A DNA stretch of 51,354 bases from Lachnospiraceae bacterium (GTDB taxonomy: Bacteria > Bacillota > Clostridia > Lachnospirales > Lachnospiraceae): the NCBI GenBank assembly GCA_017551665.1, contig JAFZLB010000091.1, positions 1-51,354 of the forward strand, read 5' to 3'. The translations under genes were made by a program, and so were the position numbers. This document shows positions 1 through 51,354 of the stretch, piece by piece; the stretch's first letter is position 1; every line of letters starts with the position of its first letter. The notes under the pieces are model-generated. The model was not told the DNA's origin. It searched no databases and was given only the letters and a program-made list of their open reading frames with translations.

Positions 1-2
1 AA

Positions 3-62
3 AAGGTTGCTGAAATCTTTGCCCGTCCCAAGCCGGCGCCGATATCCTCTCAACCAGTTTAA
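3..62 (+). CDS. Possible 3' end of an upstream gene (partial)
   Basis: One plus-strand frame is open from the window edge and reads KVAEIFARPKPAPISSQPV before a TAA at 60-62. The codons look plausible for this GC-rich genome, but 20 codons cannot prove coding. Another frame stays open to about base 96, so the assignment is weak. No family is recognisable. A short hairpin (83-105) follows and could mark the end of a transcript. Confidence 0.25.
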   Translation, partial: KVAEIFARPKPAPISSQPV

Positions 63-82
63 TACACAGCAACATGAACGGT

Positions 83-105
83 CGGTGTCACAATGAATGA
101 CACCG
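83..105. other. Small inverted repeat upstream of typA
   Basis: CGGTGTCA (83-90) and TGACACCG (98-105) form a perfect 8-bp stem with a 7-nt loop. No clean T-run follows, so it is a weak terminator at best. It lies about 75 nt upstream of the typA -35 box. Confidence 0.4.
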
Positions 106-179
106 GTCTTCTAAATCATGGCTGGGCGCTGAATTGTAACGATGGCGAGGAAACCCCACACCCGCCATCCCTTCTTTTT

Positions 180-208
180 TTGACACTGCCCCCGTAATTC
201 TATATACT
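180..208 (+). promoter_or_regulatory. Promoter of typA, predicted to give a leaderless mRNA
   Basis: A consensus -35 TTGACA (180-185) is followed by exactly 17 nt and a -10 TATACT (203-208). The typA ATG begins 7 nt after the -10 box, where transcription would normally start. No Shine-Dalgarno-like purine tract precedes the ATG. Confidence 0.7.
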
Positions 209-215
209 TTATTAT

Positions 216-2069
216 ATGAAACAGACAAGAAACGACGTGCGCAACGTCGCGATTATTGCGCATGTCGACCACGGCAAAACCACGCTGGTCGACGGGCTGC
301 TGAAACAAAGCGGCATATTCAGGGAGAATCAGGAAGTCGTCGAGCGCGTGATGGATTCCAACGACATCGAGCGCGAGCGCGGCATCACGATTCTGTCCAA
401 AAACACTGCCATCTCCTACAAGGACGTGAAGATCAACATTGTCGACACGCCGGGACATGCGGACTTCGGCGGCGAGGTGGAACGCGTCCTGAAAATGGTG
501 AACGGCGTCATTCTCGTTGTCGATGCCTTCGAAGGCCCGATGCCGCAGACGCGCTTCGTGCTGCGCAAGGCCATGGAACTGAAGCATCCGGTCATCGTCT
601 GTATCAACAAGATCGACCGTCCGGAAGCGCGGCCGCAGGAAGTGATCGACGAGGTGCTGGAGCTTCTCATTGATCTTGGCGCGGACGACAAGCAGCTTGA
701 CTGTCCCTTCGTCTTCGCGAGCGCGCGCGCCGGCGTTTCCTCGCTGGACGCGGAGGAAGAGGGAACGGACTTAAAGCCGCTGCTCGACACCATCATCAAC
801 TACATCCCTGCACCGGTCGGCGATCCGGAGGCCGGTGTGCAGATGCTGATCTCCACGATTGACTACAACGAATATGTCGGCCGCATCGGCGTCGGCAAGA
901 TTGATAACGGCGTTCTGCATGAGGGGCAGGAGGTTCTGATCGTCAATCATCACGAGGAAAACAGACAGATCAAAACCAAGGTCTCCAAGCTCTACGAATT
1001 CGAAGGACTTGAAAAGAAAGAAGTGAAGGAAGCGCGGATGGGCGCCATCGTTGCGCTTTCCGGCATTTCGGACTTAAAGATCGGCGATACGCTCTGCGCC
1101 GCCGACAGCCCGAAGGCCATTCCCTTCCAGAAGATTTCGGAGCCGACGATCTCCATGTTCTTCTCCGTCAATGATTCTCCCTTCGCCGGTACGGAGGGCA
1201 AATACGTCACGAGCCGTCATCTGCGCGAGCGCCTGTACCGCGAACTCAACACGGACGTTTCGCTGCGTGTGGAGGACACGGACACGACGGAAACCTTCAA
1301 GGTCTCCGGCCGCGGTGAGTTGCACCTTTCCGTGCTGATCGAAAACATGCGGCGCGAGGGCTATGAGTTTGCCGTCAGCAAAGCGGAGGTCATTTACAAG
1401 GAAGACGAAAACGGCAAAAAGTTAGAGCCGATGGAGCGCTGCTTCGTGGATGTGCCGGAGGAGTTTTCCGGCAGCGTCATCCAGAAGTTAGGACAGCGCA
1501 AGGGCGAGCTGCTGAACATGTCGGACGCCTCCGGCGGCAGCACGCGCCTGGAGTTCATGATCCCCGCGCGCGGCCTCATCGGCTACCGCGGCGAGTTCAT
1601 GACGGACACCAAGGGCAACGGCATTATGAACACAGTCTTTGAGGAATACGCCCCTTACAAGGGCGATATCACCTACCGCAGGCAGGGCTCGCTCATCGCC
1701 TTCGAAACGGGCGAGGCCGTGACCTACGGCCTGTTCAACGCACAGGACCGCGGCCCGCTCTTCATCACACCGGGCACCAAGGTCTACGCCGGCATGATCA
1801 TCGGCGCGAGCGGCAAGAGCGAAGACATCGAACTGAATGTCTGCAAAACGAAGCACCTGACCAACACCCGCTCCTCTTCCGCGGACGAGGCCCTGCGCCT
1901 GACACCGCCGCGCATCATGAGCCTGGAACAGTGCCTGGAGTTTCTGGAAGCGGACGAGCTGCTCGAAGTCACGCCCCAGACCCTGCGCTTACGAAAACGC
2001 ATCCTTGACGCGACGCAGCGCAAGCGCGAAGCCTTTAAGCAGAAACAGCAATCGGAGAACGCAACATGA
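216..2069 (+). CDS. typA: Ribosome-associated translational GTPase TypA/BipA
   Basis: A 617-residue translational GTPase of the EF-G-like TypA/BipA family, which binds 70S ribosomes and supports growth under stress and cold. The G1 motif [10 protein letters not shown] lies near residue 15, [12 protein letters not shown] (G3) near residue 75 and NKID (G4) near residue 130. Domains II, III and V and the TypA-specific C-terminus follow, and length matches the family. An in-frame stop at 195-197 limits the start to ATG 216, or to GTG 237, which would still give [13 protein letters not shown]. There is no Shine-Dalgarno, and the promoter sits directly on the start codon. The stop overlaps the next start as ATGA, so the two genes are translationally coupled. 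Confidence 0.96.
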
Positions 2070-2782
2070 AAACATTTGTGAAGGGATTTCTTGCCTCCGT
2101 CCTCGGCATCGTGTTTTTCCTCGCGGTGCTGGTCGCGTGGATTGAACTGACGGACCCGAACCGCGGGCTCGAAACGGAAGATTCCGCCATCAGCGGAACC
2201 GCGGGTGCCTCCGGAAGCGGCGGCGTCATTGCCACGCAGACGGGAACGGGCACAGGCACCGGTGCTGCCCCTTCGACCGGCACGGGCAACGCAACGGGCG
2301 GCGCTGCCGTCTCCAGCGTCGCGGAAAGCGTCACGGATGCCTACGCGGGTGCCTCCGCTTCCCGCGAAGCGGTGATGCGGGATTTCCTTGCCATCATCGA
2401 ACCGGAGGTGCGGGAAACCTTCGGCAACAATGTCACCGTGGAACGCAGCGACATGCGCATCGTCATCTCCTTCTGGGTGGACAATCTGATCACGGACCTC
2501 TCACAGGCACAGGTTGACGATTCCACGATGAACCTCTGGATCAGCACCAAGGAAAAAGCGGACGCCCTCTGCACTACTTATTACAACCAGCTGGCGGGCT
2601 TCAATATTTCCAACGCCCACATCACGGTCAATCTTCTGAACGAACGTGACCGGGACAAGATCATCCTGTCCTACGAGGACGGCCGTCTCGTCCATGACGG
2701 TCTGCCGGATTCCCATCTGCGCTCACAGATGGAGCGTTATACGCAGGCGGATACCTCCGCGACATCGGGGGGGAGCAACTAA
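2066..2782 (+). CDS. Hypothetical membrane-anchored protein, typA operon
   Basis: A 238-residue protein not recognised as any named family. One N-terminal hydrophobic segment (about residues 5-26) could be a signal anchor. A Gly/Thr/Ser/Ala-rich low-complexity linker follows (about 45-95). A folded-looking mixed alpha/beta region (about 105-225) contains TFGNNVTVERSDMRIVISFW, and a short Ser/Thr/Gly tail ends the protein. The likely arrangement is a membrane tether with an external C-terminal domain. The start overlaps the typA stop by 4 nt, so it is co-transcribed and probably translationally coupled. No catalytic motif is visible, and any functional link to TypA is only inferred from the operon. 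Confidence 0.8.
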   Translation: MKTFVKGFLASVLGIVFFLAVLVAWIELTDPNRGLETEDSAISGTAGASGSGGVIATQTGTGTGTGAAPSTGTGNATGGAAVSSVAESVTDAYAGASASREAVMRDFLAIIEPEVRETFGNNVTVERSDMRIVISFWVDNLITDLSQAQVDDSTMNLWISTKEKADALCTTYYNQLAGFNISNAHITVNLLNERDRDKIILSYEDGRLVHDGLPDSHLRSQMERYTQADTSATSGGSN

Positions 2783-2807
2783 AAAGCGCCTGAACATCAG
2801 GCGCTTT
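2783..2807 (-). terminator. Rho-independent terminator of tRNA-Thr; also ends the typA operon
   Basis: AAAGCGCCTGA (2783-2793) and TCAGGCGCTTT (2797-2807) form a perfect 11-bp stem with a 3-nt loop. On the minus strand the stem runs into TTTTT, the stronger direction, just after the tRNA 3' end. On the plus strand it lies directly after the stop of the 238-residue gene. Confidence 0.8.
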
Positions 2808-2812
2808 CGGAA

Positions 2813-2885
2813 AGCTGCTGACGGGAATCGGACCCGTGACCTCCGCACTACCAATGCGACGCACTACCGACTGTGCTACAGCAGC
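2813..2885 (-). tRNA. tRNA-Thr (anticodon GGT)
   Basis: The minus strand folds as a full 73-nt cloverleaf. The acceptor GCTGCTG pairs with CAGCAGC, a 4-bp D-stem GCAC/GTGC is present, and the anticodon stem TCGCA/TGCGG closes loop TTGGTAG, giving anticodon GGT for Thr codon ACC. The T-stem is ACGGG/CCCGT and the discriminator base is T. CCA is not encoded. It has its own consensus promoter upstream (2910-2938) and a terminator immediately downstream. Confidence 0.95.
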
Positions 2886-2909
2886 TTATGGTAAAAAACC
2901 ACGTCCACT

Positions 2910-2938
2910 ATTCTATCAAACGGTATTTGCTTTGTCAA
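2910..2938 (-). promoter_or_regulatory. Promoter of tRNA-Thr
   Basis: On the minus strand, TTGACA (plus 2933-2938), a 17-nt spacer and TAGAAT (plus 2910-2915) form a near-consensus vegetative promoter. It should start about 18 nt before the tRNA. The -35 box overlaps the first base of the divergent yigZ-like ATG. Confidence 0.8.
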
Positions 2939-3567
2939 TGAAAGAAGACTTCTGCCGCAGCGTGGCCGCGTACGCCACCGCGGAAATCATCGAAAAAAAA
3001 TCCCGCTTCATCGGCGAGATCTTTCCCGTTGCCTCGGAAGAGGAAGCGACGGAGCAGATTGCCGCGGTCAAAAAGAAATACCATGACGCGCGTCACCACT
3101 GCTTTGCCTTTGTCTGCGGCATGCGCGCGGAGCTCTTGCGCTTCTCCGACGACGGCGAACCCCAGGGCACGGCGGGCAAACCCATCCTGGCCGTCCTCAC
3201 GGGGGCGGAACTGACGAACACGCTCATCGTCGTCACCAGATACTTCGGCGGCACGCTGCTGGGCACCGGCGGTCTCACACGCGCTTACACGGAAGCCGCG
3301 CAGGCGGCGTTGCAGGCGGCGCAGATCCACACCCATACCCTCGGACGGGAGCTGACGTTCCGGGTGGCCTACGGCATGAGCGGCAGCGTGGAACACTATC
3401 TGCGCAAGAACGACATCGCGATCGGCAACCCTGTCTACGAAAACGACGTGCGCTACACGGTCTTCATTCCCCTGGCGCACGCCGATACGGTCGTAAACGA
3501 TTTAACGAATATTTGTAGTGGAAATATCGATATAACCTCCGGCGATCCTCTCTACCGGGTGCTCTGA
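2938..3567 (+). CDS. yigZ: YigZ/IMPACT (UPF0029) family protein
   Basis: A 209-residue protein of the IMPACT/YigZ family. It contains the family signature DDGEPQGTAGKP (near residue 80) followed by TLIVVTRYFGGTLLGTGGL, and a C-terminal ferredoxin-like domain. Eukaryotic IMPACT regulates Gcn2; the bacterial role is poorly defined. ATG 2938 gives a normal N-terminus, although TTG 2932 is possible. There is no Shine-Dalgarno, and the start lies inside the promoter of the divergent tRNA gene, so expression may be low or coupled in an unusual way. The stop is only 3 nt from the stop of the convergent penicillin-binding protein gene. Confidence 0.9.
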   Translation: MKEDFCRSVAAYATAEIIEKKSRFIGEIFPVASEEEATEQIAAVKKKYHDARHHCFAFVCGMRAELLRFSDDGEPQGTAGKPILAVLTGAELTNTLIVVTRYFGGTLLGTGGLTRAYTEAAQAALQAAQIHTHTLGRELTFRVAYGMSGSVEHYLRKNDIAIGNPVYENDVRYTVFIPLAHADTVVNDLTNICSGNIDITSGDPLYRVL

Positions 3568-3570
3568 AAT

Positions 3571-6480
3571 TTATCCGCCTTCTTCTCCGCCGCCCGCGTT
3601 CGGATCAGGTTCCGGCTGCGGTTGCGGCTGCGGCTCAGGCTGCGGCTGCGCGTTCGGATCCGGCTGTGCGTTCGGATCCGGCTGTGCGTTGGGATCCGGT
3701 TGCGCGTTGGGATCCGCGTTCGGATCCGGCTGCTCCGCCGCCGTATCCCGGAACAGATTGAAGACCGTTCCCGTTTCCTGGAAGCGCTGGAAGGCAACCG
3801 CGGCCAGGGTCTGTGCCTGGTTGCGCGCCGTCTCGTCATCGGCCCCCGCTTCCTTGAAATAATTATAGGCCTGCTGGTACAGCGTCTGCGGGGATTCCGG
3901 CAGCGTCCAGAAGGAAGCGTCGTGATTGCACTTTTTACGCACAATCTGCTGCTGCCCGTTTTCATCCACGATCATTTCCGTCTCCGCGCCCGCCACATCC
4001 GTGCGGTTGCCGGCCTGGGAGCCCCTGGCCACCTGATCCGGCTCAATCGGCGGCAGAACGGAAACCTCGTCCACGGCAAAGGGACAGTGCGTATTCGCCT
4101 GCAGCTTTGTGGCGCGGCAGATGCTGCCGTTGAAATGCTGGTCACAGCTCTCCGTCGGCACCGTGCCGATCGCAAAAAGTTCCGTGCGCACATGCCCGTC
4201 GCAGAGTCCGCCGACCGGCAGCTTTCCGGAAACGCCGCAGACCGCGGCCGACGTCAGTCCTTCCGCGGGCGGAATGAAATTGAGATACTCCTTGCCCTCA
4301 TGCACCTGCCCCATGATCTTGCCCCAGAGCTTTGTGGCCATCTGGGTATTCGGGAGCACTTCGTTATTATCATAACCCACCCACACCGTGCAGGTGTAAT
4401 ATCTCGTGTAGCCGGAGAACCAGCTGTCCCTGTCGTCCGATGTCGTGCCGGTCTTTCCGGCGATGGCCGTCGTACCGAAATTGGCGTTCAAACCGTTGCC
4501 CCAGCCCACGACATCCTGCATGGCGCTGGTCAGAAGGTATGCCGTTGTTTCCTTTAAGACACGGCGCGTCTCCTGATTCTGCGTTTTGTCGATCAGGACG
4601 TTGCCCTGATTGTCCACGACCTTGGTGTAATACGTCGGCTTCACGTAGACGCCGCCGTTGGCAATCGTGGCGTAGGCCGCGTTCAGCTCCACGTTTTTCA
4701 CGCCGTGCGTCAGGCCGCCGAGCGCCATGGACTGCGTGACGTCGGAATAAATCTCGTCCCCGACACGGAGGGATTCCACCAGCGTCGTGAAGCCGAAGCG
4801 CTGCAAATACTCATAGCCCAGCTGCGGCGAAATCCAGGTCAGCGTCTTCACCGTGACCACATTCGCGGAGTCCTTGATGGCGTTCCGGAGCGAATACATC
4901 CCCCGGTACTCCTGCCCCCACCAGTTGCGGACCAGGCGTCCGTTGTCATAGGCGTAAGGCGCGTCGTTGATCGTCGTCGCGAGGCTCATGCCGTAATCAT
5001 CGAGCGCCGGCGCGTAGGTGCTGACCACCTTGAAGGTGGAACCGGGCTGTCTTGTGGTGTCACTGGCGCGGTTCAGGGTACGGGAAGCCTCCTTGGGCCC
5101 GCGTCCGCCCACCATCGCCACCACATGTCCGTTCGTCTGGTCACTGATGACAACGGAGGTCTGGGGCTGCAGCGTCAGCGAGATGCGTTCGTCGAAGACC
5201 CTGTCCCCTTCCTGCAGCACGGCTTCCTTATACTGCTCCACCGCGGCATAGGCATCCTCTTCCGTATTATAAAGACGGTTGTAATTGACATTGAACTGCT
5301 TGAAATAGGTTTCCAGCATTTCCTGGGAGTGATTCTCCAGCGTGCCGTCCGCCTTTTCGATCGTCAGGGCGTAGGACAACAGCACCAGGGTATAGGGCGG
5401 ATAGTTTTCCGGATCCGCCACGATCTCGTCCGCGATGCGCTGGATGCGCGGGTCCTGGGTCGAATAAATCTTCAGGCCGCTGGAATACATCAGCGTGAAG
5501 GCCTGGGTTTCGTTGTAACCCAGTTCCATCAGGTCTTCCTTGAGCTGCACGGTCAACGCGTCCACGAAATAACTCGTGACGTCGGAACCCTCCTGCTCCG
5601 AGTTGACCAGCTGGATGCGGGAATACACGTCATCCGCCTTGGCCGCGTCGTATTCCTCCTGGGTGATCATGCCCTGGTCCTTCATATTGCCGAGCACGCG
5701 GTTGCGGCGCTTCTCGTTTTCCTCCGGATAAGAGATCGGGTTATAGCCGGAAGGATTCTGCGTAATTCCGGCGATGCAGGCACATTCCGAAAGGGAAAGC
5801 TCCGAAACGGATTTGCCGAAGTACCGGAGAGAGGCGGCCTGCACGCCCAGCGTGTTCTGGCCAAGGTTGATCGTGTTCATGTAATTCAGCAGGATGTCAT
5901 CCTTCGACATGTGCTTTTCCAACTCGATCGCGAGGAACTGCTCCTGGAATTTGCGCTTCCACTTGGCAAAGCCCGTCTGCCCGATCCAGTCCGTAAAGAC
6001 GTTGTTTTTGAGCAGCTGCTGCGTGATCGTGGAAGCACCCTGCGAGAAATCGCCGCTGCGGATGCCCTCCACGCCGGCACGCATGATACCGTAGATATCA
6101 ATGCCGTTGTGCGTGTAAAAGCGCTCGTCCTCAATGGCGACAAAGGCGTTCTTCAGATTCTTGGGAATCATGTCCCATGTCACGGGAATGCGGTTGGAAT
6201 CCTGGGACACGAGCTTCGCGATCTGATTGCCGTCCGCGTCATAGACAAAGGTAGAGTATCCGCGCGGCGTCACGGTGATGCCGGTGATGTCCGGCGCCGA
6301 AGACAACACGCCCCGGAAGGCGCCGATCCCGGCCGCGAGACCGATGGCGATGACGGCCACGGCGGCGATGATGACCACATGAAACACCAGCACGGTGATC
6401 TTGTGGTACAGCTTCTCCGTGTGGCTCAGCAATGCTCTTTCCTGTTTTCTGATTCCTCTTCTTGTGAAGTCCATGTCCAT
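3571..6480 (-). CDS. Class A penicillin-binding protein (transglycosylase/transpeptidase)
   Basis: A 969-residue bifunctional peptidoglycan synthase. There is a cytoplasmic N-terminus and one membrane segment (about residues 28-52). The GT51 transglycosylase domain carries EDERFYTHNG (117-126, catalytic Glu) and GASTITQQL (148-156). The transpeptidase has S481-TF-K484, SAN (538-540) and KTG (676-678), all intact. A Cys-containing segment follows, and the last ~60 residues are Pro/Asp/Asn/Gln-rich repeats of DPNAQP type, probably wall-spanning. Two start codons (6480 and 6474) are possible, neither with a good Shine-Dalgarno. A roughly 130-nt structured leader precedes the gene. Confidence 0.95.
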   Translation of the reverse strand: MDMDFTRRGIRKQERALLSHTEKLYHKITVLVFHVVIIAAVAVIAIGLAAGIGAFRGVLSSAPDITGITVTPRGYSTFVYDADGNQIAKLVSQDSNRIPVTWDMIPKNLKNAFVAIEDERFYTHNGIDIYGIMRAGVEGIRSGDFSQGASTITQQLLKNNVFTDWIGQTGFAKWKRKFQEQFLAIELEKHMSKDDILLNYMNTINLGQNTLGVQAASLRYFGKSVSELSLSECACIAGITQNPSGYNPISYPEENEKRRNRVLGNMKDQGMITQEEYDAAKADDVYSRIQLVNSEQEGSDVTSYFVDALTVQLKEDLMELGYNETQAFTLMYSSGLKIYSTQDPRIQRIADEIVADPENYPPYTLVLLSYALTIEKADGTLENHSQEMLETYFKQFNVNYNRLYNTEEDAYAAVEQYKEAVLQEGDRVFDERISLTLQPQTSVVISDQTNGHVVAMVGGRGPKEASRTLNRASDTTRQPGSTFKVVSTYAPALDDYGMSLATTINDAPYAYDNGRLVRNWWGQEYRGMYSLRNAIKDSANVVTVKTLTWISPQLGYEYLQRFGFTTLVESLRVGDEIYSDVTQSMALGGLTHGVKNVELNAAYATIANGGVYVKPTYYTKVVDNQGNVLIDKTQNQETRRVLKETTAYLLTSAMQDVVGWGNGLNANFGTTAIAGKTGTTSDDRDSWFSGYTRYYTCTVWVGYDNNEVLPNTQMATKLWGKIMGQVHEGKEYLNFIPPAEGLTSAAVCGVSGKLPVGGLCDGHVRTELFAIGTVPTESCDQHFNGSICRATKLQANTHCPFAVDEVSVLPPIEPDQVARGSQAGNRTDVAGAETEMIVDENGQQQIVRKKCNHDASFWTLPESPQTLYQQAYNYFKEAGADDETARNQAQTLAAVAFQRFQETGTVFNLFRDTAAEQPDPNADPNAQPDPNAQPDPNAQPDPNAQPQPEPQPQPQPEPDPNAGGGEEGG
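3646..3730. repeat. 18-nt tandem repeats in the PBP tail
   Basis: Tandem 18-nt units built on GGATCCGGCTGTGCGTTC (plus strand) encode the DPNAQP repeats at the PBP C-terminus. The units are nearly identical at the DNA level, so copy number probably varies between strains. Confidence 0.8.
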
Positions 6481-6490
6481 TTAGCTTCAA

Positions 6491-8307
<1,817 letters not shown>

Positions 8308-8355
8308 ACAGAAAGTGTTGTTGGGTGTTTTTTCAAAAGTATAAGGAGGAACAAA

Positions 8356-9066
8356 ATGACAGCTTATATTGCGGAATTTGTAGGGACGATGTTTCTTGTC
8401 ATTCTGGGCGACGGCGTATGCTGTAACGTCTCCCTGAACAAGTCAGGCTTTAAGGGTGCGGGTCCCGTCCACATCCTGATCGGCTGGGGTATGGCGGTTA
8501 TGGTGCCCGCTTACACCTTCGGCGCGGCCTCCGGTTCGCACTTCAACCCGGCCGTGACGATCGGTGCGGCGGTTCGCGGCGGCTTTGCGTGGGAAATGGT
8601 ACCCGGCTATATCATTGCGCAGCTCGCCGGCGGCTTCTGCGGTGCGATTCTCCTGATGATCCTCTATCATGATCACATCAAGGCAACGGAAGAAGACGCC
8701 GTCATCCGCGGCTGCTTCTGCACCGCTCCGTCCATCCCGAACCAGGGCCTGAACTTCCTTTCCGAGTTCTTCGCCACCTTCATGCTGGTCTTCACGCTGG
8801 CGGCCATCCCGGGCGGCGCAGGCGAATCCCACGTCAGCTGGGTGCTCGTGTACGGCGTCATCGTATCGATGGGCGCTTCCTTCGGCGGCCTGACGGGCTA
8901 TGCCATGAACGCAGCGAGAGATTCCGCACCGCGTCTGGCCTATCAGCTCTTCGGCCCGAACAAGGGCAGCAAGAATCCCGACTGGGGCTATGGCTGGATT
9001 CCGCTGATCGCGCCGGTCTGCGGCGGTATCGTCGGTTCCCTTGCCTACATGGCGATCCTCGGATAA
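8356..9066 (+). CDS. glpF: Glycerol facilitator (MIP/aquaglyceroporin)
   Basis: A 236-residue six-helix MIP channel admitting glycerol across the membrane to supply GlpK. The first half-helix motif NPA is intact (residues 64-66, in SHFNPAVTIG). The second is NAA (185-187, in YAMNAARDS) instead of canonical NPA, while the following Arg-Asp typical of glycerol channels is kept. AAGGAGG lies just before ATG 8356. The gene lies between glpK and the glycerol-3-phosphate oxidising genes, which fits an uptake role. The Ala substitution is the only oddity. Confidence 0.95.
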   Translation: MTAYIAEFVGTMFLVILGDGVCCNVSLNKSGFKGAGPVHILIGWGMAVMVPAYTFGAASGSHFNPAVTIGAAVRGGFAWEMVPGYIIAQLAGGFCGAILLMILYHDHIKATEEDAVIRGCFCTAPSIPNQGLNFLSEFFATFMLVFTLAAIPGGAGESHVSWVLVYGVIVSMGASFGGLTGYAMNAARDSAPRLAYQLFGPNKGSKNPDWGYGWIPLIAPVCGGIVGSLAYMAILG

Positions 9067-9116
9067 GGAACCGTACCTCGTACCGGACAACTGAACAATC
9101 TTAGCTATGAGACTGG

Positions 9117-9159
9117 GGAGCCGGCAAAGCACACATCTTAAAGGCGTTTTGCCGGCTCC
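9117..9159. other. Intercistronic hairpin between glpF and the glpA-like gene
   Basis: GGAGCCGGCAAA (9117-9128) and TTTGCCGGCTCC (9148-9159) make a perfect 12-bp stem with a 19-nt loop. It is not followed by a T-run, so transcript stabilisation or processing is more likely than termination. A ribosome binding site (AAGGAGA) follows at 9168. Confidence 0.55.
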
Positions 9160-9182
9160 TCTTACGTAAGGAGACATGTCGT

Positions 9183-10634
9183 ATGTATGATATTATCATC
9201 ATCGGTGCGGGCGTCACGGGCGCCGCTGTCGCGCGGGAGCTCTCCCGCTACGACGCGCGGATCTGCGTGCTCGAACGGGAAGAGGATGTCTGCTGCGGAA
9301 CCTCCAAAGCCAACTCCGCCATCGTCCATGCCGGCTTTGACGCTGCCGAAGGATCTTTGATGGCGCGTTTTAATGTCCGCGGCAATGAACTGATGGAGGG
9401 GCTTGCGAAGGATCTCGACATCCCCTTCAAACGCAACGGCTCCCTTGTGGTCTGCATTCACAAAGAAGAACTGGACGGCCTGAAGGATCTGTATGACCGG
9501 GGCGTGAAGAACGGCGTTCCCGACTTAAAAATTCTCTCCCGCGAGGAGCTTCTGGAAATGGAGCCGAATCTTTCGGAGAACGCGGAAGGTGCGCTCTACG
9601 CCCCGACGGGGGGCATCATCTGTCCCTTCAAACTGAATATCGCACTGGCGGAAAACGCCTTCGTCAACGGCGTGGAATTCCGCTTCAACACCCGCGCGGA
9701 GCAGCTGACGCGTGACGAAGAGGGGCTTTGGCACATCCGCACAAATAACGGCGAATACGTCACACGCTACGTGGTCAACGCGGCGGGACTGTATTCCGAT
9801 TACTTCCATAACATGGTCAGCGAGAAAAAGATTCACATCACTCCGCGCCGCGGAGATTACTGCATCCTGGACAAGGAAACCGGTGATCTCGTGGAAAAGA
9901 CCATCTTCCCGCAGCCTTCCAAAATGGGCAAGGGCATCCTGGTCGCGCCGACGATCCACGGCAATCTCTTCGTCGGGCCGACGGCCGTGGACATCGAAGA
10001 CAAGGAATCCACCGCGACAACGCAGGACGGCATCGCGCAGCTCATCGAAAAGGGCGGCATGTACGTGAAGGATCTGCCGATCAAAAAGGTCATCACCTCC
10101 TTCGCCGGTCTGCGCGCGCATGAGGACGGCCATGAATTCATCCTCGGAGAACCGGAAGACGCGCCGCACTTCATTGACTGTGCCGGCATCGAATCTCCGG
10201 GTCTGACCTCCTGCCCCGCCATCGGCGAATACATCGCGGAAATGATGCGTGACATGATGGATCTGAAGGAAAAGGAAAACTGGATCGGCACGCGCAAGGA
10301 CGTGGTCAGCACGGAAGGGCTTTCGCTGGAGGAACGCAACGCGCTCATCAAAGAAAACCCGGCCTTCGGCACCATCATCTGCCGCTGCGAATCCGTGACG
10401 GAGGGAGAGATTTTGGACGCCATCCACCGTCCGCTCGGCGCGCGTTCCCTGGACGGCGTCAAGCGCCGCACGCGTGCGGGCATGGGACGCTGCCAGGCGG
10501 GCTTCTGCTCCCCGCGCGTCATGGAGATCCTGCACCGTGAGCTCGGCCTTCCGATGGAAGAGATCAAAAAGAGCAGCGGAAAGAGCAACATGGTCTTTTA
10601 CCGCACCAAAGAGGAAGGAGGGCACACCGCATGA
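9183..10634 (+). CDS. FAD-dependent glycerol-3-phosphate dehydrogenase-like (GlpA type) with BFD [2Fe-2S] domain
   Basis: A 483-residue flavoprotein. The N-terminal dinucleotide fold begins IIIIGAGVTGAAVARELSRYD, and the middle resembles DAO/GlpA/LhgO oxidoreductases. The C-terminus holds a BFD-like [2Fe-2S] domain with Cys pattern CRCE and CQAGFC. With the next two genes it forms a set that in clostridia sits beside glpK/glpF and is taken as the anaerobic glycerol-3-phosphate dehydrogenase, yielding DHAP. L-2-hydroxyglutarate oxidase-like activity is an alternative from sequence alone; the glycerol context favours GlpA. Its stop overlaps the next start (ATGA). Confidence 0.85.
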   Translation: MYDIIIIGAGVTGAAVARELSRYDARICVLEREEDVCCGTSKANSAIVHAGFDAAEGSLMARFNVRGNELMEGLAKDLDIPFKRNGSLVVCIHKEELDGLKDLYDRGVKNGVPDLKILSREELLEMEPNLSENAEGALYAPTGGIICPFKLNIALAENAFVNGVEFRFNTRAEQLTRDEEGLWHIRTNNGEYVTRYVVNAAGLYSDYFHNMVSEKKIHITPRRGDYCILDKETGDLVEKTIFPQPSKMGKGILVAPTIHGNLFVGPTAVDIEDKESTATTQDGIAQLIEKGGMYVKDLPIKKVITSFAGLRAHEDGHEFILGEPEDAPHFIDCAGIESPGLTSCPAIGEYIAEMMRDMMDLKEKENWIGTRKDVVSTEGLSLEERNALIKENPAFGTIICRCESVTEGEILDAIHRPLGARSLDGVKRRTRAGMGRCQAGFCSPRVMEILHRELGLPMEEIKKSSGKSNMVFYRTKEEGGHTA

Positions 10635-11893
10635 AATCCTATGATATCGTGATTGTCGGCGGCGGCCCCGCCGGACTCGCAGCCGCTGTGGCCGCCAAAA
10701 AGGCGGGCAATGATTCCATCCTTATTCTGGAGCGGGATCACGAACTCGGCGGCATTCTGAATCAGTGTATTCACAACGGCTTCGGTCTGCACACCTTCAA
10801 GGAAGAGCTGACCGGGCCGGAATACGCCTCGCGTTATATTGATCAGGTGCTGGAGCTTGGCATTGATTACCGGCTCAACACCATGGTCATGGACATCGCG
10901 CCGGACAAGACCGTCACCGCCATGAACCGCGAAGATGGCATGTTCACGGTTCCCGCGAAGGCGGTCATCCTTGCCATGGGCTGCAGGGAGCGTCCGAGGG
11001 GCGCGCTCAACATCCCCGGCTACCGCCCCGCCGGCATTTATTCCGCCGGCACCGCGCAACGCCTCGTCAACATCGAAGGCTACATGCCCGGCAAGGAAGT
11101 CGTGATTTTGGGCAGCGGCGACATCGGCCTCATCATGGCACGCCGCATGACCTTTGAAGGCGCGAAGGTACAGTGTGTCGCGGAGATCATGCCGTACTCC
11201 GGCGGTCTGAAGCGCAACATTGTCCAGTGTCTCAATGATTACAACATCCCGCTGCTGCTCTCCCACACCGTTGTGGACATCAAAGGCAGGGAACGCGTGG
11301 AGGGTGTCACGATCGCGGAAGTGGACGGGAACATGAAACCCATCCCCGGCACCGAAAAGTTTTACAGCTGCGACACGCTGATGCTCTCGACGGGTCTCAT
11401 TCCGGAGAATGAGCTCTCCCGCAGCGCGGGCGTTGCGATGAACCCCGTAACGAGCGGCCCCGTCGTCAACGAATCCTTCGAGACCAGTATCGAAGGCGTC
11501 TTCGCCTGCGGCAACGTGCTGCATGTGCATGATCTCGTGGACTACGTCTCCGAAGAAGCCGCCAAGGCCGGCGAACACGCCGCGGCCTATGTGGCGAACG
11601 GACGTGAGGAAGCCGCGGAGGACATCACGGTCACGGCCAAGGGCGGTGCGCGCTACACGGTGCCGTCCACGGTTTCTTTGGATCGTCTCGGCGATCTGCT
11701 CACCATCCGTTTCCGTGTCGGTGCGGTGTACAAGGACGCCTTCGTCAGCGTTTATCTGGACGACGAACGCGTCACGCACCAGAAGAAGCGCATCATCGCG
11801 CCCGGCGAAATGGAGCAGGTGATTCTGAAGAAAGAGCAACTGACATCACACGAGGGACTGAAGAACATCACAGTCACCGTGGAAACGGAATAA
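10631..11893 (+). CDS. NAD(P)/FAD-dependent oxidoreductase, GlpB-like partner
   Basis: A 420-residue pyridine nucleotide-disulfide-type flavoprotein. The first nucleotide-binding motif is IVIVGGGPAGLAAAVAAKKAG at the N-terminus, the second VVILGSGDIGLIMARRM (about residue 155), and a late FAD-contact segment FACGNVLHVHDLVDYV follows. The redox-active CxxC of thioredoxin reductases is absent. It starts inside the stop of the GlpA-like gene and is followed by a DUF1667 protein, the arrangement of the clostridial glycerol-3-phosphate dehydrogenase complex. It probably passes electrons from the GlpA-like subunit to a further acceptor. Confidence 0.85.
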   Translation: MKSYDIVIVGGGPAGLAAAVAAKKAGNDSILILERDHELGGILNQCIHNGFGLHTFKEELTGPEYASRYIDQVLELGIDYRLNTMVMDIAPDKTVTAMNREDGMFTVPAKAVILAMGCRERPRGALNIPGYRPAGIYSAGTAQRLVNIEGYMPGKEVVILGSGDIGLIMARRMTFEGAKVQCVAEIMPYSGGLKRNIVQCLNDYNIPLLLSHTVVDIKGRERVEGVTIAEVDGNMKPIPGTEKFYSCDTLMLSTGLIPENELSRSAGVAMNPVTSGPVVNESFETSIEGVFACGNVLHVHDLVDYVSEEAAKAGEHAAAYVANGREEAAEDITVTAKGGARYTVPSTVSLDRLGDLLTIRFRVGAVYKDAFVSVYLDDERVTHQKKRIIAPGEMEQVILKKEQLTSHEGLKNITVTVETE

Positions 11894-11906
11894 GGAGGGC
11901 GGCATC

Positions 11907-12266
11907 ATGGAAAAAAGAGAACTGACCTGTATCGGCTGCCCCATGGGCTGTCTCGTCACGGCGGAAATCGAAAACGGCGAAGTCGTCAATGTCACGGGCA
12001 ACACCTGCAAGATCGGTGACACCTACGCGCACAAGGAAATCACGAACCCGACGCGCATCGTCACCTCGACGGTGATCCTGGAGGGCAGCGGAAAAACCAG
12101 GCTTCCCGTGAAGACCGCGACGGACATCCCGAAATCCTCCATCTTTGACGTGATGGAGGTCATCAACCACGCACGCGCAAAGGCGCCGGTGAAGATCGGC
12201 GACGTCGTGATCAAGGACGTCTGCGGCACGGGCGTGGATGTTGTTGCGACCGGTAACGCTTCTTAG
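11907..12266 (+). CDS. DUF1667 Cys-rich protein, third subunit of the glycerol-3-phosphate oxidising set
   Basis: A 119-residue DUF1667 protein. The N-terminus carries CIGCPMGC and a fourth Cys (GNTCKIGD), resembling the Fe-S motif at the N-terminus of molybdopterin oxidoreductases. A good AAGGAGGG lies 7 nt before ATG 11907. The gene follows the two flavoproteins by 13 nt, and the trio is conserved in clostridia next to glycerol genes. It is likely a small electron-carrying subunit, standing in for the quite different E. coli GlpC. Function is inferred from context. Confidence 0.85.
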   Translation: MEKRELTCIGCPMGCLVTAEIENGEVVNVTGNTCKIGDTYAHKEITNPTRIVTSTVILEGSGKTRLPVKTATDIPKSSIFDVMEVINHARAKAPVKIGDVVIKDVCGTGVDVVATGNAS

Positions 12267-12307
12267 CAAACAATTCGCATATTCTTATTCAGAGGAGGGA
12301 ACAGTAC

Positions 12308-13300
12308 ATGAAGAAAATCATCAACGCAGTCGATCAGGTGGAGGAGCAGATGGTAGAAGGCTTGTGCAAAGCCTTTCCGCAGTACCTGAAGCGTGTCGGC
12401 GACACACATGTGGTGCAGCGTGCCAACAAAAAAGAAGGCAAGGTCGCGCTGATTTCCGGCGGCGGCTCCGGCCATGAACCGGCGCACGGCGGCTATGTCG
12501 GCGAAGGCATGCTGGATGCCGGTGTCGCGGGCGCGGTCTTCACCTCTCCCACCCCGGATCAGATTTTTGAAGGCATCAAGGCCATTCAGACGGACAAGGG
12601 CGTCCTCATGGTCATCAAAAACTACACCGGCGACGTCATGAACTTCGAGATGGCGGCCGACATGGCGCGCGACGAAGGCATTGAGGTCGATCAGGTTGTC
12701 GTGGGCGATGACGTGGCGGTGGACGGCTCCCTGTACACCGTCGGCAGACGCGGCGTGGCCGGCACGGTCTTCGTGCACAAGATCGCCGGCGCAAAGGCGG
12801 AAGAAGGCGCATCGCTCGCGGATGTCAAGGCCGTCGCGCAGAAGGTCTGCGACAACGTCCGTTCCATGAGCATGGCGATCTCCCCCTGCACGGTGCCCGC
12901 CTCCGGCAAGCCCGGCTTTGAGCTTGCGGAAGACGAAATGGAAATCGGCATCGGCATCCACGGCGAACCCGGCACGCACAGGGAAAAGCTGCAGGAAGCG
13001 GATCAGATCGTGGATCAGCTGATGACAAAGATCCTCGCGGATCTGGATTTCACCGGCTCGGAAGTCGCCGTCATGATCAACGGCTGCGGCGCGACACCGC
13101 TGATGGAACTCTTCGTCGTGAATAACCACGTCGCGGATGTTCTGAAGGAAAAGAACGTCACGGTGTACAAAACCTTTGTCGGTGAGTACATGACCTCTCT
13201 TGAGATGGAGGGCTTCTCGATCTCGCTGCTGAAGCTGGATGACGAGCTGAAGAAGCTGCTGGATGCGAAGGCGGATACGCCGGGGTTCAAGGTGGTGTAA
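12308..13300 (+). CDS. dhaK: Dihydroxyacetone kinase subunit DhaK
   Basis: A 330-residue substrate-binding subunit of the PTS-dependent dihydroxyacetone kinase. The substrate covalently binds a His: H218 in GIGIHGEPG corresponds to that residue. GGGSGHEP (51-58) forms part of the active site. The ATG has AGGAGG 9 nt upstream. DhaL follows after 2 nt and DhaM after a structured spacer, giving the complete kinase that feeds DHAP into glycolysis. No glycerol dehydrogenase is present in the window. Confidence 0.97.
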   Translation: MKKIINAVDQVEEQMVEGLCKAFPQYLKRVGDTHVVQRANKKEGKVALISGGGSGHEPAHGGYVGEGMLDAGVAGAVFTSPTPDQIFEGIKAIQTDKGVLMVIKNYTGDVMNFEMAADMARDEGIEVDQVVVGDDVAVDGSLYTVGRRGVAGTVFVHKIAGAKAEEGASLADVKAVAQKVCDNVRSMSMAISPCTVPASGKPGFELAEDEMEIGIGIHGEPGTHREKLQEADQIVDQLMTKILADLDFTGSEVAVMINGCGATPLMELFVVNNHVADVLKEKNVTVYKTFVGEYMTSLEMEGFSISLLKLDDELKKLLDAKADTPGFKVV

Positions 13301-13302
13301 TT

Positions 13303-13920
13303 ATGGCAAGCAAAGATCAGGTCATTGAGATCATTCATAAGGTTGCGGCTGCGATCGAACGCGAAGCGCAGTTCCTGACGGATCTGGACAACGCCATCGG
13401 CGACGGTGACCACGGCATCAACCTCTCCCGCGGTTTCAAGAAGGTGGAGGAAGAGTTGCCGGTCGTCGCGGACAAGGACATCGGCGCGATCTTAAAAAAA
13501 GTCGGTATGACGCTGGTATCCACCGTCGGCGGCGCTTCGGGGCCTTTGTACGGCACGGCCTTTATGAAGGCCGGGGACGCCGTCAAGGATCATGTAAGCA
13601 TCAGCGCGGATGACTTCATCGCGGTGCTGGAAGCCGCCATCGGCGGCGTGCAGCTGCGCGGCAAGGCGGAGAAAGGCGAAAAGACGATGCTGGACGCCAT
13701 GCTCCCCGCGCTGGATGCCATGAAGGCGGCGGGCACGGCGGACGCGAAGGCAATGCTGGACGCCGGCGTCAAGGCCGCTAAAGAAGGTGTCGAATACACC
13801 AAAACCATCATCGCGACAAAGGGACGCGCCTCTTATCTCGGCGAGCGTTCCATCGGACACCAGGATCCCGGCGCGACCTCGTTCACGGTGATGCTGGAGA
13901 CGATCGCGGAAGCGATTTGA
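13303..13920 (+). CDS. dhaL: Dihydroxyacetone kinase subunit DhaL (ADP-binding)
   Basis: A 205-residue ADP-carrying subunit. The ADP/Mg-binding Asp cluster is visible in NAIGDGDHGINLSRGF (about 30-45), with GGASGPLYGTAF and the C-terminal SIGHQDPGA. In this kinase type DhaM phosphorylates the bound ADP, and DhaL passes phosphate to dihydroxyacetone on DhaK. The start lies 2 nt after the dhaK stop, so the pair is translationally coupled. Confidence 0.97.
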   Translation: MASKDQVIEIIHKVAAAIEREAQFLTDLDNAIGDGDHGINLSRGFKKVEEELPVVADKDIGAILKKVGMTLVSTVGGASGPLYGTAFMKAGDAVKDHVSISADDFIAVLEAAIGGVQLRGKAEKGEKTMLDAMLPALDAMKAAGTADAKAMLDAGVKAAKEGVEYTKTIIATKGRASYLGERSIGHQDPGATSFTVMLETIAEAI

Positions 13921-13929
13921 AACGGGAAG

Positions 13930-14009
13930 CATCTCGTCACTACGCTCGAAAGAACCTCGCCAAGTGACGAGATGTACATTCGCACGTAGGCGGATAAAGA
14001 ACATCCGCC
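13930..14009. other. Two hairpins in the dhaL-dhaM spacer
   Basis: CATCTCGTCACT (13930-13941) pairs perfectly with AGTGACGAGATG (13963-13974), 12 bp with a 21-nt loop. GGCGGAT (13989-13995) pairs with ATCCGCC (14003-14009). No T-run follows either. They separate dhaM from dhaKL and may set the relative amounts of the subunits. Confidence 0.55.
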
Positions 14010-14035
14010 AAGTGCTCATAGCAGAGGGAGCAAGC

Positions 14036-14416
14036 ATGGTAGGGATTGTTATTGTGTCTCATAGCAAAACACTCGCGGAAGGCGTCGTGGAGTTCTGCCG
14101 CGTGATGGCCGCCGAAGCACCGCTGGTGGCGGCCGGCGGCATGGAGGACGGCTCCTTCGGCACGAGCTTTGAGCGCATCAAAGCGGCGGTCGAAAGCGTC
14201 AATCAGGGCGAGGGCGTCCTTGTGCTGATGGATGTCGGCTCCGCCGTCATGACAACGGAGATGGTTCTGGAAGACATCGGTGACGATACCGTGCAGATGG
14301 TGGATTGCCCCCTCGTCGAGGGCGCAATCGCCGCGGCCGTCGCCGCCGAAGGCGGCTTAGATTTCGCCGCCGTCAAAGAAGAAGCACTCTCCGCCTGGGA
14401 CGCACGAAAGCTCTAA
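14036..14416 (+). CDS. dhaM: Dihydroxyacetone kinase phosphotransferase subunit DhaM
   Basis: A 126-residue single-domain DhaM with the EIIA-mannose-like fold. It accepts phosphate from HPr on His9 (MVGIVIVSHSKTLAEGV) and passes it to the ADP on DhaL. It lacks the extra HPr and EI domains of E. coli DhaM, as usual in Firmicutes. GAGGGAG lies about 7 nt before ATG 14036. It is the last gene of the glycerol cluster and is followed by a bidirectional terminator. Confidence 0.95.
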   Translation: MVGIVIVSHSKTLAEGVVEFCRVMAAEAPLVAAGGMEDGSFGTSFERIKAAVESVNQGEGVLVLMDVGSAVMTTEMVLEDIGDDTVQMVDCPLVEGAIAAAVAAEGGLDFAAVKEEALSAWDARKL

Positions 14417-14442
14417 GCGCCGTCTCATCGAAACAAAAAAAA

Positions 14443-14481
14443 CAACGCCCTGCGTCGATGACTCTCATCCGCAGGGCGTTG
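14443..14481. terminator. Bidirectional terminator between dhaM and the binding-protein operon
   Basis: CAACGCCCTGCG (14443-14454) pairs with CGCAGGGCGTTG (14470-14481), and the loop itself pairs as GATGA/TCATC. On the minus strand the stem runs into eight Ts, a strong terminator for the binding-protein operon. On the plus strand a weaker GCTTTATT follows. A near-copy lies at 14703-14737. Confidence 0.8.
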
Positions 14482-14633
14482 CTTTATTGTAAATCTTCGA
14501 AATTTGTACAGTTTATGAAAAATTTATATTTCGTCTTCCGCGTTTGCGTCGGGTAAAACCCTTATGGCACAAGGCTTTGACGTTTTTATTCTGAAAACTC
14601 CACGAATTGAAAGACATCATTTTTTTCGCGTTT

Positions 14634-14668
14634 TATGATCGGTTCTATGATAGGTGATATGGTATGAT
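14634..14668 (+). promoter_or_regulatory. 35-nt promoter-like box, copy A
   Basis: This box shares 31 of 35 bases (all differences transitions) with 35659-35693 on the other strand. The shared core is TATGATAGGTGAT, then RTGG and a -10 (here TATGAT, in copy B TATAAT). It points into a spacer with no plus-strand gene, toward the duplicated hairpin at 14703-14737, so it may drive a short RNA of about 65 nt. Confidence 0.5.
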
Positions 14669-14702
14669 GTTTTTACAACAACATACACTGTGGAAGCAGC
14701 AC

Positions 14703-14737
14703 ACGCCCTGTATCGATGATTCTCATCCGCAGGGCGT
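14703..14737. repeat. Second copy of the dhaM-side terminator hairpin
   Basis: ACGCCCTG (14703-14710) pairs with CAGGGCGT (14730-14737). The loop is nearly the same as in 14443-14481, including GATGA/TCATC. No strong T-run follows on either strand, so it is a weaker terminator or a relic of duplication. Confidence 0.6.
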
Positions 14738-14784
14738 TGCTGTTTCTTGCTGTTAATTGCTGTTTGTCCGCGACAGGCTGCGCG

Positions 14785-17457
14785 TCAACTGTTCTCATCA
14801 ATGTAAAGCTGCAGCCTGCTTTGCAGAATCTTCGCGCATTCCTGCGCGCTTTTCTGGCCCGCGAAGAAGGGCTTTACCTCTTCCTGCACGATGTTCATAA
14901 TCGTCTCGTTGTAGCTGTATGCGGAATCGACGCTTTCGAGGAAGGTCATCAGCTCGTCCGCTTCTTCCTTGGACAGGGGCGGGATCGTGATTTCCTCACC
15001 GCCGACATAAAAGGTCTCGTCAAAGTACACCGTCTCACCGGTCAGGGCATCCACATAGGAATCCCGTTCCATGGACCGGTCCGCTTTCGTGCGCAGCTGC
15101 ATTCTGGAAACGGGGAAGGCCCAGCCGGTGACGAAGCGTTCCTGATAATCATCCATCAGGAAGGTGCGCATGAAGGCCCAGCAGCCGTCCTTGTTTTCGC
15201 TCTCCGCACTCATGGCGATGCGGGAGGTTGCCATGATGGTGTGGCCGCCCTCGCCCTCTTCGCGCGGGAAGCCCACAAAGACCACTTCCTCTCCGAAGGT
15301 GCCGTATTTCAGCTGGGTATAGGCCTTAAAGCTGCCCATGAAGGTCTGGGCAATCAGCGCCTGTCCGTTCCGGTACAGCGCGTCCTGGTCCTGATCCCAC
15401 CAGCTGTCGTCGATGTCCTCCTCCGAGGGAAACTTCTTCGCCACGTCCAGAAGGTCGATAAACTGCTGCGTGTCAAACTTCGCCTTCTGCGCGTTCCAGT
15501 CGATATAGCTGCTGCCGTCAAAGACCAGTGCCTGGAAAACAAGGTTCATGTTGGTGATCGGATAGCCGAACATGGTCTGGGTGGAGATCCGGCGTGCCTC
15601 CGCAATCCGCTCCATTTCGCGGAAGGTCCAGTCCGTCACCTCCTCCGCGTCCGAAAGCTTCATGGCATAGGTGCGCAGCGTGAAGGCCGGCACCAGCAGA
15701 TACATCTCTCCCTTGTAACGGTATGCGTCAAAGACGTTGGTCATATAGTCCTTCAGATCCAGCTCCGGATCCTGTTCGATATACGCGTCCAGCGGTTCAA
15801 AAACGCCCTTCGCCTCATAAGATTCGATCTGCGCCTCGTCCGCCAGAATCATAATGTCCGGCGCCTCTCCGGTGATGATATCGTTGTTCATCTGTATCAG
15901 CGCCTGCTCATAACTGCCGTCCGAAGAAAGACGGGAATACTCCTTGACGCGGATGCGGCAGTCCCTGCTTTCCTTGTTGAAGGCAAAGATCGCGCTGCGA
16001 ATCTCCGAATCCAGCCAGAAGCAGCCGAGGGTCAGCACCTGTCTGTCCGGCACTTCCGCGGGCGGCACCTTCTTCAGCCGCGCCAGCCGGTAACTGCCGC
16101 TGCCGCCGCCGCTTGCGTAATAATACGCGATCAGCTCCTCATCGCTGATCTGCACCATGGATTCCAGGGAATCGATATTCAAATCGGAATCAATAAAGCC
16201 GAAGAGCTGCGCGGGTGCTTCCGAGGACAGCTTCCAGGAATACACGCCCGTATTGTCCGAAAGCAGAAATCCGCCGTCCAGCGCCGGCTGCAGATTGTAC
16301 AGGTTATAAAGATTGGACATCGTCGGGACAATCGCGAAATCCTCCGTGGCCTCGCCCGTGGCATTGTCCACCCGGAGCAGATGCTCACCGTCCTCTTCGT
16401 AGGCGCGGACAAAGACTTTGCCGTCACCGCTCATCACCATGTCGGACCATTCCTTCGACGCGTACACGGTTTCCACGAAGGCGCCGTCCTGCTCGTCATA
16501 CAGGGACACGCCGCGGGTGTCGCTGACGAAGACCCCGCGCTCCGCGCTGTACAGCACGGTGCTGACGCTGTACCACTCGACCGTTTCGTCCCTCAGCTCC
16601 GTTTCCCAGACGACCGTTCCCTGATCATCGAATTTCACCAGAAAGAAACGCTCCGCCTGCGTCACGTCGCTGTCCGGCGGGATCTCATCCGTGATGACAC
16701 GATCCTGTTCCGCCGGGTCTGCCGTCGTGGTATCGGTCAGCACCGGTCCGACCCATGTGCCGTCTCCGGAGGAAACGGTTTTCACGGCATAGGTTGTGCC
16801 GTCTTTTCCCGGCACCATGGCGCCGTACCAAATGCCGCCGTCGGTAATGCGGTCCAGGACAACGGTCTCCGCCTTCGTGCCGTCCGGCGCAAAGCGCAGG
16901 GTGAAGACCGTGGTGACACTCGTCATCCCTTCCACCATGCCGGGATACATCTCCGGTGTTTCCGGCTCCGCAGGCGTCTCTTCCTCCGTGTCTTCTCCGG
17001 GCGCGTCACTTCCGCCCGTGCCTGCCGTATGCATCTGCGGCTCGTCCGTTGCGTCCGTTCCTGCGGAAGCACCACCGCCGGCCACATGCATCGTGCCGCC
17101 CGTTCCGGCGCTGTCACCTTCCGTCGCTTCGTCTCCGGGCGCGTCGGAAGCGTCTTCTCCCGGCGCGTCTTCCGAAGGCAGCGTGAAATCATAGTGCATG
17201 CCGAAGGCGCGGATTTCTCCGTCCAGATAATACAAACGACCGGAGATATCCTCCGTCGGATATTCCAGTCCCGTCAGTTTCAGTTCCTCTTCGCGGTAGA
17301 CCTTGTTCTTGTCAATGCCGCCGGGCGTTTCCGGCACCGCCGTCTCTTCGCTGACACCCTCCGACGCCGTCGTGCCGGAGGTCGCGGCATTCCCGCCGCA
17401 GGCCGTCAGTGATAACATGATGGCGAATAACACGCCGTTCCGAATGCTCTTTTTCAT
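14785..17457 (-). CDS. Large lipoprotein: propeller-like N-terminal half fused to an ABC solute-binding protein
   Basis: An 890-residue lipoprotein. A signal peptide ends in the lipobox LTAC (Cys20). An acidic Gly/Ser/Thr-rich linker occupies about residues 95-160. Repeated short beta-strand stretches (about 165-430) look like a beta-propeller. From about residue 440 the chain reads as a type 1 family extracellular solute-binding protein (IITGEAPDIMILAD, AYRYKGEMYLLVPAF). It is the last gene of a minus-strand operon with two CUT1 permeases, so it is probably their receptor. The fusion makes it roughly twice normal length. AGGGAGAG precedes ATG 17457. The ligand is unknown. Confidence 0.88.
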   Translation of the reverse strand: MKKSIRNGVLFAIMLSLTACGGNAATSGTTASEGVSEETAVPETPGGIDKNKVYREEELKLTGLEYPTEDISGRLYYLDGEIRAFGMHYDFTLPSEDAPGEDASDAPGDEATEGDSAGTGGTMHVAGGGASAGTDATDEPQMHTAGTGGSDAPGEDTEEETPAEPETPEMYPGMVEGMTSVTTVFTLRFAPDGTKAETVVLDRITDGGIWYGAMVPGKDGTTYAVKTVSSGDGTWVGPVLTDTTTADPAEQDRVITDEIPPDSDVTQAERFFLVKFDDQGTVVWETELRDETVEWYSVSTVLYSAERGVFVSDTRGVSLYDEQDGAFVETVYASKEWSDMVMSGDGKVFVRAYEEDGEHLLRVDNATGEATEDFAIVPTMSNLYNLYNLQPALDGGFLLSDNTGVYSWKLSSEAPAQLFGFIDSDLNIDSLESMVQISDEELIAYYYASGGGSGSYRLARLKKVPPAEVPDRQVLTLGCFWLDSEIRSAIFAFNKESRDCRIRVKEYSRLSSDGSYEQALIQMNNDIITGEAPDIMILADEAQIESYEAKGVFEPLDAYIEQDPELDLKDYMTNVFDAYRYKGEMYLLVPAFTLRTYAMKLSDAEEVTDWTFREMERIAEARRISTQTMFGYPITNMNLVFQALVFDGSSYIDWNAQKAKFDTQQFIDLLDVAKKFPSEEDIDDSWWDQDQDALYRNGQALIAQTFMGSFKAYTQLKYGTFGEEVVFVGFPREEGEGGHTIMATSRIAMSAESENKDGCWAFMRTFLMDDYQERFVTGWAFPVSRMQLRTKADRSMERDSYVDALTGETVYFDETFYVGGEEITIPPLSKEEADELMTFLESVDSAYSYNETIMNIVQEEVKPFFAGQKSAQECAKILQSRLQLYIDENS

Positions 17458-17469
17458 TTTCTCTCCCTG

Positions 17470-18582
17470 TCATGCGCGCTTCTTATTGCGCTGCTGTGCG
17501 TATGTCTTTGCGCGTAGCTCATAAATCCTGTCGCCGATTGCCGTAACGATGCCCTGCGCCGTCCACTCCTTGCGACGATAGCGGTACACGACCTCCCAAA
17601 TCACCAGAACCGCCGGAACCAGAATACACAGGGCCTGCAACACCACCAGCGGTGCCAGCACATCCTCCGTGCCCCGCGCCATGTTTTCCCAGTACGGATA
17701 ACTGATGGCGGAACCCGTCATGGAACGCGTGCCGTAATCCCGCAGCACCGAAAGCAGCGGGAAGGAGCGGAAGCGTTTCGTCTGGTCCACGATTTCCATG
17801 CTGTCCGCGTCAAAGCCCAGCGTCTCCCGGATCAGCTTTTCCGCAAAGCCCGACACCGGATCCGGCAGGATCAGTTCATAAGAACTCATCCGGTCCGCGC
17901 CGTAGCGCAGCGTCCCGTATTCCTTCAAAGCGGAGGCCGGCAGATACACCAGCGCACCGTCCGCGCCCGCCGCCTCACGCATACGTCCGCTGCCGGTCTT
18001 CACCACACCGCTGATGATAAACGAGGATCCGCCGATCGTCACTGTCTGTCCCGCGATGTCGGTTCCGCCAAAAAGCTGCCAGGCAATCGTCTCGTCCACG
18101 AGGATCTGGTCCTTCATCAGCGCGTCCGCCATGTAATACATGCCGCTTCTGAGCTCGACCGGATGCAGGAAAAAGAACTCTCCCCCCGTGCCGATGGCCT
18201 TTGCTTCGACGCTCTTTTTGTCATGGAGCAGCGTCACGCTGCCGTCCACGCTGTAACAGTCAAGGAACAGACGTCCGCCGTTCTCCGCGTCCGCTTCGAT
18301 GGCGTTTGCCGTCAGGGCGCTTTCCACGCGGTAGGTGAATTCCTTATACCGCTCCGGTTCCGCCGTCACATGGTCGGCAAAGTAACAGCCGATCTGCGCG
18401 TACCCGCCCTCCGGCGCAAAGCGTTTTGCGCCCGCCACATCGGGCAGTGCCGATACCAGGCGGCTCCGGAAAATACTCAGCCCGACAAACAGTATACCAC
18501 AAAGCAGCAGAACAATCAGCCTGCGACGCAGACGCCGGTCCGGTTTCGGGAATTTGAAGTTTTTCGGAAAAGAGAGTTTCAT
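17470..18582 (-). CDS. MacB-periplasmic-core-like membrane protein without the permease core
   Basis: A 370-residue protein with one N-terminal membrane segment (about 20-40), an extracellular domain resembling the MacB/FtsX periplasmic core (QILVDETIAWQLFGGTDIAGQ, then VTIGGSSFIISGVV), and one C-terminal membrane segment (about 315-335) followed by a basic tail. MacB-type permeases have four membrane helices and a cognate ATPase; neither is present. ATG 18582 overlaps the stop of the adaptor gene by one base (TGATG), so translation is coupled. It may form a complex with the adaptor. Family assignment is from motif resemblance only. Confidence 0.65.
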   Translation of the reverse strand: MKLSFPKNFKFPKPDRRLRRRLIVLLLCGILFVGLSIFRSRLVSALPDVAGAKRFAPEGGYAQIGCYFADHVTAEPERYKEFTYRVESALTANAIEADAENGGRLFLDCYSVDGSVTLLHDKKSVEAKAIGTGGEFFFLHPVELRSGMYYMADALMKDQILVDETIAWQLFGGTDIAGQTVTIGGSSFIISGVVKTGSGRMREAAGADGALVYLPASALKEYGTLRYGADRMSSYELILPDPVSGFAEKLIRETLGFDADSMEIVDQTKRFRSFPLLSVLRDYGTRSMTGSAISYPYWENMARGTEDVLAPLVVLQALCILVPAVLVIWEVVYRYRRKEWTAQGIVTAIGDRIYELRAKTYAQQRNKKRA

Positions 18583-20333
18583 CAATAACCGGACTCCGCA
18601 AGTCTCACTTCCTGTCCCGCCGTGATCATGGCGGTGGAGGTGGTAATCACGTATTCATAGCCTTCAATGGCCGCATTGATCGCGGTGGTGGTGTCATCCT
18701 GTGCCAGCACCTCCACATCCACGCGCCGCGCGATATAGCGGTTGCGCAGGGGAGAGGACTTCGACTGCACGATCAGGATAAACTTTCCGTTGTTGTCTTC
18801 CTTGATGGCGGAATTCGGCACGGTCATTTCATAATTCTTCTGTGCCTCGCCGATGCGGATGTTGACCGTCTGTCCGGCCTGCACCTCCGGCGAATCAATG
18901 GAAACCGTCACCTGTCTTCGGTTGCCCGGATCCTCCGGGTCCGGACGCACGGCGGTGATGACCGCCTTGAATTCGGAATAGCGCCAGGAATCCTGCGGGT
19001 CCACCACATCGCCGGTTTTCAGGCTCTTGGCCTGCTCCGCCGTGACGCTGAATTTCATGGTCATGGCCTTGCCGCTGATCTGGATGACGGCAGCGGTCTC
19101 GCCGGCCTGCATGGTCTGCCCGGCGGCATAGTTGATGCTGGTGACACGGCCGTCCACGGGCGAAACCAGCTCGCTGCCAAGGCTTTGTTCCTGCAGCTTC
19201 GTCACCTTTTCCACCGCGGCGGAAAGCGCTTCGTATTTCCCCGAAAGCGTCAGTTCCGACTGGATGTTGGAAATGGCCGCTTCCCGGCTCGTCTTTGCCG
19301 TTTCCACGGAAACGCCGGTCTGCGTCTTTCTGGCCTCCAGCTCCAGACGCTTTGTATTGTATTCCTGTTCCAGGATCGCTCTTTGCTGTTCCAGCTGCGC
19401 CTTCTGCTGTTCCGCGGCCAGTCTTTGCTGCTCATTCTGCGCGGTCGCGGTGGCGATATCGCGGGTGTTATTGGCGATGGCGTTTTGCAGCTCCTGTCTT
19501 CTCGCACTGATTTCAGACAGGCGTTTTTTCGGCTTCTCCAGTTCCTTTTCAAGTTTATCAATCACCTTTTGATCCGGCACTTCCGGCGGTACTTTATTGT
19601 TTTCCGCGTCCAGTTGCGCCTGCAGCGGTGTCACCTTCGCCTGTAATTCCGTTTCCTCTGCCGACAGCTTTGCCAGCTCCGCCTCCGCTTCCGCATTGGC
19701 AATCGTATACCCCGTCGTATCCGCCGCGGCAACCGGCGCAATCGCGCTGATCTGCACATCATACTCGCCCAGCTTCACATCATATTCCGCCTTCAGCAGT
19801 TCCAGATCCGAGGCCGCCTGCGTGTCCGCCGCCACGGCGTTGTTGTAGGCGTCGTTCACTTCCCGCAAACGCTGCTGGTAACTGGACGTCGTTCCGCTCT
19901 GCCCGTTGCGGACGCGGGTGATGATTTCATCCGTGACGTCGCCCGTGAAGAGCGCCAGATCAAACTGGTTTTCCAGCTCCTGCAGTTCTTTCATGGCGGC
20001 TTCCAGTTCCTCGGACTCCTGCCCCTCCAGCACGAAGAGCACATCGCCCTGCTTGACCTCATCCCCGACCTTGACGGCCACGGAGGCAATGCGCCGCGTT
20101 TCCTTCGGTTCGATGTTATACGGGTCATCCGCTTCCACGACGCCGCTCGCCCTGATCTGCGGCGAAACATTGCCGGACTGCACATAGGCCGTCGCCACCT
20201 CCGGCAAAGACCAGTTCTGTATCGTCCCCGAGAAAAAGGTGAGCGCCAGCATCACCGCAAGAAACACGATGAGAATGTTCTTGACCAGATCCTTGCGCTT
20301 CTGTGCACGTTTTTCCTCTCTTGATAGTGCCAT
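18582..20333 (-). CDS. HlyD/RND-type periplasmic adaptor (membrane fusion protein)
   Basis: A 583-residue adaptor with a basic N-terminus and one membrane anchor (about 17-38). The biotinyl-lipoyl barrel is split by a very long coiled-coil hairpin (about 100-360, rich in Glu/Gln/Leu) and rejoins at SPVDGRVTSINYAAGQTMQ. Beta-barrel and membrane-proximal domains end the protein. Such adaptors link an inner-membrane pump to the outside; in a Gram-positive it would span the wall. No ATPase gene adjoins. AAGGAGG precedes the ATG. It lies between sugar permease genes and a MacB-core-like gene, an odd pairing. Confidence 0.85.
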   Translation of the reverse strand: MALSREEKRAQKRKDLVKNILIVFLAVMLALTFFSGTIQNWSLPEVATAYVQSGNVSPQIRASGVVEADDPYNIEPKETRRIASVAVKVGDEVKQGDVLFVLEGQESEELEAAMKELQELENQFDLALFTGDVTDEIITRVRNGQSGTTSSYQQRLREVNDAYNNAVAADTQAASDLELLKAEYDVKLGEYDVQISAIAPVAAADTTGYTIANAEAEAELAKLSAEETELQAKVTPLQAQLDAENNKVPPEVPDQKVIDKLEKELEKPKKRLSEISARRQELQNAIANNTRDIATATAQNEQQRLAAEQQKAQLEQQRAILEQEYNTKRLELEARKTQTGVSVETAKTSREAAISNIQSELTLSGKYEALSAAVEKVTKLQEQSLGSELVSPVDGRVTSINYAAGQTMQAGETAAVIQISGKAMTMKFSVTAEQAKSLKTGDVVDPQDSWRYSEFKAVITAVRPDPEDPGNRRQVTVSIDSPEVQAGQTVNIRIGEAQKNYEMTVPNSAIKEDNNGKFILIVQSKSSPLRNRYIARRVDVEVLAQDDTTTAINAAIEGYEYVITTSTAMITAGQEVRLAESGY

Positions 20334-20363
20334 CGTTTGCCTCCTTCAATATGCTTCCCGATT

Positions 20364-20463
20364 GGGAATGCTTTGCATTCCCACCGCCGCGGGACGTGTG
20401 TCGTGCTTGCACGACATCTTCCTTAACACGTCCCTGCGATCCCATCGAGGGATGATCTCGCAG
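20364..20463. other. Three consecutive hairpins between permease and adaptor genes
   Basis: GGGAATGC-TTT-GCATTCCC (20364-20382) comes first. GGGACGTGT..ACACGTCCC (20391-20434) encloses GTCGTGC-TT-GCACGAC. CTGCGA..TCGCAG (20434-20463) encloses ATCCC/GGGAT. They fill a 133-nt gap inside an otherwise tight operon without a T-run, suggesting processing or differential stability of the two halves. Confidence 0.6.
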
Positions 20464-20466
20464 AGA

Positions 20467-21417
20467 TTATCCCTTGATACCGCCTTGATAGGTAATGCCT
20501 TCAATCAAATACTCTTCCCCGTACAAAAACATCAGCAGGGGCGGGATCATGTAAATGACCGCCACCGCAAAAGCCAGTGAAATCTCACCGGCATTGATCT
20601 TCGACAAAAACACGGAGAGCGGATGCAGCGCGTCGTCCGGCAACAGAATCAGCGGTTGCTCCACCATGTTCCAGTAATCGATAAACAGCAGGATCGCCAC
20701 GGAAAAAATCCCGCTCTTGCACAGCGGCATGCAGATCCTCGAAAACATCTGCCACTCTCCCGCGCCGTCAATCTGCGCCGCCTCGAAGACCGAGGTCGGG
20801 ATCCTGCGGATAAACTTCGTCAGCAGATAGACCGCAAAGGGACTGAAGATCCCCGGCAGCCAGATCGCCCACCTTGTGCCGAGGATGCCGAGCCAGTTCG
20901 ACACAAGAAAGTTCGGCACCAGCGTCACCTGATACGGCATCAGCACGAGAATCACGTAGGAAAAGAAAATGATCCCGCGCACCTTTCCCCGGTATCTGGC
21001 AAAGCCGTAGGACGCCAGCATCGCGACGAAGAGCTGGAACACCACAATCGGCACGACATAGATCACGGCGTTCCAGAATTTCAACAGATACTCCGGACTG
21101 CGGAACAGCACGCTTCCGTACTGCGCGAAACTCACCATGTCCGGAATGAACTTGAGCGTCACGGTTTTGGAAATAAACACCTTGCCGCCGGACTCCGTTG
21201 TCGCGAAGACCGCGCCGTAATTGGCGTTGATCTCCGAGGCGGACATGAAGGAGTTCGTGATCGTCAGGAGGATGGGAATGAGGAAAAGCACGGCAAAGAA
21301 CAGCAGGATCACCGTACGCGCGCCGATCCGGACACCCTCCCCCATCTCTTTCCTTCGTTTCCTGCGGGCGGCCAGCAGATGCGCCGCGTTCCGCTCAGTC
21401 TTCCACGTCTCTTCCAA
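20467..21417 (-). CDS. CUT1-type carbohydrate ABC permease (MalG-like)
   Basis: A 316-residue integral membrane subunit of a sugar ABC importer with six predicted helices. The EAA loop that docks the ATPase reads EAAQIDGAGEWQMFSRICMP. The TTG start at 21417 overlaps the upstream permease by 23 nt; its N-terminal stretch looks coding. ATG 21345, with GAAGGA upstream, is a good alternative (292 residues). It pairs with the MalF-like gene. Export-type proteins follow in the operon after a structured spacer. No ATPase gene is in the window; a shared MsmK-like ATPase elsewhere would be needed. Confidence 0.92.
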   Translation of the reverse strand: MEETWKTERNAAHLLAARRKRRKEMGEGVRIGARTVILLFFAVLFLIPILLTITNSFMSASEINANYGAVFATTESGGKVFISKTVTLKFIPDMVSFAQYGSVLFRSPEYLLKFWNAVIYVVPIVVFQLFVAMLASYGFARYRGKVRGIIFFSYVILVLMPYQVTLVPNFLVSNWLGILGTRWAIWLPGIFSPFAVYLLTKFIRRIPTSVFEAAQIDGAGEWQMFSRICMPLCKSGIFSVAILLFIDYWNMVEQPLILLPDDALHPLSVFLSKINAGEISLAFAVAVIYMIPPLLMFLYGEEYLIEGITYQGGIKG

Positions 21418-22342
21418 ACTTATCTTCCGCCTTGTACATGATAAAGAACAACACGATAATCACCAGCGACATAATGATGGCCGCGGCCGACAGCTTCTGG
21501 TAATCCAGCGACCGGAAGGTGTTGTTCATATAATGCTGCAACATATAAAGCGAGCTCACCGGATAGTCCCCCGCCAGAAGGTACACCTCCCGGAACACCT
21601 TGAAGGAACTGATCAGGGACATGATCGTGACAAAGACAACCGTCGCCGACAAATAACGCAGCTTGATCCGGAAAAAGATCTGGCGCTTTGTCGCGCCTTC
21701 CAGCTGTGCCACTTCGATGAGATCATGCGGGACGCTGGAGAGCGCCGCCATAAACAGGATCATGTTGTAGCCTAAGTTCTTCCACAAAAAGAGCAGCATG
21801 ACCGGGATCTGCGCAAAGTCCGATTTGAACCAGTCGGTTTTCGTGCCGCCCAGCGCCGTGAATACTTCGTTGATCAGGCCGTTGTAATGAAACAGCACCT
21901 GCCAGATCAGAACCACCGAGGCGATGGGCACCATGATCGGCGAGAGGAAAAAGGTGCGAAAACGGCTTTTGAAGGGGATCCTGGATTCCATGACCGCGGC
22001 GAGGTAAAGGGAACCGATGACCGCCAGCGGCACCGCCGTAAAGGAAAAGCGCAGGGTGTTCCCCGCCGCCTGCCGGAAGGCGTCATTGTTCCAGACGCTT
22101 AAGAAGTTGCGGAAGCCCACAAACTTTCCCTGCACCGGATTGTTCACCAAGGAGTAATAAATGACCACCAGAAAGGGAATTACAAAGAACACCAGCACGC
22201 CGATGATGCTGGGCGACAGATACAGCAACGAAACAAAACGTGTGCGTTGCTCACGCCTCGAACGCCGGACGCGGTTTCCCCTGCCGCTCCCCGGCTTTTT
22301 GAACTTTTCGATTGCCCTCATAAAACCCTTTATTTCTGCCAT
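21395..22342 (-). CDS. CUT1-type carbohydrate ABC permease (MalF-like)
   Basis: A 315-residue permease with a basic N-terminus, six predicted helices and the EAA loop EVAQLEGATKRQIFFRIKL. It is the first permease of the operon. ATG 22342 lies at the base of a strong hairpin (22341-22392) with no well-spaced Shine-Dalgarno. ATG 22321, preceded by AAAGGG, would drop 7 residues and avoid the hairpin. The substrate cannot be told from sequence; CUT1 systems usually carry oligosaccharides. Confidence 0.92.
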   Translation of the reverse strand: MAEIKGFMRAIEKFKKPGSGRGNRVRRSRREQRTRFVSLLYLSPSIIGVLVFFVIPFLVVIYYSLVNNPVQGKFVGFRNFLSVWNNDAFRQAAGNTLRFSFTAVPLAVIGSLYLAAVMESRIPFKSRFRTFFLSPIMVPIASVVLIWQVLFHYNGLINEVFTALGGTKTDWFKSDFAQIPVMLLFLWKNLGYNMILFMAALSSVPHDLIEVAQLEGATKRQIFFRIKLRYLSATVVFVTIMSLISSFKVFREVYLLAGDYPVSSLYMLQHYMNNTFRSLDYQKLSAAAIIMSLVIIVLFFIMYKAEDKFGRDVED

Positions 22343-22392
22343 GATGGTGGGGACTGACTCCCCTTGTGTTTTTTTCAGTCCGCCACCATCAT
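22341..22392. promoter_or_regulatory. Hairpin at the start of the permease operon
   Basis: ATGATGGTGG plus GGACTGA (22341-22357) pairs with TCAGTCC and CCACCATCAT (22375-22392), with one unpaired base, about 17 bp. On the minus strand the loop holds a purine-rich AAGGGGAG and the stem ends on the ATG at 22342. It could hide the ribosome binding region, or dampen readthrough from the M16C gene. No T-run follows the stem. Confidence 0.55.
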
Positions 22393-22403
22393 ACCCTCAG
22401 GAT

Positions 22404-22419
22404 GTTACAAATATGTGAC
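22404..22419 (-). promoter_or_regulatory. WalR-like half-site pair after the M16C stop
   Basis: GTTACAAATATGTGAC matches 15 of 16 bases of the repeat upstream of the NlpC/P60 gene (33051-33066). On the minus strand it reads GTCAC-ATATT-TGTAAC. It lies between the M16C gene and the permease operon and may be an operator. One half-site departs from the TGTWAH consensus. Confidence 0.35.
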
Positions 22420-25400
22420 TTACTCCGCCACCACAAGATAGGCCAGCTCACCGCGCGTCACGGTCTCGCTCAACGGATACTTATCCCATTCGATCTCTTC
22501 CGTAACCTGCTGCATGGACAGCACCGTCTCCATCGTGTCGATGACCGTTTCCTTCTTCAGCGGATCCTCCGCCTTGCCCTTCAAAAGTCCCGCCTGCTGC
22601 AGTGTGCTCAGTGCGGATTCCGCGTCCATCATTCCGCCCATCAGGATATACGCAAATTCTCCGATCGTCGATGCTTCATCCACACCGAAGGCATCCTCTT
22701 CCAGCGGTTCCATCAGCCCCATGCCGACCACGGTCTGCACGGCCTCGTAGAATTCGTGATCCTCCGGCACGTCGGTGAATTCCGTGTTCACTTCCGTTTC
22801 CTCTGTCGAGGCACCGAAGGGATTCAGAATCTCCTCGAAGAGCTCCTCGTTATCGTTGATCTTCGCGGCACTGCCGGAGGTCCCGACGCGGCCGGCTTCC
22901 ACAATCTTGTCATAGAGATCCGCCAGTTCCCGGATCCGCTCGGGCGTCACGCTCTTCACGCTGCGCATATCCTCCAGCGTATCCTCCGGACTGATGCCCA
23001 GAAGCACGTTATTGAGCGATGTCATCGCGCCGGTGAGCTCACCCTGGGGCATCGCGTAGCTGACATAGGTGCTCATGATATAGCCGTCGATGGTCTCCTG
23101 ATCCAGTTCCATCTCCCTTAACTTCTCCGCGATCGTGGCGTACACATCAAAGCTCTCCTTGACATTCGGATCACGGTAGGTGTACAGATACGCGCCCTCA
23201 TTCTCCAGGAAGGACGAGAAAGCACCGTAGGCACCGTAGCCGTCACGGATTTCCGGAAGCAGAATCTGGTCCGTTACGATCTGGCCCAGCACCATCAGAT
23301 CCGCGCTGTAACCGTCCTCCAGACCCAGGTCCTCATACCCGGCCACCATGGAATTGTACTGCACGCTCGACTCCGCGATGAACGCTTCCTTCGTTGCGGG
23401 CGAAGGCAGATCATAGACCGCCGCCTCCGTCTCCTCGTATTCGAGGTTCTGCAGGAAGAGATCCGCCAGCTCGCGGTTTGCGGTGATATCCGTTTCGTTG
23501 CCCGCGAAGAGCACGATGGCGCCGTAACGGTTGCGCAGTTTCTCCTGCACGCCCTTCATCCGTTCCACAAAGGCCTGCGTCGCTTCTTCGTCCTCTTCGG
23601 CAAACATTTCCTGCAGTTCCGCAAGATAGGCGTAGTATGCGGGACCGGACAAATAATCCAGGAAACGTCTCTGTTCGTCATAGGTGGCAAAGCCGCGGAA
23701 CAGCTGTGTCAAATACGGTGCCTCATTGTATTCGTTGCGCATCTGCGTGTAAACCGCCTGTACGCTGTCCGCGAGTTTCTGCGTATCGTCAAGCTTCAGT
23801 TCAAAGACGATCTGCCGCATCAGGTCATAGCCCTCTTCCAGATCCTCCTCTGCCGCAATCCAGCTGATCGCAAGATAAGGATGCGCACCGCCTTCCTCCG
23901 TGCGGATCGTGGAAAGGGCGATCTGCGGATTATAGGTGTATCTCGTCAGCTTGGTATCGATTTCCGCGCGGCTCAGTTCCTTGGTTTCCAGATGCTCCGT
24001 CAGATGACGGAAGAGCATAAGGTCATGCAGCTCCTCCGTTCCGAAGGACTGCGCGTCAATCAGAAGATTCACCATGCCCACGCCGTCCACGCCGGCAACG
24101 GCATCCAGATAGCGGACTTCCTCTTCCTCCGCCTTCTCGTCGCGAATCTCGTACCTGCGCACTTCCTCCGGCAGGTCGGAAACCCCGACCACCTTCAGCT
24201 TCGCGATGAGCGCGGCGGTGACGTCATCCATGCCGTCTTCTGCGGCTTCTTCTTCCGTCTCTTCCTCTGTTCCTTCTTCCGCTGCTTCCTCTTCCGTCAC
24301 GCCGGTCGACGCGTCATCCGAGGCGTCGGTCGTCGCTTCATCGGCGGCGTCTGTCGTCGCTTCGTCCGCCGCGTCTGTCGTTGCTTCATCCGCCGCGTCT
24401 GTTGTTGCCTCATCAGCGGCGTCTGTTGTCGCTTCGTCGGCGGCGTCTGTTGTCGCTTCGTCCGCCGCGTCTGTTGTTGCTTCGTCCGCCGCGTCTGTTG
24501 TTGCTTCGTCCGCCGCATCTGTTGTCGCTTCGTCCGCTGCGTCTGTTGTTGCTTCGTCCGCCGCGTCTTCCGTCTCTTCTTCGGATTCTTCTTCCGCAGC
24601 TTCTTCCTCTGCGGCTTCCGTTACGCCGGACGCCGCGATGATCGCTTCGATTTCCTCATCGCTCATGCCGGCCTTGATCTTCGCCAGCTCCTCCGCCAGC
24701 GCAGCGTCTTCCTTTTCCTTCAGACCCGGTTCGGGATAGGTGGTCACGAGCGTCGTCAGCGTCTGCTCCTCGTCCAGCAGTGTTTCCGCCAGCGCGGAGA
24801 AGGTGCCGTCCTTGTTCCATTCCATCAGGCTGTCCGCCGCGTCATACTGTGCCATCAGATTCCAGGGATCGCCCGTGACGGCGTAAGCGTACGCGAAGGA
24901 ATAAATCACATTGACATTCGCTTCGTTGCTCTCGCGCACCAGACGATTGTTCAGGGACTGCGTCGCCATCACGCCGTCGATCAGTTCCTCCGGGAATCCG
25001 TTTTCCTTCACATCTTCCAGGGCTTCCCGCACGATTTCCTGATACTTCTCCGCGTCTTCGCGATTGACGTTCTGAATATAGAACATCGGCAGAAGCTCCG
25101 GACCGGCGATTTCCACACCCGCGCCGGCGGTGCCCGCGGGGAATTCCTTCTTCAGTGTCTGCGTCAGCGGTGAAGCCTCCGCGCCCATCAGAATCGCCAG
25201 CATCTGCAGCGGCTGGGCGTCCTCATCCGTGAAGGCGGAGCCGACAAAGTTGTAATACACGATGGAAGCATTTTCCGTCGCGGCACTCTCTTCCGCAGCG
25301 AAGGCAAATTCCTCCACCTTCGATTCCGTGATCGGTTCGTAATCCTCTTCCACAAACCAGGGTTCCGCTTCTTCTTCCGCGGCTTCCTCTTCCGTCGACG

Positions 25401-26643
25401 CCTCGTCTGCCTCGTCTGCCGCGTCTTCCGTCGATGCTTCATCCGCAGCATCAGCATCCTCCGTCGATGCCTCGTCTGCTGCGTCCTCCGTCGAAGCTTC
25501 ATCCGCAGCATCAGCATCCTCTGTCGATGCCGCGTCTGCACTGTCCTCTGTCGAAGCTTCGTCTGCCGCGTCAGCGTCCTCTTCGGCGTCAGCTTCTTCC
25601 TCCGCGTCCGCGGCATCTTCCTTACCGAAATTCGTGAACACATTATCCAGCATCTTCAAAAAGGCCTCATACTCCGCGATGTCACCGTAGAGATAGGCCA
25701 CGCAGTTTTCCGGCGTGTAGAAACGGTCGTGATAATCCTTCAGATCCTGCCAGGTCATGTCCGGAATGTACGCGGGATCTCCGCCGAAGGCATAGCAGAT
25801 GGAGCTGCCCGGCAGCGACGCGCGGACCGCGTTTAAGTTGGCCCACATGTCCTTCGTCATGGCACCCTGCATTTCGGAATACACCGTGCCTTCCATCGTG
25901 AGTTCACCCTCCGGATCCTCCAGGCGGTAACGCCAGGCTTCCGTGCGGTAGATGGACTCGTCTTCCATGATCATCGGGTAGAAGCAGCTGTCCGTGTAAT
26001 AATCCGCCAGCGCCAGCAGCTGCTTTTCGGAAAGCGAAGCGACGGGATACGTCGTCATGCGGTCCGTCGTCATCGCGTTCATAAAGGTGTTGTAGCTCTG
26101 GTAAATCAGATTCATAAAGAGCGTTCTGGAAGGATAGTTCTTGGAACCGCCCAGTGTCGCGTGTTCAAACACATGCGGCAGACCCTCGTTGTTGATGGCA
26201 TGGGTCAGAAATGTCAGATCAAAGGCACGGTTCGTATCATCATTGTGAATGTACATGAGCTTCGCGTCCGTTTCGTCATGTACAAACCAGCCGACCTCCG
26301 CGCCGAGAATCTCAAAATCACGGACTTCCAGCAGGGTAAATCCCTCGACGGTCTCACCGACCTCCGGGAATCCCGCGAAAACAGGGCCTTCCGGGGCCTC
26401 TTCCGTTTCGGCCTCTTCCGCTTCCGTCTCTTCTTCGGCTTCTTCCGCTTCTTCCTCCGGTGCTTCCTCTTCCGTTGTCGCGGAAGACGCGCTCTTCGGC
26501 GGGATGACGACCGTCGAACTCTTGGAACTCGCGGCGCTGGACGAACGCTTACTCTCCGTTTTCCCTCCGCAGCCTACGAGTAATGACAACACAAGAAACA
26601 GCGCCCATACGGACGCAAGCCTTCCAAAGCCCCTGGATTTCAT
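22420..26643 (-). CDS. M16C (insulinase/presequence-protease family) lipoprotein with SLH-like C-terminus
   Basis: A 1407-residue secreted zinc metallopeptidase. The signal peptide ends with lipobox LLVGC (Cys25). The inverted zinc motif HVFEH (157-161) sits in LPHVFEHATLGGSKNYPS, typical of M16C/PreP, with a candidate third ligand Glu in RTEAWRY. Two acidic low-complexity regions interrupt the domains: Ala/Asp/Glu/Ser/Thr (about 350-435) and ten copies of DEATTDAA (about 690-775). The C-terminus has S-layer-homology-like repeats (FTDVPEDHEFYEAV, GLMEPLEEDAFG). AAGGAG lies before ATG 26643. Lipid plus SLH suggests double anchoring to membrane and wall. Confidence 0.9.
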   Translation of the reverse strand: MKSRGFGRLASVWALFLVLSLLVGCGGKTESKRSSSAASSKSSTVVIPPKSASSATTEEEAPEEEAEEAEEETEAEEAETEEAPEGPVFAGFPEVGETVEGFTLLEVRDFEILGAEVGWFVHDETDAKLMYIHNDDTNRAFDLTFLTHAINNEGLPHVFEHATLGGSKNYPSRTLFMNLIYQSYNTFMNAMTTDRMTTYPVASLSEKQLLALADYYTDSCFYPMIMEDESIYRTEAWRYRLEDPEGELTMEGTVYSEMQGAMTKDMWANLNAVRASLPGSSICYAFGGDPAYIPDMTWQDLKDYHDRFYTPENCVAYLYGDIAEYEAFLKMLDNVFTNFGKEDAADAEEEADAEEDADAADEASTEDSADAASTEDADAADEASTEDAADEASTEDADAADEASTEDAADEADEASTEEEAAEEEAEPWFVEEDYEPITESKVEEFAFAAEESAATENASIVYYNFVGSAFTDEDAQPLQMLAILMGAEASPLTQTLKKEFPAGTAGAGVEIAGPELLPMFYIQNVNREDAEKYQEIVREALEDVKENGFPEELIDGVMATQSLNNRLVRESNEANVNVIYSFAYAYAVTGDPWNLMAQYDAADSLMEWNKDGTFSALAETLLDEEQTLTTLVTTYPEPGLKEKEDAALAEELAKIKAGMSDEEIEAIIAASGVTEAAEEEAAEEESEEETEDAADEATTDAADEATTDAADEATTDAADEATTDAADEATTDAADEATTDAADEATTDAADEATTDAADEATTDAADEATTDASDDASTGVTEEEAAEEGTEEETEEEAAEDGMDDVTAALIAKLKVVGVSDLPEEVRRYEIRDEKAEEEEVRYLDAVAGVDGVGMVNLLIDAQSFGTEELHDLMLFRHLTEHLETKELSRAEIDTKLTRYTYNPQIALSTIRTEEGGAHPYLAISWIAAEEDLEEGYDLMRQIVFELKLDDTQKLADSVQAVYTQMRNEYNEAPYLTQLFRGFATYDEQRRFLDYLSGPAYYAYLAELQEMFAEEDEEATQAFVERMKGVQEKLRNRYGAIVLFAGNETDITANRELADLFLQNLEYEETEAAVYDLPSPATKEAFIAESSVQYNSMVAGYEDLGLEDGYSADLMVLGQIVTDQILLPEIRDGYGAYGAFSSFLENEGAYLYTYRDPNVKESFDVYATIAEKLREMELDQETIDGYIMSTYVSYAMPQGELTGAMTSLNNVLLGISPEDTLEDMRSVKSVTPERIRELADLYDKIVEAGRVGTSGSAAKINDNEELFEEILNPFGASTEETEVNTEFTDVPEDHEFYEAVQTVVGMGLMEPLEEDAFGVDEASTIGEFAYILMGGMMDAESALSTLQQAGLLKGKAEDPLKKETVIDTMETVLSMQQVTEEIEWDKYPLSETVTRGELAYLVVAE
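24323..24566. repeat. Ten 24-nt tandem repeats in the M16C gene
   Basis: About ten 24-nt units (such as GTTGTTGCTTCGTCCGCCGC on the plus strand) encode DEATTDAA repeats. The units differ mostly at silent positions, so the protein repeat is conserved beyond simple recent DNA duplication. Confidence 0.85.
25384..25600. repeat. Imperfect repeats in the first acidic linker of the M16C gene
   Basis: Units of about 60 nt built on CTTCATCCGCAGCATCAGCA and CGTCGATGCC recur and encode DEASTED/ADAADEAST-like acidic repeats inside the N-terminal half of the protease. Confidence 0.7.
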
Positions 26644-26710
26644 TCCCTTACTCCTTTCAAAAAAACACATTTTATGCCCCTTCTCGGGGGACACATACCA
26701 TACATATAGT

Positions 26711-26739
26711 ATTATAAGTAAAGACGGCAGTCCGGTCAA
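26711..26739 (-). promoter_or_regulatory. Promoter of the M16C gene
   Basis: On the minus strand, TTGACC (plus 26734-26739), a 17-nt spacer and TATAAT (plus 26711-26716) form a near-consensus promoter. The -35 lies inside an inverted repeat (CGGCAG..CTGCCG) directly after the upstream CAP-domain gene, so terminator-like hairpin and promoter overlap. Confidence 0.75.
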
Positions 26740-26783
26740 CCGTTCTGCCGCCTAATTTTCATATTTCATTTTATGTCTTCTTT

Positions 26784-27272
26784 TTAGTGGTTATATCCGA
26801 ACTCCATGACCCAGTAGCTGACGCCGTTTTCCGTGTATCCTGCGATGCCGATCGTGTCATAACTGCCGTCGAGGATCAGGTCTCTGTGGCTCGGGGAAGC
26901 CATCCAGCGGGCCACGATGCCGGCCGCGTCACGATTCTTCGTGGAGCGATAAAGGTTTTCGCCGTACATGACTCTCGCGTTCACCGTGTACCAGGGCTGT
27001 CCGTTGGGTCTTGTGTGAGAGTAGTAGTTCTTCATTTCTACCGAGCGCACCGCCGCGCAGTCATACAGTGTGCCGTCCCATTCCAGTGCTTTTAATCCGT
27101 ACTGCGCACGTACCACGTTCATTTCGTTGTAAACATCCTGGATGGTCACCGCCTTTCCCGCCGCGTCCGAACGGATCGACTCAATGTGGAACAGTGTGAA
27201 AATAAGCAGAACCGCCAGAATAAGCAGTATGATGTTTTTGTGCTGGTTTCTTGTCATTGTTGTTGTCTTCAT
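26784..27272 (-). CDS. Secreted CAP-domain (SCP/PR-1) protein
   Basis: A 162-residue protein with a basic N-terminus and one hydrophobic signal or anchor segment (about 13-32), then a CAP domain. Typical motifs are visible: VYNEMNVVRAQYGLKALEWD, SVEMKNYYSHTRPNGQPWYTV, MYGENLYR and ASPSHRDLILDGSYDTIGIAGY. Bacterial CAP proteins are extracellular, with mostly unknown roles. AAAGGAGG lies 7 nt before ATG 27272. It appears to be a single-gene unit. No confident promoter was found in the AT-rich region upstream. Confidence 0.9.
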   Translation of the reverse strand: MKTTTMTRNQHKNIILLILAVLLIFTLFHIESIRSDAAGKAVTIQDVYNEMNVVRAQYGLKALEWDGTLYDCAAVRSVEMKNYYSHTRPNGQPWYTVNARVMYGENLYRSTKNRDAAGIVARWMASPSHRDLILDGSYDTIGIAGYTENGVSYWVMEFGYNH

Positions 27273-27344
27273 AGCGTTTCCTCCTTTTCCAGGATTTGCA
27301 TCCCGCTTCCTTGCGCTTGTTGTTTGGCATCCTTGCCTTACCAC

Positions 27345-27545
27345 TCTCTATATCGAATCATTATTCGGCAAAGTTTAGAAAAAAAATTTGAATCTGTGAT
27401 AATATCAAAACCTACGTCAAATTTACATTTATTTTTGAGTTAATTTTTTATTATGATTCGAATTATGATTATTTATAGTTGGTCACCGACTATGGTTATT
27501 GGAATTTTAGAATTCTATAGACGTTATTTCGACACTGCATGGCAA
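27345..27545. other. AT-rich gene-free island with palindromes
   Basis: About 200 nt of strikingly AT-rich sequence in a GC-rich genome. It contains a 19-bp near-palindrome ATAGTTGGTCACCGACTAT (27475-27493, one mismatch) and TAGAATTCTA. No convincing gene or clean promoter is seen. It could be the regulatory region of the CAP gene or horizontally acquired DNA. Confidence 0.4.
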
Positions 27546-27546
27546 A

Positions 27547-27582
27547 AAAATATGTCAGGGGACACATCCCCTGACATATTTT
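27547..27582. terminator. Strong bidirectional terminator after hbd
   Basis: AAAATATGTCAGGGGA (27547-27562) and TCCCCTGACATATTTT (27567-27582) form a perfect 16-bp stem with loop CACA. On the minus strand seven Ts end the hairpin, so it should terminate the thl-crt-hbd transcript, past the 129-nt repeat. Confidence 0.85.
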
Positions 27583-27617
27583 CACTAACTAACGCAATAT
27601 GTGGTGCCAAAACCTCT

Positions 27618-27746
27618 ATCCGCCGTGCCCGGTGGTTGCATGATTTCCTCCGAGCGGCTTGTGTGCCACGGAGCCGAGACTACAGGCTCGGCGGAGTGTC
27701 CGGAACAATAGAGCGAGGAGGAAACATCAACCACCGCGGCAGGCGG
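27618..27746 (+). repeat. 129-nt foldback repeat, copy A
   Basis: About 91% identical (12 differences by hand) to the reverse complement of 43087-43215, with the same length. It folds on itself: CCGCC/GGCGG outside, then CGGTGGTTG/CAACCACCG, TTTCCTCC/GGAGGAAA and a central GCCGAG/CTCGGC hairpin. It lies just downstream of hbd and carries no coding sequence. Confidence 0.8.
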
Positions 27747-27774
27747 CTCAATGCCCTACACGCTTTGTACCGCG

Positions 27775-28647
27775 TTACTTCTGATCCGTCGGCACCTTTC
27801 CGTCGCTGTAATCATAGAAGCCGATCCCGGTCTTCATGCCGAGCTTGCCCGCACGCACCATCTTGCGAAGGAGCGGCGCCGGACGATACTTGTCATCGCC
27901 CGTTTCTTTATGAAGGACTTCCATGATGGCCAGGATGACATCCAGACCGATGAGATCCGCGAGTTCCAACGGCCCCATGGGATGATTGCAGCCGAGCTTC
28001 ATGGCCGTGTCAATGCCCGCGATGTCCGAGACGCCTTCGGAATACACGAAGATGCCTTCGTTGCAGAGCGGGATCAGGATGCGGTTGACGACAAAGCCTG
28101 CTGCCTCGTTGACCTGCACCGGTGTCTTGCCGATCTTCTCGGAGAGGGAGATGACTTCCTTTGTAATCTCCTCCGGCGTGTTGAGACCCGCAATGACCTC
28201 CACGAGCTTCATCACCGGCGCCGGGTTAAAGAAGTGCATACCGACGACCGGGTGCTTCAGGCCCGCGCCGATCTCCGTGATGGAGAGAGAGGAGGTGTTG
28301 GTCGCGTAGATGCACTTGTCGTTCTTGACGATGTTTTCCTGGAGGTTCTTGAAGGTTTCCTTCTTGATCTCCATGTTCTCGATGGCGGCTTCCACGATCA
28401 GATCCGCGTCCGTGCAGATGTCCGCGAGACCGGTTTTGATCTTGCCGCAGATGCCGTCCGCGGCATCCTGTTCCATCTTGCCCTTGCTGACCATCTTGTC
28501 GAGGCCCTTTTTGATCTTGGCCGCGCCGCCGTCCGCAAATTCCTGCTTAATGTCACACAGATAAACCGTGTCGACAAAATCCGCCTGCGCGAAAACCTGT
28601 GCGATACCGCTGCCCATGGCGCCCGCGCCGATGACTGCTACTTTCAT
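27775..28647 (-). CDS. hbd: 3-hydroxybutyryl-CoA dehydrogenase
   Basis: A 290-residue NAD(P)H-dependent dehydrogenase interconverting acetoacetyl-CoA and 3-hydroxybutyryl-CoA. The Rossmann motif is [20 protein letters not shown]. The catalytic His and Glu lie in [18 protein letters not shown], and [11 protein letters not shown] begins the C-terminal dimerisation domain. ATG 28647, with AGGGGG 8 nt upstream, is preferred over ATG 28653. Crt lies 14 nt upstream and thl before that, giving three steps of the butyrate pathway. The bcd and etf genes are not in this window. Confidence 0.97.
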
Positions 28648-28661
28648 AAGCATATCCCCCT

Positions 28662-29438
28662 TTAGTTGTTCGTGAATGTTTTCTCTTTGCGCTTCTCGAG
28701 GAAGGCGCTCATGCCTTCCTTCTGGTCATGCGTGTCAAAGCAGGCGCCGAAGATCTTTTCCTCCACGACGATGGCTTCATCCATCGGGAGATCCAGACCC
28801 TTGTTGACCGCTTCCTTGCAGCCGCGCACCGCGATGGGTGCGTTGGCCGCGATGCCCGCCGCGATTTTTTCCACGGTGGCCATCAGCTCCGCCTGGGGCA
28901 CGACCTGGTTGACCAGACCCACGCGCAGCGCTTCGTCCGCCTTGATGTTGCGGGCGGTGTAAATGAGCTGCTTCGCCATGCCGGGGCCGATGAGACGCGC
29001 AAGACGCTGCGTGCCGCCGAAGCCCGGCGTGATGCCGAGGCCCACCTCGGGCTGACCGAACATCGCGTTGTCCGAGCAGATGCGGAAATCACAGCTCATG
29101 GCGATCTCGCAGCCGCCGCCCAACGCAAAGCCGTTCACCGCCGCGATCACGGGGATCGGGAAGGTCTCCAGCTTGCGGAAGACGTCATTGCCCTTCTTGC
29201 CGAAGGCCTCGCCCTCTTCCTTGGAGAGCGAAGACATCTCCGCGATGTCCGCGCCTGCGACAAAGCTCTTTTCTCCCGCGCCCGTGAGAATCAGGCAACG
29301 GATTGCGCCCTGGTCCACGGCGTCGAGTGCCGCGGAAAGCTCCTCCAGCACAGCGCTGTTCAGCGCGTTCAGCGCTTCGGGCCGGTTAATCGTAAGAATG
29401 CCGACGGCATCCTTTACTTCATATTCTACAAATGCCAT
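28662..29438 (-). CDS. crt: Enoyl-CoA hydratase / crotonase
   Basis: A 258-residue crotonase dehydrating 3-hydroxybutyryl-CoA to crotonyl-CoA. The oxyanion-hole segment [20 protein letters not shown] and the two catalytic Glu residues (GGGCE and FGQPEVGLG) are present, and length is typical. It sits between thl and hbd with gaps of about 10-15 nt, so the three are one transcriptional unit. Confidence 0.96.
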
Positions 29439-29449
29439 GTGTTTTCTCC

Positions 29450-30631
29450 TTATGCTTTTTCAACAATCGTCGCACATCCCATACCGCCGCCGATGCACAG
29501 CGTCGCAAGACCCTTCTTCGCGTCTTCGCGTTTCTGCATCTCATGCAGCAGGGTGACAAGGATACGGCAGCCGGACGCGCCGACCGGGTGACCGAGGGCG
29601 ATGGCGCCGCCGTTGACGTTGAGCTTGCTCAGATCGAAGTTCAGGTCTCTGCCGACCGCGATGGACTGGGCCGCGAAGGCTTCGTTCGCTTCGTAGAGAT
29701 CAATGTCATCGATCGTGAGGCCGGTGCGCTCAAAGACCTTCTTCGTGGCAGCAATCGGGCCGACACCCATGATTTCGGGCTTCACGCCGCCGAGTGCGCC
29801 GCCGATCCATGTCGCCATCGGCTTCACGCCGAGCTCCTGGGCCTTCTCTTCGCTCATCACGACCACGCAGGCCGCGCCGTCGTTGATACCGGAGGCATTC
29901 GCCGCCGTCGTTACGCCGCCTTCGTTAATGGCACGCAGCTTCGCGATGGATTCCGCCGTGACGCCCGCGCGCGGGAATTCGTCCTTATCGAAAACGACGG
30001 TGTCCTTCTTGACCTTGACTTCCACGCCGACGATCTCTTCCTTGAAGCGATCCGCCTTCTGTGCCGCCTCGGCCTTGTTCTGGCTGTTCGCCGCGAATTC
30101 GTCCACCTGCTCACGCGTGATGTTCCATTCCTTCGCCACATTGTCGGCCGTCTGGATCATGTGGTAGTTGTTGAACGCATCCCACAGCGCGTCCTTGATC
30201 ATGCAGTCAATGAGCGTGCCGTTGTTCATGCGATAGCCGTAACGCGCCTTGTCAAGCGCGAACGGAGCCATGGACATATTCTCCATACCGCCGGCCACGA
30301 CGATATCCGCCACACCCGCCATGATCTTTTCCGCTGCCATGTTGACGCAGTTCAGACCGGAACCGCAGACAACGTTAATTGTCACCGCCGGCACTTCCAC
30401 GGGGAGCCCCGCTTTGATCGATGCCTGACGCGCAACATTCTGTCCGAGGGACGCCTGGATGACGCAGCCCATCAATACCTCATCCACCTGCTCGCCTTTG
30501 ACGCCTGCCCTGTTCAGCGCCTCTTTGATGACGACAGCGCCCAGATCCGTTGCCGGCGTATTGGATAACGTTCCACCGAAGTTACCAATCGCTGTTCTTA
30601 CCGCACCGGCAATTACTACCTTTTTAGCCAT
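29450..30631 (-). CDS. thl: Acetyl-CoA C-acetyltransferase (thiolase)
   Basis: A 393-residue biosynthetic thiolase condensing two acetyl-CoA. The acyl-accepting Cys89 lies in NVVCGSGLN, the His in [12 protein letters not shown], and the second catalytic Cys379 in CIGGGMG. AAAGGAG lies 8 nt before ATG 30631. It begins only 30 nt after the hpf stop without a visible terminator, so the butyrate genes may be read partly from the hpf promoter. Confidence 0.97.
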
Positions 30632-30661
30632 ACCCGTTTCTCCTTTCAATACTGTGAATAG

Positions 30662-31192
30662 TTACTCTTCCGGTTCCAATATACCATAAGTCCCGCCCTT
30701 GCGTTTGTAGACGACGTTGGTTTCGTCCGTTTCCGCGTTGACGAAGACATAGAACCCGTGGCCCAGCAGTTCCATCTGAATACAGGCATCCTCCGGATAC
30801 ATCGGCTTGATGTCGAAGCGCTTGACGCGCTCGATCTTGATCTCATCCTCATCCGTGAATTCCTTTTCGATGAATTCTCTTTTGAAGTTCACGGACGCAT
30901 CCTGATGCTTGTCAATCAGTTTGTTCTTGTACTTCTTCAGTTGACGTTCGATGACTTCTTCCACCAGATCGATGGAAACGTACATATCATTGGAGACCTG
31001 TTCGGAGCGGATGATCTTCCCCTTGACGGGAATCGTGACTTCGATCTTGTGACGCTCCTTGTCGACACTCAGGACCACATTGACCTTGGTGTCGGGAGAG
31101 AAATAGCGCTCCAGCTTTCCGAGCTTTTCCTCCACCGCACTGCGCAGTCCCGCGGTCACATCGACGTTCTTACCTACCATTGTAATGTTCAT
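30662..31192 (-). CDS. hpf: Ribosome hibernation promoting factor, long form
   Basis: A 176-residue long HPF. The N-terminal S30AE/YfiA domain (about 1-100) binds the 30S decoding region. The C-terminal domain (about 118-176, FDIKPMYPEDACIQMELLGH) dimerises to make 100S ribosomes. AAGGAGG precedes ATG 31192, and a near-consensus promoter lies 43 nt further upstream. The gene directly precedes thl-crt-hbd on the same strand, an uncommon neighbourhood. Confidence 0.95.
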   Translation of the reverse strand: MNITMVGKNVDVTAGLRSAVEEKLGKLERYFSPDTKVNVVLSVDKERHKIEVTIPVKGKIIRSEQVSNDMYVSIDLVEEVIERQLKKYKNKLIDKHQDASVNFKREFIEKEFTDEDEIKIERVKRFDIKPMYPEDACIQMELLGHGFYVFVNAETDETNVVYKRKGGTYGILEPEE

Positions 31193-31234
31193 ATCTGTCC
31201 TCCTTAGCCTGCATGACTTTGGATACATGTATCA

Positions 31235-31263
31235 AGTATACCCGATTGCTCCCCCCTGTTCAA
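31235..31263 (-). promoter_or_regulatory. Promoter of hpf
   Basis: On the minus strand, TTGAAC (plus 31258-31263), 17 nt and TATACT (plus 31235-31240) form a strong vegetative promoter. The leader would be about 37 nt including AAGGAGG. Confidence 0.75.
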
Positions 31264-31285
31264 GGGAAAAAAACTGAAAATAAAA

Positions 31286-31311
31286 GGAACACCGTTCGAA
31301 AACAGTGTTCC
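31286..31311 (-). terminator. Terminator of the NlpC/P60 gene
   Basis: On the minus strand GGAACACTGTT-TTCG-AACGGTGTTCC makes an 11-bp stem (one G-T pair) with a stable TTCG tetraloop, followed by TTTTATTTT. It lies 36 nt after the stop codon. Confidence 0.85.
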
Positions 31312-31346
31312 CTGTCTGTTCCAAAAAATCACGCGGCACAAAACGA

Positions 31347-33020
31347 TCAGAACATCCTGCGGATGGCTGTCGGCGCTCTGTAAGAAGCGTTGCCGATGAT
31401 GATGCCGGTGCGTCTGCCGGAGGCATGCACGATCTGGCCGTTGCCGATGTAAATCGCCACGTGACCGGGGTACACCACCACGTCGCCCGGCAGTGCGTTG
31501 GCGAGGCTGTCCACCGGCGTGCCGACGTTGCCCTGCGCTTCCGGAATACGGGGCAGGCTGATGCCGAACTGCTTGTACACGGACTGTGTGAAGCCGGAGC
31601 AGTCCGCGCCGTTCGTTAAGGACGTGCCGCCGTGGACGTAAGGATTGCCGACGAACTGAATCGCGAAGGCCGCCACCGCTTCGCCCTGGCTTCCCGAAAC
31701 GGCCAGGAACTCTTCCGCGGACTTGTAATTCGCGGGCGTTGCCGCGGGCGCGACCTGCTTGGGTGTGCTGGCCGGCGCCTGTCCTCCTGCTGCCTGCTGC
31801 GTCGTGTTCTGGCCCGCCGCCGCTGCCTGTGCCGCACGTTCCGCCGCTTCCGCTGCCAGTCTCGCTTCCGCCGCGGCGCGTTCCCGCGCCAGACGGGCTT
31901 CCTCTTCCGCTCTGGACTCCGCCGTGCGGTAGGTCTGCTCTAAGGATACAAATTCCTTGGAAACAAAGGCCGTGCGATTGTCATAAGAAAAGCTGATCCA
32001 GCCGTCCAGTTCCTGCACGTCACGGAGCAGTTCTCCCTCCGAAAGCTGCGTCAGCGCCTCGGCATCCGTGGACGCGTCCGCGCGGACATTCAGAGAACCC
32101 GCCGTCACTCTCGCGTTCAGCACATTACAGGACGCCTCATGCTCCATGGCGAGCGTTCCGGTCATACAGAACTCCGCCTTGATATAACCGGTGACCTCAC
32201 CGGATTCCATCTTGTACCAGTCTCCCTCGACGCCGATCATGCGTCCCTTGGAGCGGTCATACATCTTACCGACGATATCATAATCCGTGCCGGGGCCGGA
32301 ACGCACGTTGACGTAGCCGTCTCCGCGCACCACGATGAGATCAATGCCCGGCACCACTTCCGCCGTGACAGTCTCCTCCGCAACCGCTTCGGGAACTTCC
32401 TCTTCGACGACCTCGGGATCCGTATTTTCTTCAATAATATTCTCTTGCGCAGCGGTCTCTTCTTCCGCGGGGACCGCGTCATCCGCAACAACTTCCTCTT
32501 CGGCGGCCGGAATGTCCGTCAGGCTTGCGGAAAGCGCGCCCCAGACATCCTGCTGCCCTTCCGTCGTACCCGAAAAGAACATGCCGTCCTGCGGCGATGC
32601 CGCAGCCGCTGTCCGATCCTGCGGGACTTCCTGTACCTGCGCCTGCGGAACTTCTTCCGTCTGCGTCGCGGCAAGCTCCGCCTGCAACACTTCGCGTTCC
32701 AGCGCAGCCGTTTCAATCTCTTCAATCTTTTCCTGCTGTACCAGTGCGAGCTCCACCGGCTCCGTGATGACCACAGCCGTGTCCGTCACCGTCGCGGCCG
32801 CGCCGGCGCTTAACAGGTTCTCCGTGCCGGGTCTGGAAAGCTCCTCCTGACGAAGGGAGGCAAGGGAAACATGTTCAAAGGAAAAGTAATAACCCGCACC
32901 GGCGGAAGGAAGCACAGTGGTGACGCTGACCTTCTGTGACGCGGCCGACGCAACCGCCGGACAAAGCATCACCGCTACCGCCAGAAGCAGCGCCGTGGGT
33001 TTGGTTCTTGTTTTCTTCAT
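31347..33020 (-). CDS. Secreted SH3-domain NlpC/P60 peptidoglycan hydrolase
   Basis: A 557-residue cell-wall hydrolase with a signal peptide (about 1-27, ending ASAAS). A long acidic, low-complexity segment with Glu/Val/Ala runs occupies about 30-225. Two bacterial SH3 domains (GYVNVRSGPGTDYDIVGKMY; GSLNVRADASTDAEALTQL) are followed by an Ala/Glu/Arg helical linker and an NlpC/P60 endopeptidase with ADCSGFTQ (catalytic Cys) and GHVAIYIGNGQIVHAS (His). Such enzymes cleave stem peptides. WalR-like boxes lie 20-47 nt upstream, matching known control of such hydrolases by WalKR in Bacillus. Confidence 0.94.
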   Translation of the reverse strand: MKKTRTKPTALLLAVAVMLCPAVASAASQKVSVTTVLPSAGAGYYFSFEHVSLASLRQEELSRPGTENLLSAGAAATVTDTAVVITEPVELALVQQEKIEEIETAALEREVLQAELAATQTEEVPQAQVQEVPQDRTAAAASPQDGMFFSGTTEGQQDVWGALSASLTDIPAAEEEVVADDAVPAEEETAAQENIIEENTDPEVVEEEVPEAVAEETVTAEVVPGIDLIVVRGDGYVNVRSGPGTDYDIVGKMYDRSKGRMIGVEGDWYKMESGEVTGYIKAEFCMTGTLAMEHEASCNVLNARVTAGSLNVRADASTDAEALTQLSEGELLRDVQELDGWISFSYDNRTAFVSKEFVSLEQTYRTAESRAEEEARLARERAAAEARLAAEAAERAAQAAAAGQNTTQQAAGGQAPASTPKQVAPAATPANYKSAEEFLAVSGSQGEAVAAFAIQFVGNPYVHGGTSLTNGADCSGFTQSVYKQFGISLPRIPEAQGNVGTPVDSLANALPGDVVVYPGHVAIYIGNGQIVHASGRRTGIIIGNASYRAPTAIRRMF

Positions 33021-33040
33021 AATGGAAAGAACTCCTCCAA

Positions 33041-33067
33041 ATTACAATATGTTACAAATATGTTACG
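33041..33067 (-). promoter_or_regulatory. WalR-like operator upstream of the NlpC/P60 gene
   Basis: The minus strand reads CGTAAC-ATATT-TGTAAC-ATAT-TGTAAT, three TGTWAH-like half-sites. The first two have the N5 spacing of the WalR (YycF) box. A weak -35 TTGCGG lies just upstream, so the box may sit within the promoter. WalR controls NlpC/P60-type hydrolases in low-GC Firmicutes. Confidence 0.5.
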
Positions 33068-33092
33068 TCCGCAAATTATGTTACTACGCAAA

Positions 33093-33113
33093 AACAGGCT
33101 TGTCAAGCCTGTT
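33093..33113 (-). terminator. Terminator of trxB
   Basis: AACAGGCTT-GTC-AAGCCTGTT forms a 9-bp stem. On the minus strand it is followed by TTTTT, about 55 nt after the trxB stop. Confidence 0.8.
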
Positions 33114-33169
33114 CTGCGAAAAAAATCATACGATAATTGTTGCAAAATGATTCATGTGATTGTTATGAT

Positions 33170-34105
33170 TTACACCTTTCCCGTCAAAAAATCCGTCACG
33201 GAAGTGATCGCGCAGGCCCCGTCCGCAGCCGCCGTAATCACCTGGCGCAGCCGCTTCGTGCGAATGTCCCCCGCAGCGAAGACGCCGGGCCGGTTCGTCT
33301 GTGTGCTCTCGTCCGCGCGGACAAAGCCCTTTTCGTCTGTTTCCACAAGGTTCTTGCAGTATTCCGCACGGGGGGTGATGCCGACCGCCATAAAGCAGGC
33401 GCTGCAGTCGATGATACGCTTTTCCCCCGTCTTCACGTTCTCCACGGTCACGCCTTCCACGGAACCCGTGCCGAGGACGCTCGTCACGACGGAATCCCAG
33501 ACCACCTCCGCGTTCGGCAGCGACAGCAGCTCCTTTTGCAGGATCTTCGCCGCCCGCAGCTCATCCCGGCGGTGAATCAGATACACCTTTTCGCAGCCCC
33601 TTGCGAGGAAGATCGCGTCCTCGACGGCCACATCGCCGCCGCCGACCACCACGGCTGTCTTGCCGCGGAAGAAGGCACCGTCACAGGTCGCGCAGTAGGA
33701 AACGCCGGCACCGGACAGCTCCGCTTCGCCGGGCACGCCCAAATGCGCGTGCGTCGCGCCCGTGGCGAGAATCACCGTCTTCGTGTCAAAGCTCTCTTTT
33801 GTGGTCTGCACCGTATAGCAGGGGGCCGTCGTCTCATCCCCCTCCGACTTGCAGATAATGTTCGTCACGTCTCCCGTTTTGAACATCGCGCCGAGCTTGT
33901 CCGCGTGGTCCCGCATGTTCTGCGCGAGGTCAAAGCCGCTTAAGCCCGGCAGCCCCGGATAATTGTCCACCTCATAGGTATCGACAATCTGTCCGCCGCT
34001 CATGGGATTCTGTTCCAGCACAATGAGACGCAGCTGTGCGCGGATGCCGTAGATGGCGGCGGAAAGACCCGCCGGACCCGCGCCGATGATAATGGTATCG
34101 TACAT
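33170..34105 (-). CDS. trxB: Thioredoxin reductase
   Basis: A 311-residue NADPH-dependent flavoprotein that reduces thioredoxin. The FAD motif IIIGAGPAGLSAAIYGIRA opens the protein. The redox-active CATC (in SYCATCDGAFFRGK) is followed by the NADPH motif VVVGGGDVAVEDAIFLA, and GVFAAGDIRTKRLRQ closes the FAD site. GGGAGGAAAG precedes the ATG. It follows the serine acetyltransferase gene by 21 nt, linking thiol reduction with cysteine supply. Confidence 0.96.
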   Translation of the reverse strand: MYDTIIIGAGPAGLSAAIYGIRAQLRLIVLEQNPMSGGQIVDTYEVDNYPGLPGLSGFDLAQNMRDHADKLGAMFKTGDVTNIICKSEGDETTAPCYTVQTTKESFDTKTVILATGATHAHLGVPGEAELSGAGVSYCATCDGAFFRGKTAVVVGGGDVAVEDAIFLARGCEKVYLIHRRDELRAAKILQKELLSLPNAEVVWDSVVTSVLGTGSVEGVTVENVKTGEKRIIDCSACFMAVGITPRAEYCKNLVETDEKGFVRADESTQTNRPGVFAAGDIRTKRLRQVITAAADGACAITSVTDFLTGKV

Positions 34106-34126
34106 TTCTTTCCTCCCTGTACCTGT

Positions 34127-35038
34127 TCAGGATTTGAAGCTTGCTTCCGAATCGTTTTTGTATTCCAGTTCCTGCGTGCTGACGCTCACACGCGTGCCCG
34201 GTTTCACGGACGAGGTGATGAAGACATTGGAGCCGATGACGGCGTCATGCCCGATGACCGTCTCGCCGCCGAGGATGGACGCGCCCGCGTAAATCGTGAC
34301 ATGATCCTCGATCGTCGGATGCCGCTTTTCGCCGCGCAGCTTCTGCCCGCCGCGCGTGGACAGCGCGCCGATCGTCACGCCCTGATAAATCTTGACATGC
34401 TCTCCGATCTGTGCCGTCTCACCGATGACAACGCCGGTGCCGTGGTCAATCATAAAGAATTTGCCGATGGTCGCGCCGGGATGAATGTCAATGCCCGTCG
34501 CGCCGTGGGCGTACTCCGTCATCATGCGCGGAATCACCGGAACGCCCAGCAGATACAGCTCGTGCGCCAGGCGGTTGATGCAGGTGGCGTAAAGCCCCGG
34601 ATAGGACAAAATCACCTCCGCCACGTCTCTGGCCGCGGGGTCACCCTCATAGGTCGCCTCGACATCCGTCGCCAGCAGCGCGCGCACCTGCGGCAGACGC
34701 TCGAAGAAGGAAACGCAGAGCGCCTCCGCCTTCTCTTCCTGCTCTGCCTCGCTGTTGCCCGCATTTTCCTCGTCAAAGCTGAGCGCGATGCGCACCTGTT
34801 TGCGCAGATTGAACATCACATCCTCGATGAGCACGGAGATGCGGTTGCGGTCGGAAAAGCTGCGGTATACGCTGTCGCGGTAATAGCCGGGGAACACGAT
34901 GATAAGCAGCTTGCGCATGATGTCCAGCACCTGCTCCCGGTCCGGCTGTGAAAACAGATCCAGCCGGTCGATGTCCCTGTTCTTTTCGTAGTCCGCAAGT
35001 ACCGTCTCCACAAGACGGGTGATGGTTTTTTCTTCCAT
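34127..35038 (-). CDS. cysE: Serine O-acetyltransferase (CysE/EpsC type)
   Basis: A 303-residue enzyme making O-acetylserine, the cysteine precursor. The long helical N-terminal half (about 1-165) is typical of EpsC-like SATs. The left-handed beta-helix hexapeptide repeats follow (TGIDIHPGATIGKFFMIDHG, GVVIGETAQIGEHVKIYQG), with conserved His/Asp in FMIDHGTG. ATG 35038 with GGGAGA 7 nt upstream is preferred over the in-frame codon at 35053. Its promoter overlaps the terminator of the preceding gene. Confidence 0.93.
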   Translation of the reverse strand: MEEKTITRLVETVLADYEKNRDIDRLDLFSQPDREQVLDIMRKLLIIVFPGYYRDSVYRSFSDRNRISVLIEDVMFNLRKQVRIALSFDEENAGNSEAEQEEKAEALCVSFFERLPQVRALLATDVEATYEGDPAARDVAEVILSYPGLYATCINRLAHELYLLGVPVIPRMMTEYAHGATGIDIHPGATIGKFFMIDHGTGVVIGETAQIGEHVKIYQGVTIGALSTRGGQKLRGEKRHPTIEDHVTIYAGASILGGETVIGHDAVIGSNVFITSSVKPGTRVSVSTQELEYKNDSEASFKS

Positions 35039-35058
35039 AAGATATTCTCCCAAAAAAA

Positions 35059-35091
35059 GAAGGTCTGCCGTATATCATACAACAGACCTTC
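35059..35091 (-). terminator. Terminator of the 160-residue gene, enclosing the cysE -10 box
   Basis: GAAGGTCTG (35059-35067) pairs with CAGACCTTC (35083-35091), and the minus strand then has seven Ts. The loop contains the -10 of the downstream cysE promoter. Confidence 0.85.
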
Positions 35092-35102
35092 GAAAACCGC
35101 AA
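35074..35102 (-). promoter_or_regulatory. Promoter of cysE-trxB, nested in a terminator
   Basis: On the minus strand, TTGCGG (plus 35097-35102), 17 nt and TATGAT (plus 35074-35079). Transcription would start inside the 3' half of the upstream terminator hairpin, about 30 nt before the cysE ATG. Confidence 0.6.
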
Positions 35103-35125
35103 TCAGTTTGAACGCTACGCAATCC

Positions 35126-35608
35126 TCAGGACGCCTGCGCCTCCGTATCCGTGGCACTTGCGGCCTCTTCGGAGAGGGCGCTGTCCATCAGCTTCATCAG
35201 CTCCAGTGCGGAGCGGAAATGCTCACGTTTGTTTTCCTCCGCCCAGATCACCTGTCCCTGCCAGCTGGAATTCTGACGGTACTGTACCTGAACGATGAAT
35301 GTGCCCTGTTTCCCCCGTTTGTCCTGAACATTGTGTAAGTTCATTTTCTTTCCCCTTTTGAAATTCGGCGTGCGATCCTGTTTCTCCGGAAGCTGTTTGA
35401 ACGATCTGCACTGCGTCGAACGCTGCGGAAAATTCCACTCGTCAAACAGATCTTCCATGCGGAAGAGCAGCTCCATTGCCCCTCTGAAGGTCACAGGGCG
35501 CGTGGCGTATTGATGCCATAACTCACCGCTGTAATCCCCATCCTTCATTTCATCCACGCAAACAGTGATCAGGTTCGGTGAAAAAAAGCGAATCGCTGCG
35601 TCTCCCAT
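35126..35608 (-). CDS. Hypothetical protein with an internal duplication
   Basis: A 160-residue protein with two related halves. The first ends VTFRGAMELLFRMEDLFDEW and the second REHFRSALELMKLMDSALSE, each preceded by a short beta-rich stretch (IRFFSPNLITVCVDE; GTFIVQVQYRQNSSWQGQV). The second half resembles small single-domain clostridial proteins of unknown function. Between them lies a basic linker. AAGGAG lies 8 nt before the ATG. Upstream are a 35-nt conserved promoter box and possibly a second promoter (TTGACT..TACAAT). No function can be assigned. Confidence 0.75.
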   Translation of the reverse strand: MGDAAIRFFSPNLITVCVDEMKDGDYSGELWHQYATRPVTFRGAMELLFRMEDLFDEWNFPQRSTQCRSFKQLPEKQDRTPNFKRGKKMNLHNVQDKRGKQGTFIVQVQYRQNSSWQGQVIWAEENKREHFRSALELMKLMDSALSEEAASATDTEAQAS

Positions 35609-35658
35609 GAGCTTATCTCCTTCACTATTGTAACAGTTCTGTAAAAAAAGTCAATATG

Positions 35659-35693
35659 ATTATACCACATCACCTATCATAAAACCAATCATA
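35659..35693 (-). promoter_or_regulatory. 35-nt promoter box, copy B
   Basis: On the minus strand the box runs from TATGATTGG to a perfect extended -10, GTGGTATAAT, 51 nt before the gene at 35608. It matches 14634-14668 at 31 of 35 bases. The conserved TATGATAGGTGAT upstream of the -10 looks like an operator rather than a -35. Confidence 0.6.
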
Positions 35694-35700
35694 TTTCGGA

Positions 35701-36339
35701 TTATTTTTTTCGAATTTCGGACGGTTTTTCCGAAAGCTGCCAGACCGGGAAAAAGCTGCTGAGAAACAGTCCTTTGGTCGGAATCTCCGTTTCTTCCCTG
35801 GACCAGCCGTCCGCGGCCACAAGAAACATCCGCTTTTTGCCCTTCTCATCGCGGCGGATCCGGTAGCCGTAAGCGATGGCGTGATGATTGCCGTAGGTCG
35901 GATGCCGCAGCAGAATCAGGTACAGCAGCGCACCGCGATCAATGGACCTGCGCAGAAAAAAGGGCCAGGCCGGGCGGAAGCGCCCGAGCTTGAAATCATG
36001 GCGGCCGTACAGCCGGAGCGCCGCCCGCAGATACACCCTGCTGACAAGATTCAGGGTTCCGCCGAAAAAGCGGAAGCGGTCGGTGTTGAAATAATAATGC
36101 TTTTGTTGGCCGTAGGATACGATGCGGCGGAAGGCCTGCACCGGGACGATGCGAAAACCGCGGCGGGAGGGATTGCGGTGATCGAGGCTCAGCAGGATAT
36201 TGACCATCGCGGTCGGTGCGCAGTGCTTCACATAACCGCCGTCCAGCTTTCCGAAGCCGCCGGTGGTCCGGAAGGAAGCGTCTTCTGCCCACGGTTCCGC
36301 GCTTTTTTCAATTCCTGACATTCCCGTCATTTCACTCAC
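35701..36339 (-). CDS. C39-like papain-fold protein in the dinB operon
   Basis: A 212-residue protein, probably cytoplasmic, as no signal peptide is seen. The motif GGYVKHCAPTAMVNILL (Cys40), HHAIAYGY (His153) and AADGW (Asp177) fit the Cys-His-Asp order of C39-type peptidases and related papain folds. Peptidase activity is inferred only. The GTG start overlaps the dinB stop (GTGA), so it is translated with the polymerase; ATG 36330 is an alternative. A role in the DNA-damage response is possible from context but unsupported by sequence. Confidence 0.75.
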   Translation of the reverse strand: MSEMTGMSGIEKSAEPWAEDASFRTTGGFGKLDGGYVKHCAPTAMVNILLSLDHRNPSRRGFRIVPVQAFRRIVSYGQQKHYYFNTDRFRFFGGTLNLVSRVYLRAALRLYGRHDFKLGRFRPAWPFFLRRSIDRGALLYLILLRHPTYGNHHAIAYGYRIRRDEKGKKRMFLVAADGWSREETEIPTKGLFLSSFFPVWQLSEKPSEIRKK

Positions 36340-37535
36340 GGCGTCCCCTGTGCGCGCTTCGTGCGCTTCGCGGGCTTCATCAGATCGAACATGCTCATCT
36401 GACGATATTCGCCGCGGTCCAGCTTGGTAACACTGACGCCGATCAGGCGGATCTTGACATTGCGGGAGAACATTCCCTGTTCTCCGAAGAGCAGCCGCTT
36501 CAGCAAAAGCGTCGCGATCTCTTCGATCTTATCCGCGCTGTTCGTCGAATCCGGCATCTGCATCTGTCTGCTGTGCCGCACGAAACGGTCCGTTTTGATC
36601 TGGATGGCCACGGTGGACGCGAAGACGCTGTCCGCCTTGAGGCGTTCCGAAAGCTTCCCGGCGATGGTGTGCACACTGCGCGGCACCTCCGCCTCGTAGT
36701 TATCCGCGGTGACATCCTTGGGCAGCGTTGTCTCGTGGGAATAAGCCTTCGCTTCTTCCTTTGCGCCGCTGACGGCGGAATCATCCATGCCGTTGGCACT
36801 GTGATAAATATAACGTCCGGCACGCTCTCCCAAGTGGGCGCGCAGAATGGCCTCGTCCATACGGGCGGCGTCACCGATCGTGCGCACATCAAGCGCGTTC
36901 AGCTTTGCCGCGGTCGCTTCCCCGCAGCCGTACAGCCGCGCGATCGGCAAAGGCCAGAGCTTGTCCCCGATCTCTTCCGGATACAGCGTATGCACGCGGT
37001 CCGGCTTTTCAAAATCACTCGCCATCTTCGCGAGCAGCTTGTTGGAGGAAATGCCGATATTGACGGTAAAGCCCAGCGTGTTGCGGATCTCGTTTTTGAT
37101 TCGCGCGGCCGCGTTCAGCGGGAAGGGGTCATCATCGCCCTCGGCTTCAAAGATGGCCTCCGTTCCCGTCATGTCCACGTAGGCCTCGTCGATCGAAGCC
37201 TGTTCCACCGTCGGGGAATAGGTTTTTAAGATTTTCATCAGCGACGCGGAATAACGCCGGTAGGTTTCAAAGTCCGACTTGACGATGACCAGCTCCGGAC
37301 ACTTGGCCAAGGCCTTCACGACCGGCTCTCCGGTTTCCACGCCGTATTTTTTTGCGGGGATGGATTTTGCGGTGATCACACCGCGCCGCTCTTCGATGTC
37401 CCCCGCGACCGCGGCGGGAATCGTGCGCAGATCAATGCTGCCCGGTGCTTCCTTCAGCCGTTTCACGGCCGACCAGGACAAAAAGGCGGCATTGACGTCG
37501 ATATGAAAAATGGTTTTGCGCGCGTGCGGGATCAT
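36336..37535 (-). CDS. dinB: DNA polymerase IV-like Y-family polymerase
   Basis: A 399-residue translesion polymerase. The catalytic palm motifs are FHIDVNAAF (Asp near residue 12) and SIDEAYVDMT. A helix-hairpin-helix-like region LYGCGEATAAKLNALDVRTI and a little-finger domain follow. ATG 37535 is favoured because upstream codons are not family-like. A TATAAT lies 7 nt before it, with TTTACC 17 nt further up, so the mRNA is predicted leaderless, with no Shine-Dalgarno. No LexA box (GAAC-N4-GTTC) was seen. Some annotations would call this UmuC/DinB-like. Confidence 0.93.
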   Translation of the reverse strand: MIPHARKTIFHIDVNAAFLSWSAVKRLKEAPGSIDLRTIPAAVAGDIEERRGVITAKSIPAKKYGVETGEPVVKALAKCPELVIVKSDFETYRRYSASLMKILKTYSPTVEQASIDEAYVDMTGTEAIFEAEGDDDPFPLNAAARIKNEIRNTLGFTVNIGISSNKLLAKMASDFEKPDRVHTLYPEEIGDKLWPLPIARLYGCGEATAAKLNALDVRTIGDAARMDEAILRAHLGERAGRYIYHSANGMDDSAVSGAKEEAKAYSHETTLPKDVTADNYEAEVPRSVHTIAGKLSERLKADSVFASTVAIQIKTDRFVRHSRQMQMPDSTNSADKIEEIATLLLKRLLFGEQGMFSRNVKIRLIGVSVTKLDRGEYRQMSMFDLMKPAKRTKRAQGTP

Positions 37536-37542
37536 ATTAGGT

Positions 37543-37571
37543 ATTATAAATGATGGAAGGGAAATGGTAAA
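37543..37571 (-). promoter_or_regulatory. Promoter of dinB, predicted leaderless
   Basis: On the minus strand, TTTACC (plus 37566-37571), 17 nt and a perfect TATAAT (plus 37543-37548). Seven bases separate the -10 from the dinB ATG, so the first transcribed base should be at or next to the start codon. The -35 lies in the closing stem of a cloverleaf element. Confidence 0.65.
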
Positions 37572-37702
37572 GCGGTGCAAAAACTCGAAAACGCTGCGCG
37601 TTTCCTCGTTGCGCTTGTGCGCGCTATACGTATGCAAAAAAACAAGCGGCCTTGCAAGCGAGCTTGCCGGCCGCGTGTTTTTTGCATACGTGCACCGCTT
37701 TA
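37568..37702 (+). repeat. Cloverleaf-type spacer element, copy 2 (rplL-dinB)
   Basis: TAAAGCGGTGCA/TGCACCGCTTTA (12 bp, perfect) close a 135-nt segment. Hairpin 1 is AAACGC-TGC-GCGTTT, flanked by CTCG; hairpin 2 is GCGC-TTGT-GCGC. The third arm is CGTATGCAAAAAA/TTTTTTGCATACG enclosing the rplL terminator. The closing stem includes the rplL stop codon and overlaps the dinB -35. Confidence 0.6.
37646..37674 (-). terminator. Terminator of the rplJ-rplL operon
   Basis: GCGGCC..GGCCGC with inner GCAAG-CGAG-CTTGC. On the minus strand it is followed by TTGTTTTTTT, 26 nt past the rplL stop. It forms the tip of the third arm of the cloverleaf element. Confidence 0.8.
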
Positions 37703-38077
37703 CTTTAACGTCACTTTGGCTCCCTCGGCTTCCACCTTGGTCTTGATTTCCTCGGCCTCTGCCTTCGGCACGCCTTCCTTGATCATCTTCGGTGCGCCTT
37801 CGACGAGGTCCTTGGACTCCTTCAGGCCCAAGCCGGTGATCTCGCGGACCACCTTGATGACCTTGACCTTGTTCGGGCCGACATCCGTCAGCTCGACATC
37901 GAAGTCTGTCTTCTCTTCCGCAGCCTCACCGCCGCCGGCGCCTGCCGCTGCCACGACGACACCCGCCGCTGCGGACACGCCGAACTCTTCTTCACAAGCC
38001 TTTACCAGTTCATTTAATTCCATGACGGATAACTCTTTAATCACGTCAATGATTTCCGCTGTGCTCATCTTAGCCAT
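37700..38077 (-). CDS. rplL: 50S ribosomal protein L7/L12
   Basis: A 125-residue stalk protein. The N-terminal dimerisation helices ([20 protein letters not shown]) are followed by an Ala/Gly hinge and the C-terminal factor-binding domain ([20 protein letters not shown]). It binds L10 in several copies and recruits elongation factors. GAAAGGAG precedes the ATG. It follows rplJ in the usual order, and a terminator ends the operon. Confidence 0.98.
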
Positions 38078-38168
38078 TGTATTTCTCCTTTCAAGTATTA
38101 ACGTTGTGTTCTTTCACAAGGAGGTTCTTTGCAATAAGCTCGAACTTCTCCTTTGGCTCGTTCCGGGC

Positions 38169-38936
38169 TCAGCCTTCGCTTTCGCTCGGCTTCTCCTCGG
38201 AACTTTCGGCCTCCGCAGCAGGTGCTTCCTCGGCCGCCGGTGCCGCTTCTTCCGCCTTCACTTCCGCAGCAGGTGCTTCCTCGGCCGCCGGTGCGGCTTC
38301 TTCCGCCTTCACTTCTTCGGCTGCCGGTGCTTCGGCTGCGGGTGCTTCTTCAGCAGGCGCTTCCGCTGCGGGAGCTTCCTCTGCCGGTGCGGCTTCCTCT
38401 GCCGGTGCCGCTTCTTCGGCTGCCTCCGCCTTCGGTGCGGGCTCTACGCCGCTTTCCTTCTGCTCCGCGATCTGCTTCACGACGCGCGCGAAGTTCGCGA
38501 TCGGGGACTGGATGGAGCCGAGCAGCTTGGAGAGCAGTTCGTCTCTGGACGGGATCAGCGCGATTTCCTTGAGCGCGTCCGCGTCATAGAATTTGCCTAC
38601 GACCACGCCGCCCTTCAGTTCCAGGGCCGGATTGGTCTTGGCGAACTTCATCAGCACGCGTGCCGGTGCCGCGGGATCTTCCAGGGACACGGCCAGTGCG
38701 GACGGACCGTTCAGCAGATCATCCAGCTGTGCGAAATCCGTTCCCTCAAACGCGCGGCGCATCATTGTGTTCTTGTAGATCTTATAGAACACGTTCCCCG
38801 CACGAAGGTCACGGCGCAGCTGCGTGTCCTGCGCGACGGTCAGACCTCTCGCGTCCGCGAGAACCACTGCCTGCGCGTCCTTGACATGCTCTGCGATTTC
38901 CTGCACGATGGGTTGTTTTAACTCAACCTTTGCCAT
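38169..38936 (-). CDS. rplJ: 50S ribosomal protein L10 with a long Ala/Glu/Pro tail
   Basis: A 255-residue L10. The first ~170 residues form a normal L10 (VVLADARGLTVAQDTQLRRD, NVFYKIYKNTMMRRA) and end with the helix that carries L7/L12. A further ~85 residues are almost only Ala, Glu and Pro with repeats of EEAPAAE type and a few Lys. Bacterial L10 usually stops near 165-175 residues. ATG 38936 has AAAGGAG 8 nt upstream. Expression should be controlled by the L10 leader RNA upstream. Confidence 0.96.
   Translation of the reverse strand: MAKVELKQPIVQEIAEHVKDAQAVVLADARGLTVAQDTQLRRDLRAGNVFYKIYKNTMMRRAFEGTDFAQLDDLLNGPSALAVSLEDPAAPARVLMKFAKTNPALELKGGVVVGKFYDADALKEIALIPSRDELLSKLLGSIQSPIANFARVVKQIAEQKESGVEPAPKAEAAEEAAPAEEAAPAEEAPAAEAPAEEAPAAEAPAAEEVKAEEAAPAAEEAPAAEVKAEEAAPAAEEAPAAEAESSEEKPSESEG
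38215..38420. repeat. Repeats encoding the L10 acidic tail
   Basis: A unit containing CTTCCGCAGCAGGTGCTTCC followed by TCGGCCGCCGGTGC is present twice nearly unchanged, with degenerate shorter copies after it. They encode the Ala/Glu/Pro repeats of the rplJ tail. Confidence 0.75.
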
Positions 38937-38965
38937 GTTTCTTTCTCCTTTCTGTAAGATTTCTC

Positions 38966-39101
38966 GTGAGCCACGTGACAAGCTCGAAAACACGTTGTGT
39001 TTTCTCGCTGTCACGGCGTTCGCCGTATGCATCCGCGGTGATGCACACGCTCTTGTAAGCAGGCTTCCACGCGGTGCATCCCGCGTCTGCGCATGGCTCA
39101 C
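38966..39101 (+). repeat. Cloverleaf-type spacer element, copy 3 (rplJ leader)
   Basis: GTGAGCC/GGCTCAC close 136 nt. Hairpin 1 is GAAAACAC-GTT-GTGTTTTC, extended by GTGACA/TGTCAC. Hairpin 2 is CGGC-GTTC-GCCG. The third arm is GATGCAC/GTGCATC. It is inserted between the L10 leader attenuator and the rplJ ribosome binding site, antisense to the gene. Confidence 0.6.
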
Positions 39102-39107
39102 TTTACG

Positions 39108-39255
39108 CGCAAAAGAAAGCCCCCTTTTGCCAATGACAATCGGAGGCTTTAGCATACAAAGAAAGCTGTATTCCTCACCTCGGCTGGCGGGACTCCTGTC
39201 CGCTTACGACCTTCCGGTCACCTGCTGTCTTCGGCCTGCGCGGATATTACGCGCA
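39108..39255 (-). promoter_or_regulatory. L10 leader RNA with attenuator
   Basis: The minus-strand transcript contains the L10-leader hallmark CCGAAGACAGCAGGTG and the partner GCCAGCCGAGGTGAGG, which form the kink-turn-like L10(L12)4 binding site. A terminator follows: AAAGCCTCC (plus 39142-39150) with GGGGGCTTT (plus 39116-39124), then CTTTT. When L10-L12 is in excess, binding should favour termination before rplJ. Confidence 0.85.
39116..39150 (-). terminator. Attenuator terminator in the L10 leader
   Basis: On the minus strand AAAGCCTCC pairs with GGGGGCTTT (one G-T pair) and is followed by CTTTT. It lies immediately downstream of the L10 binding site and about 180 nt before rplJ. Confidence 0.75.
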
Positions 39256-39261
39256 ACTGCT

Positions 39262-39290
39262 ATCCTATCACAGCGCGCACGCCCTGTCAA
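39262..39290 (-). promoter_or_regulatory. Promoter of rplJ-rplL
   Basis: On the minus strand, consensus TTGACA (plus 39285-39290), 17 nt and TAGGAT (plus 39262-39267). It starts 17 nt after the stop of the upstream acetyltransferase gene. Confidence 0.8.
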
Positions 39291-39306
39291 GCGCCGCGCA
39301 AAACGG

Positions 39307-39774
39307 TCAGGACAAAACTTCTTCCAATGAAGTGTACTGTGTTTCCATGCCGAGGTGGCGGTAAAAGGCCTCGGCATCTGCATTGAGCGCCCAGACATGC
39401 AGCGTGATGTTATGGCAGCCTTCCCGAAGCGCAAAAGCGCGGGCGTGCTCATACAAAGCTTGGCCGATCCGCTGTCCGCGCATCCGCTCGTCAATGCACA
39501 GATCGTCAATGTAAAGTGTTTTGTGCGGCGTGAAATGACGGGCGTCGTTTTGTTGCAGCGCACAAAAAATGTAGCCCATGGTCTCGTCCGTTTCATCCGC
39601 CGCCACAAAGACGGGACGGCTGTCATCGCGAAACAGTTCCCGCAGCTCTTCCGCCGAATACTTTGTCGCGTTGCCGAATAAATCCGGTCTTCCCGCGTGA
39701 TGCAGGTTGACCACCTGTGTCAGCAGACGCTGTACCGCGGCAATGTCCTTTTCTTCCGCACGACGAATGTTCAA
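39307..39774 (-). CDS. GNAT family N-acetyltransferase
   Basis: A 155-residue GNAT enzyme. The acetyl-CoA motif A reads IDDLCIDERMRGQRIGQALYEHA, with R/Q-x-x-G-x-G/A in RGQRIG. Motif B follows (NITLHVWALNADAEAFYRHLG). The TTG start has AAGGAG 7 nt upstream and gives a normal N-terminus (MNIRRAEEKDIAAVQRLL). It lies 49 nt after the DUF362 gene on the same strand. The acceptor substrate is unknown. Confidence 0.9.
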   Translation of the reverse strand: MNIRRAEEKDIAAVQRLLTQVVNLHHAGRPDLFGNATKYSAEELRELFRDDSRPVFVAADETDETMGYIFCALQQNDARHFTPHKTLYIDDLCIDERMRGQRIGQALYEHARAFALREGCHNITLHVWALNADAEAFYRHLGMETQYTSLEEVLS

Positions 39775-39823
39775 CTGTACACTCCTTCTTCTCCCCCCGG
39801 GCGCTTTGCCCGCGGAGTGCTCC

Positions 39824-40921
39824 TTATGTCAGTGTTTCCAGAAACGCGAGGATCTCCGCCGCGGAGGGCGGGCAGCCCCGCACGCTCTTTTCAAATCCGG
39901 CCGTGCAGTTCCCGACGCCGCAGCGTCCCGTTTTCCCGCGGTAGGCCTGTCCGACACAGACGGTTTCCCGCAGGCGGGAAAGTTTCCCCTGCTGTTCCGT
40001 CCGGTGCAGGGCGCGGATGAGCGCGCCGATGCAGGCACTGCAGGCATTGTCCGGCGCCGTGTGCTTCATCAGACGCGCGACGCGGCCGGAGGGCCGGTAC
40101 GAAGCGGGTTCTTCTTCGTCATCGGGTTCGTTGACGCGAATCCGGTTTGCCGAAGAAAGGTCCGTGCTGCCGATCCCGAGCCGTTCCGCAATGCGCACAT
40201 AAGGAACGTCATCGACGGCGTATCCCATGGCGTCGCAGACAAAGGCGTCGCAAAGCACCGGATCACGGAAGGCGAGAATGCGGTTCATGACCACCGGGTT
40301 GCCGCCTTCCTCAAATTCCAGATCGCCGCAGATGTTGTCCACCAAAATGAAATCGTTTTTGCAGACGGTATTCAGATGCGCGATCGGCTGATGCAGACCG
40401 ATGGTATGGAAGCGCCGCTTTTCGAAATCCGGAATAATCCCTTTGTTGTTTTTCAGCGCGCAGGTGATCTTTGTCTGGCAATGCCCCTTCAGCACCGGCA
40501 GATTGATCATAAAATCAACGGCCATCGCGCGGTCGCAGACGGCAATCTCCATCCCCGCCGCGTCATAGGTTTGATATGTATCCTTCTTCATATCCAGGAA
40601 GGGCACGCCGTAGCGTTCGCAGACGCGGTTGTGATAACAGATCTGAAACACATCCTCCGTCCGCGCACCGGCCCAGGCGCTCTCCATCACCGTGAGGTTT
40701 CGGAAGCCGTGCGCCTGAAGATATTCAATCACGCCGGCAAGAATCTCCGGATGCGTTGTCGCACCTTCCTCCGGCGGCGTCGTGGTCACGAGATTGGGTT
40801 TGAGCGCGATGCTCTTTTCCCTGTCCCCGATCAGCGCGGCCAGATCACAGGCCTCCAAGATACGCAGGGTCATTTCCTGATACGCCCTGCCGTGAATCAC
40901 ATAAATATCGTTTCGTTCCAT
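39824..40921 (-). CDS. DUF362 family protein with C-terminal Cys cluster
   Basis: A 365-residue DUF362 protein of unknown function. The N-terminal two-thirds carries the family pattern SIALKPNLVTTTPPEEGATT and VDFMINLPVLKGHCQTKITC. The C-terminus has Cys-rich stretches (NACSACIGAL, CVGQAY, CGVGNC, GCPPS) that could hold an iron-sulfur cluster, though not a classic 2x4Fe-4S ferredoxin spacing. ATG 40921 has no Shine-Dalgarno. An extended -10 (TGGTATACT) ends 7 nt before it, predicting a leaderless mRNA. It is divergent from the yihY-like gene. Confidence 0.85.
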   Translation of the reverse strand: MERNDIYVIHGRAYQEMTLRILEACDLAALIGDREKSIALKPNLVTTTPPEEGATTHPEILAGVIEYLQAHGFRNLTVMESAWAGARTEDVFQICYHNRVCERYGVPFLDMKKDTYQTYDAAGMEIAVCDRAMAVDFMINLPVLKGHCQTKITCALKNNKGIIPDFEKRRFHTIGLHQPIAHLNTVCKNDFILVDNICGDLEFEEGGNPVVMNRILAFRDPVLCDAFVCDAMGYAVDDVPYVRIAERLGIGSTDLSSANRIRVNEPDDEEEPASYRPSGRVARLMKHTAPDNACSACIGALIRALHRTEQQGKLSRLRETVCVGQAYRGKTGRCGVGNCTAGFEKSVRGCPPSAAEILAFLETLT

Positions 40922-40928
40922 GTGTGTA

Positions 40929-40934
40929 AGTATA
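40929..40934 (-). promoter_or_regulatory. Extended -10 of the DUF362 gene, predicted leaderless
   Basis: The minus strand reads GTGGTATACT, then seven bases, then ATG. No -35 resembling consensus is present, which the TGn extension can compensate. Confidence 0.6.
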
Positions 40935-40973
40935 CCACGACAGGCAGCCGGATGCCATGTGCAATCAAAACGG

Positions 40974-41004
40974 CGGATGGCCGAGCGGGAGGGGAGTGTG
41001 GTAT
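40974..41004 (+). repeat. 31-bp direct repeat, upstream copy
   Basis: It begins CGGATGGC, contains GGAGGGGAGTGTGGTAT and matches 41055-41085 at 29 of 31 bases. Here GTGGTAT continues as CTACAC, so the -10 is not formed. Confidence 0.75.
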
Positions 41005-41054
41005 CTACACAAGGATGTGCGATACTACCGACCCGACTGTCCTGTGCTCTGCCA

Positions 41055-41085
41055 CGGATGGCAGAGCAGGAGGGGAGTGTGGTAT
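41055..41085 (+). repeat. 31-bp direct repeat, downstream copy carrying the yihY -10
   Basis: The second copy runs into TATAAT, giving the extended -10 TGTGGTATAAT (TATAAT at 41083-41088). The repeat period is 81 bp. Confidence 0.75.
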
Positions 41086-41088
41086 AAT
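41083..41088 (+). promoter_or_regulatory. Extended -10 promoter of the yihY-like gene
   Basis: TGTGGTATAAT is a perfect extended -10. The ATG at 41099 is 10 nt downstream, so at most a few untranslated bases are expected, and no Shine-Dalgarno is present. Confidence 0.65.
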
Positions 41089-41098
41089 TTTTAGTAAT

Positions 41099-41956
41099 AT
41101 GGATGCCGTTCGGAAACAGAAAATCAAAGAGACGGGCCTGCGCTTTCTGAAGGGGCTCCGGGAACCGGGGCTTTCCACGCACGCCTCCGGTGTCGCCTTC
41201 TTCTTTTTTCTGTCACTGATTCCGATCCTGATTCTCGCGGTCAGCATCATTCCCCTCACCGGTCTGAAGCAGGAAGAGCTCGTTACGGCCATCACCAACC
41301 TGACGCCGGATGTCGCGGACACGCTGGTACAGCAGCTGATCATCGACGCCTACAACGCGTCCACGGGACTCGTGCCGATTTCTTTTATCGTCGTGACATG
41401 GACGGCGGCCCGAGGCATGGTGGCGCTGACCCGCGGATTGAACGCGGTCTACGGACGCACCAGAGAACGCAAACCCGGCTTCTCTCATTTGTTTTCGTTT
41501 TTGTATACCCTGCTGATGATCGCGGCCATTGTGTTCCTTCTGTTCTTCCGGGTCTTTGAGCGGCAGATCGCGATGCTGTTGGACCAGCACCTGCCTTCCT
41601 CCGCCATCCTGGATTTTCTCCGGACACAGTGGCATTCGCTGACGGTCTTTCTGATCGCGCTCGTCATCTTCGCCACGCTCTACACGCTGCTGCCCGATAA
41701 AAAACAGCACTTCCTGCGGCAGATTCCGGGCGCGGCGATCGCGGCGGTGGCCTGGCTCATTTTTTCCTTTTTCTTTTCGCTATACGCCAGTGGCTTCAAT
41801 ATTTACAGCACGCTCTACGGTTCCCTCGCAACACTCGCCATCCTGCTGTTCTGGCTCTACTGCTGCGTGCTGATTCTCTTGTTCGGTGCTTACGTCAATC
41901 ACTTTTTCGAGGAGAACGGTGTCGTATTCAAAGGAGGAAAAACAAATGTCAACTGA
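41099..41956 (+). CDS. YihY/UPF0761 family membrane protein
   Basis: A 285-residue integral membrane protein with about six hydrophobic helices. It carries the family segment GVAFFFFLSLIPILILAVSI, the conserved TAARGMVALTRGLNAVYG and the C-terminal YGSLATLAILLFWLYCCVLI. YihY proteins, once mistaken for RNase BN, have unknown function. ATG 41099 is chosen because upstream sequence is spacer repeat and a promoter ends just before it. The stop overlaps the next gene by 11 nt, so the two form an operon. Confidence 0.9.
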   Translation: MDAVRKQKIKETGLRFLKGLREPGLSTHASGVAFFFFLSLIPILILAVSIIPLTGLKQEELVTAITNLTPDVADTLVQQLIIDAYNASTGLVPISFIVVTWTAARGMVALTRGLNAVYGRTRERKPGFSHLFSFLYTLLMIAAIVFLLFFRVFERQIAMLLDQHLPSSAILDFLRTQWHSLTVFLIALVIFATLYTLLPDKKQHFLRQIPGAAIAAVAWLIFSFFFSLYASGFNIYSTLYGSLATLAILLFWLYCCVLILLFGAYVNHFFEENGVVFKGGKTNVN

Positions 41957-43076
41957 TTTTGCTGCCGTCACAAAAAAACTGGGCTTTGGTCTCATGCGTC
42001 TGCCGAAGATGCCGGACGACAAAACAAAAATTGATGTCGAACAGGTGAAGGAAATGGTGGATCTCTTTCTGGACGCCGGCTTCACTTACTTTGACACCGC
42101 CTATGTGTACGACAACGGCGGTTCGGAGCGGGCCGCAAAGGAAGCGCTGATTGACCGCCATGACCGCGAGCGCTTCACCATCGCGACAAAGCTCAACGCT
42201 TGGCTGGGCAAGCCCGACGAAGCCGCGGCGAAACAGCAGCTGGAAACCTCGCTGGAACGCACGGGCGCGGGCTACTTTGATTTCTATCTGCTGCACGCCC
42301 TGCAGCTCAACAACAAGGAAACTTACGAAAACTACGGCCTCTGGGATTTCGTGCGGGAGCAGAAAAAGAAAGGGCTCATCAAGCACTGGGGCTTTTCCTT
42401 CCACGCCACGCCGGAGCTTCTGGACGAGCTTCTGACCAAATACGATGACGCGGAATTCGTGCAGCTGCAGCTCAACTACGCGGACTGGGAAGACCCCAAC
42501 ATCGCCTCGCGCGCCTGCTATGAGGTGGCCAGAAAACACGGCAAGGAAATCGTCGTCATGGAACCGGTCAAGGGCGGCATGCTGGCGAATCCGCCGCAGG
42601 AAATCCAGGAACTCTTCCGCGCCGAAAACCCGGAAGCCTCCTTCGCGTCCTGGGCCATCCGCTACGTTGCCTCGAAGGAAGGCATCATCACGGTGCTCTC
42701 CGGCATGTCCAATCTGGAACAGATGCAGGACAACATCTCTTACATGAAGGACTTCCAAAAGCTGTCCGCGCGGGAAGAAGAAGTGATCGCAAAGGCGCAG
42801 CACATCCTCGCGTCTTCGGATGTCGTCCCCTGCACCGGCTGCCAGTACTGCATGCCCGGCTGCCCGATGAACATTACGATCCCCGGCATCATCCGCGCGA
42901 TCAACGAGCTGCGCATCTACCGGGACAAAGCGCAGGCCGACCGCCGCTACGGCTTCTCCACGCACGGCTCCGGTCTCGCGAAGGACTGCATCGCCTGCAC
43001 GCAGTGCGAAGGCGCCTGCCCGCAGTCCCTGCCGATCATTTCGCTGCTGCAGGAGGCGGCGGGGATGTTCGATTGA
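41946..43076 (+). CDS. Aldo/keto reductase with C-terminal 4Fe-4S ferredoxin domain
   Basis: A 376-residue oxidoreductase. The N-terminal aldo/keto reductase barrel begins KKLGFGLMRLPK and contains YFDTAYVYDNGGSERAAKEA with the usual Asp/Tyr. The C-terminus has two Cys clusters (CTGCQYCMPGCP and CIACTQCEGACP) that fit two 4Fe-4S clusters. Such fusions are common in anaerobic Firmicutes; natural substrates are mostly unknown. AAAGGAGG precedes ATG 41946, which lies inside the end of the yihY-like gene. Confidence 0.94.
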   Translation: MSTDFAAVTKKLGFGLMRLPKMPDDKTKIDVEQVKEMVDLFLDAGFTYFDTAYVYDNGGSERAAKEALIDRHDRERFTIATKLNAWLGKPDEAAAKQQLETSLERTGAGYFDFYLLHALQLNNKETYENYGLWDFVREQKKKGLIKHWGFSFHATPELLDELLTKYDDAEFVQLQLNYADWEDPNIASRACYEVARKHGKEIVVMEPVKGGMLANPPQEIQELFRAENPEASFASWAIRYVASKEGIITVLSGMSNLEQMQDNISYMKDFQKLSAREEEVIAKAQHILASSDVVPCTGCQYCMPGCPMNITIPGIIRAINELRIYRDKAQADRRYGFSTHGSGLAKDCIACTQCEGACPQSLPIISLLQEAAGMFD

Positions 43077-43086
43077 GAACGGTGAA

Positions 43087-43215
43087 CTGCCTGCCTCGGT
43101 GGCTGATGTTTCCTCTTCGCTCTATTGTGCCGGACACTCCGCCGAGCCTAAGGTCTCGGCTCCGTGGCACACAAGCCGCTCAGAGGAAATCATGCACCCA
43201 CCGGGCGCGGCAGAT
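43087..43215 (-). repeat. 129-nt foldback repeat, copy B
   Basis: It lies between the convergent aldo/keto reductase and hemZ genes and is inverted relative to copy A (27618-27746). Its stem has TTTCCTCT/AGAGGAAA where A has TTTCCTCC/GGAGGAAA, and CTGCC/GGCAG where A has CCGCC/GGCGG, so pairing is kept although bases changed. Confidence 0.8.
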
Positions 43216-43229
43216 TTCAGTTGTCGTTT

Positions 43230-44498
43230 TCAGGAAAACAGCATCTCTTTCCGCTCGATCATCTCATCGACTCTTGAAAGGTACGCTTCCAGTTCCTTCA
43301 CGTTAGCGGCGCGGCGGATGAGGCCGTGCTGCGGGTCGTCCGGCGGCACGTTCCAGACGCGCTTCGTGATGGCGCCGGCGCCGCAGGCGAGAATCGACTG
43401 CACTTCCTCCATACCGAGAATATTTGTCAATCCTTCTTTCCCCGGCTTCGCGAACCCGATATTCTCCATATTCCCTGTCATATTCTTCTGTCGATATAAG
43501 TAGTACGGCACAAGCCCCATTTCACGCGCCCCTTCAATGGCAATACGCGACATGGCAGCCGCAATTTCATGCTGTGTCGATTCCGCCGTGCCTGTCCGCT
43601 CCTCCCACATCCGCGACCCGCGCTTCAACGCCAGCGAATGCACCGTAAGATCGTCCGGCGCGAGCTTCGCGATCTCGCGCATCGTGAAGGCCACGTCCTC
43701 CGGCGTTTCCCCGGGAAGGCCCAGGATAATGTCCATGTTGATGTTCTCGAAGCCCGCGTCCCGCGCGAGGTGGAAGGCCTCGCGCGTCTGCTCGACGGTG
43801 TGGGCCCTGCCGATGGCGTCGAGCGTGCGCTGCCGCATGGTCTGCGGATTGACGCAGATGCGGTCGACATCGTATTCGCGAAGCGTCAGGAGTTTTCCGA
43901 TGACGTCGAGGATGGAATCCGGACGGCCGGCCTCGACGGTGAATTCCTTGACCTTCGAGAAGTCAAAGGTCGCGCGGAGGAATTTCAACAGCCTCGTCAG
44001 CTGCGCGACGCTGAGCGAAGTCGGCGTGCCGCCGCCGATGTAGACCGTGTCGAGGCGTACGCCGCGCATGAGCTTCGCCGTTGCCGCCAGTTCCTTTTCG
44101 AGGCAGACGAGATATTTATCCGTCATGGACGCGTATTTTGTCTTGAGGACCTCCGTCCGGTCGGGATGCGAGGCGGAAGGACTTCCCGCCTGCTGCAAAG
44201 GATACGCCGCAAAGGAACAGTAAGCGCAGCGGGTCGGACAGAAGGGAATGCCGACATAGAGACTGTATCCGTCCGCGTAATGATGCCGGGACAGAATCTC
44301 CGTTTCACGCCGCGCGATCTCAATGCTGAGCCGCGCTTTTTCCTCCGTGACCAAATGAACGTTTTTAAGATAACTAATAATCGTATTATCGTCTTTTTTG
44401 TCCGCCAGCATCTGCGTCGCAATCTTCGTCGGGCGGATGCCGGTGAGTGCGCCCCAGGGCAATTCCCGCCCCGTTTCCTCGGACAGGAGCGCGTACAA
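43230..44498 (-). CDS. hemZ: Downstream fragment of hemZ: radical SAM coproporphyrinogen dehydrogenase-like
   Basis: The longest start-initiated reading frame of the interrupted hemZ is 422 residues from TTG 44498. It covers the conserved core: LPWGALTGIRPTKI, the radical SAM cluster motif CPTRCAYC (Cys-x3-Cys-x2-Cys) in YVGIPFCPTRCAYCSF, and VYIGGGTPTSLS. Even if only this part is made, the catalytic domain is complete. The frame is open further upstream to 44757, but without an ATG. HemZ-type enzymes oxidise coproporphyrinogen without oxygen or act in related reactions. Confidence 0.85.
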   Translation of the reverse strand: MYALLSEETGRELPWGALTGIRPTKIATQMLADKKDDNTIISYLKNVHLVTEEKARLSIEIARRETEILSRHHYADGYSLYVGIPFCPTRCAYCSFAAYPLQQAGSPSASHPDRTEVLKTKYASMTDKYLVCLEKELAATAKLMRGVRLDTVYIGGGTPTSLSVAQLTRLLKFLRATFDFSKVKEFTVEAGRPDSILDVIGKLLTLREYDVDRICVNPQTMRQRTLDAIGRAHTVEQTREAFHLARDAGFENINMDIILGLPGETPEDVAFTMREIAKLAPDDLTVHSLALKRGSRMWEERTGTAESTQHEIAAAMSRIAIEGAREMGLVPYYLYRQKNMTGNMENIGFAKPGKEGLTNILGMEEVQSILACGAGAITKRVWNVPPDDPQHGLIRRAANVKELEAYLSRVDEMIERKEMLFS

Positions 44499-44870
44499 TG
44501 CCTGTTTTATCGTGTTTTTCGGTGTTGTGACAGACGCGTCGCTTCCGTTGGTGGATTCGTTGACTGCGGCGGTCGCTCCCTCGTCGCCCTCCGCCTGCTC
44601 CTCTTCCGCCAGAGCGTCATCCTCCTCCGTCGGGAAGCAGATAGTTATCGTTATATCGTTATTATTTAATTTGTATAACGTTATATTGATTTCGCCGGCG
44701 GATTTTTCTCGAATGCGTTTGATCGTTTTATCGTTTGAATTTAATTGTAATATCGAATCTTAAATGTCCGCGACAGCATCCGCCCGCACCTCTTCATCCT
44801 GATAAAAGGCCTTCACCAGCGAATGTACGTCGTATAAAAATTTATCTTTGCTCAGCAGTATATTGATCAT
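43230..44870 (-). pseudogene. hemZ: hemZ interrupted by an in-frame TAA
   Basis: The true start is ATG 44870-44868, overlapping the stop of the upstream MBL gene (ATGA). It encodes a clear HemZ N-terminus, MINILLSKDKFLYDVHSLVK, then AFYQDEEV. After 36 codons a TAA (44762-44760) stops it. The same frame continues (DSILQLNSNDKTIKRIREKS..., then INITLYKLNNNDITITICFP) into the radical SAM core without a shift. Read through, the protein would be 546 codons plus the final stop, near the usual HemZ length. The sequence beside the stop (44640-44762) is unusually AT-rich. Possible causes are a nonsense mutation, a base error, readthrough or reinitiation. Confidence 0.8.
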
Positions 44871-45517
44871 ACAAAGGGATTATACTTCTTCTCATACCCG
44901 ATCGTGGTTTCGTCCATGTGGCCGGGATAGACGACCGTGTCGTCCGGCAGCACAAAGAGCTGTTCGCGGATGGAGCGCACCAGCGTCCCCATGGAGCCGG
45001 TGGGCAGGTCGGTGCGGCCGACGGACTGATGAAACAGCGTATCGCCGGAGATCAGAAGCCCTCCTTCTTCGAAGTAATAACTCGCGCCGCCGATCGTGTG
45101 TCCCGGCGTGTACAGCACCTTGCAGGACATGCCGGCGCAGGTGAAGATTTCATCGTCCTTGAACCACACATCGGGATGCACCGTCACCGGATCCCCGACG
45201 GAGGAGGAACAGTTGATGTCCGCGTCCTCGCAGAGCGGGCGCTCCTCCTTGTGACAGTACAGCTTCGCGCCGCTGCGTTCGCAGAGCTCCTTCACGCCGC
45301 CGATATGATCGAAATGCGCGTGCGTCAGAAGCACCGCGTCCACGACACAGTCCCGCTTTGTCAGCGCGTCGTAGATTTTGTCCCCGTCCGAGGGCGGGTC
45401 AAAAAAGATGCCGTGATGCTTGCCGTCGCCCGCGTCATAGCTTTCCTTATACAGAAAGTAGCCGTTCGTCGCGGCAATGCCCAGTACCATGCTGATGATT
45501 TTGTAATCCGTATTCAT
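44867..45517 (-). CDS. MBL-fold metallo-hydrolase (glyoxalase II-like)
   Basis: A 216-residue metallo-beta-lactamase-fold hydrolase. The zinc motif THAHFDHIGG (HxHxDH) lies near residue 66, further ligands are in YTPGHTIGGASY and ISGDTLFHQSVGRTD, and a late His in YPGHMDETTIGYE. This small group resembles glyoxalase II and YcbL-like thioesterases; the substrate is unknown. ATG 45517 lies one base after the rel stop, and its own stop overlaps the hemZ ATG by 4 nt, so translation is tightly coupled along the operon. Confidence 0.92.
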   Translation of the reverse strand: MNTDYKIISMVLGIAATNGYFLYKESYDAGDGKHHGIFFDPPSDGDKIYDALTKRDCVVDAVLLTHAHFDHIGGVKELCERSGAKLYCHKEERPLCEDADINCSSSVGDPVTVHPDVWFKDDEIFTCAGMSCKVLYTPGHTIGGASYYFEEGGLLISGDTLFHQSVGRTDLPTGSMGTLVRSIREQLFVLPDDTVVYPGHMDETTIGYEKKYNPFV

Positions 45518-45518
45518 G

Positions 45519-47804
45519 TTACGCCGTCGCCCTTTCCACATCAATGACCCCGGTGATCGTGCGCAGCTTGTCGATGACGCCGCGCAGCTCCACGATGGAA
45601 CCCACATCAAAGGAAGTCTCCATCGTCACCAGCCCCTGCTTGGAGGTCCAGGTGTTCATGGAGCGGATCCGCAGACCCGCGTCCGTAAGCATCCGCGAGA
45701 CATCCACCAAGAGCCCCGCTCTGTCATTGGCGAAGATCTTGATGTCCGCCGTGTATTTTTCTCCCTCCGTCAGGAGCGAGCGTTCCCACTCCGCCTCAAT
45801 CAGGCGGGACTTCTCTTCCTCCGTCAGCTCCTGCATGTTGTGGCAGTCACGGCGGTGTACGGTCACGCCGCGGCCCCTGGTCACGAAGCCGACGATCTCA
45901 TCGCCCGGCACGGGATTGCAGCAGCCGCCGAAGCGCACGGCCACGTCGTGAATGCCGCGCACCACAATGGCGTTGCGCCCGGAGGAAATCCGCGCGGTGT
46001 CGCCCTGATCCTGTACCGCCGCCAGCACTTCCTCGTCCGTGATGCCGCTGCCCGCTTCCTTGCGCTGCAGCTCCAGCAGGCGGCCCACAATCTGTCCTTC
46101 CTTTAAGCCGCCGTGTCCGATGGCGGCCAGGACCGCGTCCCAGTCCCGGAAGCCGTATTTCTTTAAGATGATCTTCTGAAAGGCCGGCTTGTTGATCTCC
46201 GCAAGATCCACGTTCTTGCTCTTCGCGTAGGACGTGAGCAGCTCCTTGCCCCGCGCGATGTTCTCTTCCTTGCGCTCATGGCGGAACCAGTAGTTGATCT
46301 TGCTGCGCGTCGACGAGGCCTTCGCAATCAGCAGCCAGTCCCTGGACGGACCGTGGGAATTCTGGCTCGTGATGATTTCGATCTGGTCCCCGTTCTGAAT
46401 GACGTAATCATTGGGCACCAGCTTGCCGTTCACCTTCGCGCCGGTCATCTTGTTGCCGACGGCGGAGTGAATGCTGTAAGCAAAGTCAATGGGCGTGGAA
46501 CCCGCCGGCAGATTCTTGACATCGCCCGCCGGCGTGAAGCAGTAGACATCCTCCGCGAAGAGATTCAGGTCGCTCTTCAAAAGATTCATGAACTCCCTGT
46601 TGTCGGACATGTCCTGCTGCCATTCCAGAATCTGGCGCAGCCAGGCCAGCTTCTCTTCCTCGCTCGTCTCCGCCTTCTTGCCGTCCGCGGCCACCTTGTA
46701 TTTCCAGTGCGCGGCGATACCGTATTCCGCCGCCTTGTGCATCTCATGCGTGCGGATCTGCACCTCAAAGGGAATGCCGTCGGAGCCGAAGAGCGTCGTG
46801 TGCAGCGACTGGTACATGTTCGGCTTCGGCATGGCGATATAATCCTTGAAACGCCCCGGAATGGGCTTGTACATTTCGTGAATGACGCCCAGCGCCGCAT
46901 AGCAGTCCTTGACCGTGTCCACGATGATGCGCACGGCAAAGAGGTCATAGAGCTGATCCAGCGTCTTGTTTTGATTGCGCATCTTTTTGTAGATGCTGAA
47001 GAAATGCTTGACGCGGCCGTTCACGTCTCCGCGCAGACCCGCAGCGGTGATGTGAATGCGGACCTGCCGCACCACTTCCTCGACATAGGCTTCCCGCTGT
47101 TCCAGGCGTGCCGCCACCTGCCGCACAAGATCGGCATAGGCCTCCGGCTCCAGATACTGCAGCGCCAGGTCATCCAGCTCCACCTTGATCTTGCTGATAC
47201 CAAGACGCATCGCCAGCGGCGCGTAAATATCCAGCGTCTCCTGCGCGATGCGTTGCTGCTTTTCCGGCGGCATGTGGTTCAGTGTCCGCATGTTGTGCAG
47301 ACGGTCCGCCAGCTTGATGATGATGACGCGGATGTCCCTTGCCATGGCAAGAAACATGTGACGCAGGTTCTGCGCCTGCATTTCCAGCTGCAGCGGCGTT
47401 TTGGACTTTGTGTTATACTCGCCGTGCTGATGCAGATTCTGCAGCTTTGTCACGCCGTCCACCAAAAGCGCGACGTCGGGGCCGAACTGCTCGCCGACCT
47501 CCGCCAGCGTCATGTAGGTATCTTCCACAACATCATGCAGCAGTCCCGCGGCAATGGTTTCCTGGTCCATTTCCAGATCCGCGAGGATGATGGCCACCTG
47601 CAGCGGGTGAATGATATAGGGCTCTCCCGACTTGCGCACCTGGCCCTCGTGCGCCTCGGCGGCGACCTTGTAGGCGCGCTCGATCATGGAGATATCATCG
47701 GAGGGATGATATTTCCGCACATGATCCAGCAGCTCCTGATGCAGATGATCCGGTGTCAGGAACTCGTTGATCGCCTGGATTTTGCCGTCGTCGAGTGTCG
47801 TCAT
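45519..47804 (-). CDS. relA: Bifunctional (p)ppGpp synthetase/hydrolase Rel
   Basis: A 761-residue long RSH enzyme that makes and degrades the stringent-response alarmone. The HD hydrolase motif LLHDVVEDT (about 88-96) is intact. The synthetase has RFKDYIAMPKPNMYQSLHTT and EVQIRTHEMHKAAEYGIAAH. TGS (FTPAGDVKNLPAGSTPIDFA), a Cys-containing segment and a C-terminal ACT domain follow. Both activities should be functional. ATG 47804 directly abuts the apt stop (TAAATG). The order apt-rel is conserved in Firmicutes. Confidence 0.97.
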   Translation of the reverse strand: MTTLDDGKIQAINEFLTPDHLHQELLDHVRKYHPSDDISMIERAYKVAAEAHEGQVRKSGEPYIIHPLQVAIILADLEMDQETIAAGLLHDVVEDTYMTLAEVGEQFGPDVALLVDGVTKLQNLHQHGEYNTKSKTPLQLEMQAQNLRHMFLAMARDIRVIIIKLADRLHNMRTLNHMPPEKQQRIAQETLDIYAPLAMRLGISKIKVELDDLALQYLEPEAYADLVRQVAARLEQREAYVEEVVRQVRIHITAAGLRGDVNGRVKHFFSIYKKMRNQNKTLDQLYDLFAVRIIVDTVKDCYAALGVIHEMYKPIPGRFKDYIAMPKPNMYQSLHTTLFGSDGIPFEVQIRTHEMHKAAEYGIAAHWKYKVAADGKKAETSEEEKLAWLRQILEWQQDMSDNREFMNLLKSDLNLFAEDVYCFTPAGDVKNLPAGSTPIDFAYSIHSAVGNKMTGAKVNGKLVPNDYVIQNGDQIEIITSQNSHGPSRDWLLIAKASSTRSKINYWFRHERKEENIARGKELLTSYAKSKNVDLAEINKPAFQKIILKKYGFRDWDAVLAAIGHGGLKEGQIVGRLLELQRKEAGSGITDEEVLAAVQDQGDTARISSGRNAIVVRGIHDVAVRFGGCCNPVPGDEIVGFVTRGRGVTVHRRDCHNMQELTEEEKSRLIEAEWERSLLTEGEKYTADIKIFANDRAGLLVDVSRMLTDAGLRIRSMNTWTSKQGLVTMETSFDVGSIVELRGVIDKLRTITGVIDVERATA

Positions 47805-48329
47805 TTATTTTCCTTCGTAGGAAATGGCCGCGTCCAGCCGGTAGTCCTTGATGCGTTCGCGCCCGTTCAGTCCCTTCAGTTCCATGAGCACCAGAACGCC
47901 CACGACCGTACCGCCGCAGCTTTCCACTAACTTGATCATGGCTTCCGTCGTACCGCCGGTGGCGATCAGGTCATCCACCAGAAGCACTTTCTGTCCCTCG
48001 GCGATGGCGTCCTTATGCATTTCCAGGACCCCCGTGCCGTATTCCAACTCATACTCCACGGAAATCGTTTCCCGCGGCAGCTTTCCCTTTTTGCGGATCA
48101 GCACAAAGGGCTTGTGCTGATTGTAGGCGATGGGCGTGCCGAAGATAAAGCCTCTGGACTCCGCACCGACCACCACATCATACTCCAGATCCTGCACCAG
48201 ATCCTGCATCGTGCGGATCGCGAGGGACAGCCCGTCCGCGTCCTGCAGGACGCTTGTCACGTCCCGGAACATAATCCCCGGCTCCGGAAAATCCGGAATG
48301 GTCACGACATACTCTTCCAGTTTTTTCAT
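47805..48329 (-). CDS. apt: Adenine phosphoribosyltransferase
   Basis: A 174-residue purine salvage enzyme converting adenine and PRPP to AMP. The PRPP-binding motif VLLVDDLIATGGTT is at about residues 115-128, with AESRGFIFGTPIA and the N-terminal PDFPEPGIMFRD as expected. AGGAGG precedes the ATG. It directly precedes rel on the same strand, with no gap. Confidence 0.97.
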   Translation of the reverse strand: MKKLEEYVVTIPDFPEPGIMFRDVTSVLQDADGLSLAIRTMQDLVQDLEYDVVVGAESRGFIFGTPIAYNQHKPFVLIRKKGKLPRETISVEYELEYGTGVLEMHKDAIAEGQKVLLVDDLIATGGTTEAMIKLVESCGGTVVGVLVLMELKGLNGRERIKDYRLDAAISYEGK

Positions 48330-48340
48330 ACCTGAACCTC

Positions 48341-49066
48341 CTATACTCTCGCGTCCTGTCTTGCATACTTTCTGACACTGAAAATCGCCACAATATCCAG
48401 TATGATCACAAAGACAAGAAAGATTGTCTTCATCATCTGATATCCCGAGGTCACGGAATAATCGTAAAACCCGTGCAACAGCATCGGAAGCAACAGGCTT
48501 AAGGCCGTATACTGCGCCATTCTTCCCCTGAGGCCGTACCGTTCACAGGACTTGGCAAGGCCGTAAAAATGCCCCATAAAGATGCCGCAGATGCAATGCA
48601 GGGGGATGGCCGTTACCGCCCGTGACGGCGCCACACCGACCCCGTAATGGAACACATACATCAGGTTCTCCGCCGCCGCAAAGCCTAAGGACACGAAGGC
48701 GCCGTACACCACCGCGTCAAAGCGGTAATTAAAAGCCGGATGCTGCCAGGTGCCAAAGCGGAGCATCAGATACTTTCCTGCTTCCTCCACCAGTGCGATG
48801 ATCAGGAAGTAATAAATAAACCTGTACAGCGGGCTGTATACATTCGGATACACCGTCTTCAGAAAGGACACCGAAAGCCTTTCCATCCATCCGGCGAGGA
48901 TGGTCAAACCCGCACCGAGCAAAAACAGCTTCAACAGCAGTCCCGCGGGTTCCCGCTCAATCCTGTCCTGCCGGTAAATCACATACATCAGCAGCACTGC
49001 CGGCAACAACGACACAATCAGGCCGATATCGAAATATGCAGCTACAAATTCAAAAATCAGTTCCAT
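48341..49066 (-). CDS. prsW: PrsW-like intramembrane metalloprotease
   Basis: A 241-residue membrane protein with about seven hydrophobic helices. PrsW (M82) motifs are present in order: EEAGKY, FAAAENLMYVF, IPLHCICGIFMGHFYGLA and LLHGFYDY. In Bacillus PrsW makes the first cut in the anti-sigma factor RsiW. No anti-sigma gene is seen here. Its ATG immediately follows the stop of the SGNH hydrolase gene (TAAATG), so the two are coupled. Confidence 0.92.
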   Translation of the reverse strand: MELIFEFVAAYFDIGLIVSLLPAVLLMYVIYRQDRIEREPAGLLLKLFLLGAGLTILAGWMERLSVSFLKTVYPNVYSPLYRFIYYFLIIALVEEAGKYLMLRFGTWQHPAFNYRFDAVVYGAFVSLGFAAAENLMYVFHYGVGVAPSRAVTAIPLHCICGIFMGHFYGLAKSCERYGLRGRMAQYTALSLLLPMLLHGFYDYSVTSGYQMMKTIFLVFVIILDIVAIFSVRKYARQDARV

Positions 49067-50212
49067 TTATTCTCCGGAAATCTGCTGCCAGGCGTACGCC
49101 TTAATCACCTTTGCCCAGTCGTTGTAAACCTTGAAGTGCACATGCACATACTTATCCGAGGAAAGCTCCGGCTTCATAAAGTTACCGTCCCCCTTGGAGG
49201 TCGCGGCGATGTCGACAAAGCCCCAGCCGTTCTCCGCCGCCATCTGCTGCAGACGGCTGTTATAGTACGCGATATTGTCCCCGTTCAGACCGCCCTTTTT
49301 GATCCCCGGATAAGGGTAGGTGGCGCTCATCACAATGATGCGGACGCCGGGCACCGCGCCCTGGATTCTTCCGATCAGCGTCTTGTACTTCGTGATCAGG
49401 TCATCCACCGGCGTGTAGCTGATGTCGTTGATGCCCAGGAAGAGGAAGACCGTATTCGCCCGCAGCGTGGACGCGACGTTCCAGGGCGGAATGCGCTGTC
49501 CGCGGAAGGGCGGATGCATGCCGCCGTTCGTTTCCCTTAAGGCGTGCACCAGGGCATAGCTCGGCGCCGCCTGGAAGTGGAAGGATTTCAACAAAGAATC
49601 ACTGCTGCCGGAACAGACCATGCCAAAGCCGGACATGACGGAATCCCCCACAAACAGCGTCGTGCCGTAATAGTTTTTGATCAGCTGCAGTTCCTCTGCC
49701 GAATACTCCCTGCTGTTCCAGTACGCAGGCAGCGGCGAGGCTTCCACAAAGGACTTTGCCTTCTCCGCGTGAATCTGGTTGTTCGCCACGGTGCCGACAT
49801 AGGCCGCACGGCCCTCCGAAGCACCGAAATCCACAAAATGACGCCAGAGCGCACTGCGGTTATAACCGAAGGCACGCTTCAGATCCGCGTATTCATCCGC
49901 GTAACGGCGGTAATCAAAATTGGACTTGTTCAAGCCTGTCTGGGCACCGGAAATCGTCCCGCGGGAACCGTTCGTCAGATAGACCGTGCGGCCTTCCGCA
50001 AAGCCCGAATCCAAGTAATGATTCCAGAGCTGCTTCTGGTTATAGCCGAAGGTCTGTTTCAGATCATCGTAATCATCCGCGTAACGCCGGTAATCAAAGG
50101 TTTCGTAGGTCACACCGGGCGGCGGTGCCGCCTGTGCGCGCAGCGAAAAAGATCCGCAAAGCAGAATGAATATCATGCAAAACAACAGCATTTTTTGTGA
50201 CTTATTCTTCAT
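49067..50212 (-). CDS. Secreted SGNH hydrolase with two N-terminal repeats
   Basis: A 381-residue protein with a signal peptide (about 1-28, ending AQAA). Two 38-residue repeats (FDYRRYADDYDDLKQTFGYN and FDYRRYADEYADLKRAFGYN) each end HY/HF..G..EGR; such repeats occur on clostridial surface proteins. The SGNH/GDSL hydrolase part has FVGDSVMSGFG (nucleophile Ser), FLFLGINDISY (Asn) and a late DKYVHVHFKVY (His). It may deacylate a glycan or lipid; the substrate is unknown. AAAAGGGGGA precedes the ATG. It is the first gene of the operon leading to rel. Confidence 0.9.
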   Translation of the reverse strand: MKNKSQKMLLFCMIFILLCGSFSLRAQAAPPPGVTYETFDYRRYADDYDDLKQTFGYNQKQLWNHYLDSGFAEGRTVYLTNGSRGTISGAQTGLNKSNFDYRRYADEYADLKRAFGYNRSALWRHFVDFGASEGRAAYVGTVANNQIHAEKAKSFVEASPLPAYWNSREYSAEELQLIKNYYGTTLFVGDSVMSGFGMVCSGSSDSLLKSFHFQAAPSYALVHALRETNGGMHPPFRGQRIPPWNVASTLRANTVFLFLGINDISYTPVDDLITKYKTLIGRIQGAVPGVRIIVMSATYPYPGIKKGGLNGDNIAYYNSRLQQMAAENGWGFVDIAATSKGDGNFMKPELSSDKYVHVHFKVYNDWAKVIKAYAWQQISGE

Positions 50213-50298
50213 CGCTTCCCCCTTTTACGCGGAACTGGACATATCATTTCTATTCTACCACGAAATAAAAAAAAAAACCACGCACTCGTCGGAAGTCC

Positions 50299-50428
50299 GC
50301 CGTGCGATCGTCGGAAATCGCTGCGCGATCTCCGACTACGCGGGCGTTCGCCCTATGAAATAGCACAAACGAAAACCGGGAAGGATGCGAGCACCCTTCC
50401 CGGTATTGTTTGCGCTATTTCGCACGGC
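50299..50428 (+). repeat. Cloverleaf-type spacer element, copy 4 (tuf-SGNH)
   Basis: GCCGTGCG/CGCACGGC close 130 nt. Hairpin 1 is GTCGGA/TCCGAC with ATCGC-TGC-GCGAT; hairpin 2 is GGGC-GTTC-GCCC. The third arm starts GAAATAGC/GCTATTTC and carries the tuf terminator at its tip. It fills most of the 232-nt spacer between tuf and the SGNH hydrolase gene. Confidence 0.6.
50375..50404 (-). terminator. Terminator of tuf
   Basis: ACCGGGAAGG (50375-50384) pairs with CCTTCCCGGT (50395-50404). On the minus strand TTTTCG follows. The stem is prolonged outward by GTTTG/CAAAC and GCTATTTC/GAAATAGC. Confidence 0.75.
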
Positions 50429-50444
50429 TCATTGGCCTGCGCGA

Positions 50445-51354
<910 letters not shown>

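What the first reader, a model, noticed from the sequence alone, without database searches (positions are those of the whole stretch)
37568..37702. A family of ~130-nt cloverleaf-shaped spacer elements (four copies)
Seen in sequence: four gene-free spacers (6491-6613 on -, 37568-37702, 38966-39101 and 50299-50428 on +) share one architecture. A 7-12 bp closing stem is followed by hairpin 1 (in three copies flanked by CTCG), a 4-5 bp hairpin 2 with a TTGC, TTGT or GTTC loop, the bases TATR, then a long third arm. All arms pair well although the bases differ strongly between copies, so shape rather than sequence seems to be kept. Two copies carry the terminator of the neighbouring gene (rplL, tuf) in arm 3, and two lie in leaders (PBP, rplJ). 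They may be structured mobile repeats, REP-like elements or RNA regulators. I know of no described class they match.
Basis: partly seen in the sequence, partly recalled or inferred. Interest (0 to 1): 0.78.

Follow-up and report, generated by a model that had tools for sequence, protein, structure and literature searches.

The report
Roaming cloverleaf RNA repeats, Clostridiales-1 kin
Four spacers in this rumen bacterium's DNA hold copies of a scattered, cloverleaf-folding RNA element, a short cousin of an RNA family of unknown role called Clostridiales-1, that often sits just behind genes and may act at the ends of their messages.

Summary
All four copies fold as described. A model built without copy 2 recovers it (39.6 bits, E 9e-13). 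Matches occur in 37 of 37 genomes searched of its genus, apparently Butyrivibrio. Pairing is kept by compensatory change: 24 of 29 pairs, 241 cells against 73.5 shuffled and at most 62 slid.

Three corrections. (1) The working strand is the opposite one: closing stem, long terminator-like arm, small hairpin, arm with CGAG facing CGAG; wobble asymmetry supports this. (2) A described relative exists. In 7 of 41 loci tried, copy 1 among them, a copy matches Rfam RF01699 (Clostridiales-1) full length on that strand, at 28-41 bits against a threshold of 48: a short, divergent branch of that kind. (3) Spread is supported: near-identical copies in differing flanks; a copy between carA and carB that a 94-95% identical relative lacks. 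No Y1/RAYT link was found.

A sense frame ends within 60 nt of 39 of 84 copies, a converging one at 18. Likely role, inferred: 3'-end termination and protection. What moves them is unknown.

The parts
6491..6613 (+). Copy e1 (RNA strand +), between divergent genes: penicillin-binding protein (3571-6480 -) and an FGGY kinase (6694-8307 +). RF01699 match 32.0 bits at 6492-6612 +
   Evidence: (R2 85.5 bits; e1 was in R2's training set)
37567..37703 (-). Copy e2 (RNA strand -): 3' end of rplL (37700-38077 -); long arm with GC stem and T7 (by eye); next gene on the same strand is an IMS (dinB-type) polymerase
   Evidence: held out of model R1, 39.6 bits; R2 88.7 bits, in its training set
38966..39101 (-). 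Copy e3 (RNA strand -): between the sub-threshold L10-leader match (39104-39252 -) and rplJ (38169-38936 -)
   Evidence: (R2 100 bits, in its training set)
50299..50428 (-). Copy e4 (RNA strand -): 3' side of tuf (50445-51341 -); terminator-like long arm; next gene on the same strand is a GDSL hydrolase (49067-50212 -)
   Evidence: (R2 78.3 bits, in its training set)
50375..50404 (-). Terminator-like hairpin with TTTCGTTT tail inside the long arm (P2) of e4
   Evidence: 1 found, 0.8 expected in shuffles
39104..39252 (-). L10 leader of the rplJL operon (37.7 bits, below its 44-bit threshold), directly upstream of e3 on the same strand
   Evidence: L034:1624-1772 -

Best explanation
The four spacers are members of a dispersed family of ~130-nt structured RNA modules in Butyrivibrio and other Lachnospiraceae, a short divergent branch of the Clostridiales-1 (RF01699) kind. 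Read on the working strand a module is: P1 (closing stem), P2 (long variable arm ending in a CUUG-type loop, in about a third of copies with a U-run), P3 (GGCGAA-GCC hairpin), P4 (arm interrupted by CGAG facing CGAG, which can form tandem G.A pairs), P1'. Shown: the structure and its compensatory evolution; the strand bias of wobble pairs; an excess of sense frames ending at the copies; near-identical copies at different sites and presence/absence between sister species; resemblance to Clostridiales-1. Inferred: many copies act in cis at message ends, P2 as terminator and the folded module as a barrier to 3' exonucleases, or, where transcription reads through (carA-carB, rplJ leader, before 16S rRNA), as an autonomously folding insert that neighbouring RNA tolerates. 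They spread like MITE passengers; what moves them is unidentified.
For: Held-out recovery of e2. R1 matches at E <= 0.1 in 37 of 37 genus genomes and 8 of 24 genomes of other families of the order. Compensation: 24 of 29 pairs and 241 cells with changes on both sides, shuffled mean 73.5 (sd 7.0), slid structures at most 62; six helices, 0 of 2000 permutations each. Context: of 84 copies with a clear P1, 39 have a sense frame (>=100 codons, stop to stop) ending within 60 nt of the RNA 5' end, 33 of the 42 distances between -4 and +18, against 18 with a frame converging from the other side. Of 115 copies the gene called on that side within 250 nt points toward the copy in 60 cases, away in 25. 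Canonical Clostridiales-1: a stop within 30 nt at 10 of 15 loci. Dispersal: in G064, 40 of 120 pairs of copies are >=90% identical, with downstream flanks at 0.47-0.63 identity. carA-carB: copy in G033 and G003, not in G001, G090, G093, G018, G026. Kinship: RF01699 full-length matches on the working strand in 7 of 41 loci, 28.5-41.1 bits.
Against: No transcript data. A run of >=5 U lies in the long arm on the working strand in only 35 of 114 copies, on the other strand in 28. P1 and hp2 show no wobble asymmetry (19 G.T / 23 A.C and 13 / 11). 25 of 115 copies overlap a frame of >=120 aa by over 60 nt in the crude gene calls, and the frames are not checked genes: the one counted for e1 lies antisense to a real gene. 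e1 and L126 stand opposite to the gene beside them, just behind TATAAT-like sequence. RF01699's threshold was not reached in the loci tried, and 34 of 41 gave no RF01699 match at the cut-off used. No clear target-site duplication at carA-carB: 23 nt in G001 stand against ~155 nt in G033, so gene conversion or loss is possible. In G064 the upstream flank could be compared in 21 of the 40 near-identical pairs: 2 share it (0.97-0.98) and 4 partly (0.67-0.70), so some copies lie in larger repeats. No transposase partner was found.
Confidence: 0.66

Rival explanations
1. Ordinary MITE: a DNA passenger whose inverted ends (P1) are moved by a DDE or other transposase; the folds and the sense bias are by-products of terminators being tolerated only behind genes.
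For: Inverted ends, near-identical copies in G064, presence/absence at carA-carB, copies at gene ends, tandem and nested copies.
Against: Inner arms and not only the ends covary. Wobble asymmetry picks one strand. Copies in sense inside RNase P RNA of two genomes. No clear target-site duplication; transposases other than Y1 were not tested.
Confidence: 0.3
2. REP-like element moved by a Y1/RAYT (TnpA_REP) transposase through single-stranded DNA hairpins.
For: Hairpins with conserved flanks; stop-codon-proximal places as in enterobacterial REPs (recalled).
Against: PF01797 is absent from 9 of 37 genus genomes: the own genome (16 copies) and eight others, among them G023 with 13 copies (several of these genomes are incomplete). 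Also absent from G061 (16 copies) and G067 (14). In 55 loci around Y1 genes the best R1 match has 13.7 bits.
Confidence: 0.05
3. Trans-acting sRNA family, as Rfam types Clostridiales-1 (sRNA).
For: RF01699 is typed sRNA; the 2010 table says probably RNA, not cis-regulatory. P2 could end an independent transcript.
Against: Copies lie at stop codons, in an operon junction or inside another RNA; stems diverge freely. Promoters were scanned for only two stretches of the window, so independent transcription is not excluded.
Confidence: 0.12
4. Fast-evolving terminators that look alike by convergence, not one family.
For: The long arm sometimes is terminator-like; sequences differ strongly.
Against: Conserved islands, near-constant place of P1', held-out recovery, reach across the genus.
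Confidence: 0.02

Closest known systems
Clostridiales-1 RNA (Rfam RF01699; Weinberg et al. 2010, PMC2864571, passages seen)
   Same: Closing stem, first long arm with CUUG loop, two further arms, last arm with a purine-rich internal loop; same strand; present in the same genomes; also at stop codons. At the rplL 3' end one relative has the RF01699 type (L365 = G026; L209 and L291 look alike by eye) where others carry this type.
   Different: About 130 against 166 nt; P3 shrunk to one short hairpin; P4 loop CGAG/CGAG instead of GGGAG/GGAG; 28-41 bits where matched, below the 48-bit threshold.
Pneumococcal BOX, RUP and SPRITE repeats (PMC3049150, passages seen)
   Same: Short, interspersed stem-loop repeats; BOX and RUP with paired ends, BOX with tandem inner modules and shown to be transcribed; SPRITE terminator-like near gene ends.
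   Different: Sequence kinship not tested; whether those repeats diverge with compensation was not looked at; a different order of bacteria.
ERIC and REP/BIME elements (recalled)
   Same: About 127-nt palindromic (ERIC) or gene-end (REP) repeats.
   Different: Enterobacterial; REP goes with RAYT, no link seen here.

Membership tests
Clostridiales-1 RNA (RF01699) | Score at or above the curated 48 bits | tested here: not met
   Not reached by a copy in the window or in the 41 loci; best 41.1 (L317), e1 32.0; e2, e3, e4 gave no RF01699 match up to E 10
Clostridiales-1 RNA (RF01699) | Closing stem, long first arm with CUUG-type loop, two further arms, on one strand | tested here: met
Clostridiales-1 RNA (RF01699) | Reciprocal detection by a model of the new family | tested here: inconclusive
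   Model R2 hits 7 of 15 canonical loci at the right place and strand, one or two of them only in part, at E 0.004 to 0.52
Clostridiales-1 RNA (RF01699) | Long second arm with internal loops (AUGAG..AAG / GCGGA..CGAA) | tested here: not met
   P3 is a short hairpin
MITE | Terminal inverted repeats and dispersal | tested here: met
MITE | Target-site duplication | tested here: inconclusive
   None clear at the one filled/empty pair examined, carA-carB
MITE | Ends shared with an autonomous transposon | not tested
   Only Y1 transposase neighbourhoods were examined
REP | Associated RAYT/Y1 transposase | tested here: not met
BOX | boxA-boxB(n)-boxC sequence modules | not tested
   Only architecture compared, from PMC3049150 passages

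The most novel reading that the evidence does not exclude
Clostridiales-1 and this short branch form one superfamily of mobile RNA modules that spread as RNA-shaped units: they settle, sense strand, where a transcript tolerates a self-contained fold (behind stop codons and terminators, between cistrons, before rRNA, even in what looks like the P12 arm of RNase P RNA), and the conserved CUUG-type loop and CGAG/CGAG motif are the handle of a dedicated RNA-binding or RNA-based mobility protein.
Probability: 0.2. Interest if true: 0.85.

Novelty: new variant of a known kind. Interest (0 to 1): 0.62.

Why it matters
Clostridiales-1 has been a candidate RNA since 2010, and the passages I saw of that paper give it no role. 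These data suggest what kind of thing it is: a dispersed module, often sense and at message ends. They add a short branch found in all 37 genus genomes searched and name a site where sister species differ by one copy. The insertions inside RNase P RNA and between carA and carB are natural experiments on how mobile RNA folds are tolerated.

Tried and rejected
A strict core pattern gave no match in the own genome. A Y1/RAYT partner was rejected for lack of linkage. A transposase was sought by eye in the frames of two short contig ends with copies (L173, L182): none recognised. Sub-threshold Rfam matches to microRNA families were set aside as long-hairpin noise. Searches over more than 40 genomes use stricter filters, so their copy counts are lower bounds (one search gives 16 for the own genome at E <= 0.1, one search gives 19 at that cut-off). 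Literature, judged from listings and abstract starts only: for a described Lachnospiraceae or Butyrivibrio repeat of this type and for RNase P P12 insertions showed none that fits; searches list 2 and 5 papers holding Clostridiales-1 RNA, or Clostridiales-1 or RF01699, of which I saw passages of one (PMC2864571). Of PMC3049150 I saw passages. Supplements could not be read.

Rows dropped: R1 was run for alignment on 124 of the 258 sources then held (257 loci and the window), chosen by me to leave out duplicates and pattern-only loci (for instance L167 and L168, whose shown flanks are alike on both sides, were not given) -> 158 hits -> 115 less than 90% alike -> 113 with enough flank -> 84 with a P1 score of at least 16 -> 40 chosen by me for alignment A6. 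P1 pairing in A6 is therefore favoured by selection. The structure was predicted from A6 itself, which by itself favours it over the slid versions. One search was given 19 of the 20 loci.

Full report
Check of the observation. The four spacers fold as claimed on both strands. From 9 copies without copy 2, a model of the hp1+hp2 core (R1) finds the held-out copy at 39.6 bits, E 9.3e-13 in the window, beside the other three; the next window match has 12.2 bits. In 61 genomes R1 matches at E <= 0.1 occur in 37 of 37 of the window's genus (own genome included) and in 8 of 24 genomes of other families of the order. The own genome has 16 matches at E <= 5e-4. An exact pattern in named genomes gave 58 stretches, all titled Butyrivibrio, Lachnospiraceae or Eubacterium. 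Contigs of genus genomes G003 and G018 have the lengths of titled Butyrivibrio contigs, so I infer that the genus is Butyrivibrio.

Is it more than chance? The closing stem and long arm were not in R1, so they are independent tests. In 113 non-redundant copies own flanks pair better than exchanged ones (21.5 against 15.7; 0 of 2000 permutations; own partner in the top 5% of its row in 37 of 113). Six helices taken one by one give 0 of 2000 each, with small margins for hp2 (12.98 against at most 11.85) and the base of the hp1 arm (11.88 against at most 11.60). In an alignment of 40 copies, 92.5% of cells pair (72.9% shuffled), 24 of 29 pairs have changes on both sides, and the covariation score is 0.547 against 0.187 shuffled and at most 0.150 slid. 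Limits: rows were chosen by me with a P1 criterion, the structure comes from the same alignment, and shuffles ignore relatedness.

Which strand works? A.C on this strand is G.U on the other, so pairing in two of four regions is kept as RNA (or single strand) on the other strand.

Context. Of 84 copies with a clear P1, 39 have a sense frame of at least 100 codons ending within 60 nt of the RNA 5' end, 33 of 42 distances between -4 and +18 nt; 18 have a frame converging from the other side. Frames were not checked as genes. With crude gene calls on 115 copies, the gene on that side within 250 nt points toward the copy in 60 cases and away in 25; on the other side 38 point away and 35 toward; 25 copies overlap a called frame. 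In the window e2 follows rplL, e4 follows tuf, e3 lies between the L10-leader match and rplJ, all sense; e1 lies between divergent genes, antisense to the penicillin-binding protein and upstream of an FGGY kinase on its own strand. Other settings: between carA and carB (the carA frame of G033 ends inside the copy); between a tRNA and what reads by eye as the start of 16S rRNA in the own genome (L119); and inside the RNase P RNA match of G037 and G038, interrupted by a copy in sense that folds as its own cloverleaf. Calling that arm P12 is my reading of the alignment; relatives without the insert were not examined.

Terminator content. In fixed windows, a run of 5 or more U lies in the long arm on the working strand in 35 of 114 copies, on the other strand in 28, on both in 21. 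Termination is thus frequent but not a defining trait.

Mobility. In genome G064, 16 copies were compared: 40 of 120 pairs are at least 90% identical over core and long arm, three of them identical at the two decimals shown. Their downstream flanks are 0.47-0.63 identical. The upstream flank could be compared in 21 of the 40: 15 pairs at 0.43-0.56, 4 at 0.67-0.70, 2 at 0.97-0.98, so some copies lie in larger repeats. At carA-carB, G033 (flanks 94-95% identical to G001) and G003 carry a copy, while G001, G090, G093, G018 and G026 have a junction of about 23-32 nt. The rplL 3' end has a copy in G033, a plain terminator by eye in G001. R1 finds copies there in 5 of the 30 rplJ-rplL loci examined (of 50 genomes with a match), and R2 also in G033 and, weaker, G096. 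At the e3 place R1 found only the own copy in those 30; R2, run on nine rplJ-rplL loci besides the window, finds a 30.3-bit relative in L201. Copies at the rplL site keep pairing through changes (TTTGACGC/GCGTCAAA in L221 against TTTGGCGC/GCGCCAAA in L288). Tandem inner modules (L087/L178, L096, L180, L182, L187) and nested copies (L103, L105) occur. No Y1 transposase was found in the own genome, and no convincing copy in 55 loci around Y1 genes. Other transposase classes were not tested.

Known relatives. Rfam at its thresholds gives only a tRNA in the window. With permissive search, RF01699 Clostridiales-1 matches full length on the working strand in five of 19 loci (L317 41.1, L316 39.0, L320 38.8, L308 31.0, L319 28.5 bits), in two of 16 own-genome loci (L121 34.5, e1 32.0), and in one of 8 (L308 again): 7 of 41 loci in all; the threshold is 48. 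Canonical Clostridiales-1 has 36 matches in the own genome at E <= 0.1 and occurs in 37 of 37 genus genomes and 3 of 24 others at that cut-off, and in 0 of 14 control genomes. Compared by eye, the listed canonical places do not coincide with the listed R1 places; both lists are capped. Architecture and loop agree, and 10 of 15 canonical loci have a sense stop within 30 nt. Reciprocal detection by R2 is weak: 7 of 15 at E 0.004 to 0.52. I therefore call the new type a divergent branch or sister of Clostridiales-1, not a member by Rfam's rule. The 2010 paper's table calls Clostridiales-1 probably RNA, not cis-regulatory, not a switch, in Clostridiales and human gut (passages); the name occurs once in that main text, and I saw no role there.

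Verdict. The mechanism at message ends is inference; the means of spread is open.

Noticed in passing
L314 (G037) 736-854 and L327 (G038) 675-796: A copy sits in sense inside the RNase P RNA match, in what looks like the P12 arm, and folds as its own cloverleaf.
   Followed up: partly
window 39104-39252 -: L10 leader match (37.7 bits, below threshold) ends directly before copy e3; the sequence there looks like a terminator stem and T-run.
   Followed up: partly
own genome, e.g. G000:C72:5577-5753, G000:C81:19007-19176: 36 canonical Clostridiales-1 (RF01699) matches in the own genome at E <= 0.1, several above 100 bits; none in the window at Rfam's threshold.
   Followed up: partly
L119 around 1429-1564: A copy between a tRNA match and what reads by eye as the 5' end of 16S rRNA, sense, near the end of a contig.
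   Followed up: no
window 37543-37571 -: Promoter-like TTTACC-17-TATAAT overlaps the RNA 3' edge of copy e2, in front of the IMS (dinB-type) polymerase gene.
   Followed up: no
L178, L180, L182, L096, L187, L121: The core (P3-P4 half) is repeated two or three times in tandem (53-88 bp periods), recalling boxB arrays.
   Followed up: partly
L200, L214, L224, between rplJ and rplL: Another repeated hairpin-like stretch (GATGTTCCAT... type), twice in L200; not identified.
   Followed up: no
L171, L172, first 120 bases: Tandem units of about 54 bases containing GTCGGGGTAAATAGTG in genome G064, beside copies of the element.
   Followed up: no
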